DNA of 64,000 nt, taken from contig NZ_CP075171.1 in assembly GCF_021379005.1 (NCBI RefSeq), positions 4,216,001 through 4,280,000 of the forward strand, given 5' to 3'. The stretch comes from Leptodesmis sichuanensis A121 (GTDB taxonomy: Bacteria; Cyanobacteriota; Cyanobacteriia; Leptolyngbyales; Leptolyngbyaceae). Shown here one piece after another: positions 1 to 64,000 of the stretch (the stretch's first letter is position 1; the number at the start of each line of letters is the position of its first letter). The notes under the pieces are model-generated. The model did no database searches. It was not told the DNA's origin and was given only the letters and a program-made list of their open reading frames with translations. Both the position numbers and the translations under genes were made by a program.

Positions 1-83
1 AGCAGCGCGATCGCGAATTTCGCCACACGGGGTTTGGCCAACGGCGAGCCATAGAGAATTCTGGCGGTGTCATTGAGAGACAT
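1..83 (-). CDS. Hypothetical protein, 5' end only (runs off the window)
   Basis: An open frame on the minus strand starts with ATG at position 83 and is still open at the window edge, giving 27 residues beginning MSLNDTARILYGSPLAKPRV. There are no stops in this frame. The next gene to the right is on the same strand but more than 100 bases away, with a hairpin repeat in between, so this fragment would be downstream of it. Too little is visible to name a family. Confidence 0.4.
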   Translation of the reverse strand, partial: MSLNDTARILYGSPLAKPRVAKFAIAL

Positions 84-118
84 GGATGCTGATGGTAAAT
101 ATTAGATACATAAAATCT

Positions 119-182
119 GTAGGGACAGGTTTATCAGCAGAAGTTTAGGTCTTTACAAAAACTCTGGAAAACCTGCCCCTAC
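119..182. repeat. Hairpin-forming dispersed repeat, copy 1
   Basis: The ends are inverted: GTAGGGACAGGTTT at the left and AAAACCTGCCCCTAC at the right, around a loop of about 35 bases. The same architecture recurs at 7660-7722 with GTAGAGGCGGGTTT and AAACCCGCCCCTAC. Both sit in spacers. Short palindromes of this type are common in cyanobacterial intergenic DNA. No coding content is seen. Confidence 0.6.
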
Positions 183-208
183 CAGGCGAAATGGATTGCA
201 ATAAGCAA

Positions 209-1030
209 CTATCGACGGTTACAGTCCCGATCGGCGGTGTAGACGATCGCCCCATAGCGCCCATCGGTTGTCCGAATCGCCACACAGTTCCCGGTGCCTT
301 TTTCTAGCCAATAGGTGAAACTGCTGTCTGCCATCTGTCTGCTATTCCGAAATTCATAGCCCCGTTGTGTGACGGTCTGTTCCGCCTGCCCAGCTCTAGC
401 ACCAACCAGATCTTCCAGGCCAGGTACTGGATCGCCCGGTTTCACAGTCGTGTTGGATGGCGTTGTGGGTCTGGTTGTGCTAGCTTGATAAGTCTCTATA
501 TCGGAAGAAAATACCCAGCCCTTGAATTGAGGATTATCTCGATAGGTCACCTGGCACCAGGTTGGCATCCGCGTGGACTGGCAACCCAGGTTACGCAAAA
601 CCGTCCCCTTGGGAACGTTCCCCTTGACGACTTTGGAGAAGATTCCAGGTCTCTCTCTCAATCTGGTTCCGGTTGTTGCCACCCAAAATTCTGGATCCTG
701 AGCCGACGAATTACCACTCCCCGCATTACTGCCCCCCGAACTGGTTGGCGTGACTGACAACACGGTATTGTCAATCGTGTTGACGCGACAGTCTGCGGTT
801 TGACCAGTGGTGCGATTCTGCATCTTGACGGTTACTGCACCACTTTCGGCACTCACTGGCCCAACATCCGTAATCATAATGTTGCCAACTGGAACTCCCA
901 GTTCTTCCGCTGTGCTGCGGATACAGGCGGCTCTCGAGCGCTGGGGAATGGCTTCTGCCACCAGTGGAGAGGCAACAATCAGTGCGATCGCTGCGATCGC
1001 GCCCCTGCTTAAAACAGTCTTAAATTGCAT
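209..1030 (-). CDS. Exported SH3b-domain protein
   Basis: A 273-residue protein with a clear Sec signal peptide: a basic start, the hydrophobic stretch AIAAIALIVASPLVAEA, and likely cleavage near residue 28. Around residues 115-180 there is a bacterial SH3-like segment with the usual features (TRLRERPG, a following VPKGTVLRNLG, then WCQVTYRDN and GWVFSSDIE). Such domains bind cell-wall or protein ligands in the periplasm. The region between signal and SH3 holds a small Cys-containing module (ACIRSTAEELG), and the C-terminus has further Cys residues that could form disulfides. A second exported SH3 protein lies immediately upstream on the same strand, so the two may be co-transcribed. No enzymatic motif was found. 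Confidence 0.75.
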   Translation of the reverse strand: MQFKTVLSRGAIAAIALIVASPLVAEAIPQRSRAACIRSTAEELGVPVGNIMITDVGPVSAESGAVTVKMQNRTTGQTADCRVNTIDNTVLSVTPTSSGGSNAGSGNSSAQDPEFWVATTGTRLRERPGIFSKVVKGNVPKGTVLRNLGCQSTRMPTWCQVTYRDNPQFKGWVFSSDIETYQASTTRPTTPSNTTVKPGDPVPGLEDLVGARAGQAEQTVTQRGYEFRNSRQMADSSFTYWLEKGTGNCVAIRTTDGRYGAIVYTADRDCNRR

Positions 1031-1088
1031 TACGTAATGAACTCCTCAATAAATTCTCAGAACCAATACGGATTGACTGACCCAAGGG

Positions 1089-1736
1089 TTATTCACCCCC
1101 ATCGGCAAAGATGATGAAGTCGCTGCGAACCCAGCCTGTTGCTTTTGAATTCACAAATTCCACTCTGCACCAATTCAGGTCACTGCCCGCTGTGTCCTGA
1201 TCCTGAACGCACTGGATCACCTTCACCTTGTCCCCCGGAATGCCGTAGTGGGGCGAATCGGATTTGATTGTCGGCTGCGATCGCACATTAATCCGGGTGT
1301 TCGAACTACTAGCCTTTAAGGTGGAAATGCCGCGAGCTACAACGGGTGAGGTAGAACTGCCACTATTTTGAGTTTCTGAGTTTTTTCCATAGGGAGCCGT
1401 ATCCCAGTAAACATAGATAGACTCAGTAGCGAGGCGGTAAATTTGCCCCTTATTGCCTAGTCCTGACTGCCGATAGGCGGCACGACCATTCTGATCGCGA
1501 TAGTTTCCGGGCTGATTACCCACCGGAACTAGGTCATAGCGCTTGCCATTCTTTAACTGAATTCCCACAACTCCCTGCCGTTGCGAAAAGGTACAAAGAC
1601 CGGAAGAGGTGGCACGGTCTTCTCCTTTAGGATACACGTCACAACGAGCTTGCACAGTGTCGGCTTTGACGCTCACCGCCAGACTCAGAGATGCGATCGC
1701 CAGCGTCACGGCGAAAAGGGATTTTGAAATATTCAT
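1089..1736 (-). CDS. Exported SH3-like protein
   Basis: The frame can begin at 1760, but the second ATG at 1736 is preferred because it gives a standard signal peptide (MNISKSLFAVTLAIASLSLA, cleavage after VKA). The mature part is about 190 residues. Its C-terminal third carries an SH3b-like pattern: TRINVRSQPTIKSDS, GIPGDKVKVIQCV, LNWCRVEFVNS and GWVRSDFI. The N-terminal mature part has Cys pairs, GKRYDLVPVGNQ and a tyrosine-rich segment ending in SIYVYWD. It lies 58 bases upstream of the other exported SH3 gene on the same strand. The role is probably periplasmic or cell-wall associated; the ligand is unknown. Confidence 0.72.
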   Translation of the reverse strand: MNISKSLFAVTLAIASLSLAVSVKADTVQARCDVYPKGEDRATSSGLCTFSQRQGVVGIQLKNGKRYDLVPVGNQPGNYRDQNGRAAYRQSGLGNKGQIYRLATESIYVYWDTAPYGKNSETQNSGSSTSPVVARGISTLKASSSNTRINVRSQPTIKSDSPHYGIPGDKVKVIQCVQDQDTAGSDLNWCRVEFVNSKATGWVRSDFIIFADGGE

Positions 1737-2233
1737 CACGGGACAACCCTCTGGGAACAAAACAATATCAACGAACCATCATGAACTCACACAGATCTGG
1801 GCATCAGGAGTTCTCATTAGCAGCCTCAAATATTCTTAAACCGTTACAGTTAACCTCAGACCCAGGATAGATTGACACAAGGCATCATAAAACAAAATCA
1901 GGAGAGAATTCTAACTGCAAGTTCTCTAAATCTAAGACTCAAAACTCACTTAAATCAGATTTTCATAGTCAATCAACAGCCTGACAAGCAAGTCTTTCAT
2001 TTAGCCTTAAATTATCAGTTAAGTGGGTGTTAATCCCAAAAGTTATTCAAATAACTCATTTAAGCAATCTAAAGAAAATCTTTAATTTATCGAAGATTCC
2101 ACCGATTGAAGCTCTGATGTTGTTGTACCCTATCAGTGCTGGGCGTTGGCTGCTATCAGATCAATGAGTTAACCGGGCGGCTTAATTCCCTTAACTGCCA
2201 ATTCGTTTTGATTTAGTAGGTAGAACTGAGGTC
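1737..2233. other. Divergent spacer, AT-rich, no gene seen
   Basis: About 500 bases separate the minus-strand SH3 gene from the plus-strand ATPase pair. The stretch is AT-rich with short A/T runs and no open frame that looks coding. It should hold the promoters of both divergent units. A TTGACA occurs at about 1870 but no convincing partner -10 box could be assigned. Confidence 0.4.
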
Positions 2234-3610
2234 ATGAATTCTAATCCTCATGCTTCTAAGCGAAAACGTGGCATGGCACTGTCTGCCAGTGGATTGCGGC
2301 GTTTAAGTCGGGCGATTCAGGTGGCTGAAGCTGAAGAAAATGAGGGCAAACGGTTTACGGCAGAAGAACTGAGTCAACGGGCTGGCATTTCGACCAGTAC
2401 CCTCAGTCGTTTGTGGACTTCCAAAGTTGGGGTCGATCGCCGCACACTCATGTTACTATTTCACGCCTTTAAGCTCGTTCTCCAGGACGATGATTTGCAG
2501 CTAAGCGGAGAGGAGATCGAAACCGCGATCGCGCCCCCTTGGGCAGATGGGGCAACCGTTGTGGCATTGGCCAGTCCTTACCCCAGTGGTCCTGTTCCCC
2601 TCAATTCCGATCGCTATATCCGCCGTCCAGGAGTTGACGATCGCGCCTTACAGGAAATTTTGCACCCGGGTTGTGTGATTCGGATTAAAGCCCCCAGTGG
2701 GTTTGGCAAAACATCTTTACTCTTACGCCTGTTGCATCAGGTGAAGCAACAGGGTTACAACACGGTCGCCATTGATCTGCAACAGGCGGATACCGAAACC
2801 TTGAGCCAGCCCCATGCCTTCTTACGCTGGTTTTGTGCAGTGTTGTGCCGCAAATTAGAGTGTGGAACGAGTCTGGATCAGTATTGGGATGATTTGTTAG
2901 GGAGTAAACTCAGCACCACTTTATACGTGCGGGAAGCCATTTTGTCCGTTGTAGAGCGTCCACTGGTGCTGGTGTTTAATGAAATGGAGCGCATCTTTGA
3001 ACATCCTGAGACTGTCAGAAATTTCTTGCCTCTGCTGCGATCGTGGCATGAGGAAGCCCAGCATGATGAAGTCTGGAAACGGCTGCGACTGGTGGTATCC
3101 TATTCGACCGATGCTTACCTGCCTCTGGACATCAATCAATCACCGTTTAATGTGGGATTGCCGTTAACCCTGCCACCCTTGACCCGTGAACAGGTGCAGG
3201 CACTCGCGCAGGCATACACCGTCACCTGGGATGAGCCTGACTGCGATCGCTTGCTGGATTTACTGGATGGCAACCCCACCCTGATCAACCTGGCACTTTA
3301 CCATCTGCATCAGGGCATGGCGGTAGACAGCTTGCTACGATCAGCCGCTTCATCTGAAGGCATTTATCGCAATCATTTACAGCGTCTGCTGGCTCAAATT
3401 AATGCCAATCCCCAATGGGTAGAACAGATCAAGCCGCTGCTGTGCAATGACGCGATCGAGCAGACAGATGAGAATCGCCGAATCGTGCTCGATCCCATGC
3501 TTGCCTATAAATTAGAAGGACTGGGATTGATTCAGCCAACGTCCAACGGCTGGCAGTTGAGTTGTAAACTCTATCAGGAGTACTTTCAGACCTACCTCTT
3601 CAACCCATAG
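2234..3610 (+). CDS. HTH-containing P-loop ATPase (AAA-like)
   Basis: 458 residues. Residues about 15-85 form a helix-turn-helix-like segment (AEELSQRAGISTSTLSRLWT), typical of DNA-binding or adaptor folds. A P-loop follows at about 153-163 (SGFGKTSLLLRLL) and a Walker B-like strand at about 243-252 (LVLVFNEMERI). The last 150 residues are alpha-helical, with the LLDGNPTLINLALYHL pattern seen in STAND/AAA-like ATPases after the nucleotide-binding core. The stop is 6 bases before the next start, so the two are surely co-transcribed. Cyanobacteria often carry such AAA-like domains as adjacent pairs. The function is inferred to be signal sensing or regulation; no target is evident. Confidence 0.75.
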   Translation: MNSNPHASKRKRGMALSASGLRRLSRAIQVAEAEENEGKRFTAEELSQRAGISTSTLSRLWTSKVGVDRRTLMLLFHAFKLVLQDDDLQLSGEEIETAIAPPWADGATVVALASPYPSGPVPLNSDRYIRRPGVDDRALQEILHPGCVIRIKAPSGFGKTSLLLRLLHQVKQQGYNTVAIDLQQADTETLSQPHAFLRWFCAVLCRKLECGTSLDQYWDDLLGSKLSTTLYVREAILSVVERPLVLVFNEMERIFEHPETVRNFLPLLRSWHEEAQHDEVWKRLRLVVSYSTDAYLPLDINQSPFNVGLPLTLPPLTREQVQALAQAYTVTWDEPDCDRLLDLLDGNPTLINLALYHLHQGMAVDSLLRSAASSEGIYRNHLQRLLAQINANPQWVEQIKPLLCNDAIEQTDENRRIVLDPMLAYKLEGLGLIQPTSNGWQLSCKLYQEYFQTYLFNP

Positions 3611-3616
3611 CCCCCT

Positions 3617-6600
3617 ATGACTTCGTTTCGCTATAAAGTCGGTGGATGCTTACAGGCGGATGCGCCGACCTATGTCGTGCGGCAGGCAGACCGGGAACTG
3701 TATCAGGCATTGCAAGCGGGGGAATTTTGCTATGTGTTTAATGCCCGCCAGATGGGGAAATCGTCCTTACTGGTGCGAGTGAAGCAGCAACTTCAGGCGA
3801 CAGGAGCAACGTGTGCATATCTGGATATGACCCGCTTGGGCAGCGATCGCCTTACCCCCCAGCAGTGGTATCGAGGCATGATGGTCAGTCTGCTTCAGAG
3901 TTTTCAACTGTTGAGTCAGGTGAATTATCGAGTCTGGTTGGATGATCGTGCAGACTTACCCTCTATTCAGTGCTTAACCGTTTTCGTAGAAGAAATTCTA
4001 TTCACCCAATTTCCAACCCAGTCTATCTATATTTTTATTGACGAAATTGATAGTTTATTGAGTCTAGACTTTCCAGTAGATGATTTCTTTGCCTGGATTC
4101 GCTCCTGTTATAACCAGCGATCGCATGATGCGCGTTATCAACGGTTGCATATTGCTCTCTTTGGGGTGACTACCCCTGCTGACCTGATTGCCGACAAACA
4201 GCGCACTCCCTTTAATATTGGTCACGCCATTCACCTGGATGGGTTCACGCCTGAAGAAGCTAAATCCCTTGCGATCGGACTTCATGCTGTGGTCGAAAAT
4301 CCTGTTGCCGTCCTTCAGGCCATTTTGTACTGGAGTAACGGGCAACCTTTCCTGACCCAAAAGTTCTGTCAACTGGTGATTCATGTCATCGAGCAAACAG
4401 GTGTGACTTCGGTGCAAATTCCTCCTGGAATGGAAGCATTTTGGGTAGACAAGTTGGTGAAAACCCAGGTGCTGGACAATTGGGAAGCGCACGATGAACC
4501 CGTCCATTTGCGAACCATTCGCGATCGCCTGTTCTGGAATGAAAACCGTACCGGACGACTGCTCGGCATTTACCAACAACTGCTGCAGGATGAGGGGGTA
4601 CCCCTGGATGACAGTCGCGAACAGATTGAACTGTTGCTATCGGGATTGGTAGTGCGGCAGGGTCATCAATTGGCAATCAAAAACCCAATTTACCGTCATG
4701 TGTTTAACTCAGATTGGGTCAATCAACAACTGAATCGGTTACGTCCTTACGCCGATGCCATCAATGGTTGGTTTGACTCTCAACGGCAGGACAGTGCATA
4801 TCTGTTGCGAGACCAATCCCTACTGGATGCCCAACTGTGGGCACAGGATAAAAGTCTCAGCGATCAGGATTATCATTTTTTAGCGGCCAGCCAGGATGCC
4901 GAGCGGCAACGGATTCAGCAAGAATTAGAAGCCCAGCAGGAAAGTGAACGGTTCTTTCGGCAACTGGCAGAAGCCGTCCCCCAGATTGTCTGGATTGCTG
5001 AACCCGATGGCACACTTTCCTATACTAACCAGCAGGTGAGTAATTCCTTGGGGCGATCGCTGATCGAGATGACTGCCTGGAAATGGGTGGATGTGATTCA
5101 CCCCGAGGATCTCCCCGGTAGTCTCACCGCATGGCAACACGCCAGGGAAAGGGGCGAACCTTACGAAGTGCAATTGCGCATACGAACTGCCGATGGCAAC
5201 TACCGCTGGTTCCTCAATCGTGCCATGCCAATTCGAGATGCCAGTGGTCAGGTGGTGAAATGGTTTGGCACCAGCACCGACCTGGATACGCTCAAACGGG
5301 AGGAAGAAGTCAACCGTTTGCAGGAAGTGGAAAAACGGCTGCACCAGGAACAACGCGCCCGTCGGCTGCAAAAAGGGTTACTAGCAACGGTCAGCATCGC
5401 CTTCCTGGTTGCCAGTGCCTTAGGGATCTATGCCTGGACGCAAAATCGGCAGGCGAATTTGCGCGAGATTGAAGCGATCGTCAACACCTCGGAAGCGCAA
5501 TTTGTTTCTGGCAATCGGTTGGATGCGCTCGTGTCTGCGCTTCAAGCCCACACCCGGTTACAACGCATTCAAGCCATCCCCACCGAGATCACCACGCAGG
5601 TGAATCGCGAGTTGAACCGGGCCGCATTTCAAGTCGTGGAGCGCAATCGGCTCAATGGTCGTAAAGGTCGCGTGTTGGGGCTTGCGGTTAGTCCCGATGG
5701 TGAACGCATTGCCTCCGCCCATCAACAAGCCACGATTTTTATTTGGGGGGGCGATGGTAAATTGCTGCACACCCTGAAGGGACATCAGGGCGACGTGGTT
5801 GATGTGGAATTCAGTCCCAACGGGCAAACCCTAGTCTCTACTGGACGAGATGGCACAATCCGGTTTTGGAGCCGGGAGGGGCAGCCCTTAAAAACGATAT
5901 CTGCCCATTCTAAACGGGTGTCTACGATCGCCATCAGTTCCGATGGCCAGTGGATTGCCTCCGCTGGAGAAAACCAGCAGGTAAAACTCTGGAACTTTAA
6001 GGGTCAACTGATTCGCACTCTGACCGGACACACAGGCTTCATCTGGGATATCAAGTTCAGTCCCGATGGACAAACGATCGCCTCTGCCAGTTGGGATAAC
6101 ACTGTCATTCTCTGGAACCTGGATGGCACCAAAATTCGCACCTTCAAAAATCCCCTGCCGGACAAAGATGGGAAAAATCGGCTGGTGAGCGTAGCCTTCA
6201 GTCCCGATGGTCAGACCCTGGTAGCAGGCGATTGGCGCGGCAGTCTGTTCTGGTGGAACATTGACGGCACCCTGTTACACACTGCCGCCGAACACCGGAA
6301 TGCGATCGTTACGCTGGCTTTTAGTCCTGATGGCGAAACCCTGGTTTCCGGCAGTTGGGATGACACGATCAAGTTCTGGAACCGCGATCGCGCCGTCACC
6401 CGGACTCTGAGTGCTCACCCAAGTGGCGTTTTGGAAGTCGCATTTAGCCACAACGGTCAAACCCTGATCTCCAGCGGAGAAGATAAACTGGTGCGGGTAT
6501 GGCAACTTTCGCCCGACCTCGTCACCGTCCTGCGTGGGCATCAGGCATCAGTGTGGGATGTCACCGTTACCCCCGATGGGCAAACGATCATTTCATCCAG

Positions 6601-7531
6601 TTCAGACGGCAGCATCAAATTCTGGAATCGTTTGGGACAGTTACGGCAAACCGTGGCCTTGAATCAGGGCGAAATCTGGGCCGTTGATGTCAATGCCAGA
6701 GGAGATGCGATCGCGGCAGGGAGTGCCAATGGTTTCCTGAATCTGCTAACGCTCAAGGGCAAACGCCTCTTTTCAGTAAAGGCGGATGGGAATGCCATCT
6801 TTGATGTGTCGTTCAATCCCACAGGTGCCGAAATCGTCTCTGTGAGTTGGGATGGTGCCACCAAACGATGGAACCGGGACGGCAAATTGATTCAAGCACT
6901 AGAAAAGAATAACGATCGGTTGAATGCAGTTGCTTTTAGTCCTGATAATCAATGGTTGGCAGTGGGCGGTCGGGATGCAATCGTGCGGCTGTGGCGACGC
7001 AATGCCAGAGGGCAGTTCCCGACTCAACCACAACTGCGATTGGCGGGACACACAGATAATGTCTGGGATGTTGCCTTTAGTCCCGATAGCTCGATCGTGG
7101 CGACTGCCAGCGAAGATGCCACCATCAAGCTCTGGTCTCTCGATGGCAAATTGCTGCGCACCCTGGAGGGACACAAAGACCGGGTGAATTCAGTCATTTT
7201 CATTCTGCCCAATTCCGGTCTGCCTGCCAATTGGGGTACGGTCATCGCTTCTGCCAGTTGGGACAGAACCATCAAACTCTGGAAACTGGATGGCACCCTT
7301 CTCGCCACCCTGGAAGGGCACGAAAAGAGAGCTTTAGATGTTGCCTTTTCCCCCGCTACCCAGGGTCAAAAACCTCTCCTGGTGTCGGGAGGACTGGATG
7401 ATGTGGTCATTCTCTGGTCACTTGATCAGGTATTAGATGAAAATCAGATATTGCGATCGAGTTGTACCTGGATACGAAATTACCTGAAAACTAACCCAGA
7501 CTTGACAGCGCACCAGGCTATTTGTCCGTAA
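3617..7531 (+). CDS. AAA-like ATPase with PAS, one membrane segment and 14 WD40 repeats
   Basis: 1304 residues. Order of domains: AAA-like core from the start to about 420 (P-loop [10 protein letters not shown] near 45; Walker [14 protein letters not shown] near 140); PAS/PAC at about 443-565 ([20 protein letters not shown], then [20 protein letters not shown]); a charged coiled segment; a single membrane helix at about 585-608 ([20 protein letters not shown]); then 14 WD40 units from about 678 to the end, enough for two seven-bladed propellers. Typical repeat text is [20 protein letters not shown]. The protein follows the HTH-ATPase by 6 bases. The layout fits a membrane-anchored sensor of the STAND/AAA type. 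No caspase, TIR or nuclease effector domain is visible. Confidence 0.85.
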
Positions 7532-7560
7532 TATGAAATCCGCTTATACAATTACTCTTT

Positions 7561-7588
7561 GTACGGGCCAACGGCCGTTCGCCCCTAC
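7561..7588. repeat. Imperfect 28-bp palindrome
   Basis: GTACGGGCCAACG and its near-complement form a palindrome centred on GGCC, with two mismatched pairs. It lies just after the WD40 gene in a 200-base spacer. On RNA it would fold into a long GC-rich hairpin. No U-tract follows, so a terminator role is doubtful. Confidence 0.5.
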
Positions 7589-7659
7589 GTGGGATGCAAT
7601 CACTAATCAAGCGGACTTGATATAATTCGTGCCTGGCACAGGACCAGAAGCGATCGCCT

Positions 7660-7722
7660 GTAGAGGCGGGTTTGGTTCCAGTCTTGTCTGTTGGTCTATC
7701 TTGTTGCTAAACCCGCCCCTAC
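7660..7722. repeat. Hairpin-forming dispersed repeat, copy 2
   Basis: GTAGAGGCGGGTTT at the left and AAACCCGCCCCTAC at the right are inverted copies around a loop of about 35 bases. This is the same family as the element at 119-182. It sits 13 bases before the end of the convergent ArsC/Spx-like gene, so a bidirectional transcription barrier is possible but unproven. Confidence 0.6.
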
Positions 7723-7735
7723 CCAAGGTGCAAAA

Positions 7736-8092
7736 TTAAACGCCTAATTTTTGGCGGATCGCCTCATCCTTATCCCGAAAGCCGACCAGGACGGCTTTTC
7801 CATCTTTAACAAATAGGGGTCGCTTCAGCAGCATGGCATCTTTGGTAAAGGCTTCTACCCACTGGGCCTCTGTCCAGTCATCTTTCTCACTACCCAAAGC
7901 GCGGTAAGACTGGCCGGAGGTATTTCGCATTGGTTTAAAGCCAAGTTCCTGTACCCACTCCTGGATCATGGCTTTGCTGGGTGGTTGCTCTTTCGTGTTG
8001 ATGAAGGCATACTCTACACCGTTGGACTCCAACCAGCTAAAGGCTTTCTTGCAGGTGCCGCAATTGGGAATTCCGTAGACTTGTAGGGACAT
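7736..8092 (-). CDS. ArsC/Spx-family thioredoxin-fold protein
   Basis: The ATG at 8092 is chosen over the upstream one at 8140 because the fold begins at once (MSLQVYGIPNCGTCKKAFSW); this gives 118 residues, the usual Spx/ArsC length. The CGTC motif is the redox CXXC of Spx/MgsR-like members. Other family signs are the EWVQELGFKPMRNTSG segment and the C-terminal LLKRPLFVKDGKAVLVGF, where the conserved RP precedes a beta-strand. It could be an arsenate reductase-like or an Spx-like redox regulator; sequence alone does not decide. No arsenic genes adjoin it. Confidence 0.8.
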   Translation of the reverse strand: MSLQVYGIPNCGTCKKAFSWLESNGVEYAFINTKEQPPSKAMIQEWVQELGFKPMRNTSGQSYRALGSEKDDWTEAQWVEAFTKDAMLLKRPLFVKDGKAVLVGFRDKDEAIRQKLGV

Positions 8093-8197
8093 AGTTTGAG
8101 TCGTTGAACCACAATTAAGTTGAATGGGATGAAATGTCATTGATCATTCGTCCTTTGTCCTTTGCCAATGACCAATGAGCGATGACTAATGACTACT

Positions 8198-9010
8198 CTA
8201 TTTCCCTAGTTTCTCAACCAGGGGCAAAAATGTAGGTACTAAGTCAGCGCGGCTGGTGACGAGGGTGGGGTAGGCACGATCGCCGTAATCCACGCCAGCC
8301 TGCAAAGGAAAGATGGGGGCTGAGTCCAGGGCAGTCCAGGTGGCACCAGCGGCTTGCACGATCGCCCAAACCGCCGCAATATCCCAGATCTTGGGAGTGG
8401 CTTCAACTCCACCCAGGGCCCAGCCAGCAGCGACGGTCAGCAAATTGTAGGTGGCGACTCCCAATATGCGAATTTTGCAGGGAATGGGCTGCTGCAGGAT
8501 AGAGATACTGCGGGCACACAGATTGAAAAAGTGATTGGGACTGGGATCGTCTGGACTGGAGTGGATCGGTTGATGATTGAGAAAAGCCCCAGTTGGCCCG
8601 GTGAGTCCCGATTGCCCATACCAGTAGCCATAAAAGGACTGACGCAGGGGCGGCAGGTGGACATAGCCAAACACGGGCGTTCCCTGATACAGCAATCCCA
8701 GGGAAATGCCCCACAAGGGCAATCCACGGGCAAAGTTGGTGGTGCCGTCGATCGGGTCAATAATCCAGCACCATGCCGTACCGGGAAAAATATGCTCGAC
8801 TTCTTCACTCAGTACACCGTGATCGGGAAACGTGTGCTGAATCGCAGTTCGCAGTTCTTCATCGGCCCAGCGATCGGCCTGCGTCACCAAACTACCATCG
8901 GCTTTTTCCGTCGTCTGTGCCTGTCCAGATTGCAGTAATTGAGTACCGACGCGATCGCACAGCGTTTCTGCGAACGTCAGAACCGTTGACCAAAAATTCT
9001 CTGTTGTCAT
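8198..9010 (-). CDS. Inositol monophosphatase-family phosphatase
   Basis: 270 residues from the ATG at 9010; a longer frame reaching 9139 would overlap the upstream gene and adds a non-family extension. The Mg-dependent phosphatase motifs are present: EEVEH, the signature WIIDPIDGTTNFARGLP, and the C-terminal IWDIAAVWAIVQAAGA (usual WDxAAG form slightly altered). These bind metals and the phosphate of inositol-1-phosphate or related sugar phosphates. The gene follows the PucC-family gene on the same strand by 23 bases, so they probably share a transcript. The exact substrate (inositol phosphate, histidinol phosphate or other) cannot be told. Confidence 0.88.
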   Translation of the reverse strand: MTTENFWSTVLTFAETLCDRVGTQLLQSGQAQTTEKADGSLVTQADRWADEELRTAIQHTFPDHGVLSEEVEHIFPGTAWCWIIDPIDGTTNFARGLPLWGISLGLLYQGTPVFGYVHLPPLRQSFYGYWYGQSGLTGPTGAFLNHQPIHSSPDDPSPNHFFNLCARSISILQQPIPCKIRILGVATYNLLTVAAGWALGGVEATPKIWDIAAVWAIVQAAGATWTALDSAPIFPLQAGVDYGDRAYPTLVTSRADLVPTFLPLVEKLGK

Positions 9011-9033
9011 GCTGTTCAAGTGATTGAATAGGG

Positions 9034-10503
9034 CTAATCGCGATCGCTTTCGATCACGGCTGCAATGGCTGCCCTGGCGGTGGTCTGGAATTCCTGCACA
9101 CTCACCCGTTGCAACAACACGATCGCAACCATCATGCACAGGGCTTGCAGAGTAAACACCAACCCATAGGCCACCACCACATTACTGGTTAATCGTCTGC
9201 CCACATCAAGGGTCGCACCACCGATCACCGTTGCCAGTCCCCGAGCGATCGCCTGAGATAAGCCCCAGGCCCCAATGAAGGTGCCAGCCGTTTCTGCCGC
9301 CGTTAAATCCAGCATCAGGGTAATGGCTCCGGTGGTCGTAATTCCCGAGGCCAGACCAAACACTAGCAGCACGAGTTGCAGAAATTTGGGATTCCCAGAC
9401 GATCCAGCCAGAATCAGGAGCACCAGGGAAATCACTACTGCCTGACAGCCCAGTTTTGCTGTCTGACGTTTACCAATTCGGGGAGCCATGAAAAATCCGG
9501 CTCCAATAATGCCAATTAACGTTCCAGTGCCCCAGAAGGCATTCAGAGTGGCCGTGGAACCTGCCGCCAGTTTGAACACCTCCCCACCGTAGGGTTCCAG
9601 AATCGCATCCTGGAGAAATAGCCCTAGCGTCATGGCCAGCAAAAAGGTGAAGAAAAAGCGCGTCTGCCGATTGGCCGTCAAAATCCGCCAGGCCCGCTTA
9701 AGTGTAATTTGTTCTTCTGGATCGATTTGCACCCGTTGAGCAAAGCGAGAATACTTGCGTTCCACTCCCCAGGTGGCAATCAAGGCTAACCCGACCACAA
9801 CCCAGGGCATGACTAGAAACAGTTGATTGATGCTGGCTTGCAGCGTTTCCAGAGAGGGATTATTGCCCAGTTGTCTGAGCATGATGCCAATGGTGATGCC
9901 GCCGACGATCGTGCCTGCAATCAACATTGCCCAATCAACGCCAACAATTTTGGAGCGATCCTCCTCATCGGTAATATCCACCAGCAGGGTGGCAAACGGG
10001 GTAGAGCTGGCACTCAGAGCAATTCCATAAATCCCAAACAGCGCAGCCAGGAGCACGATCCAGGCATAGGTTGGCGCACCCCATCCGACCGTTTGCAAGC
10101 TGGCGCCAACTTGCCACATCACCTGTACGGCAGCAAACGCAATCACCGCCACACAGACGATTCCCGTTAACACATAGCCCGTTCGGTGCAATCCCCATAA
10201 GGGTTTGGTATCAGATAATTGCCCAAACAGAACGCGAGAGGGAGCGACGAACAGGGTAACGGCCAGCACAACACTTGCGATCGTGGCGGGAACATCCAGT
10301 TCCTTAATCAACACCCGATTCAACAACCCAAATAGCAAAACTGACAGCATCCCCAATCCCATCTGGAACAGTCCCAGCCGCAGCATGGTGACGATCGTGA
10401 TCCGGGGCTTTTCCAACGAATTCAAGGATGACTCTGAAGGCTGACTGGTTTCCATAGCTGGCCAAGATTCTAAAGAAGGCAAAAATTCGAGGTTTTTAGT
10501 CAA
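9034..10503 (-). CDS. PucC-family major facilitator (pigment-related transporter)
   Basis: 489 residues with about 12 hydrophobic helices. The N-terminal core (ITIVTMLRLGLFQMGLGMLS, then GLLNRVLIKELDVPATIAS and PSRVLFGQLSDTKPLWGLHR) is characteristic of the PucC/LhaA/BCH synthase transporter family, whose members act in chlorophyll-protein assembly or pigment delivery in the membrane. A second in-frame ATG at 10455 (METSQPSES) is an equally possible start. The inositol phosphatase-like gene follows at 23 bases. In cyanobacteria these proteins are commonly annotated as MFS or BCH synthase; the cargo is not established. Confidence 0.85.
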   Translation of the reverse strand: MTKNLEFLPSLESWPAMETSQPSESSLNSLEKPRITIVTMLRLGLFQMGLGMLSVLLFGLLNRVLIKELDVPATIASVVLAVTLFVAPSRVLFGQLSDTKPLWGLHRTGYVLTGIVCVAVIAFAAVQVMWQVGASLQTVGWGAPTYAWIVLLAALFGIYGIALSASSTPFATLLVDITDEEDRSKIVGVDWAMLIAGTIVGGITIGIMLRQLGNNPSLETLQASINQLFLVMPWVVVGLALIATWGVERKYSRFAQRVQIDPEEQITLKRAWRILTANRQTRFFFTFLLAMTLGLFLQDAILEPYGGEVFKLAAGSTATLNAFWGTGTLIGIIGAGFFMAPRIGKRQTAKLGCQAVVISLVLLILAGSSGNPKFLQLVLLVFGLASGITTTGAITLMLDLTAAETAGTFIGAWGLSQAIARGLATVIGGATLDVGRRLTSNVVVAYGLVFTLQALCMMVAIVLLQRVSVQEFQTTARAAIAAVIESDRD

Positions 10504-10580
10504 GGAGTTTGCTGATCTACCAGGATAAGGCTAGAGCTTGCTTCATGGCGATCGCGTTAAAATATGAAGAAGTATGAAGC

Positions 10581-11567
10581 TTGTTGAAATACAACGTTGT
10601 TGAGAAAGTGGTAAACGCTGTGCAGACTATCACGCTTGGCCCCAACGGCCCTCAAGTTCCTGCCCTGGGGATTGGCACCTGGGCCTGGGGGGATACCCTG
10701 TTCTGGAATTATGGCAAAGAGTATGGAGCAGAACAGGTACGAGAAGCCTTTTTTGCGGCCCTGGATGCGGGAGTAAACTTTTTTGATACGGCAGAGATTT
10801 ATGGCCTGGGAGAGTCGGAGCGCCTGATCGGGCAATTCATGCAAGAGGCCGATCGCCCCGTACAAATTGCCACTAAGTATTTTCCCTTGCCCTGGCGGTT
10901 TAATGCTCAGGCCGTTGTAGATACCCTGACTGCCAGCCTCAAGCGATTACAGGTGGATCACGTCACTCTTTATCAAGTGCACTGGCCATTCGATTTTTTG
11001 ATGAGCCAACAGACATTAATCAACGCTCTGGCCGATGAAGTAGAGAAAGGCCGCATTGGAGCGATCGGCGTGAGCAACTATTCCGCTGACAAGATGCGGC
11101 AGGCTCACAAATTCCTGGCCGATCGAGGCATCCCCCTCGCCGTGAATCAAATGAACTACTCCCTCCTGACCCGCCAAATTGAAACCAATGGAGTTTTAGA
11201 TACCGCCCGCGAACTCGGCATCACAATTTTGGCCTACAGTCCCCTAGCCCAGGGATTACTCACCGGAAAATATACCCCTGACAGTTCCCCCTCCCTGACC
11301 GGAGCACGAAAGCTCGATCCTCGTTTCAGTCAGAAAGGGCTAGAAAAAATTTCCCCCTTAATCAAGGCTCTTCAACAAATTGGCGATGCTCACCAACGCA
11401 CCCCAGCCCAAGTCGCTTTGAACTGGCTCATTGCTCAGGGAGGAGTGATCCCCATTCCCGGTGCCAAAAACGCCAACCAAGCCCAACAAAATGCCGGAGC
11501 CTTGGGCTGGAGCTTAAGTCCCGATGAAGTCGCTCAGCTAGATGAAATCAGCCGCGCTTGCCGTTAA
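10581..11567 (+). CDS. Aldo/keto reductase
   Basis: Up to 328 residues. There is no ATG: the frame can begin at TTG 10581, GTG 10608 or GTG 10620, and the family core starts soon after (ITLGPNGPQVPALGIGTWAW). Catalytic tetrad positions are visible: Asp in FFDTAEIYG with its Tyr, Lys in QIATKYFPLP, His in LYQVHWPFD. Later landmarks are GAIGVSNYSADKM, LAYSPLAQGLLTGKY and the NADP-binding VIPIPGAKNANQAQQN. It reduces carbonyls with NADPH; the substrate is unknown. The gene is divergent from the PucC-family gene, with about 77 bases between them. Confidence 0.9.
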   Translation: MLKYNVVEKVVNAVQTITLGPNGPQVPALGIGTWAWGDTLFWNYGKEYGAEQVREAFFAALDAGVNFFDTAEIYGLGESERLIGQFMQEADRPVQIATKYFPLPWRFNAQAVVDTLTASLKRLQVDHVTLYQVHWPFDFLMSQQTLINALADEVEKGRIGAIGVSNYSADKMRQAHKFLADRGIPLAVNQMNYSLLTRQIETNGVLDTARELGITILAYSPLAQGLLTGKYTPDSSPSLTGARKLDPRFSQKGLEKISPLIKALQQIGDAHQRTPAQVALNWLIAQGGVIPIPGAKNANQAQQNAGALGWSLSPDEVAQLDEISRACR

Positions 11568-11672
11568 CCCTCGTAACAGCGATCACGATCGGTGTAAAAA
11601 TCCCTGGCACAGCGAAATCGACTCGATCGACGAAAGACCCTCAACTCAAACAAGCAGCACCTTTCGGGGGGC

Positions 11673-11723
11673 GTGGGGGAGTTAGGCCCCCACAAAGCGG
11701 GGGGCCGGGGGGAAGTCCCCCGG
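11673..11723. repeat. Two adjacent GC-rich hairpins
   Basis: GTGGGGG pairs with CCCCCAC (11673-11693), and CCGGGGG pairs with CCCCCGG (11705-11723), separated by a short A/G-rich link. They sit between two plus-strand genes about 105 bases after the aldo/keto reductase stop. No T-run follows on the plus strand, so a repeat element is as likely as a terminator. Confidence 0.5.
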
Positions 11724-11866
11724 TCAGGTTTGCAAACGAAGCTAAAGATCGCTGTACAGCATAGCTTGGTTGAGAAGCAAAAGGGGAAAGAAAGCATTCG
11801 GTTATCAGAAGCAAAACTGTAACCCTTCCGATACACTGAAGGCACAATTCGATATCCACTTTTAAG

Positions 11867-12379
11867 ATGAAGCTGTTTACCGATTGGGGCTTTAAGGCCG
11901 ATAGCTGGCAGGGCCGACGAGGCGAATACTGGGTGCTGGCGCAGGGGTTATTGATTCTGGGATTTGCTCTACTCCCTGTGTATCGGCCTGCGAATTGGGA
12001 GATTCCGAAGCCGCCACTGATCTACGGGGTGTGGGGTGTGGCGGCTGTTCTGGGTCTGATCGGACTGGTGTTCTTTGGGAAGGGATTAGGGGATCTGGGG
12101 AATAGCCTCACCCCACTACCGCATCCACGCGAGGATGGGCAGTTAGTGCAATCAGGAGTGTATAGCCTGGTGCGGCATCCGATTTATAGTGGAGTGATTT
12201 TTGTCACGATCGCCTGGGCACTCTATCTGTTCAGTTTGTCTCACCTGGTGGGAGCCTGTGTGCTATTCCTTTTCTTTGATGCCAAAGCGCGGCGAGAGGA
12301 AATCTGGCTGGCCCAAACCTATCCCGATTACGGGGATTATCGGCAACGGGTTAAGAAATTTCTTCCCTGGCTCTACTAG
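11867..12379 (+). CDS. Isoprenylcysteine methyltransferase-like (PEMT/ICMT family) membrane protein
   Basis: 170 residues with four hydrophobic stretches. The family signature is in the C-terminal half: YSLVRHPIYSGVIFVTIAWA, then FFDAKARREEIWLAQTYPDY and YRQRVKKFLPWLY. RHP, the following aromatic, and the EE-W cluster line the methyl-donor pocket in the ICMT/phospholipid methyltransferase fold. The substrate in cyanobacteria is not known for most members. The gene stands alone between a GC-rich repeat and a response regulator on the same strand. Confidence 0.8.
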   Translation: MKLFTDWGFKADSWQGRRGEYWVLAQGLLILGFALLPVYRPANWEIPKPPLIYGVWGVAAVLGLIGLVFFGKGLGDLGNSLTPLPHPREDGQLVQSGVYSLVRHPIYSGVIFVTIAWALYLFSLSHLVGACVLFLFFDAKARREEIWLAQTYPDYGDYRQRVKKFLPWLY

Positions 12380-12527
12380 AAATAGACGAACCTCGGTCAG
12401 TCCTTTACACTAATGGAGTTATTAGATTCTGTCCAGGTCGTACTACCCCCCAACCCCAGGGAAGGGAAGCGATCGTCGTCAGATTACAATTTCTCTCTGC
12501 CATTTTTTTACCAGCCGATCGGGAGTT

Positions 12528-12890
12528 ATGCAGACAATTCTGATTGTGGATGACAGTTCTACCGTGCGGCAGATGGTTTCAGAGCAACTGAGAACAGGCG
12601 GCTTTGAAGTGATGGAAGCTGTGGATGGAGAAGAGGCGATGGAAAAAATCCAGGCCCACCCTCCCGATCTGGTGATTACCGATATCGTCATGCCGCGCAA
12701 AAATGGGTACGACTTAACTCGCTGGTTAAAAGGCAGTCCCAACACCAAACATATCCCGGTCATTATGTGTACCAGTAAAAGCGAAGAATTTGATGTCTAC
12801 TGGGGCATGAAACAGGGAGCCGACGCTTACATCACCAAGCCCTACCATCCACCGGATTTAATTAATGCGGTCAAGAAGTTGTTGCCGTGA
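12528..12890 (+). CDS. CheY/PilH-like response regulator, receiver only
   Basis: 120 residues, one receiver domain: acidic pair in ILIVDDSSTVRQ, phospho-acceptor Asp in LVITDIVMPRKNGYDL, Thr/Ser in IMCTSKSEE and Lys in AYITKPYHPPDL. The YWGMKQGADAYITKPY text is typical of the PilH-like regulators of cyanobacterial phototaxis and pilus clusters. There are no partner genes here, so it is an orphan. A decayed relative of its C-terminal half lies on the minus strand at about 14741-14932. A spacer of about 130 bases with no recognisable gene separates it from the IS982-family element. Confidence 0.88.
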   Translation: MQTILIVDDSSTVRQMVSEQLRTGGFEVMEAVDGEEAMEKIQAHPPDLVITDIVMPRKNGYDLTRWLKGSPNTKHIPVIMCTSKSEEFDVYWGMKQGADAYITKPYHPPDLINAVKKLLP

Positions 12891-13019
12891 AAGACAGAAT
12901 GGCTCAAGACGCAGCGTTTCTCTAACCTGATCACATAGTCGGGGTGGCTGAGGTAGCAATATGGCACCTTTGATGGATAACACAGGACTTGGCAAGTTAC
13001 AAGTAGAGGAAAATAGAAA

Positions 13020-13983
13020 ACGTGAGTTCGGGATAAGAAAAGGGCGGAATCAATAGGCTAGAAGTAGCAAAAACTTATGAGCCTTAACCGCCCTATGTTT
13101 AGTCTAGAAGCCTTGTTTTGTCAGGTCGATGATTTCTGCCAACAGTTTGAGCCCCAATGGCAGCAGCATCTGTTGCGCAGTGGAGCCAAGCAGCGCCAGC
13201 GGGAGCGAGGCTTGGGGACGAGCGAAATCATGACCATCTTGGTCGCCTGCCACCGCCAAGGCTACCGCAACTTCAAAACCTTCTATACCCAGTATGTCTG
13301 GGTCTACTGGCGGCGTGCCTTTCCAGGGCTAGTTAGTGACAATCGCTTCGTCGAGTGGATGCCCTCGGTCCTTTTCCCCTTGTGCGCTTACTTGCGCACC
13401 TGTTTGGGGCGATGTAGTGGCATTAGCTTTGTCGATTCCACCAGCCTCAAGGTGTGTCATAACCGCCGCATCAAAGGTCACAAGGTGTTTGACGGGTTAG
13501 CTGCACGCGGTAAGACCTCAGTCGATTGGTTCTTTGGCTTCAAGTTGCACTTCGTGGTCAACGATCGCGGGGAGTTGCTCAATGTCATGCTGACTCCTGG
13601 CAATATCGATGACCGCAAGCCCCTGCCCAAGCTACTCAAACGTTTAGTGGGCAAAGTGTTTGGGGATAAAGGGTATCTCTCCGCTCCCCTGGCATTGCAT
13701 CTGTGGAAGACATTGAGTGTGCAACTCATCACCCGCCTGCGACGCGGCATGAAGGGGCGACTGATGCCACTGATTGACCGCCTGTTACTGCGGCGTCGTG
13801 CCATTGTGGAGTCGGTGATTGACCAACTCAAGAACATTTCCCAAATTGAGCATTCCCGCCATCGCTCCCCCGTCAATTTCCTGGTCAATCTGGTTTGTGG
13901 GTTGATTGCCTATTGTCATCAGCCCAAGAAACCCTCTCTGGCGCTTGACCTTCATCTGCCTCCCGCTTAACCCGAACTCACGT
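13020..13983 (+). mobile_element. IS982-family insertion sequence, apparently complete
   Basis: The ends are inverted: left ACGTGAGTTCGGGATAAG, right its complement with one mismatch (CTTAACCCGAACTCACGT). TAGAAA is directly repeated at 13014-13019 and 13984-13989, fitting a 6-bp target duplication. The 964-bp element holds one transposase gene filling nearly all of it. Intact ends, an intact gene and an intact duplication suggest a fairly recent insertion, into spacer DNA rather than a recognisable gene. Confidence 0.9.
13077..13970 (+). CDS. IS982-family transposase
   Basis: 297 residues with no frameshift. DDE-type landmarks of this family are visible: the first Asp in [20 protein letters not shown], the second in GNIDDRKPL or VFGDKGYLS, and the Glu in [16 protein letters not shown], followed by IEHSRHRSP. 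The N-terminal part ([22 protein letters not shown]) is also typical. It lies inside the TIR-bounded element and stops 13 bases before the right end. Expression from its own promoter near the left end is assumed. Confidence 0.93.
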
Positions 13984-14101
13984 TAGAAACGATCTTCTAA
14001 CCCAAATCGGAGAGATTGATGGTTCCCTTTGTTAGCATTCCTGGTAGTTCATGTTTGTAAATGACAGGAAAAATAGATAAAGGCCACTCTTCTCATCGCC
14101 T

Positions 14102-14410
14102 ATGTCAATCATCTCTCGTTTCCTGCGCTGCCCTAATTGTGGCTCCGATAACATCATGAAGAACGGCACCACCCGACGGGGCAAACAAAACTATAAATGC
14201 CAGAATTGTGGTTGCCAATTGGTCAAAAATCCTCAATGTAATTTACACCGACTATGCGGTAGCTCAACATCAGTGGTCTTTCCTGGCTGTCTTTACTCTG
14301 ATCAGAATATCTTATTTCCGGTCAAGTCTAATGACTTTAACTTCACTCTCAATAAAGTTCCAATAAGAATGGAATCTTCAGAGATATTGCTGTTCACGAT
14401 AAACCTCTAA
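14102..14410 (+). pseudogene. IS1-type transposase remnant (InsA-like zinc ribbon only)
   Basis: The first 45 codons read as the InsA-type zinc ribbon of IS1-family transposases: CPNCGSDNIMKNGTTRRGKQ, then NYKCQNCGCQLVKNPQ, with four Cys in two CXXC pairs. Similarity ends abruptly at NPQ; the rest of the 102-codon frame (to 14410) has no family character. The helix-turn-helix and catalytic InsB part are absent. The element is truncated, probably by deletion, within a cluster of other broken genes. Confidence 0.75.
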
Positions 14411-14694
14411 AACGTTCGACTCAGAAAATCTCCATGCTGTGACGCATGAGTTGCTTCTCGAAGAATTATTTGAATTTGCCTCGACGAAATATTATATCCT
14501 TGACTGATGACTCTACCATTAATCACTAAAGCGGGCGTACAGCCTAATCAACGCCGTTTTACCTCCTCTGTATCAGTGATGCAATTTATATGTACAGCAA
14601 TACCAAGTTTGGCGCTTGCTGTTAACACATTGTTTTCCAGAAAATGACAGTTTTCATTGCTGTTACCAATAATTTCAATATAAAGAGTATTCAT
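14407..14694 (-). pseudogene. Small thioredoxin-like (redox-active disulfide 2 type) gene with in-frame stop
   Basis: Reading from ATG 14694, 96 codons end at TAG 14407-14409, but codon 49 is TGA (14548-14550). Before the stop, MNTLYIEIIGNSNENCHFLE resembles the start of the 75-80-residue TM0996/MTH895-type thioredoxins. After it, LGCTPALVINGRVISQG is their conserved cis-Pro segment. The first Cys of the usual CXXC is also lost (NENC). In other genomes this family often travels with ArsR regulators and permeases, as found in this window. Loss of a Cys plus a stop argues for a dead gene. Confidence 0.7.
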
Positions 14695-14740
14695 CGATTT
14701 ATTTCTCCAAACAACTACAATCAAGTTAGCAGAAACAGTT

Positions 14741-14932
14741 TCAATTGTTTAAGAGTTGTTTTACTGCTACGATAAGTTCCATCGTTTGAAATGGTTTAGT
14801 CATATGAGCGTCTGTTCTCTGTTTCATATCCCAATAGCAATCCAATCCTCTTACTTTTGATAAAAATATAAGAATAGGCAAAATGTGTATTGTAGTTTCA
14901 CATCTCACCAATTGTTTTTCTGTAATTAAGGT
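14741..14932 (-). pseudogene. Response-regulator receiver remnant (C-terminal half)
   Basis: The minus-strand frame ends in text matching the PilH-like receiver at 12528-12890 in register: YWDMKQRTDAHMTKPFQ against YWGMKQGADAYITKPYH, and LIVAVKQLLNN against LINAVKKLLP. Only the last 60 or so residues show this. The N-terminal half with the phospho-acceptor Asp is missing, and the frame continues into the unrelated upstream small gene. This is a truncated copy left after duplication or transfer. Confidence 0.65.
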
Positions 14933-14936
14933 TTGT

Positions 14937-15197
14937 TTAATACTGAAATAACGAGAGTTCAAGAATTTTATGATCGACAAATTTGTATCCGGCAGCGACC
15001 GCTTTCTCAATACTAGGATAGTGCTGCCAATTGGGATGGCGTGTCCCACGCGGATCAAAACAGGAAACAGTGTAAGAACCACCGCCCCAGTCTACTGGAA
15101 CAATCCACCAACCTTCATGTAAAACTCCAGCAGTGTAGAGATGAATACCACTTCCATACATACGTTTGAGTAAACCTGGATCAATACTTTGTGTCAT
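14937..15197 (-). CDS. Small conserved-looking hypothetical protein (86 aa)
   Basis: 86 residues, rich in Trp, Gly and Tyr: the N-terminal half has LLKRMYGSGIHLYTAGVLHE, the centre WWIVPVDWGGGSYTVSCFDP, then RGTRHPNWQHYPSIEKAVAA. No family is recognised. Evidence that it is real is the degenerate paralogue right next to it (15204-15473), which keeps the pattern YG-G-H-Y, SCFDP-G-R and a C-terminal regular helix. A soluble cytoplasmic beta-rich fold is likely; the function is unknown. Confidence 0.55.
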   Translation of the reverse strand: MTQSIDPGLLKRMYGSGIHLYTAGVLHEGWWIVPVDWGGGSYTVSCFDPRGTRHPNWQHYPSIEKAVAAGYKFVDHKILELSLFQY

Positions 15198-15203
15198 AAC
15201 AAG

Positions 15204-15473
15204 TTAATAGACAGAAGCTATTTCCCGAACTCGACGTAGCACAAACAAACAATCCACTGCGATCTCCTCCTCCGTACTTAAATATTGACTCCAACTAATG
15301 TAACGTTTTCCCTTTGGATCAAAACAGCTTGTTGTGGAAAACTGCCCAGAAATGAACGACACAATCAACCACCTCTGATACTCAACTCCCTATCCATAGA
15401 AATGAACCCCCTTGCCATAAAACCGCTGAAGAGACTCTCGACTAATAATTTGTTGCATTCCAGTTGACCTCAT
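15204..15473 (-). pseudogene. Interrupted paralogue of the adjacent 86-aa protein
   Basis: A 90-codon frame from ATG 15473 (or 15458) to TAA 15204 has a single in-frame TAG at codon 28 (15390-15392). Around it, LQRFYGKGVHFYG then stop then GVEYQRWLIV aligns with LKRMYGSGIHLYTAGVLHEGWWIV of the neighbour, and SCFDPKGKRYISWSQYLS with SCFDPRGTRHPNWQHYPS. Tandem duplication followed by decay is the simplest reading. The rest of the frame is intact, so the lesion is recent or the stop is read through. Confidence 0.7.
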
Positions 15474-15522
15474 TTTGTTAAACTGAATAATTTTCAAAGC
15501 AATGTTTATATCACACTGGTAA

Positions 15523-16128
15523 TTAAGCTGGTGTGGTAGGCTTGCTCACAGGTAAAACAGGACGAACCTCAGCGTTGAGGGTAACAAAATATAATTCAAC
15601 TGTGAGATCTGGATAGCGCTTTTGAATTTCCCAATAAGCACGGTTTAAATACTCTGCGTGAACCTGTTGTTCTCGCTCTCGATCTTGACTTAAGTTTGAG
15701 TCAATCTTGGTGGCGTAGGCTCCACAATCTTGATGATCGAGAATGATCACTTTTTCAATCTGGTGCAGTTGTCGAGACAAGGCAAGTTGATCCCAAAACG
15801 CTTCGGCTTCAGCAGTATGGGGAAATCCTGCCAGTGCTAAAGAAGCTCCTGCTAAAGCTGTCCAGTCATACTGATTACCCAGATGCTGAAGTGCTAAAAA
15901 ATATCGCTCGGATTCGAGAAAGCGGAAGTCTATGCAACTGAGTACTAACGCTTTAGCTTGATGTTCTGTTGCTTTGGCAGGCTGAGCCACTAGCAGAAAC
16001 GAAAACGCGATCGCTCCAGGAAAAAACAATTGCAAAAACCAACGGCGATCGCCTCGATGGATCTGAGCGCAATGACAAAATTTAATTGGTGCTGAATTAG
16101 GGGTGCGTTCCATAAGTTGTCGATTCAT
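15523..16128 (-). CDS. Beta-carbonic-anhydrase-like protein with export signal
   Basis: 201 residues. After a basic N-terminus there is a hydrophobic segment (FLQLFFPGAIAFSFLLVAQ) ending in PAKA, consistent with export to the periplasm or membrane anchoring. The zinc ligands of beta-carbonic anhydrases follow: Cys-x-Asp-x-Arg in LVLSCIDFRF and His-x-x-Cys in IILDHQDCGAY. The protein is short and divergent from the canonical CcaA also in this window. It is the last gene of an arsR-sulP-orf-carbonic anhydrase unit, 4 bases after the preceding stop. The context suggests interconversion of CO2 and bicarbonate next to a SulP transporter. Activity is inferred, not shown. Confidence 0.75.
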   Translation of the reverse strand: MNRQLMERTPNSAPIKFCHCAQIHRGDRRWFLQLFFPGAIAFSFLLVAQPAKATEHQAKALVLSCIDFRFLESERYFLALQHLGNQYDWTALAGASLALAGFPHTAEAEAFWDQLALSRQLHQIEKVIILDHQDCGAYATKIDSNLSQDREREQQVHAEYLNRAYWEIQKRYPDLTVELYFVTLNAEVRPVLPVSKPTTPA

Positions 16129-16132
16129 TCAA

Positions 16133-16360
16133 TTATTCAAGTCTTTCTGCAAGCATAGTTTTGATAATTGATAGGTGCAGATGAAGCGCTAACCATTCCA
16201 TTTCAAACGTTTCTGCTTGACTAGAATTTTGGAGATTCTGAATGTGCTGACTCAATTCGACCAACCGTCGCTGAATCGCCTGCAAAAATTCACTCTCTGG
16301 AGCAATCCAGTGCGATCGCCTATTTGGACTTTGAATCAAACTGCTAGAAAATTTCATCAT
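16133..16360 (-). CDS. Small hypothetical protein in the sulP operon
   Basis: 75 residues, mostly helical and soluble: FLQAIQRRLVELSQHIQNLQ is a good amphipathic helix, followed by MEWLALHLHLSIIKTMLAER. No family is recognised. It begins 24 bases after the sulP stop and ends 4 bases before the carbonic-anhydrase-like start, so it is translated from the same message. A small coiled-coil accessory or regulatory subunit is conceivable. Confidence 0.55.
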   Translation of the reverse strand: MMKFSSSLIQSPNRRSHWIAPESEFLQAIQRRLVELSQHIQNLQNSSQAETFEMEWLALHLHLSIIKTMLAERLE

Positions 16361-16384
16361 CGAAACAAAAAACTCTAGTAAAAA

Positions 16385-18100
16385 TTAATCTCTGGTGCCC
16401 ACGAGTTGTTCTAATGGGCTAACCGAGACAGATGAGCTAATCGAAACTGGAGGAAGCGGACAACTGATTGCTGTCGGCGTTAGGGAACAAATTGCGGCAT
16501 CGGTTGTCTCAAAGCAGTTGTCTCTGCCAATCTTATCCAGCAAGCCACTCCGGTCTAACAGCGCTTTGACTTCCGGTTGCAAGCCTGTCAAAAGAAGACG
16601 ACACCCATGCCGCCTTAAGTCGTGGTAAATGTCTTCTAGCGCAACCAACCCAGTTGTATCCATGTTGGGCACAAACCGCATCCGCAAAATTAAATACTTC
16701 ACTTCCGGTTCATCGCGCAGGAAGGTAGCAAATCGCTCGGCAGCCCCAAAAAATACAGGCCCATCTACCCGATAAACTGCAATTTGTTTGCTGAGTTCAA
16801 TCGGCACACCCGGTGGAAATGCTTCTGTTTCAGGAATTTTTGCCAAATTGAGATCGCTCATCCGTTTGATAAACAGTGCCCCTGCCGCAATCAGTCCAAT
16901 TTCTACTGCTAATACCAAATCAAAGAAAATTGTGACTGCCCAGGTCAGGATCATTACTGCAAAGTCAGAATAGGTTGCTCTGACTAATAGCCCGATCGCC
17001 TCCCACTCAATCATTCGCGCACTCGTCACCATTAGAATGCCTGCCAGCGCTGCCAGGGGCACTTGAGCCGCTAGTGGCGCTAAGGTAAGCACAATCACAG
17101 CGAGGGCAACTCCATGAATCACACCCGATAGTCGGGTTTTGCCGCCGGAACGCACATTCACGGCGGTGCGTGCGATCGCCCCCGTTGCCGGAATGCCGCC
17201 AAAAAAGGGCACGATCATATTGGCCAACCCTTGGCCGATCAACTCGCGATCGCTGTTGTGCTTTTCGCTCACCGTCATACCGTCTGCGACCACCGCCGAT
17301 AGCAACGATTCAATACTGCCCAATGCCGCCAACGCTAAGGCTGGATTAATCAGTTCTCGAATCAGTCCAAAATCATTCCAATGGGGAATCGCTTGAGGCA
17401 ATGGTAAAGATTGAGGAATCGCACCAATGGTAGGGACATCGAGATGAAAGAAAGAGGCGATCGCCGTTGCTAAAACCAAACCCACCAGGGAACCCGGTAT
17501 GGTGGTAGTAATCCGCGTCCAAAAAAGCTTGATGACAATTACCACCATTGCCAAGCCTACAGCCGCCCAATTCAGCCCTTCTAGATGCGTCACGGTCTGC
17601 CATAAGCCGGGCAGAAAATGTTCGCTACGGGGTAATTGCAGCCCCAAGAAGTTGTTCAACTGTCCGCAGAAAATAATCACCGCAATGCCATTGGTAAAGC
17701 CTGCGGTCACGGGATAGGGAATGAATTTCACTAATCGACCCAGTTTGGCAACCCCCAGAGCAATCTGGATGATACCTGCCATCACCCCAGCAATCCACAC
17801 CTTCTCAATGCCATACTTAGCGACAATGCCAACCAGAATAACGGCCATCGCTCCAGTGGGTCCCGTAATTTGGACGGGAGATCCACCAAAAACGGCAGCG
17901 ATAATTCCAGCAACGATCGCGGTATAAAGCCCTGCTTTCGGGTCTACCCCACTCGCGACTGCAAACGCCAAGGCAAGGGGTAAAGCAACCACAGCAGCAG
18001 TTAATCCCCCCGTTAAGTCCCCCCGCCAGTGAGCAACCGAATGTCTCATCCAACCTTGCAGATCACCGCTGAACTTATTTATGACTCTCATTAGGTTCAA
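16385..18100 (-). CDS. SulP-family anion permease with STAS domain
   Basis: 571 residues. About 11-12 membrane helices carry the SulP signatures (DLTGGLTAAVVALPLALAFA, PKAGLYTAIVAGIIAAVFGG, QITGPTGAMAVILVGIV); a C-terminal STAS domain occupies about 435-545 (IAVYRVDGPVFFGAAERFA, then RFVPNMDTTGLVALEDI). SulP proteins move sulfate, bicarbonate or other anions; in cyanobacteria BicA is the bicarbonate member. Linkage to a carbonic anhydrase supports bicarbonate here but does not prove it. The start may be TTG 18100 or ATG 18091; AGGAGG lies at 18105-18110 (minus strand), 4 bases before the TTG and 13 before the ATG. The arsR gene is 41 bases upstream. Confidence 0.9.
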   Translation of the reverse strand: MNLMRVINKFSGDLQGWMRHSVAHWRGDLTGGLTAAVVALPLALAFAVASGVDPKAGLYTAIVAGIIAAVFGGSPVQITGPTGAMAVILVGIVAKYGIEKVWIAGVMAGIIQIALGVAKLGRLVKFIPYPVTAGFTNGIAVIIFCGQLNNFLGLQLPRSEHFLPGLWQTVTHLEGLNWAAVGLAMVVIVIKLFWTRITTTIPGSLVGLVLATAIASFFHLDVPTIGAIPQSLPLPQAIPHWNDFGLIRELINPALALAALGSIESLLSAVVADGMTVSEKHNSDRELIGQGLANMIVPFFGGIPATGAIARTAVNVRSGGKTRLSGVIHGVALAVIVLTLAPLAAQVPLAALAGILMVTSARMIEWEAIGLLVRATYSDFAVMILTWAVTIFFDLVLAVEIGLIAAGALFIKRMSDLNLAKIPETEAFPPGVPIELSKQIAVYRVDGPVFFGAAERFATFLRDEPEVKYLILRMRFVPNMDTTGLVALEDIYHDLRRHGCRLLLTGLQPEVKALLDRSGLLDKIGRDNCFETTDAAICSLTPTAISCPLPPVSISSSVSVSPLEQLVGTRD

Positions 18101-18141
18101 AGAACCTCCTTCCTTTCAACATCAAATTAGATTTGCCGCTT

Positions 18142-18516
18142 TCATTCCAGTTGTTCCAGGCTATTACGAATCTCAATCAGGTGGTTGTTGAACACTTCTA
18201 ATGCCGCATCTAGCACCTTAAAGAGATCCGGATCACGTACCGAGTAAAACATATGCGTGCCTTGCCGACGGCTAATCACCAGGTTGTAGCGTCGTAAAAT
18301 TGCCAGTTGCCGAGAAATGGAAGACGCTTCCACCTCTAGCCATTCCGCAATAGCATTGACACTGTTCTCTCCGCATCGCAGCATATCCAAAATCTGAATT
18401 CGTACCGGACTGGACAGCACTTTGAAGAGTTCCGTCTTGAAATAACTCGGTTTAAAGGGCACATTAAGATCCGTAAATCTTTGTAACTGCATATCTCTAT
18501 ACCTGAGAATCTGCAA
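18142..18516 (-). CDS. ArsR-family repressor heading the sulP operon
   Basis: 124 residues (or 116 from the ATG at 18492). Winged helix-turn-helix of the ArsR/SmtB fold: [39 protein letters not shown], then NLVISRRQGTHMFYSVRDP. The ELCVCD-type metal site of ArsR/SmtB is absent, so it probably does not sense metals that way; the ligand is unknown. It is first in the arsR-sulP-orf-carbonic anhydrase unit and should repress it. A close paralogue (same VFNNHL tail) lies at 21315-21635 in front of hemE. Confidence 0.88.
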   Translation of the reverse strand: MQILRYRDMQLQRFTDLNVPFKPSYFKTELFKVLSSPVRIQILDMLRCGENSVNAIAEWLEVEASSISRQLAILRRYNLVISRRQGTHMFYSVRDPDLFKVLDAALEVFNNHLIEIRNSLEQLE

Positions 18517-18534
18517 AGTCTTGCATATAGAGTA

Positions 18535-18550
18535 ACATTCATGCTAATGT
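18535..18550. promoter_or_regulatory. Candidate operator of the arsR-sulP operon
   Basis: ACATT-N6-AATGT forms a 16-bp inverted repeat 18 bases upstream of the first arsR start. ArsR-type repressors bind imperfect palindromes in their own promoters. The match to a consensus is not established, and the paralogous arsR gene has a different palindrome (GTTAATTTAAC at 21273-21283). Confidence 0.3.
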
Positions 18551-18703
18551 GTGGCAAGCAATAACCGAAGAGAAGTTTTTTCTCCCTCAGCTGTAATTGC
18601 TATTACCTATGGGCATTAGCTTGTTAATGTCCATAGAATTTTCTGCTTACGATGTAGTCCTTGATTTTGGACGGCGCGAAAAGCTCACTGGGGATAGATG
18701 ACT

Positions 18704-18760
18704 ATGGTAAAAATTAAAGTTTTCGGTGTTGATCATGGGTTCTGCGCTGCAATTCAATAG
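18704..18760 (+). pseudogene. N-terminal stub resembling the downstream MBL-like gene
   Basis: The short frame MVKIKVFGVDHGFCAAIQ ends in TAG at 18758-18760. It matches the first residues of the intact protein starting at 19100 (MLDIKIFDVDEGFCAAL) at M, K, I, F, VD, GFCAA. No further similarity is convincing after the stop. A 200-bp insertion follows 43 bases later. It is either the relic of a tandem copy or, less likely, a leader peptide. Confidence 0.55.
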
Positions 18761-18802
18761 TCACCAAAGAATTCTGTACAAGTGATGCCTGAGCGATCGA
18801 GG

Positions 18803-19002
18803 CTGATTGACTGACAAAAGTTCCGAAAGGCTCATGTCTCTGTTGTCAACCCGCCCTAAAATAAATTTTGGGCTAACAGCGCAAGTCCATGCAAATGGAC
18901 TGAAACTCTTGTCCAGTCATCTTTAGATGACTTTGGCGATGAGCCAGGAAATTGATTTCCTGGTGATGCAGCGGGTGTTCAAGAGATTTGTCAGTCAACC
19001 AG
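18803..19002. mobile_element. 200-bp MITE-like element with TIRs, 10-bp direct repeats and RNA-like folds
   Basis: The ends are inverted: CTGATTGACTGACAAA at the left and the complement of CTGGTTGACTGACAAA at the right (15 of 16). GCGATCGAGG abuts both ends (18793-18802 and 19003-19012), fitting a 10-bp target duplication. Inside are perfect hairpins GTCCAT/ATGGAC with a GCAA loop (18885-18900), AGTCATC/GATGACT (18915-18932) and CCAGGAAAT/ATTTCCTGG (18944-18963). The last two are enclosed by CTCTTG/CAAGAG (18906-18911, 18980-18985). Further upstream are CTGTT/AACAG and GCCC/GGGC. There is no open frame. CTG ends and 9-12-bp duplications recall IS4-type transposases, but no autonomous partner is present. 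Confidence 0.75.
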
Positions 19003-19099
19003 GCGATCGAGGACGTATCAGTTGCAACTGGCTGAAGTCTATAGTTAGAACTTCAGGTTATCCATAACGCAAGCTTAATTGCATTCGGAGTAATTAAAG

Positions 19100-19936
19100 A
19101 TGTTAGACATCAAAATTTTTGACGTTGACGAAGGGTTTTGCGCTGCTCTTAGCACAGGCGATCATCACACCATTCTGATTGACTTTGGTTACAGTACTCG
19201 CAGTGGGTTCAATCCTTCACAGTACCTCTTACAACAGCGCTGCACTTCCTTAGACTGTGTGATTGTTCCTGCTTACGGAGAAGAGCATCTAGCAGGTCTC
19301 TCTAATTTCCTTAGACAAACGCTCATCGACGGACTAGCCGTTCATTTCTTAGTAGCAAATCCCTCCCTTGCCGCCGATCAATTTCACGAATTAGATCTAG
19401 CGAATCAACGATTTAGCAATGTGTTAACCACAGATAAAAGTTCGCGCTGTCCCAAAGTCAGTCAATCCATGAAAATTCATGGGATCGATTTCACTTTTTT
19501 CTGGAACAATCAATCAGACTTTCAGGATGCTCACAACCTCAGTTTAGTCACGTTTGTATCCTATGGAGATATCAAACTTGTTTTTCCCAGCGATTTGGAA
19601 ATAGAGGGGTGGCGGGCACTGCTCAAGGATAATGACTTCTGCCATCGCCTGCGGTACGTCAATATGTTTGTTGCAGCGAACCATGGACGCGAAGAAAGCT
19701 ATTGTCCTGAAGTATTCGATTACTGTAGACCTGAAATTATTATTATCTCCAATGAGATGAACCAGCGAGTTTCGCCAAATATGCTGAATCAATATCGAAA
19801 ACATGCTAAGGGCTGTTCAGAAAGCATTTGTGATCAAAAACTGCTAACAACCTACGATGATGGAACCATCACGATTTCAAAATGCTTGGATCGACTGCGA
19901 CAAGTGCAAACACAGCGGAAAGCCTATCAGCACTAA
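19100..19936 (+). CDS. Metallo-beta-lactamase-fold-like protein (ComEC C-domain type), degenerate active site
   Basis: 278 residues. The N-terminus (MLDIKIFDVDEGFCAALSTG, then HTILIDFGYSTRSGF) matches the beta-strand start of the ComEC/Rec2-type MBL domains. The usual HxHxDH metal motif is replaced by AYGEEHLAGL, keeping only one His. The later LVFPSDLEIEGWRALL and FVAANHGREESYCPEVF correspond to the D and HHG-type motifs. It may be a low-activity hydrolase or a non-enzymatic binder. It opens a plus-strand run of MBL, three receivers, arsR and hemE; an N-terminal stub of a second copy lies 340 bases upstream. Confidence 0.7.
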   Translation: MLDIKIFDVDEGFCAALSTGDHHTILIDFGYSTRSGFNPSQYLLQQRCTSLDCVIVPAYGEEHLAGLSNFLRQTLIDGLAVHFLVANPSLAADQFHELDLANQRFSNVLTTDKSSRCPKVSQSMKIHGIDFTFFWNNQSDFQDAHNLSLVTFVSYGDIKLVFPSDLEIEGWRALLKDNDFCHRLRYVNMFVAANHGREESYCPEVFDYCRPEIIIISNEMNQRVSPNMLNQYRKHAKGCSESICDQKLLTTYDDGTITISKCLDRLRQVQTQRKAYQH

Positions 19937-20023
19937 TTTTAGTGACAAGAAATACTTTATTGTAAACCATTCAACCCTTCAAATTTTTGAATTTGAACTT
20001 AGTTATTGATCATTACTTAAGTT

Positions 20024-20437
20024 ATGCACCAAGAAATTCTCCTGATTGAAGATGACTATATGTTTCGTTGGCGTTTACTTCATTTCCTGGAAGACCAGGG
20101 ATATTCCGTGCTAGAAGCCGAAAACGGCATGGCAGGAATCAAGCTCGCTCGAAACCATCAGCCTGCATTAATCCTGTGCGACATCGGTATGCCTCAATTC
20201 AATGGGTACGATGTCCTGAAGCAGCTTCAGAAAGATCCAAAAACAGCCTCTATTCCTCTGATCTTTCTTACCAATCGTGGAGAGTCAGAGTGCAGCATTG
20301 CTCTAAAAGCAGGTGCTAAAGAGTGTTTAAGTAAGGCACTGTCATTTGAACAGGTGCTAGAACGTCTACTACATCACTTAATGAGTTCGCCTCTTGTTAA
20401 TAAACCTCCAGAACTAGAGCTATCTGAGTGGCAATGA
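20024..20437 (+). CDS. Response regulator, receiver only (first of three)
   Basis: 137 residues, one receiver domain: acidic residues in ILLIEDDYMFRWRLLHFL, phospho-acceptor Asp in LILCDIGMPQFNGYDVL, Thr in LIFLTNRGESE and Lys in ECLSKALSFEQVL. A tail of about 20 residues follows. The stop overlaps the start of the next receiver (ATGA), so translation is coupled. There is no output domain, so it must act by protein contact, as CheY or Spo0F do. No kinase is adjacent. Confidence 0.88.
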   Translation: MHQEILLIEDDYMFRWRLLHFLEDQGYSVLEAENGMAGIKLARNHQPALILCDIGMPQFNGYDVLKQLQKDPKTASIPLIFLTNRGESECSIALKAGAKECLSKALSFEQVLERLLHHLMSSPLVNKPPELELSEWQ

Positions 20438-20835
20438 TGAAAACTATCTTAGTTATTGATGACAACGAAGGCATTCGCGGATTTATTTCCGAGTTTCTGC
20501 GATGGCGAAGTTTTGATGTAATTGAAGCTAAAGATGGGTTGGAAGGTTTGCAGTTGGCGATCGCCTATAAACCCGATCTTATTCTGTCAGACATTGAAAT
20601 GCCTCGATTGAATGGCTATGATCTGCTGGAAAAACTTCAGCAGGATCTTGATTTGGCAATGATTCCAGTCATCTTGATTTCTGGTCTGGCAACAACTGAT
20701 GCTCGCAATCATGCACTCCAGTTAGGAGCCGCAGACTTTTTGAGTAAGCCAGCCCTGCCTGACACAATTTTGGGGACACTTTCAAAGTGTTGGAAAAGTA
20801 GCAATAGACTTGAACCTCATCATTTCAGACCCTAA
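20434..20835 (+). CDS. Response regulator, receiver only (second of three)
   Basis: 133-135 residues; ATG 20434 is chosen because it overlaps the previous stop as ATGA, with GTG 20428 as the alternative. Receiver landmarks: ILVIDDNEGIRGFISEFL, phospho-acceptor Asp in LILSDIEMPRLNGYDLL, Ser in VILISGLATTD and Lys in ADFLSKPALPDTI. It has a short C-terminal extension and no output domain. The third receiver starts 14 bases later. Confidence 0.88.
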   Translation: MMKTILVIDDNEGIRGFISEFLRWRSFDVIEAKDGLEGLQLAIAYKPDLILSDIEMPRLNGYDLLEKLQQDLDLAMIPVILISGLATTDARNHALQLGAADFLSKPALPDTILGTLSKCWKSSNRLEPHHFRP

Positions 20836-20849
20836 AGGGAGATTAAATC

Positions 20850-21212
20850 ATGAGAAGGATTTTAGTGATTGAGAATAACCCGATTTACCAAGCTGAACTG
20901 AGCCGCCTGCTGCGGCTTGAAAAATATCAGGTGATTCGCGCAGAAAGCGGAAGGGATGGGTTAACTCAGGCTTTAGAAAAGCATCCTGACTTGATTCTCT
21001 GCGACGTAAATACACCTGATTTAACAGGCTATGAAATCTTGGAAAAAATAAGATCTGATGATTCTACCTCTAGCATTCCTTTTATTTTTCTGGCAGGAAA
21101 AACAGATGCAAGTAGCCATTCCTATGCCATGAAACTTGGAGCCTCCGCCTATCTCAGCAAGCTAGTATCTCCCCATGAGTTATTGCGAGTCGTTGCTACC
21201 AAGCTGAAGTAA
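20850..21212 (+). CDS. Response regulator-like receiver with altered acidic pocket (third of three)
   Basis: 120 residues. The normal DD of the acidic pocket is replaced by EN (ILVIENNPIYQAEL), while the phospho-acceptor Asp is kept in LILCDVNTPDLTGYEIL and the Lys in AYLSKLVSPHELL. Loss of one acidic residue may weaken Mg binding and phosphorylation. It follows the second receiver by 14 bases, with AAGGGAGA just before its start as a ribosome site. This tandem of three sequence-diverged receivers suggests a phosphorelay or competing sinks for one kinase encoded elsewhere. Confidence 0.83.
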   Translation: MRRILVIENNPIYQAELSRLLRLEKYQVIRAESGRDGLTQALEKHPDLILCDVNTPDLTGYEILEKIRSDDSTSSIPFIFLAGKTDASSHSYAMKLGASAYLSKLVSPHELLRVVATKLK

Positions 21213-21314
21213 CCATTTTGGATGCCTACTAATTGAGGTCATCCCACTCCTTGTATATGGAAACAGCACAGTGTTAATTTAACTGAAAAGCTCTGAAGAT
21301 AGTCAGATACTCAA

Positions 21315-21635
21315 ATGCCCTTTAAAGCCAGCCATTTTAAAGCCGATCTGTTCAAGGTATTGTCTAACCCAGTGCGGATTCAAATTCTGGATGCTCTGCG
21401 AGTAGGAGAACGCAGCGTGAATGATATCGCAGAGTGGCTGGAAATAGAACCATCGTCCATATCCCAGCAGTTAGCCGTATTGCGGAGCCGGAACCTGGTC
21501 ACCAGCCGTAAGCAAGGGAACTTTGTGTTCTACTCGATTCGCGACCCTGCCATTTTTAAGATTTTGGATGCTGCCCTAGAGGTATTTAACAACCATCTGG
21601 TTGATGTGCGAGATGCCTTAGAAAAGTTGGAATAA
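21315..21635 (+). CDS. ArsR-family regulator, paralogue, just upstream of hemE
   Basis: 106 residues with the ArsR winged helix: [40 protein letters not shown] and [19 protein letters not shown]. The metal-site Cys of ArsR/SmtB are missing. It is clearly paralogous to the protein at 18142-18516 (same [10 protein letters not shown] tail). It lies between the third receiver (102 bases upstream) and hemE (20 bases downstream), so it may be co-transcribed with hemE. A GTTAATTTAAC palindrome in its upstream region is a possible binding site. Confidence 0.88.
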
Positions 21636-21655
21636 GCCCCCTTGAATTAAATCGT

Positions 21656-22723
21656 ATGACGTTGACAACTTCTCTCGATCGCAGTTCCCGGATTAATAAC
21701 AGCGATCGCCTATTACAGGCGGCTCGAAACGAACCCGTCGATCGTCCGCCAGTCTGGATCATGCGGCAGGCGGGACGTTACCTGAAAGCCTATCGCGAGC
21801 TCCGTCAGAAATATCCATCCTTTCAGGAACGCTCTGAAACGCCTGATCTAGCAGTGGAAATTTCCCTTCAACCCTTCCATGCCTTCAAGCCGGATGGAGT
21901 AATTCTGTTCTCCGACATCCTCACGCCCTTACCTGGGATAGGCATTCCCTTCGAGATTATTGAAAGCCAAGGCCCCATCCTTCGACAACCAATTCGTTCT
22001 CAAACTCAGGTAGATGCTCTGATACCCTTGGAGCCTGAAACCACATTGCCGTTTATTCGCCAGATTTTAAGCACTCTGCGCCAAGAGGTGAAAGGACAGG
22101 CAACCGTTTTAGGCTTTGTGGGTGCTCCCTGGACGCTGGCAACTTATGCCGTGGAAGGAAAAAATTCGGTCGATTACAGCTTGATCAAATGTATGGCATT
22201 TCGGGAGCCTGCCCTGCTGCATCGGTTGTTAAATAAGCTGGCAGAGGCGATCGCCACCTATGCCAAGTACCAAATCGATTGTGGTGCACAGGTGATTCAA
22301 ATTTTCGATTCCTGGGCAGGTCGCCTAACGCCTCAAGATTACGAAACATTTGTCCTGCCCTACCAACAACAGGTGGTTCAGCAAGTTAAAGCAACTTACC
22401 CCAATGTCCCTCTGGCTCTGTGCGTCCATGACAGCGCTAGCATCCTGCATCTGATGTCCCAAACTGGGGTAGATATTATTCATGTCGATTGGACAATCGA
22501 TATGGCACATGCCCGTAAACAGTTAGGAGAAATTGTCGTTCAAGGCAATCTTGATCCTTGTGTACTCTTGGGAACTCAAGCTTTTATCGAACAGCGGACT
22601 CTGGATGTCATCGGCAAAGCTGGAACAAAAGGACACATTATGAACTTAGGCCAAGGCATTTTACACACCACACCAGAGGAAAACGTCGCGTTCTTTTTTG
22701 AAACTGTTAAAAAAGCTGTTTAG
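21656..22723 (+). CDS. hemE: Uroporphyrinogen decarboxylase
   Basis: 355 residues, the normal length. The two PROSITE-type signatures are present: [19 protein letters not shown] near the N-terminus and [16 protein letters not shown] in the middle, with [12 protein letters not shown] between. Asp in LFSDI, Arg in RQAGR and the later His in [11 protein letters not shown] line the active site that removes four acetate carboxyls from uroporphyrinogen III in haem and chlorophyll synthesis. The gene follows the second arsR by 20 bases. Its end overlaps a hairpin that would act as a terminator only in the opposite direction. Confidence 0.97.
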
Positions 22724-22733
22724 GACAAACAGC
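22709..22733 (-). terminator. Minus-strand intrinsic-terminator-like hairpin overlapping the hemE stop
   Basis: Read on the minus strand, GCTGTTT-GTCCT-AAACAGC is followed by TTTTTT. It lies at the 3' end of the N-type ATP synthase relic and covers the last hemE codons. On the plus strand no T-run follows, so it would stop only minus-strand transcripts running into hemE. Confidence 0.5.
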
Positions 22734-23195
22734 CTGCACCTGCGGATGAGCTTCCAAATCTGCATTGGCCAGATCTTTATAATGCCTGACGGGCGATCGC
22801 ATAGGTTTGGTGAATCACATTTTGGCGCAGGGTTCGCAGAAATGCCGCCTGCTCCTGATGCAACTCGGCCTGCCATGCCGTGCGTTGGTCGGGTAATGAC
22901 GTTGGCTTTGCCTGGTTGTTGGGCGATCGCCTCCAGTGCCTGTGCCATCGTTCAACCCTCTCCGAGTGCCGGGCCAATGAAGCCAATGACAATGTGGGTT
23001 CCAGGTAGCTCTTGAGATAAAGTCTCCATCCCTATTGGCGGATGCCAAAAATCGGCACCGCGACAAAGACACAGAGTGCCAGGGCTGCTGTCGTTGAAAG
23101 AGACCTGGTAGGGGCATGATGGCCAGGAACCGCCCCACCATGAGCAAATTGCAGGTGACACTAGACTTCTTGCAAATTGGAAAAGCGGTTGAACA
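22725..23195 (-). pseudogene. Collapsed relic of an N-type (Na+-ATP synthase) operon: subunits a, c and b
   Basis: Reading minus-strand frames from right to left in gene order: subunit a text (TRSLSTTAALALCVFVAVPI, then FGIRQ, TAG stop, YLKSYLEPT); at about 22996 a jump into subunit c text (IVIGFIGPALGEG, TGA stop, MAQALEAIAQQPGKANVITR); at about 22890 a jump into the C-terminal part of subunit b (LPDQRTAWQAELHQEQAAFL, then QTYAIARQAL and, after a frameshift, KDLANADLEAHPQVQAV). The order a-c-b is that of N-ATPase operons found in some halotolerant cyanobacteria. Two stops are single-base changes of Gln and Arg codons. The locus is non-functional. Confidence 0.72.
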
Positions 23196-23272
23196 CATAC
23201 ATCAACGATGATCAAACTTGCGTCGCTCCTCAACCCTGATCAGCACCGTCTTCAGAGTTTGGGTAGGAAGTT

Positions 23273-24478
23273 TCATCGTACCACCAGCCAGACGTAGGTC
23301 AGGATCAGGGTCATCAAGGTCAGTGGTAACCCAAACCGCAGATGTTGCCAGAAGGAAAGACGACACCCTGCGGCCATCGCTGCCTCGACGGTAATTAAAT
23401 TCGCCACGGCTCCAAATAGCGTGAGATTTCCGGCCAGGGTAGACCCCGCTGCCAGCAGCAGCCAGCTTTGAGTCGCTTCTGGCGAAATCCCCCCCTGTAA
23501 TAGCAGTACCGCTGGCACATTGGAAATCAAGTTTGACACGATCGCCGTCACAGCCAGCAGCCCAGCCGGATGAGCGATCCAGGGAGTTAACCCCGCCAAC
23601 AGGTTCAGTTCTTGCACACACCGGGTGAGGATAAACAGCCCCGAAAACATCACCAGGAGTGACCAGTCAACCTGTTGCAGCACGCGCTGGGGCTTAATGC
23701 GTCGGGTCACCAGTAGTGCTGCTGCCGCTAAAAACGCCGACTCTGCCAGAGGCAACCCCACCACAAAGGCTGCCAACAACAAACCAGTCACGATCAGGGT
23801 TTTGATCAGCACGGGGCGATAGGCGCGAAAGCGGGGGAGCGATGGCGGGGGACAGGGCTGGAGCGATCGCACGTCTGGATATAGCAGCCACAGCCATCCG
23901 ACTTGCAGCACCAAGCCAACAGCCGCAATTGGCAGGAGAGCCTGGGCAAACGTGCTGTAGCTGATACCGGAAAATGATCCCACCAGAATGTTTTGCGGAT
24001 TACCACTGAGGGTTGCCACAGAACCGATGTTGGTAGCTCCGGCGATCGCCAGCAGGTAGGGCACGGGGTTAAGTTTCAGCGATCGCGTCAACTGCACCGT
24101 CAACGGGGTACTCACCAGGGCTAAGGTGTCGTTCAGGAAAAACGCCGACAGTACCCCGGTGCCTACCGTTAACAACCCCAATAATCCCAGCGGACTCCGG
24201 GTAAACCGCAGCAAGTACAGCAGCGCCAGTTGGAAAAACCCCGCATAGGATAGGTACGCATTCACCACCATCATGCTGAGTAAAAACACGATGGTATTAG
24301 CATCAATAGCCTGCCATGCCTCATCTAGAGTGAGGGTGCCCAGGGCAATCAATATCGCCGCACTCACCAAAGCAATGGTGGCACGATTCATTTGCCAGCC
24401 AGGGACATAGCCCACCCCCAGAGCCAGGTAGCTCACTCCTAAAACTGCTGCTTGAACCCAACTTGGCGTGTGTATCAT
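23273..24478 (-). CDS. SLC13/ArsB/NhaD-type (ion transporter superfamily) permease
   Basis: 401 residues with about 11 membrane segments. The duplicated ion-transporter motifs are visible: NTIVFLLSMMVVNAYLSYAG, AFFLNDTLALVSTPLTVQLT, and TNIGSVATLSGNPQNILVGS, whose SGNPQN text is typical of ArsB/CitT/SLC13-like carriers; the second half has SNLISNVPAVLLLQGG and WLLLAAGSTLAGNLTLFGAV. The substrate may be an anion or Na+/H+. It is intact, but sits between a dead ATP synthase relic and a broken SBF permease, and it ends 8 bases after the broken gene's stop on the same strand. Confidence 0.8.
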   Translation of the reverse strand: MIHTPSWVQAAVLGVSYLALGVGYVPGWQMNRATIALVSAAILIALGTLTLDEAWQAIDANTIVFLLSMMVVNAYLSYAGFFQLALLYLLRFTRSPLGLLGLLTVGTGVLSAFFLNDTLALVSTPLTVQLTRSLKLNPVPYLLAIAGATNIGSVATLSGNPQNILVGSFSGISYSTFAQALLPIAAVGLVLQVGWLWLLYPDVRSLQPCPPPSLPRFRAYRPVLIKTLIVTGLLLAAFVVGLPLAESAFLAAAALLVTRRIKPQRVLQQVDWSLLVMFSGLFILTRCVQELNLLAGLTPWIAHPAGLLAVTAIVSNLISNVPAVLLLQGGISPEATQSWLLLAAGSTLAGNLTLFGAVANLITVEAAMAAGCRLSFWQHLRFGLPLTLMTLILTYVWLVVR

Positions 24479-24485
24479 GAATAGC

Positions 24486-25206
24486 CTACTTCATCGGTAA
24501 TTGAGTGGGTGGAGCAGACCTATCCTTAAGCAGTCGCTGGGGCACCCACCACAGGTAGACCATCATGCCAGTTAATTCCACCAGCGGTTGAAGCACCACG
24601 ATCGTCACGACCACAGACCAAGACTCTGGCAGTGCCAACGCGAAGGGCAGTACCACAAAGGAACTGCGGGTACCCAGGCTAAAGGCACTGGAGAATTGCC
24701 CCAATAGCACAGTCAGTTGCGAGGCGGCAATCAGCAACAGCACGATACTTAACAGGGGCACAGGCCACCAGGCTGTGAGCTTTAGCCAGCGTTCGCCCAC
24801 CGGATGAAATTTGGCCCATTGTTCGGTGAGCAGGGCCAAGCTCATCGGCACCACAATTAAAACCAGAAATGCCTGGAGAAAGGCAGATGGATGGATCTCA
24901 CGGTGGACTTGCCCATCGGTAAAGAGCCACAGGTAAAGCGGCAATAGGACACTCTGGAATGGACTAACAGCCAGACCACTCCAGGCACAATCACAAAATT
25001 AGCGAACATCAACGCGACCATAAACCGCCGATGGCGAAACGCTTGCCGCAATTGCAGGAAGGGCACCTGACAAAAGGTGGTGTACAGCAATAAACCCAGG
25101 GCGATCGCAATCCAGGATTCTAATCCTTTGGTCGCCTCAGGGTGATGGCCGCCCCACAACGCTCCCAGTGTTAAGGCAAGTTGGTTTGCTGCAATGCAAG
25201 CTGCCC
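24486..25206 (-). pseudogene. SBF/ACR3-like permease with internal deletion and frameshift
   Basis: Two overlapping minus-strand frames encode parts of one membrane carrier. The upstream part (ALTLGALWGG, SWIAIALGLLLYTTFCQVPF, then MVALMFANFVIVPGVVWLLV) is in one frame. From about 24970 the coding potential moves to another (FQSVLLPLYLWLFTDG, FLQAFLVLIVVPMSLALLTE, then SSFVVLPFALALPE). In bile acid/arsenite (SBF) carriers about 50 residues normally lie between these blocks, so a deletion seems to have removed one helix and shifted the frame. No good start is seen; the 5' end runs straight into the dispersed palindrome at 25207. The start of the family domain is therefore probably also lost. 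Confidence 0.7.
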
Positions 25207-25281
25207 TTAAACCAAGTCCAGCTAGAGGACGGTTGTTTTCCGATCAGAGAAACACCAGTTCTGGACTTGGACAAGGTTTAA
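25207..25281. repeat. Dispersed palindromic repeat, copy 1 of 3
   Basis: The element runs from TTAAACCAAGTCCAGCTAGA to CTGGACTTGGACAAGGTTTAA, with CCAAGTCCAG and CTGGACTTGG as inverted arms and the conserved core GATCAGAGAAAC. Two other copies lie at 29402-29475 (opposite orientation) and 40404-40476. This copy abuts the 5' end of the broken SBF gene. Confidence 0.8.
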
Positions 25282-25304
25282 AACCAATTCACAGAGGAAC
25301 CAAT

Positions 25305-25745
25305 TCACAGAGGTGCTTTATCGAATGAATTGGCCGACTCCGGACTCATAAGAATCACATTATCAATGACGTGAATGATGCCATTATCCGCTTCAATGTC
25401 TGCAGCGACGACCGTTGCGTTTTTGACTTCAAAGTAGTCATCGGTAGAGTTGATCCGAATAGGGGACCCTTCTAGCGAGGTGAGAAATTCAACGTTCTTT
25501 AAGTCGTCTCTGGTATATTTTCCAGACACTACGTGATAAGTCAGAATTCGGGTCAGTTGAGGAATATTTTGTACCAGCGTTTGGATCGTTCCCGGAGGCA
25601 ACTTAGCAAACGCATCATCGGTCGGGGCAAAGACGGTAAAAGGGCCTGGACTCTTTAAGGCACCAACCAGATCCGCCGCTTGCACAGCGGTTACGAGAGT
25701 TTTGAAAGAATCCGCACTAACTGCAATATCAACAATGTCTGGCAT
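25305..25745 (-). CDS. Fasciclin (FAS1) domain protein
   Basis: 146 residues, a single FAS1 domain and no signal peptide. Both conserved FAS1 boxes are visible: [20 protein letters not shown] and the preceding [14 protein letters not shown], then [15 protein letters not shown] and, near the end, [19 protein letters not shown]1 domains mediate adhesion or protein contacts. Cyanobacterial single-domain forms are common and poorly understood. The gene is followed by copy 1 of the dispersed palindrome. Confidence 0.92.
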
Positions 25746-25906
25746 GCGTTTAAGTTAGGTCGTGAATAAGCATTGTCTTCCATCATCATGTCATTAATTG
25801 GCGGCTCGATCGCCGCCAGCAACGTAAGAAAAAGTAATTCCTGAATTTACCCGTCACTATAGCGATCGCAGCGTACTATTTGCAAAGAACGAATGACCAA
25901 TGACCA

Positions 25907-26851
25907 ATGACCAATGACCCCGTGACCATTTCAGTGCCTGCAACAACCGCCAATATTGGCCCTGGCTTTGATTGCCTGGGAGCCGCACTGACTCTCTATA
26001 ATCGCTTTACCTTTTCCCTGACCACTGACAATGATTCTCCAGTGGTAATCACGGCAGTGGGAGAGGAGGCCGATCGCGTCCAGACGGATAGCAGCAACCT
26101 GGTTTACCAGGCATTTGTCCAGTTTTATCAAGCCATTCAGCAACCTGTTCCCCCCGTTCACATCACCATTCAGTTAGGAGTTCCTTTGGCCCGTGGGCTG
26201 GGCAGTTCTGCTACCGCGATCGTGGCCGGATTGGTTGGCGCTAATGCCCTGGCAGGGTTGCCCCTCACACAACAGCAGGTGATGCAACAGGCGATCGCGA
26301 TGGAGGGTCATCCCGATAACGTAGTTCCGGCACTGTTAGGGGGGTGTCGTCTGGCTGCAACAAAGCTGGACGGAGGCTGGGAAATTTGTGAGGTTCCCTG
26401 GCATCCAGATGTTGCTGTTGTTGTTGCCATTCCTAATTTTGAACTTTCGACGGCTGAAGCTCGTCGCGTGCTGCCCGATCGCTACAGTCGTGCCGATGCC
26501 ATCTTTAATACCGCCCATCTAGGACTACTGATTCGGGGTCTGGAAACCGGGACAGATTCCTGGTTGCAAGCCGCCCTGCAAGACCGGATTCATCAACCAT
26601 ATCGCTACTCACTGATTGCAGGCTACAAACCTGTGCAATCTGCTGCCCTGGAGGCTGGTGCCTATGGCTTAGTGATTAGCGGTGCTGGCCCAACCCTGCT
26701 GGCTCTGACTGCTGCGTCCCAGGCAGAAGCTGTACGAGAGGCGATCGCCAGTGCCTGGGCGAGTGCAGCCATTACAGCTACGGTATATATACTGCACATT
26801 GATCACCGGGGAGCCACGGTCAGTTTTGAGGCTGATCCCATTTCAGCCTGA
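25907..26851 (+). CDS. thrB: Homoserine kinase
   Basis: 314 residues, GHMP-kinase fold: PATTANIGPGFDCLGAAL at the N-terminus, ATP-binding PLARGLGSSATAIVAGLVG near 90, and GAYGLVISGAGPTLLALTAA near the C-terminus. It phosphorylates homoserine for threonine synthesis. The start region contains tandem TGACCAA repeats (25893-25918) giving several in-frame or out-of-frame ATGs; 25907 is chosen because it leads directly into the conserved core. TGACCAATGAC-like text also occurs at about 8168 and 28240. Confidence 0.93.
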   Translation: MTNDPVTISVPATTANIGPGFDCLGAALTLYNRFTFSLTTDNDSPVVITAVGEEADRVQTDSSNLVYQAFVQFYQAIQQPVPPVHITIQLGVPLARGLGSSATAIVAGLVGANALAGLPLTQQQVMQQAIAMEGHPDNVVPALLGGCRLAATKLDGGWEICEVPWHPDVAVVVAIPNFELSTAEARRVLPDRYSRADAIFNTAHLGLLIRGLETGTDSWLQAALQDRIHQPYRYSLIAGYKPVQSAALEAGAYGLVISGAGPTLLALTAASQAEAVREAIASAWASAAITATVYILHIDHRGATVSFEADPISA

Positions 26852-26854
26852 AAC

Positions 26855-26882
26855 AAAAAGCCCCCAGCACAAGGCCGGGGGC
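26855..26882 (-). terminator. GC-rich terminator hairpin oriented to the minus strand
   Basis: GCCCCC (26860-26865) pairs with GGGGGC (26877-26882). Read on the minus strand, the hairpin is followed by TTTTTG. On the plus strand no T-run follows, so it does not look like a normal thrB terminator. It begins 3 bases after the thrB stop. It may block antisense transcription into thrB or simply act as an RNA 3' stabiliser. Confidence 0.55.
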
Positions 26883-26962
26883 AACAATCAGGGTGCATCT
26901 ACCACTCCACTCTTCGGTGATATTGGCTACCCATCCGGAGAAAAAATCAGCAAATTTGAGAA

Positions 26963-27673
26963 ATGTTTCAATCTGTTGCTACTTCCCTTACCGCCAACGT
27001 TCAGTACCAGTGCCGCATCCATTTGGACATCTATGACTCTCCGGCTCTGGAGCGATTAGCAACGCAAGCTGCCGCAGGGCGAAGACTATGGATCGAGGCT
27101 CAACCCAATGCCTCATTCGATTCGACTACCGCGATCGCCATTCGGCTCTGCGAGGACGACTATCCTGGTTGGATTGGGCCAGAGGCTGTAGAGCAGTTGG
27201 ATATTGCTGAAGTTCCCTATCAGTCTCCTTCCTGGTCAGCAGCAGAGATTCAGGCCAAAATTCCGGCGGCGATCGCCTTTACAAAAGCTGCCATGTCCCA
27301 ACCCAATCACTACCTGTGGGGTGGAACGGTGGGACCAAATTATGACTGTTCTGGCTTAATGCAAGCCGCCTTTGCCTCAGTAGGTATCTGGCTGCCCAGA
27401 GATGCCTATCAACAGGAAGGATTTACTGAGTCGATCGCCCTTGCTGATGCCGAACCTGGAGATTTAGTCTTTTTCGGCCCTGCCCACAAAGCCACTCATG
27501 TAGGGCTGTATTTAGGAAATGGTGAGTATATCCATAGCTCCGGGAAGGATCAGGGGCATAACGGCATTGCGATCGATGTGCTCTCGGCCACTGGCACCCC
27601 GATCAGCCAAACCTACTTTGCTCAATTTCGTGGGGTGGGACGCATTACGTCCTCCTACCCCAGGCGACCGTAA
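26963..27673 (+). CDS. NlpC/P60 cell-wall peptidase with N-terminal SH3-like domain
   Basis: 236 residues. The N-terminal 80 are an SH3-like module (YQCRIHLDIYDSPALERLAT); the rest is an NlpC/P60 domain with catalytic Cys in YDCSGLMQAAF, the first His in THVGLYLG and the third residue in YIHSSGKDQG. It cleaves the gamma-D-Glu/diamino-acid bond in peptidoglycan stem peptides, as shown for the similar two-domain cyanobacterial enzymes. No signal peptide is present, consistent with a role in recycling rather than outer wall turnover. The gene stands alone. Confidence 0.92.
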   Translation: MFQSVATSLTANVQYQCRIHLDIYDSPALERLATQAAAGRRLWIEAQPNASFDSTTAIAIRLCEDDYPGWIGPEAVEQLDIAEVPYQSPSWSAAEIQAKIPAAIAFTKAAMSQPNHYLWGGTVGPNYDCSGLMQAAFASVGIWLPRDAYQQEGFTESIALADAEPGDLVFFGPAHKATHVGLYLGNGEYIHSSGKDQGHNGIAIDVLSATGTPISQTYFAQFRGVGRITSSYPRRP

Positions 27674-27714
27674 AGAACTGCACTCAATTACGATCATGCC
27701 CATCTAGATCAAGC

Positions 27715-28212
27715 CTAAAGATTGAGAATTGTAGATCCATCTTTGCGGGTTAAAGCCCATTCGCCATTCGGCAACTGCGTCGCTTTGAGATCATCATTTG
27801 GGTATTCAACCTCATCGCCTTCAATGCGATCGCCAATTTCAAGATAGGTCACACGGCCTTCAGACCGATTGACCAGTTGATGAGCTACACCTGTACCTGC
27901 CTTAAATCCATAGCAATCACCTGGCTGCAAAATGAATTCCTCTTGACCCAGCACCAGCGTTGGGCTGCCTTCCAGGACTAGAATAAATTCCTCCTGCTTC
28001 GAGTGACGATGTGCCAGCGCAGAAATTGCGCCTGGTAGCAGATGGGTCAAATTAACCCCAAAGTGAGTCAATCCAAAATACTCGCCCAGTTTGCGTTTTA
28101 ATCGCCCTTGCAAAAGTGCAGCATAGGGTTCTGGATATATCGTCTTACCCATCGGTGCTGGAATGGATGTTGCCGCGATCGGGGGTTGCGTCATGCTGCC
28201 TGTTGCCACCAT
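27715..28212 (-). CDS. Cupin-domain protein
   Basis: 165 residues (or 159 from ATG 28194). Cupin motif 1: SALAHRHSKQEEFILVLEG, with the metal-ligand His-x-His and Glu; motif 2: GDCYGFKAGTGVAHQLVN, with the last ligand His. This gives the metal site of a single-domain cupin. The following ATYLEIGD-type strand (VTYLEIGDRIEGDEVEYPND) is often seen in proteins annotated as sugar-related or auxin-binding-like. The reaction is unknown. The gene is convergent with the NlpC/P60 gene (41 bases apart) and divergent from the glycosyltransferase. Confidence 0.83.
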   Translation of the reverse strand: MVATGSMTQPPIAATSIPAPMGKTIYPEPYAALLQGRLKRKLGEYFGLTHFGVNLTHLLPGAISALAHRHSKQEEFILVLEGSPTLVLGQEEFILQPGDCYGFKAGTGVAHQLVNRSEGRVTYLEIGDRIEGDEVEYPNDDLKATQLPNGEWALTRKDGSTILNL

Positions 28213-28247
28213 CCTGCTATTCTAATAGCAAATCCTGCTGATGACCA

Positions 28248-29261
28248 ATGACGAGTTCTTTAAGTACTGCATCCAGTAAGTTGTGGGCCACTCCTACCCT
28301 CAATCCTAACCTATCGATCGTAGTCCCCATTCACAATGAGTATGAGAACCTGCCCCGCCTACTGGAGGCGATCGCAGGGGTACTCAAAACGGCTCAGTAC
28401 AGCTACGAAATTATCTGTGTGGATGATGGGTCAACCGATGGTTCTAGCCAACTGCTCAAGGAACTGGCCCAGGCGCGGACGGATTTGCGGGCGATTATTT
28501 TGCGTCGTAACTATGGCCAAACCGCCGCAATGGCCGCAGGCTTTCGATTTGCGCAGGGAAACATCATTATCACAATGGATGGGGATTTGCAAAATGATCC
28601 GGCTGACATCCCCATGCTGATTGACAAGCTGAATGAAGGCTATGACCTGGTGAGCGGTTGGCGGCAACATCGGCAAGATGCCACGATTAGCCGCAAAATT
28701 CCCTCAAAAATTGCTAATTGGTTGATTGGCCAGGTAACGGGAGTCAAAGTGCATGATTATGGCTGCTCCTTAAAGGTGTACCGTGCGGAACTGGTGGCCG
28801 ACATGAACCTGTACGGTGAGTTGCATCGATTCCTTCCAGCCCTGGCCTTTATTGAAGGAGCACGGATTACAGAAGTGCCAGTCCGTCACCATCCCCGCCA
28901 ATTCGGCAAGAGCAAATATGGCATCGATCGCACCTTCCGCGTCGTCATGGATCTAATGACTGTATTCTTCATGCGGAAATTTCTTACCCGTCCAATGCAC
29001 GTCTTCGGGCTGCTGGGATTTTTATCCATGCTGTTGGGCGTGGCGATCGGCCTTTACCTCACGTCCCTCAAGCTGAGTTTTGGTGAAAGTATTAACCGTC
29101 CTCTGCTGACTCTGGCCGTTGTGTTGCTGTTGGCGGGAGTTCAGCTATTTAGTTTTGGCCTCCTGGCAGAATTACTGATGCGCACCTACCACGAATCTCA
29201 GGGACGGCCCATTTACCGGGTTCGGGAAATTATTGAACCTGGCTCTGTAAAAAATTCATGA
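28248..29261 (+). CDS. Glycosyltransferase family 2 with two C-terminal membrane helices
   Basis: 337 residues. GT-A core: LSIVVPIHNEYENLPRLLEA, IICVDDGSTDGSSQLL, the metal-binding ITMDGDLQNDP and GCSLKVYRAELV, then HHPRQFGKSKYG, the pattern of polyprenyl-phosphate glycosyltransferases of the DPM1/GtrB type. Two membrane helices follow at about 262-282 and 295-320. It probably loads a sugar onto a lipid carrier at the inner face of the membrane. The gene starts 36 bases after the divergent cupin start and has no clear operon partner. Confidence 0.9.
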   Translation: MTSSLSTASSKLWATPTLNPNLSIVVPIHNEYENLPRLLEAIAGVLKTAQYSYEIICVDDGSTDGSSQLLKELAQARTDLRAIILRRNYGQTAAMAAGFRFAQGNIIITMDGDLQNDPADIPMLIDKLNEGYDLVSGWRQHRQDATISRKIPSKIANWLIGQVTGVKVHDYGCSLKVYRAELVADMNLYGELHRFLPALAFIEGARITEVPVRHHPRQFGKSKYGIDRTFRVVMDLMTVFFMRKFLTRPMHVFGLLGFLSMLLGVAIGLYLTSLKLSFGESINRPLLTLAVVLLLAGVQLFSFGLLAELLMRTYHESQGRPIYRVREIIEPGSVKNS

Positions 29262-29401
29262 ACAGGATGATAATTCTATTTGAGTTTAGGGGAATTCTGG
29301 GAGCGTAGCCGATACGGCGGTGATCAACCTCTGTATATCTACTGTATCTTCATCATAGTTTTGGCTGATTTAATTTCTAGTGTCACTCCCAGGAATCAGG
29401 T

Positions 29402-29475
29402 TCAACCTTATCCAGGTTCAGAACCGTAGTTTCTCTGATCGGAAAACGACCGTTCTCTAGCTGGATCTGGTTGGA
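29402..29475. repeat. Dispersed palindromic repeat, copy 2 of 3 (reverse orientation)
   Basis: The text TTTCTCTGATCGGAAAACGA, followed by CCGTTCTCTAGCTGGATC, is the reverse complement of the core of copies 1 and 3, with AACCTTATCCAGG and CTGGATCTGGTT as arms. It lies in the 400-base spacer after the glycosyltransferase gene, about 200 bases before the giant gene. Confidence 0.78.
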
Positions 29476-29602
29476 TTCAGCTTGCATTCAGGGGGTTCAC
29501 AGAAATTCATTCAGTTCTGCAGGGTGTAAAAGATTTCGTGCACGTTTGGTATTAACGAGTACTATTTCTGAAGGCTGAAAAAATTTTTAAGTCGAGAAAT
29601 CG

Positions 29603-29631
29603 GGAGCTGCGAGGCTCCTTCAGATTTTTTT
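29603..29631 (+). terminator. Terminator-like hairpin upstream of the giant gene
   Basis: GGAGC-N6-GCTCC is followed after six bases by a run of seven T. It lies about 45 bases before the likely start codon of the giant gene. It could end transcripts from the glycosyltransferase side, or act as a leader attenuator if the promoter lies upstream. Confidence 0.4.
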
Positions 29632-29676
29632 GGCTAAAGAAACCAACATCATTTAGTTGAATTGAAGGGTCATACC

Positions 29677-32600
29677 GTGGATTTCTTTCCTGCTCCGGGT
29701 CACTCGCTCCTCGAAAATCAGTCCCTCCTGTCGTTCAATGCAGCGGCCACCAGTCTTTATTCAAATGCTGGTTCTCTTACTTCTTCACAATTCGCCTCGC
29801 CCTTTCAGGACACTTTCTCTTCATCCTGGTGGCGTTCTCCGGCATCACTCGATCATGACCATGCAAGAGATGGGGGTGCCGTTGCGATTTTTGATCCTTC
29901 CGTTGCCGATATCTCGACGCTGATTGCTGGACTGGCTCCCGGAACAGACGTTTACATCCTGGATCCAACGTGGGATGCGATCGCCCAAATCACCAGTATC
30001 CTGGCCCACGAACACAATATTTCCAACCTCAGCCTGTTTGCCCACGGAGATCCTGGAGAAATCGACTTTAGCTCCATGACCTTCGATTTCAGCGATCTGG
30101 GGACTTACTCAGCAGATTTGCAACAGTGGACAAAATCTTTAGCCCAGGGAGCCGGAATCTCCATCTATAGCTGTGAGCTGGCTGGCAGTGAGCAGGGAAA
30201 AGCCTTTTTACAGGAATGGAGTCAGTTAGCCGGAGTGGGGATCGCTGCATCCAGCCGTCTCATTGGCAATCAAGCCTTAGGCGGTAACTGGACGCTAGAC
30301 TTCGAGACGAGCGGCTTTACCACGCCGGATATTCTGCAAGACTGGGCAAAAGCCGCCTATCAACACGTTTTAGATACCTTCACCGTTACCAATACCAATG
30401 ACAGTGGTGCAGGTTCATTACGGCAGGCCATCCTGAATGCCAATGCCCTGGCCGGAACAGATACGATTACCTTCGATCCAACTGTATTTGGCAGCAGTCC
30501 CCAAACCATCACACTCACATCAGGCCAACTGATCATCAATGACAGTGTGGATATCTTTGGGCCACTGAGCAGCACCCTCACTGTCAGTGGTAACAACTCC
30601 AACCGGGTCTTCTTTGTCAACCAAGGCACGGTCAATCTAGCCAATTTTACGATCGCCAACGGCTTAGCCAGAGGTGGGGATGGCAGTAGCGGTGGCGGTG
30701 GCGGTGGCGGCTTCGGCGGCGGTCTGTTCATCAACAGTGGCACGGTCAACTTAACCAATCTCGTCTTCACGGGCAACCAGGCGATCGGGGGTAACGGGGG
30801 TACTGGTGCCGGTGGCGGTGGCGGTGGCCTCGGGGGTAGAGGCGGCATCGGCGGTGGCGGCGGTGGCGGCGGTGGCGGCTTCGCAGGCAATGGTGGTAAT
30901 GGCGACGGCAGCGGCGTAAGCGGTGGCGGTGGCGGTGGCTTCGCAGGCAATGGCGGTAATGGCACAATTACCACAGGTGGCACAGGTGGCGCAGGTACTG
31001 GAACCATTCTCGGAGGCACAGCGGCTGGGGATGGTATCGGTAGTACAGGCGGTACTGGCGGCAGTGGCGGTGGCATCGGCGGCGGCGGCGGCGGCGGTAG
31101 CAATGGTAATGGCGGGGCTGGCAGTATTGGCGGCGGCGGCGGCGGTAGTGGTGGCAACAATACTACTGGCGGCAGCGGCGGTGACTTTGGCGGCGGCGGC
31201 GGCGGCTTTAGCATTGGTGGGGCTGGCGGCTTTGGCGGCGGCGGCGGCGGCGGCTTCACGGCTGGCGGCAATGGCGGCTTTGGCGGCGGCGGTGGCAGCA
31301 GCATTGCCAGTGGTGCCGGAAATGGTCAGGGCGGAACTCTGGCTGGAACTGGCGGTAGCAATGGCGGTGGCGGTGGTGCCGGATTGGGAGGAGCCATTTT
31401 TATTCGCAATGGTTCTCTTAACATTGCGGGCGGTGTGTTTAATAACAACGCTGCTACAGGAGGTAGTGGTGGCGGCGGCGGTGCCCAGGGCGGTCAGGGG
31501 AAAGCAGGAGCTATCTTTACTGGAGCAGGCGTAACCTTTACCAGTAGTAATCTCGTCTTCAATGGCAACACTGCTTCTAATGCAGGATCGACGGCCAGCG
31601 ATAATGGCAATCTCTACGTCAGCCCACCTACGATCGCCCTTACTCCCACGACCTTACCCACTGGCACTGCCGGAACAACCTATTCTCAAACGTTGACAGC
31701 CAGCGGTGGTACCACTCCCTATAGCTTTGCAATCACGGGAGGCAGTTTACCCAGTGGATTCACCCTGTCCCCGACTGGCCAGTTGAGCGGCACCACAGGA
31801 CTGGCCGGAACCTTCAACTTCACTGCTACAGCTACGGATGCCAATAGTTTCACCGGATCGAATCCCTATCAAATTACGATCGCTCCGGCGGCTCCCTCGA
31901 TCGTCAGCTTTTTCTCTGGATCAGGACAAAGCGCTACGGTTAATAACGCTTTTGCTAATCCTTTAGCGGCCAAGGTCACAGATCAATTTAACAACCCTAT
32001 CAGTGGAGTGACTGTTACCTTCACCGCGCCTACAACAGGAGCCAGCGGCTCGTTCACGGGTGGAGCCAATACCATCACGGCGACCACAGACATCAATGGG
32101 ATTGCCACCACATCCTTTACAGCCAATACGGTCGCTGGAACCTACAGCGTGCTGGCGAATATTCAGGGTGGTACAACCCCAGCGGCCTTTAGCCTGACCA
32201 ATGCTGCTGGCAATGCTGCTAGTCTGGCCTTTACAGGCCTACCCACTAATACAGCAGCAGGAGCCTCTAATAGTTTTACAGTCACGGCTCAAGATACCTT
32301 TGGCAATACGGCCACGAGTTATAACGGTGTTGTGTTATTTACCAGCAGTGATGGACAGGCGGTGCTGCCGACCAATGCCACCCTGACGAATGGCACAGGT
32401 ACCTTCAATGCCACCCTGAGAACCATTGGCAGTCAAACCATTAATGCCAGCAGCGGAGGGCTGAGGAGCGCATCAGCTACCCTCACGGTTGATCCAGGTG
32501 CGGCCAGTACCTTGCTCATCAGTGGCCTTCCCTCCAGCACGATCGCTGGAACTCAATCGTCCCTAACCCTCACGGCGAAGGATGCCTTTGGCAATACAGT

Positions 32601-35600
32601 CACTAATTACAATGGCGTAGTGCTGCTGACCAGTAGTGATGGTCAAGCCGTTCTGCCAACCAATGCCAACCTGACGAATGGCACAGGCACCTTTAATGTC
32701 ATCCTGAAAACGGCTGGAACCCAAACCTTAAATGCCAGCAGTGGGCCATTGACCGCAACTTCAGCCAGTTTGACAGTCACACCAAGTGTGGCAACCAATT
32801 TGGCGATCGCTGGAGTTCCCGCCGCAGTAACAGCCGGAGCTTCCCAACCCTTCACCGTAACGGCCAGGGATGCCTTCGGTAACACAGCCACCAATTATAC
32901 GGGCGTAGTTTTATTCACCAGCAGTGACGGACAGGCCGTACTTCCCAGTAGCGCAGCCCTGACGAATGGCACAGGCACCTTTAATGCCACGCTGAGAACC
33001 GCCGGTACGCAATCCCTGAGGGTAACTGATACCGTCACCTCTAGCATCACAGGAACAGCTAATACCACCGTCACTCCGGCTACCGCGAATAAATTCTTAG
33101 TGACTGGCCTACCTGCCACCACCACAGCCGGAAATCCGAATTCCTTTACCGTCACTGCCCAGGATGCCTTTGGCAACACAGATACCAATTACACAGGTGT
33201 GGTCTTATTTACCAGTAGTGACGGTCAAGCCATCCTGCCTCCCAACGCCACCCTGAACAACGGCATAGGCACCTTTAGCACAATCCTACGCAGTGCCGGA
33301 ATTCAGTCTGTCCAAGTGGCTGATTCTCAGAACAGCGCCATCACCGGGCAGCAATCAGGCATTACGGTGAATCCAGCAGCCACCAGCCAGTTTTTAGTAT
33401 CTGGCTTGCCTGCCACCCTCACCGCTGGCACCCCCAATACCTTTACGGTGACGGCTCAGGATGCCTTTGGTAATACCACTCCGGGCTATACCGGAACCGT
33501 ACTCTTCACCAGTAGCGATGGCAAAGCTGTCCTCCCCACCAGCGCCACACTCAATAGTGGAACAGGCACCTTCAACGCTACTTTAAGAACCGCCGGTACC
33601 CAGTCCGTAACTGCTACCGATTCCAGAACCAGTAGTATTACGGGCACCCAGTCAGGCATCACGGTGAATGCGGGTGCAGCCACTGCACTTGCTTTAACAG
33701 GTCTGCCCACTACTTTGGCAGCAGGCACCTCGCAAGCTATCACTGTCACCGCGCAGGATGATTTTGGCAATACGGCCACAGGCTACAACGGGGTGGTGCT
33801 ATTCACTAGCAGTGATGGACAGGCGGTTCTCCCGACCAATGCCAACTTGACCAACGGCGCAGGCACTTTCAATGCCACCTTAAGAACCGCAGGCAATCAA
33901 ACCGTCAGTGTGAGCAGTGGTGTTCTGAGAGGAGCTTCAGCCAGTGTGGCAGTGACAGCAGGGGCTGCCAGTCAATTCCTGGTTGCTGGAATTCCCAGCA
34001 CTGTTGTGGCAGGTACCGCACAACCTTTAACCGTGACTGCCCAGGATAGCTTTGGCAACACCGCAACCACCTACAACGGCGTGGTGCTGTTTACCAGTAA
34101 TGATGGACAGGCGATTCTCCCGACCAATGCCAGACTGACCAATGGTACAGGTAACTTTAATGCCACTTTAAGAACTGCAGGTACTGGCAGAACGATCACC
34201 GCTACCGACTCCACCAATAGCAGCATTACGGGTAGTGCAACAGGCATCACTGTAGTTCCAGGTGCGGCCAGCACCTTGTTGCTATCTGGATTCCCCTCCA
34301 CAGTGACGGCAGGCGATCCCCAATCCGTAACTGTCACGGCTCAGGATGCCTTTGGCAACACGGCTACGGGTTACAGCGGTGTGGTCTTGTTTACCAGTAG
34401 TGATGGTCAGGCCGTTCTTCCGTCGAGTGCCACCGTTACGGGAGGAACCGGAACCTTTAATGCCACCCTGAGAACGGCTGGACAACAATCCCTGACAGCA
34501 ACTGATTCCGTCAACAACACTCTGACCACAACGCTATCAGGCATCACCGTCAATCCAGCTACAGCCAGCAGTTTCCTAATTACTGGCCCCAGTACCGTGA
34601 CAGCAGGAACGGCTCAAAACTTTACCGCGGTCGCAAAAGATGCTTTTGGCAATACGGCCACAGGTTATACCGGAACGGTGCTGTTCACCAGTAGTGACGG
34701 ACAGGCGGTGCTGCCCACTAATGTCACCTTTAATAATGGCACTGCTACCTTCTCGGCCACTTTGAGAACAGCAGGTACACGATCGCTCACCATTACCGAC
34801 TCCACCAATAGCAGCCTCACCGGAACCAACGCTGGCATTACAGTCACTCCAGCCGATGCCAGCTCACTCCAGCTCACTGGACTGCCAGCAACGACGACTG
34901 CTGGGGTAGCCCAATCCTTTAATGTGATTGCCAGAGATCCCTTTGGGAACACGGCTACTGGATATCGGGGAGTTGTCCTGTTTACTAGCAGCGATGGTCA
35001 GGCCGTCTTACCAACCAACGCGACTTTGAATAATGGCACGGGCACCTTTAGCGCCACACTGAAAACGGCAGGGACTCAAACCCTATTAGCCAACAGTGGT
35101 AATCTCACCAGCACCCCCGTCTCAATTACCGTCAACCCAGCCGCTGCCAATAATTTCCTCGTTTCTGGCTTCCCCCAAACAGCTACCGCTGGTACCTCTC
35201 AGTCCTTCAACGTGACGGCTAGAGATGCGTTTGGTAACACCGCCACGGGGTACAACGGCGTGCTCTTGTTCACCAGCAGTGATGGTCAGGCTACTTTACC
35301 GCCCAACGGCACTCTAACCAATGGCACCGGCACCTTTAATGCCAGCCTGAAAACCGCTGGCACTCAATCCTTAACGGTCAGAGATAGCGTCAACTCGGCG
35401 ATTACAGGCACCCAAACGGGCATTGTGATCACGCCAGCCGCCACCAGTACCTTTATAGTAGCTGGATTACCTGCAACGACCGTAGCTGGCACCTCTCAGC
35501 CCTTCACCGTGACTGCCAAAGATGACTTTGGCAATACCACGACGGGTTACAACGGTGTAGTGCTATTTACTAGCAGTGACGGACAGGCGGTGCTGCCAAC

Positions 35601-38600
35601 AAACGCGACACTGGTGAACGGAACAGGCACCTTTGGGGCAACATTACGAACCGCTGGCCCACAATCCGTAACTGCAACAGATGCCAGCAATTCCAGCATT
35701 ACAGGCACCCAATCAAATATTCTGGTGACTCCAGCCGCCGCCAGTAACTTTGTGGTGTCGGGCTTCCCCAACAATACGATCGCAGGCACTGCGCAAACCT
35801 TCGATGTCCTGGCTAAGGATCCTTTCGGCAATACGGCAGTCGGCTATACCGGAACCGTGCTCTTCACCAGCAGTGATGGTCAGGCGGTTCTCCCGACCAA
35901 TGCCAGGTTGACCAATGGGGCAGGTACCTTTAGCGCCACCCTGAAAACGGCTGGAACCCAATCCCTGAGAGCAACGGATAGCACAAACTCCAGCATTACT
36001 GGCGTACAGACTGGCATCACAATTCTGCCGTCCACAGCGACGAAACTCTTAGTCTCCGGGTTCCCGACCACTGTGGTTGCGGGTACATCCCAGTCCCTCA
36101 CCGTCACAGCTCAGGATGAGTTTGGCAATACGGCCACAGGTTACAACGGTGTGCTGCTGTTTACCAGTAATGACGGGCAGGCGGTTCTCCCAACGAATGC
36201 CACGCTGACCAATGGGACAGGCACCTTCAACGCCACTCTGAGAACCGTGGGTACGACGCGATCGATCACTGCCACCGACTCCACCAACAACACCATTACA
36301 GGCACACAATCGGGCATTACAGTGACTCCCGCAGCCGCCAGTCGGTTCGTGGTCTCTGGATTTGGCAATCCATCTGTCGCAGGCACTCAGAAAGCCTTCA
36401 CCGTCACCGCTCAAGATGCCTTTGGTAACATAGACACCAACTACAACGGGGTGGTGCTATTCACCAGCAATGACGGACAGGCAACCTTACCCAGCAATTC
36501 CAGACTGACGAATGGGACGGGCACCTTCAACGCCACGTTAAGGACAGCAGGAACGCGATCGCTGACTGCCACTGATTCCACCAATAGCAATATCACTGGC
36601 ACCCAGGCTGGTATTGTGATCACCCCAGCCGCCACCAACCGTTTGCAGTTAACTGGTTTACCCACAAGCACTACAGCAGGAGTTGCCAATAACTTCACAG
36701 TCACCGCCCAGGATGCATTCGGCAATACGACTCCTGGCTATACCGGAACCGTGCTCTTCACCAGCAGTGATGGGCAGGCCGTTCTGCCCACTAATACCAC
36801 CCTGGTCAACGGAACAGGTAACTTCATTGCTACGCTGAGAACTGCTGGCAGCCAATCTATCAGTGTCAACAGCACAGGTTTGACAGGAGCCTCTTCCACC
36901 CTCACCGTGACTCCAGCCGCCGCCAGCCTCTTGACCTTAACTGGCCCCACAACCACTGCCGCCGGTGCGGCCCAACCCTTTACGGTAACGGCGAAAGATG
37001 CCTTCGGCAATATCGATACCAATTACACGGGTACCGTTCTATTTACCAGCAGCGATGGCCAAGCAGTTCTTCCCACAAACGCGACCTTAAACGCTGGCAC
37101 AGGCACCTTTAATGCCACGCTGAGAACAGTCGGTACGCAAACCCTGAATATCAGCAGCGGTAATTTGACAGGGGCTTCCACCAGTCTGACCGTTACTCCA
37201 GGAACCGCTACAAGGTTGGTGCTTAGCGGACTGCCCACAACCACGATCGCTGGCACATCCCAAACCTTCACCCTGACAGCTCAGGATGCCTTTGGTAATA
37301 CTGCGACCAACTACAGTGGAGTCGTACTGTTCACCAGCAGTGATGGGCAAGCGGTGCTGCCTACCAACGTCTCGTTGAATCAGGGAACAGGAACATTCTC
37401 GGCAACCCTGAGAACTGCTGGCACCCAGGGCCTGATTGCCAATAGCGGCAATCTCACCAGTGCGGCAGCGAACATCACGGTCACTCCAGCCGCAGCCAGC
37501 ACCTTCCAGATTGCAGGATTACCAGCCAGCACCCAGGCCGGAACTGCCAATAACTTTACACTGACAGCAAGGGATGCTTTCGGGAACACGGCAACGGGCT
37601 ATACGGGTACCGTCCTGTTTACCAGCAGTGATGGTCAGGCGGTTCTACCTCCTGGCAGCACCCTCACCAATGGAGTTGGTACCTTCAGTGCTACCTTCGG
37701 AACGGCAGCGACCCAATCCCTGACCGCACGGGATAGCGTCATTCCCACCATTACAGGAACTCGCTCCGGCATCATCGTCACACCGGGAGCAACCAGCCAG
37801 TTCCGGGTCACAGGTTTGCCACCATCCACCACTGCCGGAGCCGCAAATCCACTGACGGTTACGGCTCAGGATGCTTTTGGCAATATCACACCAACTTACA
37901 CAGGCTCAGTAAGGTTCACCAGCAGTGATGCTCAGGCAGTCCTACCGACCAGCGTGTCCTTTAGCAGTGGTACTGGCACGATTACTACGGGAGTAGTGCT
38001 GAAAACAGCAGGTCTCCAATCTGTTACCGCGATCGACACCCAGGACAGCAACATTACGGGCACCCTATCCGGTGTCACCGTAACTCCAGCCGCCACCAGT
38101 ACTCTGCTCGTGAGTGGCCTACCAGCCACCGTTACCGCCGGAACCGCCAATGCTTTCACCGTCACGGCTCAGGATGCCTTCGGCAACATTACACCGGGAT
38201 ACGCAGGCAGACTGCGGTTCACCAGTAATGATAATCAGGCCATCCTACCTGTTGACACGACGTTAACCAATGGCGTGGGCAACTTCACCGCGACCTTGAG
38301 GACGGCAGGAACGCGATCGCTGACCGCTACCGACACAGGTAATCCTTCCTTAACTGGTACTCAGTCGGGTATCACCGTGAATCCGGCTGCCGCCAGTACC
38401 CTGCTGGTATCTGGCTTCCCGGCACTGACCACAGCCGGAACCCAGCAAGCCTTTACCGTGACAGCTCAAGATCCCTTTGGCAACATCGCGACGGGCTACA
38501 CTGGCACTTTACTGTTTACCAGTAGCGATGGTCAGGCCGTATTACCAACTAACTCAACCCTGACCAATGGCACAGGTACTTTCAATGCCACCCTGAGAAC

Positions 38601-40362
38601 AGCAGGGAGTCAAACGTTAATCGCCAGTGATTCCACCAACGCCAGCCTGACTGGAAACCAATCCGGCATTACCGTCACCCCGGCGGCAACTAGCACGTTC
38701 TCGCTTTCTGGCTTCCCCTCCACAGTAACGGCAGGAAATCAACAGTCCTTCACAGTGACCGCTCAGGATGCCTTTGGCAACACGACTCCGGGCTACACAG
38801 GGGTAGTTGTCTTCACCAGCAATGATGGTCAGGCTGTCTTGCCTAATAGCAGTGGTTTGGTCAATGGGGTTGGTAACTTCACCGCGACCTTGAAGACGGC
38901 TGGTGCCCGATCGCTGACCGCCACCGATCTGGCAAACAACAGTATTACGGCCACTCAAACGGGAATCACCGTGAACCCAGCAGCAACCAGTCAGATCGTT
39001 GTCGCTGGCTTACCCAGCACTACCACTGCCGGAGTTAATCAAACCTTTACCGTCACGGCACAAGATCCCTTTGGGAATGTCACTCCAAGTTATACAACCC
39101 CGATCGCCTTTGCCAGCAGCGATAGTCAGGCCGTATTGCCAACCAGTGCCCCACTCACCAACGGCACAGGTAGCTTTACCACCAACTTAAGGACGGCAGG
39201 CAATCAAACCTTTACGGTCAGCAGTGGTAATCTGCCTGCGGTACTTTCTAACCTGACTGTGAATGCCGCCGCCGCCAGCGTCGTGATCCCAACCGTAGCA
39301 ACCACCCAGGCAGTCGATATTAATCGCACGTTGTTCAACCCGCTACGAGTTCGAGTTACGGATGCATTCGGTAACCCTATTGCAGGCAATACCGTTACCT
39401 TCAGTGCGCCTTCTAGTGGCCCTGGAGCTACCTTCAACGGCAGTGTGACCGTTACCACCAATGGTCTCGGCATTGCCACCGCTTCTCCCCTAGTCGCTAA
39501 CAATCAACTAGGAACTTACAATGTCACCGCAACTGCCGCTGGAGTTGCTACACCAGTGACCTTCAACTTCACCAACCGCAATCCGTTCATTATTGACTTT
39601 AACGGAGACAATAAATCTGATCTGATCTGGCGTGAGAGCAGTACCAATACCAATGGATTCTGGTTATTGGATGGAGTCGTGTTCAGTACCGCTGTTGCCA
39701 CTTCTCTTGCTCCAACCCCTGATCTAAATTGGGCGATCGCCAGTTCCGGTGACTTTAATGGAGATGGACAACGGGATCTGTTGTGGCGCAATAATGCTAC
39801 AGGAGAAAACCTCGTCTGGTTGATGAACGGCACTACGTCCCTTAGCTCTGTCGCCCTACCCTCTGCGCCTGCCGGTTGGTACATCGCTGGCACTGGAGAC
39901 TTTGTAGGCGATGGCGGAGTAGATATCGTTTGGCGAAACTACATCACTGGCGATAATGGCTTCTGGTTGATGAACGGCACCAGCTTAACTGGTACAGTGT
40001 CTTTGGGAACTGTACCAACCAATTGGGCAATTGCTGGAGTAGGCGACTTGAACGGCGATGGTCAACCCGATCTACTGTGGCAGAATTATACGGATGGAAC
40101 CCTTGGTTATTGGGCGATGAATGGAACTTCTTTCGTTTCCGGTGTCACCTTACAATCATTCAGTCCTCCGAATTGGGTACTGAGCGGCTTAGCTGACTTT
40201 ACCGGAGACGGACAACCCGACTTCCTGTGGCGAAATTATGTTACTGGGGAAAATGGAATTTGGGTTATGAATGGGGCTAATTTTGTGTCAAGCGTGGAAC
40301 TCCCATCCCCCATCCCTGCAAGCTGGACATTAACCAACAAACCCCCGATCGTTCCGGTTTAA
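29677..40362 (+). CDS. Giant surface-type protein: DUF4347, Gly-rich beta-helix, 24 x 98-aa repeats, FG-GAP repeats
   Basis: About 3,561 residues from GTG 29677, chosen because AAGGG lies 7 bases upstream; TTG 29662 is the alternative. Order: DUF4347 at about 65-220 (SLFAHGDPGEIDFSS, SIYSCELAGSEQGKAF); a beta-helix start (TVTNTNDSGAGSLRQAILNA); a Gly-rich tract at about 330-615; an Ig-like He_PIG module (about 650-737); a Big_1-like module; 24 tandem units of about 98 aa (consensus VVLFTSSDGQAVLPTNATLT) at about 845-3200; another Big_1-like module; five FG-GAP/VCBS-type units with Ca-loop text (DFNGDGQRDLLWRN) to the end. There is no signal peptide. DUF4347 giants are known in cyanobacteria as probable secreted or surface proteins; adhesion is an inference. 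Confidence 0.92.
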   Translation: MDFFPAPGHSLLENQSLLSFNAAATSLYSNAGSLTSSQFASPFQDTFSSSWWRSPASLDHDHARDGGAVAIFDPSVADISTLIAGLAPGTDVYILDPTWDAIAQITSILAHEHNISNLSLFAHGDPGEIDFSSMTFDFSDLGTYSADLQQWTKSLAQGAGISIYSCELAGSEQGKAFLQEWSQLAGVGIAASSRLIGNQALGGNWTLDFETSGFTTPDILQDWAKAAYQHVLDTFTVTNTNDSGAGSLRQAILNANALAGTDTITFDPTVFGSSPQTITLTSGQLIINDSVDIFGPLSSTLTVSGNNSNRVFFVNQGTVNLANFTIANGLARGGDGSSGGGGGGGFGGGLFINSGTVNLTNLVFTGNQAIGGNGGTGAGGGGGGLGGRGGIGGGGGGGGGGFAGNGGNGDGSGVSGGGGGGFAGNGGNGTITTGGTGGAGTGTILGGTAAGDGIGSTGGTGGSGGGIGGGGGGGSNGNGGAGSIGGGGGGSGGNNTTGGSGGDFGGGGGGFSIGGAGGFGGGGGGGFTAGGNGGFGGGGGSSIASGAGNGQGGTLAGTGGSNGGGGGAGLGGAIFIRNGSLNIAGGVFNNNAATGGSGGGGGAQGGQGKAGAIFTGAGVTFTSSNLVFNGNTASNAGSTASDNGNLYVSPPTIALTPTTLPTGTAGTTYSQTLTASGGTTPYSFAITGGSLPSGFTLSPTGQLSGTTGLAGTFNFTATATDANSFTGSNPYQITIAPAAPSIVSFFSGSGQSATVNNAFANPLAAKVTDQFNNPISGVTVTFTAPTTGASGSFTGGANTITATTDINGIATTSFTANTVAGTYSVLANIQGGTTPAAFSLTNAAGNAASLAFTGLPTNTAAGASNSFTVTAQDTFGNTATSYNGVVLFTSSDGQAVLPTNATLTNGTGTFNATLRTIGSQTINASSGGLRSASATLTVDPGAASTLLISGLPSSTIAGTQSSLTLTAKDAFGNTVTNYNGVVLLTSSDGQAVLPTNANLTNGTGTFNVILKTAGTQTLNASSGPLTATSASLTVTPSVATNLAIAGVPAAVTAGASQPFTVTARDAFGNTATNYTGVVLFTSSDGQAVLPSSAALTNGTGTFNATLRTAGTQSLRVTDTVTSSITGTANTTVTPATANKFLVTGLPATTTAGNPNSFTVTAQDAFGNTDTNYTGVVLFTSSDGQAILPPNATLNNGIGTFSTILRSAGIQSVQVADSQNSAITGQQSGITVNPAATSQFLVSGLPATLTAGTPNTFTVTAQDAFGNTTPGYTGTVLFTSSDGKAVLPTSATLNSGTGTFNATLRTAGTQSVTATDSRTSSITGTQSGITVNAGAATALALTGLPTTLAAGTSQAITVTAQDDFGNTATGYNGVVLFTSSDGQAVLPTNANLTNGAGTFNATLRTAGNQTVSVSSGVLRGASASVAVTAGAASQFLVAGIPSTVVAGTAQPLTVTAQDSFGNTATTYNGVVLFTSNDGQAILPTNARLTNGTGNFNATLRTAGTGRTITATDSTNSSITGSATGITVVPGAASTLLLSGFPSTVTAGDPQSVTVTAQDAFGNTATGYSGVVLFTSSDGQAVLPSSATVTGGTGTFNATLRTAGQQSLTATDSVNNTLTTTLSGITVNPATASSFLITGPSTVTAGTAQNFTAVAKDAFGNTATGYTGTVLFTSSDGQAVLPTNVTFNNGTATFSATLRTAGTRSLTITDSTNSSLTGTNAGITVTPADASSLQLTGLPATTTAGVAQSFNVIARDPFGNTATGYRGVVLFTSSDGQAVLPTNATLNNGTGTFSATLKTAGTQTLLANSGNLTSTPVSITVNPAAANNFLVSGFPQTATAGTSQSFNVTARDAFGNTATGYNGVLLFTSSDGQATLPPNGTLTNGTGTFNASLKTAGTQSLTVRDSVNSAITGTQTGIVITPAATSTFIVAGLPATTVAGTSQPFTVTAKDDFGNTTTGYNGVVLFTSSDGQAVLPTNATLVNGTGTFGATLRTAGPQSVTATDASNSSITGTQSNILVTPAAASNFVVSGFPNNTIAGTAQTFDVLAKDPFGNTAVGYTGTVLFTSSDGQAVLPTNARLTNGAGTFSATLKTAGTQSLRATDSTNSSITGVQTGITILPSTATKLLVSGFPTTVVAGTSQSLTVTAQDEFGNTATGYNGVLLFTSNDGQAVLPTNATLTNGTGTFNATLRTVGTTRSITATDSTNNTITGTQSGITVTPAAASRFVVSGFGNPSVAGTQKAFTVTAQDAFGNIDTNYNGVVLFTSNDGQATLPSNSRLTNGTGTFNATLRTAGTRSLTATDSTNSNITGTQAGIVITPAATNRLQLTGLPTSTTAGVANNFTVTAQDAFGNTTPGYTGTVLFTSSDGQAVLPTNTTLVNGTGNFIATLRTAGSQSISVNSTGLTGASSTLTVTPAAASLLTLTGPTTTAAGAAQPFTVTAKDAFGNIDTNYTGTVLFTSSDGQAVLPTNATLNAGTGTFNATLRTVGTQTLNISSGNLTGASTSLTVTPGTATRLVLSGLPTTTIAGTSQTFTLTAQDAFGNTATNYSGVVLFTSSDGQAVLPTNVSLNQGTGTFSATLRTAGTQGLIANSGNLTSAAANITVTPAAASTFQIAGLPASTQAGTANNFTLTARDAFGNTATGYTGTVLFTSSDGQAVLPPGSTLTNGVGTFSATFGTAATQSLTARDSVIPTITGTRSGIIVTPGATSQFRVTGLPPSTTAGAANPLTVTAQDAFGNITPTYTGSVRFTSSDAQAVLPTSVSFSSGTGTITTGVVLKTAGLQSVTAIDTQDSNITGTLSGVTVTPAATSTLLVSGLPATVTAGTANAFTVTAQDAFGNITPGYAGRLRFTSNDNQAILPVDTTLTNGVGNFTATLRTAGTRSLTATDTGNPSLTGTQSGITVNPAAASTLLVSGFPALTTAGTQQAFTVTAQDPFGNIATGYTGTLLFTSSDGQAVLPTNSTLTNGTGTFNATLRTAGSQTLIASDSTNASLTGNQSGITVTPAATSTFSLSGFPSTVTAGNQQSFTVTAQDAFGNTTPGYTGVVVFTSNDGQAVLPNSSGLVNGVGNFTATLKTAGARSLTATDLANNSITATQTGITVNPAATSQIVVAGLPSTTTAGVNQTFTVTAQDPFGNVTPSYTTPIAFASSDSQAVLPTSAPLTNGTGSFTTNLRTAGNQTFTVSSGNLPAVLSNLTVNAAAASVVIPTVATTQAVDINRTLFNPLRVRVTDAFGNPIAGNTVTFSAPSSGPGATFNGSVTVTTNGLGIATASPLVANNQLGTYNVTATAAGVATPVTFNFTNRNPFIIDFNGDNKSDLIWRESSTNTNGFWLLDGVVFSTAVATSLAPTPDLNWAIASSGDFNGDGQRDLLWRNNATGENLVWLMNGTTSLSSVALPSAPAGWYIAGTGDFVGDGGVDIVWRNYITGDNGFWLMNGTSLTGTVSLGTVPTNWAIAGVGDLNGDGQPDLLWQNYTDGTLGYWAMNGTSFVSGVTLQSFSPPNWVLSGLADFTGDGQPDFLWRNYVTGENGIWVMNGANFVSSVELPSPIPASWTLTNKPPIVPV
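30670..31520 (+). repeat. GGC/GGT-rich low-complexity tract inside the giant gene
   Basis: Nearly every codon is Gly (GGN) with scattered Asn, Ser and Ala. Runs of GGCGGC up to about 18 bases occur. The opposite strand therefore stays open as a Pro-rich frame, which is an artefact. Slipped-strand length changes and assembly errors are likely in such DNA. Confidence 0.9.
32212..39270 (+). repeat. 24 tandem coding repeats of about 294 bp
   Basis: The unit is about 98 codons. Each has the strand text AGLPATTTAGTSQSFTVTAQ-like, then DAFGNTATGYTG, then VLFTSSDGQAVLP, then GTFNATLRTAGTQSLTATDS and a tail NSSITGTQSGITVTP. Counting FTSSDGQAVLP and its variants (FTSNDGQ, FTSSDAQ, FASSDSQ) gives 24. 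Units are similar at DNA level but not identical. Two classes differ in the tail: a short tail ending in ASSG- or NSGNLT-type text, and a longer one with ATDSTNSSITG. Confidence 0.93.
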
Positions 40363-40380
40363 TGGTCTGTTTGTAAACCA

Positions 40381-40500
40381 GCAAAAAGAGGCAGCGCAGG
40401 TTCATCAACCAAATCCAGCTAGAGAACGGTCATTTTCCAATCAGAGAAACTCCGGTTCTAGACTTGGACAAGGTTTATTTCCTGTTCTGCCTCTTTTGCA
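40381..40500. repeat. Outer inverted repeat around dispersed palindrome copy 3
   Basis: GCAAAAAGAGGCAGCGCAGG (40381-40400) and CCTGTTCTGCCTCTTTTGC (about 40482-40500) are near-complementary and enclose copy 3 of the dispersed palindrome (40404-40476). Together they make one 120-base hairpin just after the giant gene. It may act as a terminator for that gene. Confidence 0.65.
40404..40476. repeat. Dispersed palindromic repeat, copy 3 of 3
   Basis: The text runs from CAACCAAATCCAGCTAGAGA to GACTTGGACAAGGTTTA, with the core AATCAGAGAAACTCCGGTTC, matching copy 1 at 25207-25281 in the same orientation. It lies 42 bases after the giant-gene stop. Confidence 0.8.
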
Positions 40501-40532
40501 ATCGGTCAAAAATGAGTCATGAAAGCAACCGT

Positions 40533-40736
40533 TTAATCTTCTGGAAATACCCATTTGGGAGGTTCCATCATTTTTTTGCGCAGAGCCGCTTCGGCAATTT
40601 GGTGCATTTGATCTAAAGACGTTGAATTAACAAACTTCATAGCCTGATTTTTATATTCCAGATTGGGGCATTTATCCCCTAAAACGCACCCGTTTACACA
40701 GGCTTCGGCACAGTTAATGGTTGTGTTTTCCATCAT
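40533..40736 (-). CDS. Small Cys-rich protein
   Basis: 67 residues with four closely spaced Cys (CAEACVNGCVLGDKCPNLEY) at positions about 9-23, then an amphipathic helix (LDQMHQIAEAALRKKMMEPP) and a WVFPED tail. The Cys spacing C-x3-C-x3-C-x5-C suggests a metal or Fe-S-binding knuckle. Small proteins of this look are frequent in cyanobacteria, but no function is known to me. It is convergent with the giant gene. Confidence 0.65.
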   Translation of the reverse strand: MMENTTINCAEACVNGCVLGDKCPNLEYKNQAMKFVNSTSLDQMHQIAEAALRKKMMEPPKWVFPED

Positions 40737-40947
40737 CTAGACTCAGTTAGTAAAAAGGGGATCATCAAACTTCACAGGCGATCGCAGATCCGGACTCCGG
40801 TGATTCTTCCCTATTCTATCGCTGTCACATCCTGTTCCTGTTCCAGGATTAATTCCCTGACTAATCCAGTGGGTTACGCTATAACAAATGCCATCAGGTA
40901 CGTGGCACAGGGCACACGAGGGATTTGCGAATCAATAGGAGGTAGCC

Positions 40948-41655
40948 ATGTCGAGCAGCAGCAAGCGTGAGGTGGGAACTGGAACGACCTCATGGGCGAT
41001 CGCTTTATTGATTAGCCTATCTGGAATGGGAGGGATATACCCAGCCCAGGCCCAACCTGAAACCGGGCCAACCAAATCTTTAAAGCAACAGGCTGAAGAT
41101 GTAGCTGCTTTATTAGAAGGCCAGATGGTGACTTCGGCTCAATCCATGGAAACCCCTGAAGCACCCAGAGTGCGGATGACCACCTGCCGTATTCAGGTTA
41201 CCAATGCGAGTGTCGATCCTGGCTCCATCTTTCTTTACCAGGAGCAAGCTCTCACCAATAATCTCTCAAAACCCTATCGGCAACGGTTCTTACAAATTTC
41301 TCCCAGTCCTGCTACCGAAAGTGTGCGATCGCTCTCATTCCGACCGACCACTGCCGCTACTTTTGCCGGATTGTGCAATAAATCCCTGGCTGAACGCACC
41401 CTGAGATTGAGCGATTTGGGTACCTATGTTTGCAGCGTCTTCCTGAAGCCATCCGGCAACACCTACATTGGCAACACCCCCATCAATGGCTGTCCTGCGA
41501 ATTACCGGGGAGCTGTCCGCATCACTAACCAGATTGAACTCACTCCAACTGGAATGAACACCTGGGATCGGGGCTTCGATGCGAATGGCCAGCAGGTTTG
41601 GGGAGCTAAAACAGAAGCCTACCAGTACCACCGCCTGGAAAAGCCAAAGCAATAA
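40948..41655 (+). CDS. CpcT/CpeT-family protein with a signal peptide
   Basis: 235 residues. The C-terminal 190 carry the CpcT/CpeT lyase family text: CRIQVTNASVDPGSIFLYQE, KPYRQRFLQISPS, GLCNKSLAERTL, YIGNTPINGCPANYRGAVRI and MNTWDRGFDANGQQVWGAK. Members attach phycocyanobilin or phycoerythrobilin to phycobiliprotein Cys residues. Unusually, the N-terminus is a Sec-type signal (TSWAIALLISLSGMGGIYPA, cleavage after AQA). A ribosome site AGGAGG precedes the ATG. A cytoplasmic bilin lyase would not need export, so the substrate or role is probably different. Confidence 0.82.
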   Translation: MSSSSKREVGTGTTSWAIALLISLSGMGGIYPAQAQPETGPTKSLKQQAEDVAALLEGQMVTSAQSMETPEAPRVRMTTCRIQVTNASVDPGSIFLYQEQALTNNLSKPYRQRFLQISPSPATESVRSLSFRPTTAATFAGLCNKSLAERTLRLSDLGTYVCSVFLKPSGNTYIGNTPINGCPANYRGAVRITNQIELTPTGMNTWDRGFDANGQQVWGAKTEAYQYHRLEKPKQ

Positions 41656-41777
41656 TTCCAGTTTCTCTCAGTCTGTTAGCCCATCCATCGTCCGGGGTAC
41701 TTTGATCAGAAGAAAACCAAGGCATTATTGCGCTGGGCGGCAATGAAAAGGCTCATACGCGCATAGCGGGGTATCAC

Positions 41778-43496
41778 ATGACTGAGGAAACAGAGCGCAA
41801 ACTGAAGTTGATGGTGGTGGATGATGAACCAGATAATCTGGCATTGCTCTATCGCACCTTTCGACGAGAGTTTGATGTCATCAAAGCAGATAGCGCGATC
41901 GCGGCGTTAAAAATCCTGGATGAGCAGGGAGAAGTGGCGATCATTATCTCCGATCAGCGGATGCCAGAAATGCTGGGAACTGAGTTCTTAAGCAAAACGG
42001 TCGATCGCTTCCCGGACACCATTCGGATTGTGCTGACGGGCTATACGGATGCGGAAGACCTGGTTGAGGCGATCAATGCAGGCAAGGTTTTCAAATACAT
42101 CACCAAACCCTGGATTCCTGATCAATTAAAAGTCGTAGTGCAGCAGGCGGCTGAAACCTACCGGGTCGTGAAACAACGCACCCAGGAGTTGCAACGGGCG
42201 CTGCGGCAGGAATCATTATTTAACGCGGTCACGACGGCTATTCGGGAGTCGCTGGACTATGAGAGTATGCTACAGACGATCGCGGCCACCCTGGGACAAA
42301 CTTTTGCCGCCAGTCAATGCGTGTTGCAACCCGTCGAGGGAGATAGTCTGGCCCCTACCGTATTTCGTTATGCCTCTTCCAGTCACCCAGTTGCCAGTAC
42401 GCCTGAAAGTTGTTCAGCAGTATCCAAGGGTTCGCGGACTCAGGAAAATTCATTAGTACAAGCCGTTTTAGGAACTCGTCAGATTCAAACCACAGGAACC
42501 TCGGATGCGGGCTGCCACCAGTTAGCCGTCCCTCTGATTTACCAGGATGATTTTTTGGCGGTGCTGACGATGGAACGACCCAGGAGCGATCGTCCCTGGT
42601 CAGCGGAAGATCTGCATTTATTGAATGGTGTGATTGAACAGGCCTCTCTGGCCATCTCCCAGGCCAAACTGTATCAGCGGAGTCAGAAACAAGCCGAACA
42701 AATGCGGGCAGAACTGGAAGTTGCTCGTCAGATTCAGGAAAACCTGTTGCGCCAAAGCTGGCCCGAATTGGACGGCATGAAGGTACAGGCGTGTTGCTAT
42801 CCGGCACGGGAAGTCGGAGGGGATTTCTTTGAGGTGTATACCCATCCCCAGGGCGACATTTGGCTAGCGGTTGGGGATGTTTCTGGTAAAGGAGTCCCGG
42901 CAGCTCTATTCATGGCCAGTGCCATCTCCGTCCTCCGCCGGGAACTCTCTCAAGAGTCGCCTCCGGAGCCTGATCGGGTGATGCAAAATCTCAATCGGAG
43001 CCTCGCCGACGACCTGATCAGTGCCAACTGCTTCATCACTATGGTGCTGGCCCGGTATACCCCATCTACCCAGAAACTGGTGTATGCCAACGCGGGCCAT
43101 ATTTATCCCCTAGTGTGGTCGCGGCAAGCTCTGGCTGAGATGCATAAACCGAATGGAGCCAAAACCGCGATCGAACCCAACTACTTAAAAGTCCGGGGCA
43201 TTCCGCTGGGCATTCTTCCCGATTGGAAGGCCGCCGCCGGAACCCTGGACTTAAAGTCGGGTGAGGTACTGCTGCTGACCAGCGATGGGATTACCGAAGC
43301 AACAGTTGCCCCCTCCCTACCAGCACAGGAAGACGATATGCCCCCGTCCAGTTCAATGTTGCAACAGACGGGCCTGTGGAACCTACTGATCCAGGAGCAA
43401 AGCCCCCTGGATCTGAGCCATTTGCTGGCCCGCATTCGATCGCACAACACAATTCAGGAAGATGACCAAACGCTACTCTCACTGGAGGTCCTGTAG
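41778..43496 (+). CDS. Receiver-GAF-PP2C (RsbU/SpoIIE-type) phosphatase
   Basis: 572 residues. Receiver domain at about 10-125 (LMVVDDEPDNLALLYRTFRR; Asp in IIISDQRMPEM; Lys in YITKPWIP), a GAF-like domain at about 150-305, then a SpoIIE-type PP2C domain at about 320-570 (ACCYPAREVGGDFFEVY, GDVSGKGVPAALFMASA, LVYANAGHIYPLVW, LLLTSDGITEA). Metal-binding Asp residues are in GGDFF and GDVSGKG. It should dephosphorylate an anti-anti-sigma-type protein in response to a kinase and a GAF ligand. The RsbW-like gene follows 3 bases after the stop, making a partner-switching pair; the STAS partner is not here. Confidence 0.9.
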   Translation: MTEETERKLKLMVVDDEPDNLALLYRTFRREFDVIKADSAIAALKILDEQGEVAIIISDQRMPEMLGTEFLSKTVDRFPDTIRIVLTGYTDAEDLVEAINAGKVFKYITKPWIPDQLKVVVQQAAETYRVVKQRTQELQRALRQESLFNAVTTAIRESLDYESMLQTIAATLGQTFAASQCVLQPVEGDSLAPTVFRYASSSHPVASTPESCSAVSKGSRTQENSLVQAVLGTRQIQTTGTSDAGCHQLAVPLIYQDDFLAVLTMERPRSDRPWSAEDLHLLNGVIEQASLAISQAKLYQRSQKQAEQMRAELEVARQIQENLLRQSWPELDGMKVQACCYPAREVGGDFFEVYTHPQGDIWLAVGDVSGKGVPAALFMASAISVLRRELSQESPPEPDRVMQNLNRSLADDLISANCFITMVLARYTPSTQKLVYANAGHIYPLVWSRQALAEMHKPNGAKTAIEPNYLKVRGIPLGILPDWKAAAGTLDLKSGEVLLLTSDGITEATVAPSLPAQEDDMPPSSSMLQQTGLWNLLIQEQSPLDLSHLLARIRSHNTIQEDDQTLLSLEVL

Positions 43497-43499
43497 TCA

Positions 43500-43952
43500 A
43501 TGAGAACCGAACTTCACGTACCGAGCAATTTGAAGTTTTTAACGATTGTTGAGAACTGGCTCTTGGGCAGCTTAGAAGTCGAGCTAGGAGATCATGTCGA
43601 TTGGCCCCGTCAGTCCAACCGGTTGCGACTCGTATTGGTCGAGGCTTATTCCAACGTGGTTCGCCACGCCCACAAAGACCAGCCCAACCTGCCTGTTTTA
43701 ATTCGCCTGGAGTTAAAGAACCGGGATATTGCTCTGGAAATTTGGGATCATGGACAGGGCTTTGATTTATCTACCTATTTACCCCCCTCCCCAGAAGCCA
43801 AACAAGAAAATGGCTATGGCTGGTTAATCTTGAATCGGCTAATGGATCAGGTGGAATATCGGCTGCAGGTGAATGGCCGCAATTGCCTCAAAATGCAGGC
43901 CAGTTTGCCAGAACCAGTGATTCAAACACCGACGTTGTCGGGAAGGGAGTAG
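43500..43952 (+). CDS. RsbW-like anti-sigma factor kinase (HATPase_c_2)
   Basis: 150 residues. GHKL ATPase features: N-box in LVLVEAYSNVVRHAHKD, G1-type IALEIWDHGQGFDLSTY and a later GYGWLILNRLMDQVEY. These serine/threonine kinases phosphorylate STAS-type antagonists. It starts 3 bases after the RsbU-like phosphatase, so the two are translated together and probably have opposing activities on a common STAS protein encoded elsewhere. Loss of kinase activity cannot be judged by eye. Confidence 0.87.
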   Translation: MRTELHVPSNLKFLTIVENWLLGSLEVELGDHVDWPRQSNRLRLVLVEAYSNVVRHAHKDQPNLPVLIRLELKNRDIALEIWDHGQGFDLSTYLPPSPEAKQENGYGWLILNRLMDQVEYRLQVNGRNCLKMQASLPEPVIQTPTLSGRE

Positions 43953-44162
43953 GGAAGCGGGGAAGCAGACAGGGAAGCCATTACGCGCCTCACACCGCGA
44001 ACTACGAGCCAACCACTGAATATTAAACTTCACACGCAGTCGATCTATCTTTTTCAGGCAGATAGGGTAGACTGCTGTAAGCATTTTTGAGCCAGGGTTG
44101 GCCGCCAGTGTACCGCTCTCAGTAGTACACATCAACCTTGGCAGCCTGCAGCGACCTGCTAC

Positions 44163-44216
44163 ACTATATGTAGATTACAATATGCATTAAATTTTTGATT
44201 GGACTCTACATATAGT
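44163..44216. promoter_or_regulatory. 11-bp inverted repeat upstream of dnaA
   Basis: ACTATATGTAG (44163-44173) and CTACATATAGT (44206-44216) are perfect inverted copies separated by 32 bases of AT-rich DNA. They lie about 120-170 bases upstream of the dnaA start. They could form a regulatory loop or a two-site operator. A TACAAT at 44176-44181 lies between them. No known factor consensus was matched. Confidence 0.4.
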
Positions 44217-44333
44217 CGTATAGGAGGCTTGAAAGCGGTTACAGTCTAAATGCTGGAGAGTCGGCCAGGTTGGGCATCGCTCCGCTAACTTTAGCGATCG
44301 TGCTAAAGGTTCGCTTTTCCTATAGGTGAGGAA

Positions 44334-45776
44334 TTGAGGTCAGTCGTGGAAGTGGAATTGACAGAGATTGAGAGTTTTTGGTCTGAAGCGCTGGAGCGTT
44401 TGCAGCTCTTACTCAGTCGTCCGACCTACGAAGCCTGGATCAAAACGGCAGTGGTGGAAGAGTTGAGCGACAAGCGGCTGATCCTGCGCACCCCCAACCC
44501 CTTCGCCCGCAACTGGTTGCAGAAGTACTACATCAAAACAATTACTGAAGTCATTCACGAAATTCTGGGCCGTCCGGTAGACATTATTATGACCGTCGCC
44601 TGTGATGATAATGGTAATCCGGTAGATCCCGATTTTTTTCTGGCCTTTCAAGCGGAAGCCTTTCCCCTCAATCCTGCCGCCCCGCCTGCCGCCCCGATCG
44701 CTGCCGAGCCTGGTAATGGAGAACGTCGCCGCTCCAGTGAACTGAATCCCAAGTATGTGTTCTCGCGGTTAGTGGTTGGTTCTAATAACCGGATGGCCCA
44801 TGCCGCATCCCTAGCCGTTGCCGAATCTCCCGGTCGGGAATTTAATCCGCTCTTTCTCTGTGGCGGAGTAGGATTGGGCAAAACCCATCTGATGCAGGCG
44901 ATCGGCCATTACCGTCTGGAAATTTGTCCCTCCTCGCGGGTGTTTTACGTCTCGACAGAGCAATTTACGAATGACCTGATTACCGCGATTCGTCGGGACA
45001 ATATGCAAAGCTTCCGGGAACATTACCGGGCGGCGGATGTACTCCTGGTGGATGACATCCAGTTCATCGAAGGGAAAGAGTACACTCAAGAAGAATTTTT
45101 CCATACCTTCAACACCTTGCATGAAGCCGGAAAGCAGGTGGTACTAGCCTCCGATCGCCCACCCAACCAGATTCCACGTCTGCAGGAACGTCTTTGCTCC
45201 CGCTTTTCGATGGGGTTAATTGCCGATATTCAGGCTCCCGATTTGGAAACCCGGATGGCAATTCTGCAGAAGAAAGCAGAATACGAGAATATGCGCCTGC
45301 CCCGTGAAGTAATTGAGTACATCGCCTCCAGCTACACTTCCAACATCCGGGAACTGGAAGGGGCGTTGATCCGGGCTGTGGCCTATATTTCGATCGCGGG
45401 CCTCCCCATGACGGTAGACAACATTGCCCCGGTGCTGAATCCTCCCGTGGAGCAAGTTGAGGCTTCTCCCGATGATGTGCTAATGGTGATTGCCGAGAAC
45501 TTTGATGTGCCGATCGAGGAATTAAAGGGCAATTCCCGCAGGCGAGAAGTCAGTACCGCTCGTCAGGTGGGGATGTATCTGATGCGGCAACATACGGACC
45601 TCAGCCTGCCCAAGATTGGTGAGGTATTTGGTGGCAAAGACCATACAACCGTGATGTATAGCTGCGATAAGATTGCCCAACTCAAGGACAATGACCCAGC
45701 GATGGCTCAAACCTTAAGGCAGTTGAGCGATCGGATTAATGTGGCGAGTCAATCACGGCATCAAGGGAAGCAGTAG
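44334..45776 (+). CDS. dnaA: Chromosomal replication initiator DnaA
   Basis: 480 residues. Domain I ([20 protein letters not shown]), a Pro/Ala-rich linker, AAA+ domain with Walker [19 protein letters not shown] and Walker [21 protein letters not shown], then domain IV with the DNA-binding signature [18 protein letters not shown]. The frame can start at TTG 44334 or GTG 44346; GAGG lies 5 bases before the GTG. It initiates replication at the DnaA-box cluster located between its stop and dnaN. Upstream is the RsbU/RsbW pair, not the rpmH-type arrangement of other bacteria. Confidence 0.96.
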
Positions 45777-45825
45777 GGGAGTTAGGGATTAGGAATGAGA
45801 TTTATTGACACACAAGGTTGTCCTT

Positions 45826-45857
45826 GTAGGGTGCTGTTAGCGATAGCGTAACGCACC
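45826..45857. repeat. 32-bp spacer repeat, copy 1 of 2
   Basis: GTAGGGTGCTGTTAGCG followed by ATAGCGTAACGCACC contains an inner palindrome GTTAGCG/CGTAAC. A near-identical copy (three central bases and the last base differ) lies at 58359-58390, just after the histidine kinase gene. Both are in spacers. Confidence 0.7.
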
Positions 45858-46221
45858 GAATCAAGTGGGAATAACGTCTTGTGTCCTTACAATTAAGGAT
45901 TAGGAGCGGTTCGAAAAGTCGCAGTTTCTCCCATAGACCTGTAGGGGGGTGATTGCTACTGGCCTAAGAAGGGCATAGGTCGATCAGGTCTGCTTATCGG
46001 TTCAGTTTTTGTCAACTCATCCTCAAAAAACGCAACCATTCCCCGTCTAGCTGAACATTAGCGGGTTGGGGAAAACTTTTCGTCCCCATTTCGCCACTGC
46101 CACCGATCGGGGGTGGATCAAGCTTTAATTCCCGTCTCAACGGCCTTTAGATTTAACGTGATACAAATGATCCAAATGCCCACCCCGGCTTGATTATAGG
46201 CGATCGCATCAGAATGATCTC

Positions 46222-46482
46222 AGCAAAAAATAGAGGTAAATTTTTGCGTTTAAAGCAAGTAAACAAATGTAAAGCACAAATTTTGCTGTGGAAAACTCAG
46301 CTTAAACCTGTGGAAAACTGTGTGGAAAATCGGTTTATAACGATCCAGCGATCGTGGAAAGTTTGACTAAGTATAAATACCATGTGGAAATCTATCCTAC
46401 TTTTCCACAAGTTATCCACAGGCCCAGATCGGCTTTAAAGGCTTGCAAACGTGATCCTACGATCTTTTCCACAGTTTCCACA
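46222..46482. other. Probable chromosome origin (oriC): DnaA-box cluster
   Basis: Between dnaA and dnaN, TGTGGAAAA occurs at 46287, 46309 and 46321, TTTTCCACA at 46401 and 46465, and TTATCCACA at 46412. Near-matches lie at 46354, 46383 and 46474. TTTTCCACA is the DnaA box described for cyanobacteria. The stretch before the boxes (46222-46285) is AT-rich and could be the unwinding element. Nine boxes or near-boxes in about 200 bases, next to dnaA and dnaN, is strong support for an origin. Confidence 0.85.
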
Positions 46483-46625
46483 TCCCCTACTACTACTGGT
46501 TTAAATAAGTTTTTCTTAAGTAAAGGGATCGATCGCGGCACAGAAAAAGGCTGAAATAAGCTCAGGTGGATCGTTTCAGACTTCAGTGGTAGGATCTCCT
46601 GGCAATGATCTCAGAACGTCCCTCC

Positions 46626-47807
46626 ATGAAACTGGTTTGTTCCCAAAATAGCCTGAGTACCTGCCTTTCCCTGGTCAGCCGCGCTGTTGCCAGCCGTCCG
46701 TCCCACCCAGTTCTGGCGAATGTCTTGCTGGTGGCTGACCCCGAAACTCAACAAGTGAGCCTCAGTGCCTTTGATCTCAGTTTGGGCATTCAAACCAGCT
46801 TTCCGGCGGAAGTTGAGGTGGGCGGTAAATTGACCCTCCCGGCTCGATTGCTGACGGATATCGTATCTCGTTTACCCGACGGTGACATCACCCTGGACGA
46901 CGGGATGCACGATGAACCGGAGGAGGATGCCAACTACCTGACGACCCTCACCTGTGCTTCTGGACGCTATCAGGTGCGGGGGATGAGTGCGGAAGAGTTT
47001 CCCGCCCTGCCGGAAGTGGCCGATGGAGAGACGTTGCAATTGCCTGCGATCGCCCTGCTCGATGGTCTGCGCGGTTCCCTGTTTGCCGCCAGTGGTGATG
47101 AAACGAAACAAGTCCTGACCGGAATTCACCTGACGATTAACCCGATCGGCCTGGAGTTTGCGGCCACGGATGGGCACCGTCTCGCGGTTGTGGAAACCCC
47201 CAGTACGGATGAGGCCGAACCCCCAGCAAAATCTGCCAAAAAGGGAGCGGCAGAGGAACAGGTCGATGTGACGATTCCCGCCAAAGCCCTGCAAGAGTTG
47301 ACCAAAATGCTGGAGCGGCAGGCTGAAAGTACGGTGTCGGTGACGTTCGATCGCAGCCAGGTGATTTTTGACTGGATTGACCAGCGCCTCGTCAGCCGTC
47401 TCCTGGAAGGGCAATATCCCAACTACCGCCAACTGGTTCCTAAACAGTTTTCTCACCAACTGACTGTCGAGCGTCGTCTATTCCTGAGTGCCCTGGAGCG
47501 GATTGCCGTTCTTGCCGATCAGAAAAACAATATTGTCAAACTCACGATCAGCAATGGCAAACAGCAACTGGCTCTCTCGGTGGATGCACCGGATGTGGGT
47601 CGGGGAGAAGAAACTATTCCCGCTCAAGTTTCTGGTGATGATCTGGTGATTGCCTTTAATGTCCGCTACCTGCTGGATGGCCTCAAGGTGTTAACCACTT
47701 CAGAAGTGCAAATGCAATTTAACACCCCGACCAGTCCGGCAATTCTTACGCCCCTGGGTGGCTTGAAGATGACTTATTTAGTGATGCCTGTCCAAGTGCG
47801 AAGTTGA
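46626..47807 (+). CDS. dnaN: DNA polymerase III beta sliding clamp
   Basis: 393 residues from ATG 46626, whose product (MKLVCSQNSLSTCLSLVSRA) begins where the family begins. An upstream ATG at 46605 adds seven residues and has AGGAT at 46591, so it is also possible. Three clamp folds are seen; signature text includes RPSHPVLANVLLVADPETQQ, FAATDGHRLAVVETPS and YLLDGLKVL, ending in TYLVMPVQVRS. It rings DNA and tethers polymerase. It lies directly after oriC, the usual arrangement. Confidence 0.96.
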   Translation: MKLVCSQNSLSTCLSLVSRAVASRPSHPVLANVLLVADPETQQVSLSAFDLSLGIQTSFPAEVEVGGKLTLPARLLTDIVSRLPDGDITLDDGMHDEPEEDANYLTTLTCASGRYQVRGMSAEEFPALPEVADGETLQLPAIALLDGLRGSLFAASGDETKQVLTGIHLTINPIGLEFAATDGHRLAVVETPSTDEAEPPAKSAKKGAAEEQVDVTIPAKALQELTKMLERQAESTVSVTFDRSQVIFDWIDQRLVSRLLEGQYPNYRQLVPKQFSHQLTVERRLFLSALERIAVLADQKNNIVKLTISNGKQQLALSVDAPDVGRGEETIPAQVSGDDLVIAFNVRYLLDGLKVLTTSEVQMQFNTPTSPAILTPLGGLKMTYLVMPVQVRS

Positions 47808-47892
47808 GGCATAAAAATTTCTGGTCTTCTACGTCATCCGTTTAATCAGCAAGGATCATGCATCGCCCCCACCAAACTCTCGATCTTGGCCT

Positions 47893-47957
47893 AGATCTCC
47901 GACTTCTCGCCATATATCCAACTTCTAAATTGGGTTTCAGCGAGAAGTCGGAGATCT
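47893..47957. repeat. 18-bp perfect inverted repeat between convergent dnaN and ccaA
   Basis: AGATCTCCGACTTCTCGC (47893-47910) and GCGAGAAGTCGGAGATCT (47940-47957) are exact complements with a 29-base loop. The position, between two convergent genes, fits a bidirectional transcription barrier, though no T-run follows on either strand. It could also be a dispersed cyanobacterial palindrome. Confidence 0.6.
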
Positions 47958-47996
47958 GGAACCTGAACCTGGCGATCGCCGATCTAAAACAGACTA

Positions 47997-48866
47997 CTAG
48001 CGTCTGCCAGCCGAACCACGGAAAATGCGATCGGCCTGCTCTGGGGAGAGCCAATCAATTCCACCGGGGGCTTCCTTGGCACTGGCAGGATAGACTGCAC
48101 TCCCATTTCCTGCAGCCGTCTGAGCGACCTGGGGTTCAGGTTCAACTTCAGGGTGGGGAACTTCGGGGAAGTGGCGCACAGGTAAATCACAGGTTACGGG
48201 AGGAGCCTGGGTTTTCAGGAATTGACCCGGTTCGGATAGCTCAATCTGGGTTTGTGGTGGCATATACGCATGAGTTTCGGGGTCATAGGCGAGAATTTCC
48301 CCAGTTTCGATCAGGTACACCCAACCGTAAATGCTGAGTTTGCCCTGGTATAAACGGGAGTGAACTACGGGATAGGTTTTCAGGTTTTCAATCTGGGTCA
48401 GAACGTTTTCGGCGATCGCAATTTCCAGCAATTCATCCTTAGAAAATCCCTGGTAATTCTCCTTGACCAGGCGACGAGTGGCTTCTGCGTGTTTCAGCCA
48501 GTCATACACCAGGGGCATTTCTTCTTCCAGACTACCCAGTTGCAACAGCCCCTTCATCGCCCCGCAGTGCGAATGCCCACAGACAATAATTTGTTGAATT
48601 CCCAGAGCATGAATCGCATATTCAACGGCGGCTCCTTCCCCACCATTGGCGGCTCCAAAGGGAGGAATAATATTGCCTGCATTGCGAATGACGAAGATTT
48701 CACCTGGTTCTGTTTGGGTGATCAGGTTCGGCACAATCCGGGAATCTGAACAGGTAATAAACAATACCCTGGGCTTCTGGCCGTGGGAGAGTTGCTCAAA
48801 TAAATCCTGGTGGCTGGAAAAGTATGAGGTTTTGAACTCCCGCAGACCCCGAATCAGCTTTTTCAT
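47997..48866 (-). CDS. ccaA: Beta-carbonic anhydrase, carboxysomal type
   Basis: 289 residues from the ATG at 48866; a longer frame to 49031 adds text without family character. Zinc ligands: Cys in FITCSDSRIVPNLI with its Asp-Arg dyad, then His and Cys in VCGHSHCGAMKGLL. FVIRNAGNIIPPFG follows the first motif as in all beta enzymes. The protein has the C-terminal extension (SPEQADRIFRGSAG) found in the CcaA/IcfA carboxysomal enzymes, where it helps contact the shell protein CcmM. It converts bicarbonate to CO2 for Rubisco. A second, exported carbonic-anhydrase-like protein is at 15523-16128. Confidence 0.9.
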   Translation of the reverse strand: MKKLIRGLREFKTSYFSSHQDLFEQLSHGQKPRVLFITCSDSRIVPNLITQTEPGEIFVIRNAGNIIPPFGAANGGEGAAVEYAIHALGIQQIIVCGHSHCGAMKGLLQLGSLEEEMPLVYDWLKHAEATRRLVKENYQGFSKDELLEIAIAENVLTQIENLKTYPVVHSRLYQGKLSIYGWVYLIETGEILAYDPETHAYMPPQTQIELSEPGQFLKTQAPPVTCDLPVRHFPEVPHPEVEPEPQVAQTAAGNGSAVYPASAKEAPGGIDWLSPEQADRIFRGSAGRR

Positions 48867-49101
48867 AGAATCAGATACCCGTGATTTATTGGGGAACTTT
48901 GCAATGATTGTCCAGCAAGCTCCCTTACTCTGTAAGCATAAGTTACGAGAATTAGAAAATTTTAAATGATTTTCAGACCACTTTCTCGAAAGGATAAGAA
49001 CGGTATAGATTGGTTGGGCACTTCTGGACAAGGACTACACCGAAAGGTGATGGGGTGATGGGAGCGTGGGAGAGTCATCTCGTGACCCCATCACCTCGTC
49101 A

Positions 49102-49851
49102 TTAGCGAGATCCCATCCACTGATAAAAGTAATAGGTTGCCATAGGGACGATCGTCGCCACAATTAAAAAGCCAACCACCCAGACCGTCGCGTTACTGGA
49201 TTTGGTTTTCTCCGGGGTGGCAAACGTGCCTTCTACCATCACATCACTCTTGAGCTCCGGCGGGCCAGGATCCGCTTGACCAGAAAGGACGGCGACCAGG
49301 CGATCGCTGGCTCCCAGAATGGCCTGGTTATACTTGTTGCCTTCTTTCAGGGGAATCAGTACGCTTTCCTGGGCCACGCTGTTGGCAATCGCATCAGACA
49401 TCACCTGTTTTACCTGTGCCCCTGTCCGAATTCCCGTGTTGTTGGTGACATTATCAATCACCAGCAACACCTGCTTGGCTTGCTCTTCCGGAGTGGGAAA
49501 CCAGCGTTCAAACAATTTATCTGCAAACGTCTGAGCCGTCTCGTCATAGTCCAGGCGGTGAATGCTAACAAATCTCACCTCATATCCCTTTGCCTTCGCC
49601 AAGTCAGAGAACTCCGAACTGACTTTTCCTTCGCTGCTCCGGCTCAAAATATCAGCCTTATCAATCACCCAGGTATCCGAGCTTAGTTCAGGAATCTCAT
49701 AAATGCTGGTCGCTGAAGCCGGGGCGGCCATCAGTTGGGTAACCAAAACCAGGGCGATCGCCACCAAGAAGAGCCGTCGCCACGAAGCCAACGGGTTCAT
49801 GAGCCGCGATCGCAACCAATGAATAGCGGGTTGATGGAGGAGCCGTCTCAT
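49102..49851 (-). CDS. psb32: TPM-domain protein, Psb32-like
   Basis: 249 residues from ATG 49851 (alternative ATG 49800). N-terminal signal (RRLFLVAIALVLVTQLMAAP, cleavage after ASA), a TPM domain at about 50-190 (DTWVIDKADILSRSSEGKVS, LLVIDNVTNNTGIRTGAQVK), and one C-terminal membrane helix (TVWVVGFLIVATIVPMATYY). Psb32 (TPM-containing) proteins protect and help repair photosystem II at the thylakoid. The overall plan of signal, TPM and C-terminal anchor fits. The gene lies between ccaA and the Hsp70/actin-like gene, all on the minus strand. Confidence 0.82.
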   Translation of the reverse strand: MRRLLHQPAIHWLRSRLMNPLASWRRLFLVAIALVLVTQLMAAPASATSIYEIPELSSDTWVIDKADILSRSSEGKVSSEFSDLAKAKGYEVRFVSIHRLDYDETAQTFADKLFERWFPTPEEQAKQVLLVIDNVTNNTGIRTGAQVKQVMSDAIANSVAQESVLIPLKEGNKYNQAILGASDRLVAVLSGQADPGPPELKSDVMVEGTFATPEKTKSSNATVWVVGFLIVATIVPMATYYFYQWMGSR

Positions 49852-49971
49852 AAATGGAACTCTTTCGCAACTTATCTTTATCAAGATAGTACCGTAAGGA
49901 AAGCCCAACTGGTTTCCCGTGGGGTCGCTGGCCATCAACCAAACCAGCAAAACTCATCAAGCGATTTTTGA

Positions 49972-51630
49972 CTAAGAATCGAGTGACTGGATTGCTGAAG
50001 TGGTGATCAGGTTTGCTGGCAAAGGGGCTGTCAGGGTTTGCCGAGTGTGAGCCAGGATGAGTTGCAGGTAAGCCCAGAGACGATCGCGTTGTTTGGGAAC
50101 TACCTGATACAGATAATTGTCCTGTCGGGAAAAGAGGGGCGCGGCGAGATGAATCAGTTCTTTCGTTGGGGAGTGGGCATCCGTTGCAAACAGCATGGCA
50201 CTCACGCGACCGGGTACTAGCCCCGTAGGGATCTGCCCTTCCAGGAAATTCAGGAGCGCGGTTTCACAGTCGTCAGTGTTCAGTCCCTGCTCCTTCAGTC
50301 GTTGCAGGATGCGAGAACTGGATAGGGGTTGCTCTGGTTGGTTGAGAAACGCTTCCAGTAACTTGCGTAATAGAAAGAGTTCACTGTACTGATGCCGCAT
50401 CCGATCCAGAACGCCGGGAAACAGCGGTAGCAGCGATAACCCTGAACTAATGCGTTGATGACTGGCCAGGGCAGCCCCCTCTGCTAATCCTGGATCTTGA
50501 ATAATTTGGGCTGTGGGAAACTTGTCTTGCAAGCTCTGGGCGATCGCTGGGATAGACGCTGTGCCTCCGGTACAAATTACCCGTCGAATAGCCTCAGAAC
50601 TAGAACCAGCTTGCATCAGTAACAGACTTAACTCCCGGTGAATTTGTTGCAGATAGGGGGCCATGACCCAGTTATGAAAATCAATTTGGCGCAGGTTGTA
50701 GCATTCCTGTTCCCAGGCAAAGGTGGCATCTCCCTGAATCAGCTTGAGTTTCAGCGATCTAACCTGGGTTAACAACTGTTGCCCTAAGTCACTGCTTGCG
50801 AGTTTCTGCTGCAGTTGGTAGCGAATTTCTAAGTCAGGTTCTCCTGCCAAAGGGGTCAGTAGATCTGTGAGTTCTGCCCAATTGCCCTGCAACGGGTACA
50901 ACAACTGACAAATAATATCCTGATCGAGGGCATTGCCGCCGTAAGAGCAGCGACGCAGTACCAGGTCTGAACGCTTCAGTTCGTAAGGATTGCTAGGCAG
51001 GTGGGCCAACAGAAGATCGGTACTGGTCGCCCCCGCACTGATGACTAATACAACTTCAGTGAGCGCTGTTGGAGCGTCGGGATCTAAGAGGGCAGTTGAT
51101 TCAGTGGCAGTTGCTACCTGCTTCGGTTGGTGCAGTTCTGGCAACAAGGCCGCGATCGCCTCTTCCAGGAAGAAAATTTGCTCCGGGTTGGGTACCAGTC
51201 CGGCAGCCAGCACAATCTCACGCAGGTTGAAACAATAGGCATCGGAGGCTCCCGCGGGATAGCTCAGGATTACTCCCGCCAATTGCTGCATCACTTGATT
51301 CAGCGTGGAGTCATCCAATCCTGCGGCTGTGCAACCTGTTTCTGCGGCATTTGTTTCAGGATTGGCCAGAGGAGTTAAGCGGGTCACCAGGGCCTGTTCT
51401 ACGGCAGCTAAGGGGATGGTCTGACCCAGCGATCGCTGAATTTTGGGTTCCCACTCGTGAGTTTGGGGAGAACAGAAAGGAATGGCTACATTCAGGTAGG
51501 GCTTAAAGCTATGCAACGGAGGGACTAAAGACCCAGCGGAGGATCTAGACTCAGGCCAGGACAATGGGTGCTGTTGAGACGTAATTGGATTAAACAAAAC
51601 CGCTGCGATCGAGGTGGTGCCAATATCCAA
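49972..51630 (-). CDS. Hsp70/actin-like ATPase without its own good start codon
   Basis: 552 residues if the TTG at 51630 is used. Actin-superfamily motifs: phosphate-1 (GLDIGTTSIAAVLF; the TTG falls inside it), phosphate-2 region VVLVISAGATSTDLLLAHLP, and adenosine motif RVICTGGTASIPAIAQSLQD, then a helical C-terminus of about 150 residues. Starting at the TTG would cut off the first beta-strand (AKAWYLG). The frame is open upstream for 25 more codons to a slippery A10 run, and contains no ATG or GTG. The simplest explanation is that it is the C-terminal part of a -1 frameshift product of the 898-aa gene, 577 residues being added after the shift. Chaperone or cytoskeletal role is unknown. 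Confidence 0.72.
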   Translation of the reverse strand: MDIGTTSIAAVLFNPITSQQHPLSWPESRSSAGSLVPPLHSFKPYLNVAIPFCSPQTHEWEPKIQRSLGQTIPLAAVEQALVTRLTPLANPETNAAETGCTAAGLDDSTLNQVMQQLAGVILSYPAGASDAYCFNLREIVLAAGLVPNPEQIFFLEEAIAALLPELHQPKQVATATESTALLDPDAPTALTEVVLVISAGATSTDLLLAHLPSNPYELKRSDLVLRRCSYGGNALDQDIICQLLYPLQGNWAELTDLLTPLAGEPDLEIRYQLQQKLASSDLGQQLLTQVRSLKLKLIQGDATFAWEQECYNLRQIDFHNWVMAPYLQQIHRELSLLLMQAGSSSEAIRRVICTGGTASIPAIAQSLQDKFPTAQIIQDPGLAEGAALASHQRISSGLSLLPLFPGVLDRMRHQYSELFLLRKLLEAFLNQPEQPLSSSRILQRLKEQGLNTDDCETALLNFLEGQIPTGLVPGRVSAMLFATDAHSPTKELIHLAAPLFSRQDNYLYQVVPKQRDRLWAYLQLILAHTRQTLTAPLPANLITTSAIQSLDS

Positions 51631-51698
51631 GCCTAGATACCAGGCTTTGGCCCCCGATTGTGAGGAATCCTGGGATGAATCGGGAGCAGACGGTTCAG

Positions 51699-54395
51699 TT
51701 AGCGCTTTTTTTTTTCGAAATCTGATGGCGGGGGGGCAGGGGGTTCTTCTGTTACATAAGGAGCCGCGATCGACCCCATCAGGCTTTCAAACGCCTCATC
51801 TAGCTTTTGTTCTGCAACGTCCGTGGAAGCAGTCTCTGGAGTGGAGGATTCGGCAGCAAATAAGTTTTCTACTTCAATAAATAAACTATCTAATCGTTCT
51901 AACTGAAAGGGGGGCACAGTTCCGACCTCCGGTTTTTGCACCACAGATGAGGGCTGAAATGGAGGAATCTCTTTGATCGGGGCATTCCGGTTGCCGATGG
52001 GAGGAGAGGCCGTGGATGGACTAATCGGAGGTGCATTCTCAAAGATGTCATCCATGCCTTCCAGCGTGAAGGGTGAGGTGTAATCCTCTGCTGGAACTTG
52101 AGGTGCAGGGGACGGGGAGGATGATGCAGCGGGTGGAGTGGTTGGTGCAAGATCGGCGGCAAATTCATCCAGGGTAAAAGCTGGTGGGGACGACAGGGGA
52201 AGGTCCCTAGATTGTGCGATCGCCGGTTCCTGATGCACATCAGCAGACCCAAACTCGTAACTAAAGTTTTCTAAATTGACCAGATCCTGATTCAGGCTAG
52301 AGAGAGTCAACTCATCCAGTTCTAGATTCGGAGCTACCACATCTGTTGGGGCATCGGGTAGCAGATTTTCATCAGAGGCTACCCGAGTATATTGCTCCTC
52401 CAGAGAATCTTCTAAAGACTCAGGAGTGCCCCCAAATTCGCGCTTTTCCGGTGAGAAGAGTTCCAGGGGGGTGGGCGCGTCACTTCGAATTAATTCACTA
52501 TAGGTTTGTTCAATGGGAACTTTGATCGCCCTGTTATTTCCTGGGGGAGTGCTGGATGGTGGCGCGATCGGAGGTGCAACGGGCGTGGAATGTTCCTGTT
52601 CCGTCTGGACAGTGCTAAATAAATCGGCCAGGGAACTGATTTGATCGGATGCTGAAAACGATACAGCCTCTTGATCAACAGCAGGTGGGGGAGGAATAAC
52701 CAGATCGGGCCGAGTTGGGGACGCTTCCACGTCGGTTAAGTCATCCAATCGGTTGTCAGGAAGCTGGATTGGGGGTAGGGATGGGGCTTCCTCGAACAGG
52801 TTTTCCAGGAACAGTTCTTCACCAGCAGAGGGTGGCGTTGCGACAGTAGGGGCGATCGGGGGTAAGGTTGCTTCGGGTGTAGGTTTAGATTCCGTTTCAG
52901 AGGTAGGTTCACTCTCAGATGCTGCCACCTCAGATGCCCCGAACAAGCTCTGGTAGAACTCATCCAGTTCATCCTGTGCATCAGGGGGAATTTCTGGGAG
53001 AGCAACATCCTCTCCCGTCAGCGAAGTACTGCCGAGCATGGCATCCAACTGGGCTTCTGCATCTGCCACAGACATGGACGGGGAAGCCGTATGCAATTCC
53101 GCACTCAAGTTTTCCAGGAGTTTCAGGGCGGTATCGATCTCGGTGGCCTCCTCTTCATTCTGGGCCACCTCTGCAGGATGGTCGGCAGCTTCCTGAGAGG
53201 CCAGGTGTAGCGAGGTTACTGGTGCCAACTCCAGGTCGCTTAAGTCCAGAGCGGGCAAGGCTGGTTCCTGTTTCGTGGCGGCGGGCGGTGGCTGTTCCTG
53301 GCTTCTGGCAAAGTCCAACCAAGCGGCGATCGCCGCATTGGTGGCTGAATCCGCTGGGAGGGGAGGCAACTCTACTGCGGGTGTTGCTGGAGCAGTTCCT
53401 TCTGTCTGAGAACGATCTGTCGTGAAGATTTCTGTACCCGCATAGGAAAAATTGGGGACAAATGGCGGAGATGGTGCAGGGGAAGTGACCGGACTGACTG
53501 GGGGTGGGGAGACAGATTCTGGAGCGATCTCGGTTTCTGAAGTCGAAGGAGTTGCTGGAGCCAGCGGTTGGGATGCTGTATCAGTGCCAGTTGTAGAGGT
53601 GGGGTGCGATCGGGGAGTCTCAGCGGCAGATGGTAAGTAAGTAGAGACTTCTTGCTGGAGCTGTTGAGCCAGCATTTCTACCAGCGCCTTGAAGGTCATT
53701 TCGCTCTGCTGCCCCAAACTGTGCATCCGTTCCAGCCCCTGGGCAAGCGAGTCCTGGTAGGTCTGAATATTTCGTTGCAATGATTCAAAGACAATATTCA
53801 AAGTCGCATCCAGGTTGACCAGCATCTGGTCAGAGCGTCTCCGGAGAGCCTGGAACTGCTCATATTGCGTTGTGGAAAGGGCCGAGGGAGACATTCCTGT
53901 ACCCAACATATAATCTGAGCGGGGCGGAAAAGTGTGACCTCCTGTTGGGCCAAGGGCTTGAGCAATTTGTTGAGTTAAGTGCTCTTGGAGGCGATTCATT
54001 AAGACCTGGAGCAACTCTGCACTGGCCGGATGCTGGTGCGGAGAGGTCAGACTGACTCGTAATTGACTGATTTCCTGCAATACTCGTTCTAATAGTTGCT
54101 GAGTCGTGGCATTGGCAGGGGAGGGGGTTTCAAAAGCGGGCGATCGGGTTGGATCTTGGGAAGGCTGGTAGTACAGATCCTGCGACAAAATCGCTGTGCC
54201 TGGGGCTGGACTCGTTCCTGGGGCGATCGTGGGCTGCTGTTGCAGAGACACTAAATAATTGCGTACCCGCTCTAAAACCTGCTGCTGTTGGGTAGCCTCT
54301 CCCGATGCCCTCCAGGGCAGACGCGGGTTGGCCCGTTGGAGAACACTATCAATCTCAGCGATTAATGCCTGGATTTGATCCTTCTGAGAAGTCAC
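51699..54395 (-). CDS. Large acidic Pro/Glu-rich protein with repeated L-D-x-L-F-type motifs
   Basis: 898 residues. The first 260 or so are helical (QIQALIAEIDSVLQRA, then TTQQLLERVLQEISQLRVSL and FQALRRRSDQMLVNLDATLN). The rest is a long, disordered-looking acidic region with recurrent short hydrophobic-acidic motifs: DEFYQSLFGASEV, LFLENLFEEAPS, SLADLFSTVQTEQ, PLELFSPEKRE, MDDIFENAPP, LDSLFIEVENLFA and LDEAFESLMGS. These look like docking sites for one partner. No catalytic domain is seen. The last zero-frame codons (GAA AAA AAA AAG CGC TAA) carry the slippery heptamer A AAA AAG; shifting would add the Hsp70/actin-like ATPase. Confidence 0.75.
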   Translation of the reverse strand: MTSQKDQIQALIAEIDSVLQRANPRLPWRASGEATQQQQVLERVRNYLVSLQQQPTIAPGTSPAPGTAILSQDLYYQPSQDPTRSPAFETPSPANATTQQLLERVLQEISQLRVSLTSPHQHPASAELLQVLMNRLQEHLTQQIAQALGPTGGHTFPPRSDYMLGTGMSPSALSTTQYEQFQALRRRSDQMLVNLDATLNIVFESLQRNIQTYQDSLAQGLERMHSLGQQSEMTFKALVEMLAQQLQQEVSTYLPSAAETPRSHPTSTTGTDTASQPLAPATPSTSETEIAPESVSPPPVSPVTSPAPSPPFVPNFSYAGTEIFTTDRSQTEGTAPATPAVELPPLPADSATNAAIAAWLDFARSQEQPPPAATKQEPALPALDLSDLELAPVTSLHLASQEAADHPAEVAQNEEEATEIDTALKLLENLSAELHTASPSMSVADAEAQLDAMLGSTSLTGEDVALPEIPPDAQDELDEFYQSLFGASEVAASESEPTSETESKPTPEATLPPIAPTVATPPSAGEELFLENLFEEAPSLPPIQLPDNRLDDLTDVEASPTRPDLVIPPPPAVDQEAVSFSASDQISSLADLFSTVQTEQEHSTPVAPPIAPPSSTPPGNNRAIKVPIEQTYSELIRSDAPTPLELFSPEKREFGGTPESLEDSLEEQYTRVASDENLLPDAPTDVVAPNLELDELTLSSLNQDLVNLENFSYEFGSADVHQEPAIAQSRDLPLSSPPAFTLDEFAADLAPTTPPAASSSPSPAPQVPAEDYTSPFTLEGMDDIFENAPPISPSTASPPIGNRNAPIKEIPPFQPSSVVQKPEVGTVPPFQLERLDSLFIEVENLFAAESSTPETASTDVAEQKLDEAFESLMGSIAAPYVTEEPPAPPPSDFEKKKR
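51705..51711 (-). promoter_or_regulatory. Slippery heptamer A AAA AAG, candidate -1 frameshift site
   Basis: On the minus strand the zero-frame codons read GAA AAA AAA AAG CGC TAA. The heptamer A AAA AAG is in the canonical X XXY YYZ register, the one used by bacterial dnaX. After a -1 slip the next codons are GCG CTA ACT GAA, which continue without stop into the ATPase frame. The A10 run could also cause transcriptional slippage. It could instead be a sequencing error; no downstream pseudoknot was modelled. Confidence 0.55.
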
Positions 54396-54717
54396 AATCT
54401 AACCCCTGATCAGTAACGAGTAGAAGAGGGCTAAGGATGCGGTGATTTAATACTTGAGTAGAAAACCATCAATGTAGTGCAAGCCGTATCCCCTCAAGCT
54501 ATAGTGGTCTAAAATCGCTTCCTAATATCACCCTGGTGACAAAAACCTTTTGCACTATTAACTCTATTGTGTACTATTGGCTCTACCGTGTTGCACAAGT
54601 GTACTGTAGGAGCCTGGGGAGTGACAGTATTTTTTATAGATATCCAAGGAAAGTTTGAGTTTTTTCAACTGAATTGTGCCAGTAGATTATTATTTATTCT
54701 GACCTGAGAACTCTTAA
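54396..54717. other. Divergent spacer, no gene seen
   Basis: About 320 bases separate the acidic-protein gene (minus) and the Crp-type gene (plus). The stretch is AT-rich, with repeated short motifs GTGTACTATTGG and TTGCACAAGTGTACTG. No open frame of note and no clear hairpin were seen. Promoters for both genes should be here. Confidence 0.4.
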
Positions 54718-55431
54718 ATGTTGCACTCGATGGAAGATCGGTTCGGTTCTCAAGATCACTCTTCTAGCCTTTCCATTCGCTCGGCCCCTTTCTTTGAGGG
54801 ATTACCGGAGGAAGCCGTGGAGCGGGCAACGGCGAATGTGGTCACCCGGAGGCATCCCCCCAATCAAGTCATTTTGCTGGAAAATGATTGGGGTAGTTCA
54901 GTTTATTTTATTTTAAGTGGTTGGGTAAAAATTCGGACTTACAACCTGGATGGCCGGGAAGTCACTCTTAATATTTTAGGGAAAGGGGAATTGTTTGGTG
55001 AGATGGCTCCCCTGGATGAGGTTCCCCGATCGACGGATGTCATTACCCTGGCTCCTACCGTGATTGGGAATATGCCTGCTCAGGACTTTGTCCGACTCCT
55101 GAATACGGAGCCTCAAGCGGGGATCCGGTTAGCTAAGTTAATGGCTCGTCGTCTGCGACAGGTCAACCGACGGCTACGCTTGCGGGAGTCGGATAGTATG
55201 TCGCGAGTCGCGGATATCCTGCTTTTCCTGGCCGATGGTCAAGGCAAACAAGGAGCCCATGGAACAGAAATTCCTAACCTGCCGCATCGCGAACTGAGCA
55301 GTCTGAGTGGTCTGGCCCGCGAAACCGTGACCCGCGTCCTCAGCAAGCTGGAAAAGAAAGGATTGATCAGCCGCGATCGCGATGTCCTTTGCATCCCCGA
55401 CACCCACGCGCTGGAACGACTGATGCTCTGA
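54718..55431 (+). CDS. Crp/Fnr-family transcription regulator
   Basis: 237 residues. The N-terminal cyclic-nucleotide-binding fold has PPNQVILLENDWGSSVYFIL and KGELFGEMAPLDEVPRSTDV, then a long dimer helix (LAKLMARRLRQVNRRLRLRE). The C-terminal HTH is typical: HRELSSLSGLARETVTRVLS followed by LEKKGLISRDRDVLCI. Whether it binds cAMP is uncertain: the pocket has GEMAPLDEVPRST, with a Glu and an Arg-Ser as in cAMP receptors, but it is not identical to characterised cyanobacterial SYCRP1. No motif specific to the nitrogen regulator NtcA was recognised. It is divergent from the acidic-protein gene. Confidence 0.9.
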   Translation: MLHSMEDRFGSQDHSSSLSIRSAPFFEGLPEEAVERATANVVTRRHPPNQVILLENDWGSSVYFILSGWVKIRTYNLDGREVTLNILGKGELFGEMAPLDEVPRSTDVITLAPTVIGNMPAQDFVRLLNTEPQAGIRLAKLMARRLRQVNRRLRLRESDSMSRVADILLFLADGQGKQGAHGTEIPNLPHRELSSLSGLARETVTRVLSKLEKKGLISRDRDVLCIPDTHALERLML

Positions 55432-55491
55432 GGAGTGATGAGTTTTGAGTTCTCAGTTCTCAGTTATGGAAATCGCCTCCACCCATCACTA

Positions 55492-57108
55492 TTACCCCCT
55501 CGCTCCTACTGTTGCTGGCTCTAGCAGAGGGATCAGTTTCAGGCCAAATTGTTCTTCAAAGCTAGATTTTTTGTTCTCCAGGCTCCAGAGTTCCAGGGCG
55601 CAGTCATCACCCAGACGGGCGGGTTGCAGGTGCAGGCACAGTTCTCCCCGATCGGGACGAAATTCGCAGGTAATTTGCTGGATTGCTCCAATCTGGCGGC
55701 GATCGAGGGCAACGGCCAGTCGTAGTAAGGGACTGAGTTGGTCAACCATGCGCCGATGAGGTTTGCTGGTCAGGTTGCGATAGTTTTCGTGTTTCTTCTT
55801 GGGATTGTTTTTCCGGTGATAGCGAGCCAGATTGGCGATCGTCTCCACCTCTGTTTCCGTGAATCCCAACAGTTCCCCGTTGCGGATCAGATAGTAGGAG
55901 TGTTTGTGGTGGGCGGAATGGCTGATGAAGTGTCCGCAATTGTGCAGGATGGCGGCGGCCCACAGGAGTTCCCGGGCTTCTTCGCCCCACTGGTGCAGCA
56001 CGCCCTGAGTCTGATCAAATAAGCTCATGGCAAAGGCGGCCACTCGTTCACTGTAAATCAGGTTGACCCGATATTTCTGGGCGATTTTCAGGACACTGCG
56101 CTGACGAATGGAACTCTGGTAACGCAGCCGATCTTCAATCAGGCCATGAGTCAGCATCCAGTCTACAATCACGCCTTCCCGCAGCGATCGCTCACAAATG
56201 GTGATCGACTCCAGTCCCAGCAGGGTCATCGCTTCCTGCAGAATTAAGGCTCCGGCCAGGATGATTTCCGCCCGCCGATCGTTCATTCCGGGTAGTTGGG
56301 CGCGATCGTGACAACTGAGGCGACGGAAGCGATGCACCATCTCCCGCAGATCTTGCAGGTTGAAGCGATAGCCGTGCAGGGGATCAGGTACAACTCCCAG
56401 GTGTTCGCGAGCGTGCAGGGTCGCCAGGGTTTCGATCGTTCCAGAGGTGCCGACCAGTTTGGGAACTTCACCTGGTCGCAAATGGGCTTGCAATTCTTCT
56501 ATAGGCCGTTCCAACATTCCCTGGATGTAGGCTTGCAAGGTTTGAAACTCTTTTGAACTGATGGGATCAGTGCTGACATATTCATTGGTCAAGCGGACTG
56601 CCCCAATTTTGGTACTGCTGAGGGAGCGGGGATCATGGCCATCGCCCAGGATTAGTTCCGTAGAGCCACCCCCAATGTCAATCACAATATGGGGTTTCCC
56701 ATCGAACTCAATATCCGACAACACCCCCAGATAAATTCGGCGAGCTTCTTCCACCCCAGAGATGAGATTAATCCATAGCCCCAACTCGGAGGCCACCCGC
56801 TGCAAAAAGTCTCGCCCGTTGGGAGCTTCCCGCACTGCACTGGTGGCCACGGCGATAATTTGCTCAGAATTCAGACTTTTGGAAATCTCCTGACATCGCT
56901 TCAGAGCATCGATCGCCCGCTGCATGGCCTCCTCAGTCAGAAACCCGGTTTGCTGACAGCGTTCTCCCAGACGAACCGTCGCTTTTTCTCTAGCAATGAT
57001 GGTAAAAGCAGGCAGGGTTGGCTGGATCCGCACTACCACCATGTGGATCGAGTTCGTACCAACGTCAATGGCCGTCAGAATGCGATCGTAATCCGCGAGC
57101 ATTTTCAA
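55492..57108 (-). CDS. ppx: Exopolyphosphatase / guanosine pentaphosphatase (Ppx/GppA)
   Basis: 538 residues. Actin-like ATPase fold: ILTAIDVGTNSIHMVVVRIQ at the start, SAVREAPNGRDFLQRV, then the phosphate motif HIVIDIGGGSTELILGDG, and a C-terminal HD-like domain (HNCGHFISHSAHHKHSYYLI). It removes terminal phosphates from polyphosphate or converts pppGpp to ppGpp. The gene converges with the Crp-type gene, ends about 60 bases apart. Length and domain plan match two-domain Ppx proteins. Which activity dominates cannot be told. Confidence 0.92.
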   Translation of the reverse strand: MKMLADYDRILTAIDVGTNSIHMVVVRIQPTLPAFTIIAREKATVRLGERCQQTGFLTEEAMQRAIDALKRCQEISKSLNSEQIIAVATSAVREAPNGRDFLQRVASELGLWINLISGVEEARRIYLGVLSDIEFDGKPHIVIDIGGGSTELILGDGHDPRSLSSTKIGAVRLTNEYVSTDPISSKEFQTLQAYIQGMLERPIEELQAHLRPGEVPKLVGTSGTIETLATLHAREHLGVVPDPLHGYRFNLQDLREMVHRFRRLSCHDRAQLPGMNDRRAEIILAGALILQEAMTLLGLESITICERSLREGVIVDWMLTHGLIEDRLRYQSSIRQRSVLKIAQKYRVNLIYSERVAAFAMSLFDQTQGVLHQWGEEARELLWAAAILHNCGHFISHSAHHKHSYYLIRNGELLGFTETEVETIANLARYHRKNNPKKKHENYRNLTSKPHRRMVDQLSPLLRLAVALDRRQIGAIQQITCEFRPDRGELCLHLQPARLGDDCALELWSLENKKSSFEEQFGLKLIPLLEPATVGARG

Positions 57109-57391
57109 TTCGGTAAAACTGGCTAGCGTTTATCTGTAGTTTCCCTGGTTGCAGGTCTCATGGGGGCAGTTCTTAAGACTTTCCAAAGCTGTGGTTCAAC
57201 GACTGCGTGGGAAGTTCGGCTCAATTTAATCATTTTTTCAGAATGAATAGGCGATCCTGTTAGGAGTCTTCATATCGGCAGGACGCGGGGGTGGGAGAGT
57301 GGGGGAGGAAGATGAAGAGATACGGGGGAAAAGGGGGTGGATAGGGCACTTAATGGTAGAACTTCTGGAGTGAGTTTGACTGTCGGTTGGC

Positions 57392-57463
57392 CCAGAAACC
57401 CGGTTTCTTAGGTCAATCTCTGGGTTGGATGAAAGCTTCTTTTTCCAAGGACTGGGTTTCTGG
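57392..57463. repeat. 72-bp hairpin-forming repeat
   Basis: CCAGAAACCC at the left and GGGTTTCTGG at the right are inverted copies. The inner text CCGGTTTCTTAGG is a variant of the cyanobacterial spacer palindrome with the AGAAACCCGGTTTCT core. It lies in the 400-base spacer before the histidine kinase gene, which otherwise contains only G-rich low-complexity text (57285-57350). Confidence 0.6.
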
Positions 57464-57516
57464 AAAGAGATCTGTTACAAAGAACATAAAATTGTTAAGA
57501 TATGTAAATAAACTTA

Positions 57517-58347
57517 ATGCTTAAAACCCCCAGCTTACCCATGTCTTCTTTCTCCAACGAGAGTTCGATTCCTTCCATGCCAGAGCAGGTTGAGGTTGAC
57601 CTGACGAATGGTACTGAAGCTGGCCTGGTGCAAACGTTGTTTCAGGAGAATCAGACATTGCGGGAGCAGATTGCCCGCCATACAGAATTGATGCAGCTCT
57701 TGACCCATCAACTGGCCACTCCGCTAACGGCCTTGAGTGGTTCAGTGCATTTGCTGGCGGAAACGGAATTAGATGCGGCGCATCGGCAAGAGTTTTTGGG
57801 GGTCGTGGAACAGCAAATTAGCCGATTGCAAAACTTGTTGCAAGATTTGATGGCCCTCCGCAACGCGGAAACCGGATCCCTGGAAGCAAAACCAAGCCGT
57901 GTTTGTATCAGCCAGTTGGTGGATGAGGTGATTGCAGAATTTCAGTCGCACTCCCATCCGATCGCCTCTCGCATCGCTCCGGGTTTGCCGGATGCCTGGG
58001 CCGATCGCTGGCAGGTATCCCAGGTGCTGGTCAATTTGCTCTCCAACGCGATTAAATACTCTCCCAACCGAGAACCCATTGAAATTGGTGCAGAGGTTGT
58101 GGTACCAGGTTGGATTCAGGTTTGGGTGAAAGACCAGGGGTTAGGGATTCCAGAAGCCGCCCAACCCCATTTGTTTGAGCGGTTTTATCGCGTGAAGCAC
58201 CGCGATCGCCAGAACATTGAGGGCACTGGATTGGGCCTCTCCCTCTGTAAATTATTAGTGGAAAACCAGGGCGGTCAGATGGGATTTGAATCGACCCACG
58301 GTGAAGGCAGCCTGTTCTACTTCACGCTGCCCATCAGTGGAAATTAA
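57517..58347 (+). CDS. Sensor histidine kinase, no sensor domain
   Basis: 276 residues. After a short, low-complexity N-terminus comes a coiled segment (LFQENQTLREQIARHTELMQ), then the H-box THQLATPLTALSGSVHLL, N-box VNLLSNAIKYSPNREP, G1 VWVKDQGLGIPEA and G2 GTGLGLSLCKLLVENQGG. All catalytic boxes are intact. There is no membrane segment, PAS or GAF domain, so it is a cytoplasmic kinase whose signal must come through other proteins. There is no adjacent response regulator; the receiver proteins at 20024-21212 are far away and any pairing would be speculation. Confidence 0.92.
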   Translation: MLKTPSLPMSSFSNESSIPSMPEQVEVDLTNGTEAGLVQTLFQENQTLREQIARHTELMQLLTHQLATPLTALSGSVHLLAETELDAAHRQEFLGVVEQQISRLQNLLQDLMALRNAETGSLEAKPSRVCISQLVDEVIAEFQSHSHPIASRIAPGLPDAWADRWQVSQVLVNLLSNAIKYSPNREPIEIGAEVVVPGWIQVWVKDQGLGIPEAAQPHLFERFYRVKHRDRQNIEGTGLGLSLCKLLVENQGGQMGFESTHGEGSLFYFTLPISGN

Positions 58348-58358
58348 GAATTAGTTCC

Positions 58359-58390
58359 GTAGGGTGCTGTTAGCGTCAGCGTAACGCACT
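58359..58390. repeat. 32-bp spacer repeat, copy 2 of 2
   Basis: GTAGGGTGCTGTTAGCG followed by TCAGCGTAACGCACT matches copy 1 at 45826-45857 except for three central bases and the last base. It begins 12 bases after the histidine kinase stop. It contains the palindrome GTTAGCG/CGTAAC. Confidence 0.7.
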
Positions 58391-58565
58391 CCTGATGCAA
58401 TCTAACCTAATGAGTCAGGATAATTAAGAATTGTGATTTCCGTGAGCCGAATACTGCTGGAAGATTTGCAATTGATAATTCCTGCTTGCTGTGAGGTGAG
58501 GTTCAACGTCTATCGATTCGCGTTATGCTGCATGGATAAGGGATTGTGCCTGACCTGCAAGCATT

Positions 58566-60833
58566 ATGGATACTCAGCCGTCGATGCAGCCTGCTGCCAA
58601 CCAATTCAATGAAACGCATGGGAACACACCAGAGATGGGAGGCGGGTTGCCTGTCATTGAGTATTGGGCCAGGCATACCCTGTCGCCGGAAGGCCCGAAG
58701 TTGTGGAAGACGTTATTCCATAAAAGTGCCTGCCTCTCTTGTGCCTGGGGAACGGGGGGCCAGAAGGGTGGGTTTACCAATGAAGACGGCGAAGTGTTGC
58801 AGCGCTGCATGAAAAGTGTGGAGGCAATTTCAGCCGAAATTCAGCCGCCTGTGCCCACGCAGGTTTTTGCCGATCGCTCGATCGCCGAACTCCAACAACT
58901 CTCCTCCCTGGAAGCCGATCGTCTGGGACGCTTGAGTTTTCCTGTCATTCTGCGGGCGGGTCAGTCCCACTATGAGCGGATTTCCTGGGACGAGATTTAT
59001 GCGATCGCCACTGCGGCTTTCCACAAACCTCCAGAGCGGATTGCCTCCTACAGTTCCGGGCGGGGTTCCAATGAGGCGGCTTTTCTACTGCAACTGCTCT
59101 TACGCACCCTGGGTTCCAATAACCTGGCGGACTGCTCTGATCTGTGCCATGCCCCTTCCACGGTTGGCCTGAAGCAGATGTTTGGTACGGGTACCTCGAT
59201 TGTCAGCCTGGAAAGCTTGAAACAGGCCGATTGTGTGGTGCTGGCCGGATCGAATGCCGCCTATAACCATCCCCGCTTAATGAATGAGTTGATCAAGCTG
59301 CGCGAGCATGGCGGCCATGTGATTGTGATTAATCCGGTGCAGGAAATCGGTTTAATCAAATTTGCGTCTCCGGCCTTTCCCGCCAAATCTCTGCTGGCGG
59401 GATCAGAAATTGCTTCTCTGTATCTGCAACCGATTCCTGGCAGTGATGTGGCGTTGTTCGTCGGAATTCAAAAAGCGTTGATCGAACAGGGCCAGGTGCG
59501 GCAGGACTTCCTGGAGGCCCATACTGAAGGCTGGGAAGCGGTACTGGAGCAGGCCCGATCGCACTCCTGGGAGGCGATTACTGCGACCTGTGGCATCTCT
59601 CAGGCCGAGATTGAAACTGCCGCCCGGATCATCGGCCAGTCCCAGCGGGTGGTGTTTGCCTGGGCAATGGGAATTACGCAGCAAGCGAATGGAGTGGATA
59701 ACGTCTATAGCATTGCCAATACCGCTCTGATCACGGGTAATGCCGGACGCATGGGAACTGGCGTGATGCCTGTGCGCGGCCATTCCAATGTGCAGGGATT
59801 TGGCTCTATGGGCGTGACGGTGAGGCTGCGGCAGGAAATTAAGCAGGCGTTGGAGCAATTGCTGGGACGATCGCTGAATTTACCCAAGGGCTACCACACC
59901 CGCGATCTGATTGAAGCGGCAGAGGCCGGTAAAGTTGATAGTCTGATCTGTGTCGGGGGCAATCTCTATGGAGCCAATCCCGATTCTGAGCAGGCAAAAC
60001 GAGCACTGGGCAACATCGACACGATCGTCTATCTGTCTACCAAACCTAATACAGGTCATTTTCACGGATTGGCAAAAACCAATACAATCATCATTCCGGT
60101 GCTGAATCGGTTTGAAAATCCGCACAAAACGACGGTGGAATCGGGCAACAACTTTGTGCGACTGAATGACGAGGGACAGACCCACCTGAAGCAGGGTGAG
60201 CTAATTTCCGAGGTAGAGTTTTTGACCGAACTGGCCTATCGCCTGCTGGGAGACTATCCGGTGGATTGGCGCAAACTTCAGGACACCCGCTATGTGCGAC
60301 AGTTGATTGCTAAAACGATTCCTGGTTATGAAAAAATCGCCACGATCGACGACACCCAAGAAGAATTCACCATCTCTGGACGGATTATTACTGAACCCCA
60401 ATTCAAAACGCCGTCCGGGAAAGCAATGATGTTCACCACACCGCTGCCGATCCTGACCCTGCCTGCGCCCCAGGATTTTGGGGTTCCCGCATCAGCCACC
60501 AGTCTGGTACTGGCGTTGATGACGGGGCGCAGCTATTCTCAGCACAACACTGTCGTCTACAAAATTGGTGACAAATATCGGGGAATGCCGCATCGTCATT
60601 GCATTCTGCTGAATCGCACAGATGCTGAAAAAGTTGGTTTTCAGGAACACGATCGCGTCACAGTGCAGGGAGACGCAGGCAAATTGGAGCATGTGGAAAT
60701 CATTTATGGGGCTGTACGATCAGGCTCCGCCCTGATGTTTTATCCCGAAGTAAATGTCATTTTCAAAGCCAAAACCGATCCTCGCTGCGGCACTCCAGCT
60801 TATAAGCGAGTTCCCATTGTGGTTTATTCTTGA
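58566..60833 (+). CDS. FdhF/YdeP-family molybdopterin oxidoreductase
   Basis: 755 residues. N-terminal Cys cluster (KSACLSCAWGTGGQKGGFTN, then LQRCMKSVEA) where formate dehydrogenase-type enzymes carry Cys residues of an Fe-S site; molybdopterin-binding text IASYSSGRGSNEAAFLLQLL, LADCSDLCHAPSTVGLKQMF, GNAGRMGTGVMPVRGHSNVQ, and the C-terminal MTGRSYSQHNTVVYKIGDKY plus FQEHDRVTVQGDAGKLEH. The plan fits YdeP-like, FdhF-related oxidoreductases rather than a true formate dehydrogenase. No Fe-S partner, accessory protein or cofactor gene is adjacent. The reaction and electron acceptor are unknown. Confidence 0.88.
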   Translation: MDTQPSMQPAANQFNETHGNTPEMGGGLPVIEYWARHTLSPEGPKLWKTLFHKSACLSCAWGTGGQKGGFTNEDGEVLQRCMKSVEAISAEIQPPVPTQVFADRSIAELQQLSSLEADRLGRLSFPVILRAGQSHYERISWDEIYAIATAAFHKPPERIASYSSGRGSNEAAFLLQLLLRTLGSNNLADCSDLCHAPSTVGLKQMFGTGTSIVSLESLKQADCVVLAGSNAAYNHPRLMNELIKLREHGGHVIVINPVQEIGLIKFASPAFPAKSLLAGSEIASLYLQPIPGSDVALFVGIQKALIEQGQVRQDFLEAHTEGWEAVLEQARSHSWEAITATCGISQAEIETAARIIGQSQRVVFAWAMGITQQANGVDNVYSIANTALITGNAGRMGTGVMPVRGHSNVQGFGSMGVTVRLRQEIKQALEQLLGRSLNLPKGYHTRDLIEAAEAGKVDSLICVGGNLYGANPDSEQAKRALGNIDTIVYLSTKPNTGHFHGLAKTNTIIIPVLNRFENPHKTTVESGNNFVRLNDEGQTHLKQGELISEVEFLTELAYRLLGDYPVDWRKLQDTRYVRQLIAKTIPGYEKIATIDDTQEEFTISGRIITEPQFKTPSGKAMMFTTPLPILTLPAPQDFGVPASATSLVLALMTGRSYSQHNTVVYKIGDKYRGMPHRHCILLNRTDAEKVGFQEHDRVTVQGDAGKLEHVEIIYGAVRSGSALMFYPEVNVIFKAKTDPRCGTPAYKRVPIVVYS

Positions 60834-60906
60834 ACCCAATTTTAAATAGCGGAGTATAAATTGCGTCAGCGATCGTGATAATAGACCGTATTCCCAAGGA
60901 TAGCCA

Positions 60907-61149
60907 TCAAGCAACCAACACCAGCGCAATAATGATCGCACTGATGAATAAGGCGAACAGTAAAGCCGCATCCAAACGGCGATTCAGTAACCCCAATACA
61001 ATCACAATCGCGATCGCCATTAACCCCACACCAATATAAATCAGGTGTTGCCCAGAAAGATTGACTAAAGTGGGAGCAGCCTGGGCGGGTTGAGTTTGAG
61101 CCAGGAATCCGTGATTGTCGAGGGATAGCATAGCGGCAGAGCAAAACAT
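60907..61149 (-). CDS. Small membrane protein, two helices
   Basis: 80 residues with an N-terminal region ending in QPAQAAPTLVNLSGQ, then two hydrophobic stretches (YIGVGLMAIAIVIVLGLL and AALLFALFISAIIIALVLVA) joined by NRRLD. GAAGA precedes the ATG by a few bases. No family is recognised. A signal peptide or photosystem-type small protein is possible. It is convergent with the molybdoenzyme gene and upstream of no clear partner. The spacer to the Usp gene (61150-61279) holds no evident gene. Confidence 0.5.
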   Translation of the reverse strand: MFCSAAMLSLDNHGFLAQTQPAQAAPTLVNLSGQHLIYIGVGLMAIAIVIVLGLLNRRLDAALLFALFISAIIIALVLVA

Positions 61150-61279
61150 CTAGATCTTCTTTGCATGAACACCTGGAGCCGAGTTGAATCACCTGGCAAC
61201 GTCCCTCATCATGCCATGTTACTGATCCACCGTCCAATGCTCACGCCCGCGATCGCGGCAACAAAGATTGCATAGAAGA

Positions 61280-61738
61280 TTAATGGACAACCAGTACGGG
61301 ACATTCTGCATGATGCACTACATAATCGCTGACGCTTCCCGTGAGTATCCGTTCGACCATCCCTTTGTGATGGGAGCCAACCACAATCACATCAACGGCT
61401 TCCTGCTTGGCAACCTCACAAATGACGTGTTTCGGATCTCCAATTTCCAGACGGGGAACCACAAACGGAACCCCTGCTTGTTGACAAACTCGCTCTGCCC
61501 AATCCAGGGCTGCCTTAGCCCGCTCCTCCTCCAGGTTTGCCATTTCAACTTCGTTTTGCCAGGACATTTCTGGTGATTCACTAAAAAATCCTGGCATATC
61601 GGAGGAGGGAGGGGGCACGACTGGCTGCTCAATGGAGAGTAACAACACCGTCGCGGCTTGCAAGTTGAGTAAGCGCAAAGCCTGTTCAAAAGCTTGGTGG
61701 CCTGTTTCAGTGGTATCTACAGCAATTAAAATTTTCAT
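61280..61738 (-). CDS. Universal stress protein (UspA family)
   Basis: 152 residues, one Usp domain. The N-terminus KILIAVDTTETGHQAFEQAL and the ATP-binding tail VDVIVVGSHHKGMVERILTG then SVSDYVVHHAECPVLVVH match the family (G-x2-G-x9-G-S/T pattern). An insertion of about 25 residues lies after the first strand (QPVVPPPSSDMPGFFSES). It probably binds ATP and acts in stress signalling. It is followed after about 130 bases by a small membrane protein gene on the same strand. Confidence 0.9.
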   Translation of the reverse strand: MKILIAVDTTETGHQAFEQALRLLNLQAATVLLLSIEQPVVPPPSSDMPGFFSESPEMSWQNEVEMANLEEERAKAALDWAERVCQQAGVPFVVPRLEIGDPKHVICEVAKQEAVDVIVVGSHHKGMVERILTGSVSDYVVHHAECPVLVVH

Positions 61739-61874
61739 AAGCTTTTGCTCGACACTCTATCACTTTGCATTCTATTGAGGAAAAGTGCAAACGCAGTGTA
61801 CTCGACAGCTTGATGTCAATTTTATTAAAGAGTGCCAATTCTTCAGCGCGATCGCTCTGTCGTTCATACAAATA

Positions 61875-61906
61875 GAAGTCCCAGAAGGAGAGCCAACTGG
61901 GACTTC
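61875..61906 (-). terminator. Perfect 10-bp stem hairpin after the hli-containing operon
   Basis: GAAGTCCCAG (61875-61884) and CTGGGACTTC (61897-61906) pair exactly around a 12-base loop. It lies 40 bases beyond the stop of the minus-strand gene at 61946. The T-run after it is weak (TATTTGT), so a factor-independent terminator is likely but not certain. Confidence 0.5.
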
Positions 61907-61945
61907 AGTGAAGTCTTAAGATGAGTGGCAGGGACTATCAGTCAC

Positions 61946-62188
61946 CTATGCCATGCTGTTAAACAAAAATGCCCACAGAACTCCGGCTACACCTATAGCC
62001 AGCAGCAAGTTGGTAAAGAAGCGACCTGCTTCCGTGTTGAAACCGAACACTTTATCTTCCTGACCTGCGGTGAAAAACAGCGACCATGCCTGATTTACAC
62101 TAATCACTTCAGATTGCGCATTAAAGTCAGGTCTAAACACAACAGGACCAATCAGATATTTGTTGGGGAAGTCAAAATCAGTTTTCAT
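61946..62188 (-). CDS. Small membrane protein next to the hli gene, HLIP-like end
   Basis: 80 residues. The soluble N-terminal half (NKYLIGPVVFRPDFNAQSE) is followed by VFGFNTEAGRFFTN and one helix (LLLAIGVAGVLWAFLFNSMA). The FGFNTEAGRF text resembles the FGFNEYAEKLNGR block of the neighbouring hli protein, but the conserved Asn-Gly-Arg chlorophyll-binding triad is not there, so it may be a divergent or inactive relative. It follows the hli gene by about 60 bases on the same strand and is probably co-transcribed. Confidence 0.6.
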   Translation of the reverse strand: MKTDFDFPNKYLIGPVVFRPDFNAQSEVISVNQAWSLFFTAGQEDKVFGFNTEAGRFFTNLLLAIGVAGVLWAFLFNSMA

Positions 62189-62250
62189 GTCAGTTTTCTC
62201 CCAAAAACATCAGGTTTACCGAGTTACAAACTATCTACGCCGGAAAGCCC

Positions 62251-62460
62251 TTATAGACTTGTAAGCCAACCAATGACGCCATGTCCGGTCACAGCTTCCA
62301 GAATCAGGACAGCTACGAAGCCAATCATTGCCAGCCGTCCATTCAGCTTTTCCGCATATTCGTTGAAGCCAAACTTTTGGGTGTCATCCACATACATCTT
62401 GGGTTCAACCGCATAAACATTAGCGCGTCCGCCCTCTTCCATCACCTGTCCACGAACCAT
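62251..62460 (-). CDS. High-light-inducible protein (HLIP/SCP), single helix
   Basis: 69 residues. N-terminal EEGGRANVYAVEPKMYVDDT is followed by the chlorophyll a/b-binding motif FGFNEYAEKLNGRLAMIGFV and one helix (VAVLILEAVTGHGVIGWLTS). The Glu and Asn-Gly-Arg of the E-x-N-G-R-x-A-M motif bind chlorophyll; HLIPs dissipate energy and protect photosystem assembly. An HLR1-type triple repeat lies 26-53 bases upstream of the ATG (62486-62513), fitting control by RpaB. A small membrane protein follows. Confidence 0.9.
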   Translation of the reverse strand: MVRGQVMEEGGRANVYAVEPKMYVDDTQKFGFNEYAEKLNGRLAMIGFVAVLILEAVTGHGVIGWLTSL

Positions 62461-62485
62461 GACGTTATTTCCTCTTGCTTAATCT

Positions 62486-62513
62486 TATGTAACGTAGTGT
62501 AACTTAATGTAAA
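62486..62513 (-). promoter_or_regulatory. Triple HLR1-like (RpaB) repeats before hli
   Basis: On the minus strand the text reads TTTACATTAAGTTACACTAC followed by GTTACATAAG: three copies of G/T-TTACA with exactly 10-base period. HLR1, the binding site of the response regulator RpaB in high-light genes, is two such repeats separated by 10 bases. A third copy is unusual. The site is 26-53 bases upstream of the start codon. Confidence 0.7.
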
Positions 62514-62569
62514 TAAATATTGCAATAGTCTTGACATGAAAAAATGTCGTATTAGCCGAACCGGACAGT

Positions 62570-62824
62570 GGGCTGATCGTAAAAATCCTGTCGATTGCTT
62601 TTGCTTGGGCCACAGCCACCCATCTACTCATTGACCCATCCACACCCTACTGTGGACAAACCCGTATTAGTCCTGATGGCCATATTGAAGGATCGCCAGA
62701 ACTGATTGTGGAAATGGCTGCCGGTAGTGCCGCTATTGATATCGGGAGCAAGAAGCAAGTCGATCGCCGAATGGCGTTTTGGCAGCGGAGCCTTGAGATC
62801 TTATTAAGATTAATTCTCAAATAA
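62570..62824 (+). pseudogene. Uma2-family (DUF820) fragment
   Basis: From about 62570 a plus-strand frame reads without ATG into TPYCGQTRISPDGHIEGSPE, LIVEMAAGSAAIDIGSKKQ and VDRR, matching the core of Uma2 restriction endonuclease-like proteins (G-R-I-x-x-x-G-x-I-x-G-A-P-E-L-I-V-E). After VDRR a frameshift replaces RRNGV-type text by unrelated residues to TAA 62822-62824. The N-terminal half is missing. It is a decayed copy, with no evident partner. Confidence 0.6.
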
Positions 62825-62967
62825 TCTTGTATTTTTATGCGCTTAAATGCTACTGTCTTGGTCAGGTTAGGCTAGTGTAATCTTGGATTTTTCAATTTTA
62901 GAACAATCAACAAGGTTTATCTAGGGGACTTTAGTACTATAGAACTGGTTTGTGAGGATGATTGTAA

Positions 62968-64000
62968 ATGAGAATTATTATGAATAATGGAGCGCGGGTA
63001 GTATTAGCGGCAATTCCTCTATTGCCAGTAGCTTGGGTGCCTGAGACGGCGAAGGCAGAACAAGTGGGGCCAACAGCAAAACAGGCGACGCTTTCTACTT
63101 GGGAGCAGTTAAATCGCTACAGCACAGAGGGACACAACACGACAGAACAAGTGATTTCTGTGTCGCAATTCACGGATGTCAAACCTACTGACTGGGCATT
63201 TCAGGCGCTGCGCTCTTTAGTAGAGCGTTATGGATGTATTGTTGGTTATCCAGACAAGACCTTTCGAGGTAATCGCGCCCTTACCCGCTATGAATTTGCT
63301 GCTGGGCTGAATGCGTGCCTGGACAAGATTCAAGAGTTGATCGCTGCTGCTACTGCTGATTTCCTCAAGAAGGACGATCTGGAAGTAGTGAAGCGCCTTC
63401 AGGAAGAGTTTGCGACTGAACTGGCTGCGTTGCGCGGTCGTGTGGAAGCCTTGGAAGTCCGTACAGCGACCCTGGAAAAACAACAGTTTTCCACTACAAC
63501 GAAACTGACAGGGGAGGCCATTTTCACGATCGCTGATACATTTGGAGACGCGGTTGGACAACCAGATGGCCCTACTGAAACGATTTTTGCTTATCGAGCA
63601 CGCCTTAACTTCAACACTAGCTTTACTGGTAAAGATCAACTGCGTATTCGACTGCAAGGACGGAATGTGCCAGAGTTCAATCGCGCTATCACAGGCACCA
63701 ACATGACCCGATTATCGTTTGATGGTGACAGTGGCGGCAATGTGGGAATTGATGACTTGTTCTATCGTTTCCCAATTGGCTCAAAAACAACGGCATGGTT
63801 AATCGCAAATGCCTACGGGACTGAGAACCTGGCCCCCTCACTCAACCCACTGGAAAGTGATGGACAGGGTGCGGTTTCTCGGTTTGCTCGATTTAGCCCC
63901 ATTTACCGGATTGTGGAAGGAGCAGGCTTTGGACTGGCCCATAAGTTTACCGATGCGATCGAACTGACTGTGGCATATCGCGCCCGCAATGCTAATAATC
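62968..64000 (+). CDS. SLH/OprB-type iron-uptake porin, 3' end cut by the window
   Basis: Frame open from ATG 62968 to the window edge (about 344 residues). A signal peptide is present (ARVVLAAIPLLPVAWVPETA, cleavage after AKA). An SLH domain follows at about 70-130 (SQFTDVKPTDWAFQALRSLV, YGCIVGYPDKTFRGNRALTR, YEFAAGLNAC), then a coiled-coil (LQEEFATELAALRGRVEALE), and the start of an OprB-like beta-barrel (AYRARLNFNTSFTGKDQLRI). This is the plan of cyanobacterial outer-membrane porins, several of which import iron or small solutes. GAGGA lies 9 bases before the ATG. Confidence 0.92.
   Translation, partial: MRIIMNNGARVVLAAIPLLPVAWVPETAKAEQVGPTAKQATLSTWEQLNRYSTEGHNTTEQVISVSQFTDVKPTDWAFQALRSLVERYGCIVGYPDKTFRGNRALTRYEFAAGLNACLDKIQELIAAATADFLKKDDLEVVKRLQEEFATELAALRGRVEALEVRTATLEKQQFSTTTKLTGEAIFTIADTFGDAVGQPDGPTETIFAYRARLNFNTSFTGKDQLRIRLQGRNVPEFNRAITGTNMTRLSFDGDSGGNVGIDDLFYRFPIGSKTTAWLIANAYGTENLAPSLNPLESDGQGAVSRFARFSPIYRIVEGAGFGLAHKFTDAIELTVAYRARNANN

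Follow-up and report, generated by a model that had tools for sequence, protein, structure and literature searches.

A conserved A10 run between an acidic scaffold gene and an Hsp70-like domain in cyanobacteria is a probable site of transcriptional slippage

The window analyzed here is a stretch of 64,000 nucleotides from Leptodesmis sichuanensis A121 (NZ_CP075171.1, positions 4,216,001 to 4,280,000). On its minus strand, ORF1 (51699..54395) starts with GTG and encodes an acidic, proline-rich, scaffold-like protein of 898 aa with a conserved helical N-terminal domain (VTSQKDQIQALIAEIDSVLQ...), which is the standard, unslipped product of the gene. Its 3' end reads ...TTC GAA AAA AAA AAG CGC TAA and holds a run of ten As (51706..51715, minus strand), with the TAA stop codon (51699..51701, minus strand) 4 nt past the run. 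ORF2 (49972..51705, minus strand) lies in the -1 frame relative to ORF1. That frame is open from about 51786 down to 49972 and overlaps ORF1 by 88 nt (51699..51786, minus strand), with the A10 run inside the overlap. ORF2 consists of a linker, ALTEPSAPDSSQDSSQSGAK, followed by an Hsp70/actin-fold domain that extends from WYLGLDIGTT to the end (49975..51642, minus strand). A first-pass annotation had pointed to the A10 ending of the 898-aa ORF1 and to an in-frame A AAA AAG heptamer within it, and the sequence agrees on both.

Between the run and the core motif WYLGLDIGTT, the window contains no ATG, GTG, TTG, CTG or ATT. As had been noted at first pass, the ORF2 frame has no ATG or GTG start, and its sole candidate, a TTG, sits within LDIGTT. 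In the predicted model of the domain, beta-strand 1 spans residues 2-7 (YLGLDI), so that initiation at the TTG would cut this strand in half. ORF2 is therefore described here as readable only as a fusion. Read with one extra A, the locus encodes FEKKKALTEPSAPDSS...WYLGLDIGTT..., a product computed at 1,474 aa (897+25+552), close to the initial estimate of about 1,475 aa; the junction sequence is KKKALTEPSAPDSS and the predicted junction peptide of the fusion is FEKKKALTEPSAPDSSQDSSQSGAK.

A gene for a Crp-family regulator (window 54718-55431) lies upstream of ORF1 and is divergent from it, with a Ppx/GppA phosphatase gene (55492-57108) beyond. Downstream of ORF2 is a gene for a TPM-domain protein (49102-49950), and elsewhere in the window the plus strand carries an open reading frame of 3,566 aa (29662-40362). 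Rfam, promoter and terminator scans of the locus returned nothing relevant, with promoter and terminator counts no higher than in shuffled sequence.

The C-terminal part of the fusion has a predicted Hsp70/actin nucleotide-binding fold (pLDDT 86.8, pTM 0.89). The predicted model aligns with DnaK (9a5j_A) at Z 21.2 over 338 residues and with MreB (7zpu) at Z 19.7, the best Foldseek match is 7x3k_B (E 2.6e-11), and there are weak Pfam matches to HSP70 and PilM_2. Curated DnaK models scored far below cut-off, in searches that took the C-terminal ~140 aa together with the rest. The domain resembles the nucleotide-binding domains of Hsp70/DnaK and Ssz1, PilM and the actin-fold protein MreB in its fold and in its phosphate-1 and adenosine motifs, both of which are kept. 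The phosphate-2 motif of Hsp70 proteins is of the DLGGGTFD type. In the relatives compared, this loop instead resembles xxSAGATTTE, and because the motif is replaced, hydrolysis is not assured; the domain may bind ATP without hydrolyzing it, and we use "ATPase" as a label of convenience. Further differences from Hsp70/DnaK are that no Hsp70 substrate-binding domain was recognized and that the domain is preceded by an acidic scaffold, several hundred to ~1,800 aa long. The scaffold matched no family in Pfam or NCBIfam. It had been described at first pass as bearing repeated docking motifs, a description that found little support: F..LF is barely enriched (11 versus 7.7), and about 40 of 72 scaffolds contain one YQSLFG-type motif. 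A reasonable guess from these sequences is that an Hsp70-like module under nucleotide control is attached to the acidic scaffold, and that scaffold is also made in free form.

Within the 5.35-Mb genome, 16 overlapping matches to AAAAAAAAA fall at 15 places with nine or more As. The junction run is the only A10 among them and the only place with a doubled match. Of the 14 others, eight belong to copies of a single IS630-family element (L126, L127, L128, L131, L132, L134, L138 and L139, at about position 1500 of each), in all of which (n=8) an A9 joins orfA (HTH_Tnp_IS630) to orfB (DDE_3) in the -1 register. At least one copy, L127, is shortened upstream. Long runs are also scarce across the wider set of loci: the largest A-run elsewhere in these genes is 7 (440 kb, from an earlier set of 91 loci), and just two other A/T runs of at least 9 occur in 1 Mb of loci. 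Lysine codons in the ATPase part are divided about equally between AAA and AAG (558:532), whereas the junction run is pure A. As the genome's only A10, and as a feature found at the corresponding position in relatives throughout the phylum, the run is more than a chance occurrence.

To describe the run and the reading frame in relatives, we searched for the ATPase in related genomes, in named GTDB genomes (80 loci; 176 relatives in all) and class-wide, sampling one genome per species. Strong matches were present in about half of the 146 genomes of the class-wide search, and removal of duplicates left 122 distinct loci for classification. At 68 of these, the scaffold/ATPase junction has 8-11 consecutive As on the coding strand: A10 in 51, A9 in eight, A11 in seven and A8 in two. 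One locus (L050) is cut by a contig end and its register is uncertain. Among the other 67, ORF2 lies in the -1 register across the run in 35, in register 0 in 21 and in +1 in 11, and A10 is the commonest length in every register (25/35, 16/21 and 9/11, respectively). All 46 run-bearing split loci have A9-A11, none fewer than nine. The remaining loci comprise 37 fused without a run, six split without a run and 11 too incomplete to judge. A change of frame that joins the two ORFs, as the first-pass annotation had supposed, is thus conserved, and the single fused ORFs that it suggested seeking in relatives exist both without the run (37) and in frame across it (21). Run and ORF organization are kept in non-identical relatives across many cyanobacterial families; the Nodosilinea/Leptothoe clade is a permanently fused lineage from which the run is gone. 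Many of the genomes are drafts and some frame calls come from MAG assemblies, so any single call could be in error; the evidence for the pattern comes from numbers and from complete genomes, including four single-contig genomes that are split with an A-run (the window, G022, G045 and G046).

Split genes that lack a run are organized differently at the start of the ATPase. All six have a separate ATG for the ATPase, placed 21-99 nt ahead of the core motif. One of them, L155 (genome G089), encodes the lysines near the ORF1 stop (around 6430) as AAG AAG AAG and starts its ATPase at an ATGA overlap; a locus of the same family, L154 (G068), carries an A9. The lysines can therefore be encoded without a run, and among split genes a separate ATPase start goes with absence of the run. 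Conversely, five of the 46 run-bearing split loci, the window and four others, have no ATG, GTG or TTG before the ORF2 core. About 22 of the 46 contain an ATG after the run and ahead of the core, and a separate ATPase start is possible in these. The spacer in three Symploca loci (L067, L084 and L066), where the genes are separate, contains short tandem repeats (CCCAATT, GGGAGAC and similar).

Mapped on a tree of the Hsp70-like domain (67 rows), frame state changes at least 16 times; run presence changes 10 times. Shuffling the frame states (300 shuffles) gave a mean of 27.2 changes and a minimum of 21, so frame follows the tree, and a fast on/off switch at the DNA level fits poorly. Run length is equal in three of the six nearest pairs that differ in frame; a close Microcoleus pair, CAWBG506 and EPA2, differs both in run length (A9 versus A10) and in frame. 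These data fit a run that would be kept for its length, with the frame drifting slowly by rare indels.

In the frame that is usually ORF1, a stop at most 11 nt past the run is present in 33 of 35 -1 loci, 11 of 11 +1 loci and 15 of 21 in-frame loci. As a null expectation, we held the ORF2 peptide fixed and randomized its synonymous codons according to the usage of each locus. The in-frame class has more stops than expected (15 of 21 versus 8.5, p=0.0005), as does the +1 class (11 of 11 versus 8.3, p=0.0095), in a test that ignores relatedness and in which several of the 15 loci come from Microcoleus relatives. The other frame of the in-frame class shows no excess (2 stops versus 4.1 expected). 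Conservation of the stop in genomes that read straight through suggests that the short product is provided for even there, although hidden stops could also be explained by phase variation. Several Nostocales loci keep an A10 with no stop nearby, and in these the run may be a relic.

These observations point to slippage of RNA polymerase on the run as the main route to the fusion, an explanation that we consider likely. Polymerase slipping on the A10 would generate a pool of mRNAs whose A count exceeds or falls short of that in the gene. Translation of unslipped mRNA would end one codon past the lysines and give the 898-aa scaffold, and mRNA with one additional A would give the 1,474-aa scaffold joined to the Hsp70-fold domain, so that the commonest register, -1, becomes the fusion. 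Because slippage would fill all frames, registers of -1, 0 or +1 would all be tolerated with both products made, and what is conserved would be the run and not the frame. The fusion itself is supported by conservation of the junction run and by the run-less genes, which either have their own ATG (6/6) or are fused. Published work supports the capacity of such runs: slippage on nine or more As or Ts is efficient in vivo and is used by Thermus dnaX (PMC5009743), one-base insertions predominate at runs and rise exponentially with length (PMC5574713), and an A9 in Nostoc IS elements has been attributed to transcriptional slippage (PMC1088944). We infer that slipping is done by the polymerase rather than the ribosome, that the locus yields both products and that their ratio matters. 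For the fuller account, in which a phylum-wide gene carries an A10 tuned in length, slippage gives both products in any register, and an own ATG or a permanent fusion serves elsewhere, we judge the chances to be about even.

The first-pass annotation had favored programmed -1 ribosomal frameshifting, in which the ribosome moves back one base at A_AAA_AAG or A_AAA_AAA and continues into ORF2. An in-phase A AAA AAG is indeed found in the ORF1 frame, -1 is the commonest register (35/67) and heptamers of this kind work in E. coli dnaX (PMC5009743). However, six or seven As suffice for such a shift, whereas the runs are of 8-11 and none of the 46 split loci has fewer than nine; the 11 loci in the +1 register would have to shift the other way, and the run would go unexplained in the 21 genes that are already in frame. 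Stimulatory elements are also inconsistent, with an SD-like sequence in eight of 26 loci and a mean folding z of -0.68 over the 60 nt downstream (-0.4 minus one outlier). With over-long runs, all three frames in use and no consistent SD-like or stem-loop stimulators, the main mechanism is probably something other than -1 ribosomal frameshifting, which we regard as unlikely to account for the locus. Any run of at least nine As includes a ribosomal slippery heptamer, so ribosomal shifting may nevertheless add to slippage. A second process acting on the run would be phase variation, in which replication slips in the A-run and the fusion is switched on or off between cells, as at a contingency locus. 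Variation in run length between species (8-11) and the A9/A10 Microcoleus pair with its change of frame are what such a process would produce. Against it, length is nearly fixed (A10 in 51 of 68) in all three registers, half of the nearest different-frame pairs have runs of equal length, and frame tracks the tree (16 changes against 27.2 in shuffles, minimum 21); we consider phase variation quite improbable.

Two further explanations do without slippage altogether. The run might be a lysine-rich linker encoded by As by accident, and the split frames would then be pseudogenes or errors in sequencing; KKK is read in frames across the run, and homopolymers are prone to error. Such an accident would not account for a pure-A run in genes that use AAA and AAG about equally, for the AAG codons of the run-less L155, whose ATPase has an ATG, or for the combination of split and A-run in dozens of independent assemblies, complete genomes included, and we regard it as highly unlikely. 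Sequencing error or a pseudogene was rejected on the strength of this conservation in dozens of genomes. Alternatively, ORF2 could be a separate gene, translated from a non-standard start codon or by reinitiation after the ORF1 stop. The six relatives with their own ATG indicate that an unfused ATPase is viable, but the window offers no start among the five codons searched for between run and core, save the TTG inside strand 1, four other run-bearing loci likewise lack ATG, GTG and TTG, and the linker from run to core stays open. A separate ORF2 is, in our assessment, very improbable here.

In the literature consulted, productive slippage in bacteria has been described for Thermus dnaX, IS elements, Shigella type III genes and endosymbiont genes. 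The first-pass comparison with dnaX was apt, with the difference that it is the Thermus rather than the E. coli gene that fits. Like the present locus, Thermus thermophilus dnaX (tau/gamma) has a homopolymer (of nine) in its coding sequence with stops close after it, and makes short and long products with a common N-terminus from one gene (PMC5009743). Unlike at the present locus, the Thermus gene is in frame in the genome and slippage truncates its product; here, most relatives that carry the run have the two ORFs in different frames, and slippage would fuse them. The genes are also unrelated, and the products here are not subunits of a replication clamp loader. With E. coli dnaX, which uses -1 frameshifting at A_AAA_AAG, the locus shares the heptamer in phase, but it differs in having an A10, inconsistent SD and stem-loop elements, and +1 and 0 relatives that keep the run.

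The scaffold–Hsp70-like gene looks unreported so far: we found no earlier report in the open literature searched, and the main text of the GeneTack survey does not mention it. If transcriptional slippage is correct, the gene would be a case of conserved cellular slippage that spans many cyanobacterial families and brings its own natural controls (three registers, run-less genes with their own ATG and run-less fusions). Its annotation would be likely to vary by species between two genes, a frameshifted pseudogene and a fused gene, and the product would be an uncharacterized scaffold–Hsp70-like protein with short and long forms in a set ratio.

IS630-type elements with A8-A10 runs offer a likeness within the same genome, since there too an A-run fuses two frames, orfA and orfB, as in the eight A9 copies; they are mobile, whereas the gene described here is chromosomal and kept across the phylum. 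The likeness to the IS elements of Nostoc sp. PCC 7120 (PMC1088944) concerns the A-run. Three further A9 runs in the genome (L133, L135 and L136) fall within longer ORFs (418, 237 and 535 aa, respectively) or close to where these begin, and are possibly additional slippage sites or mis-called starts.
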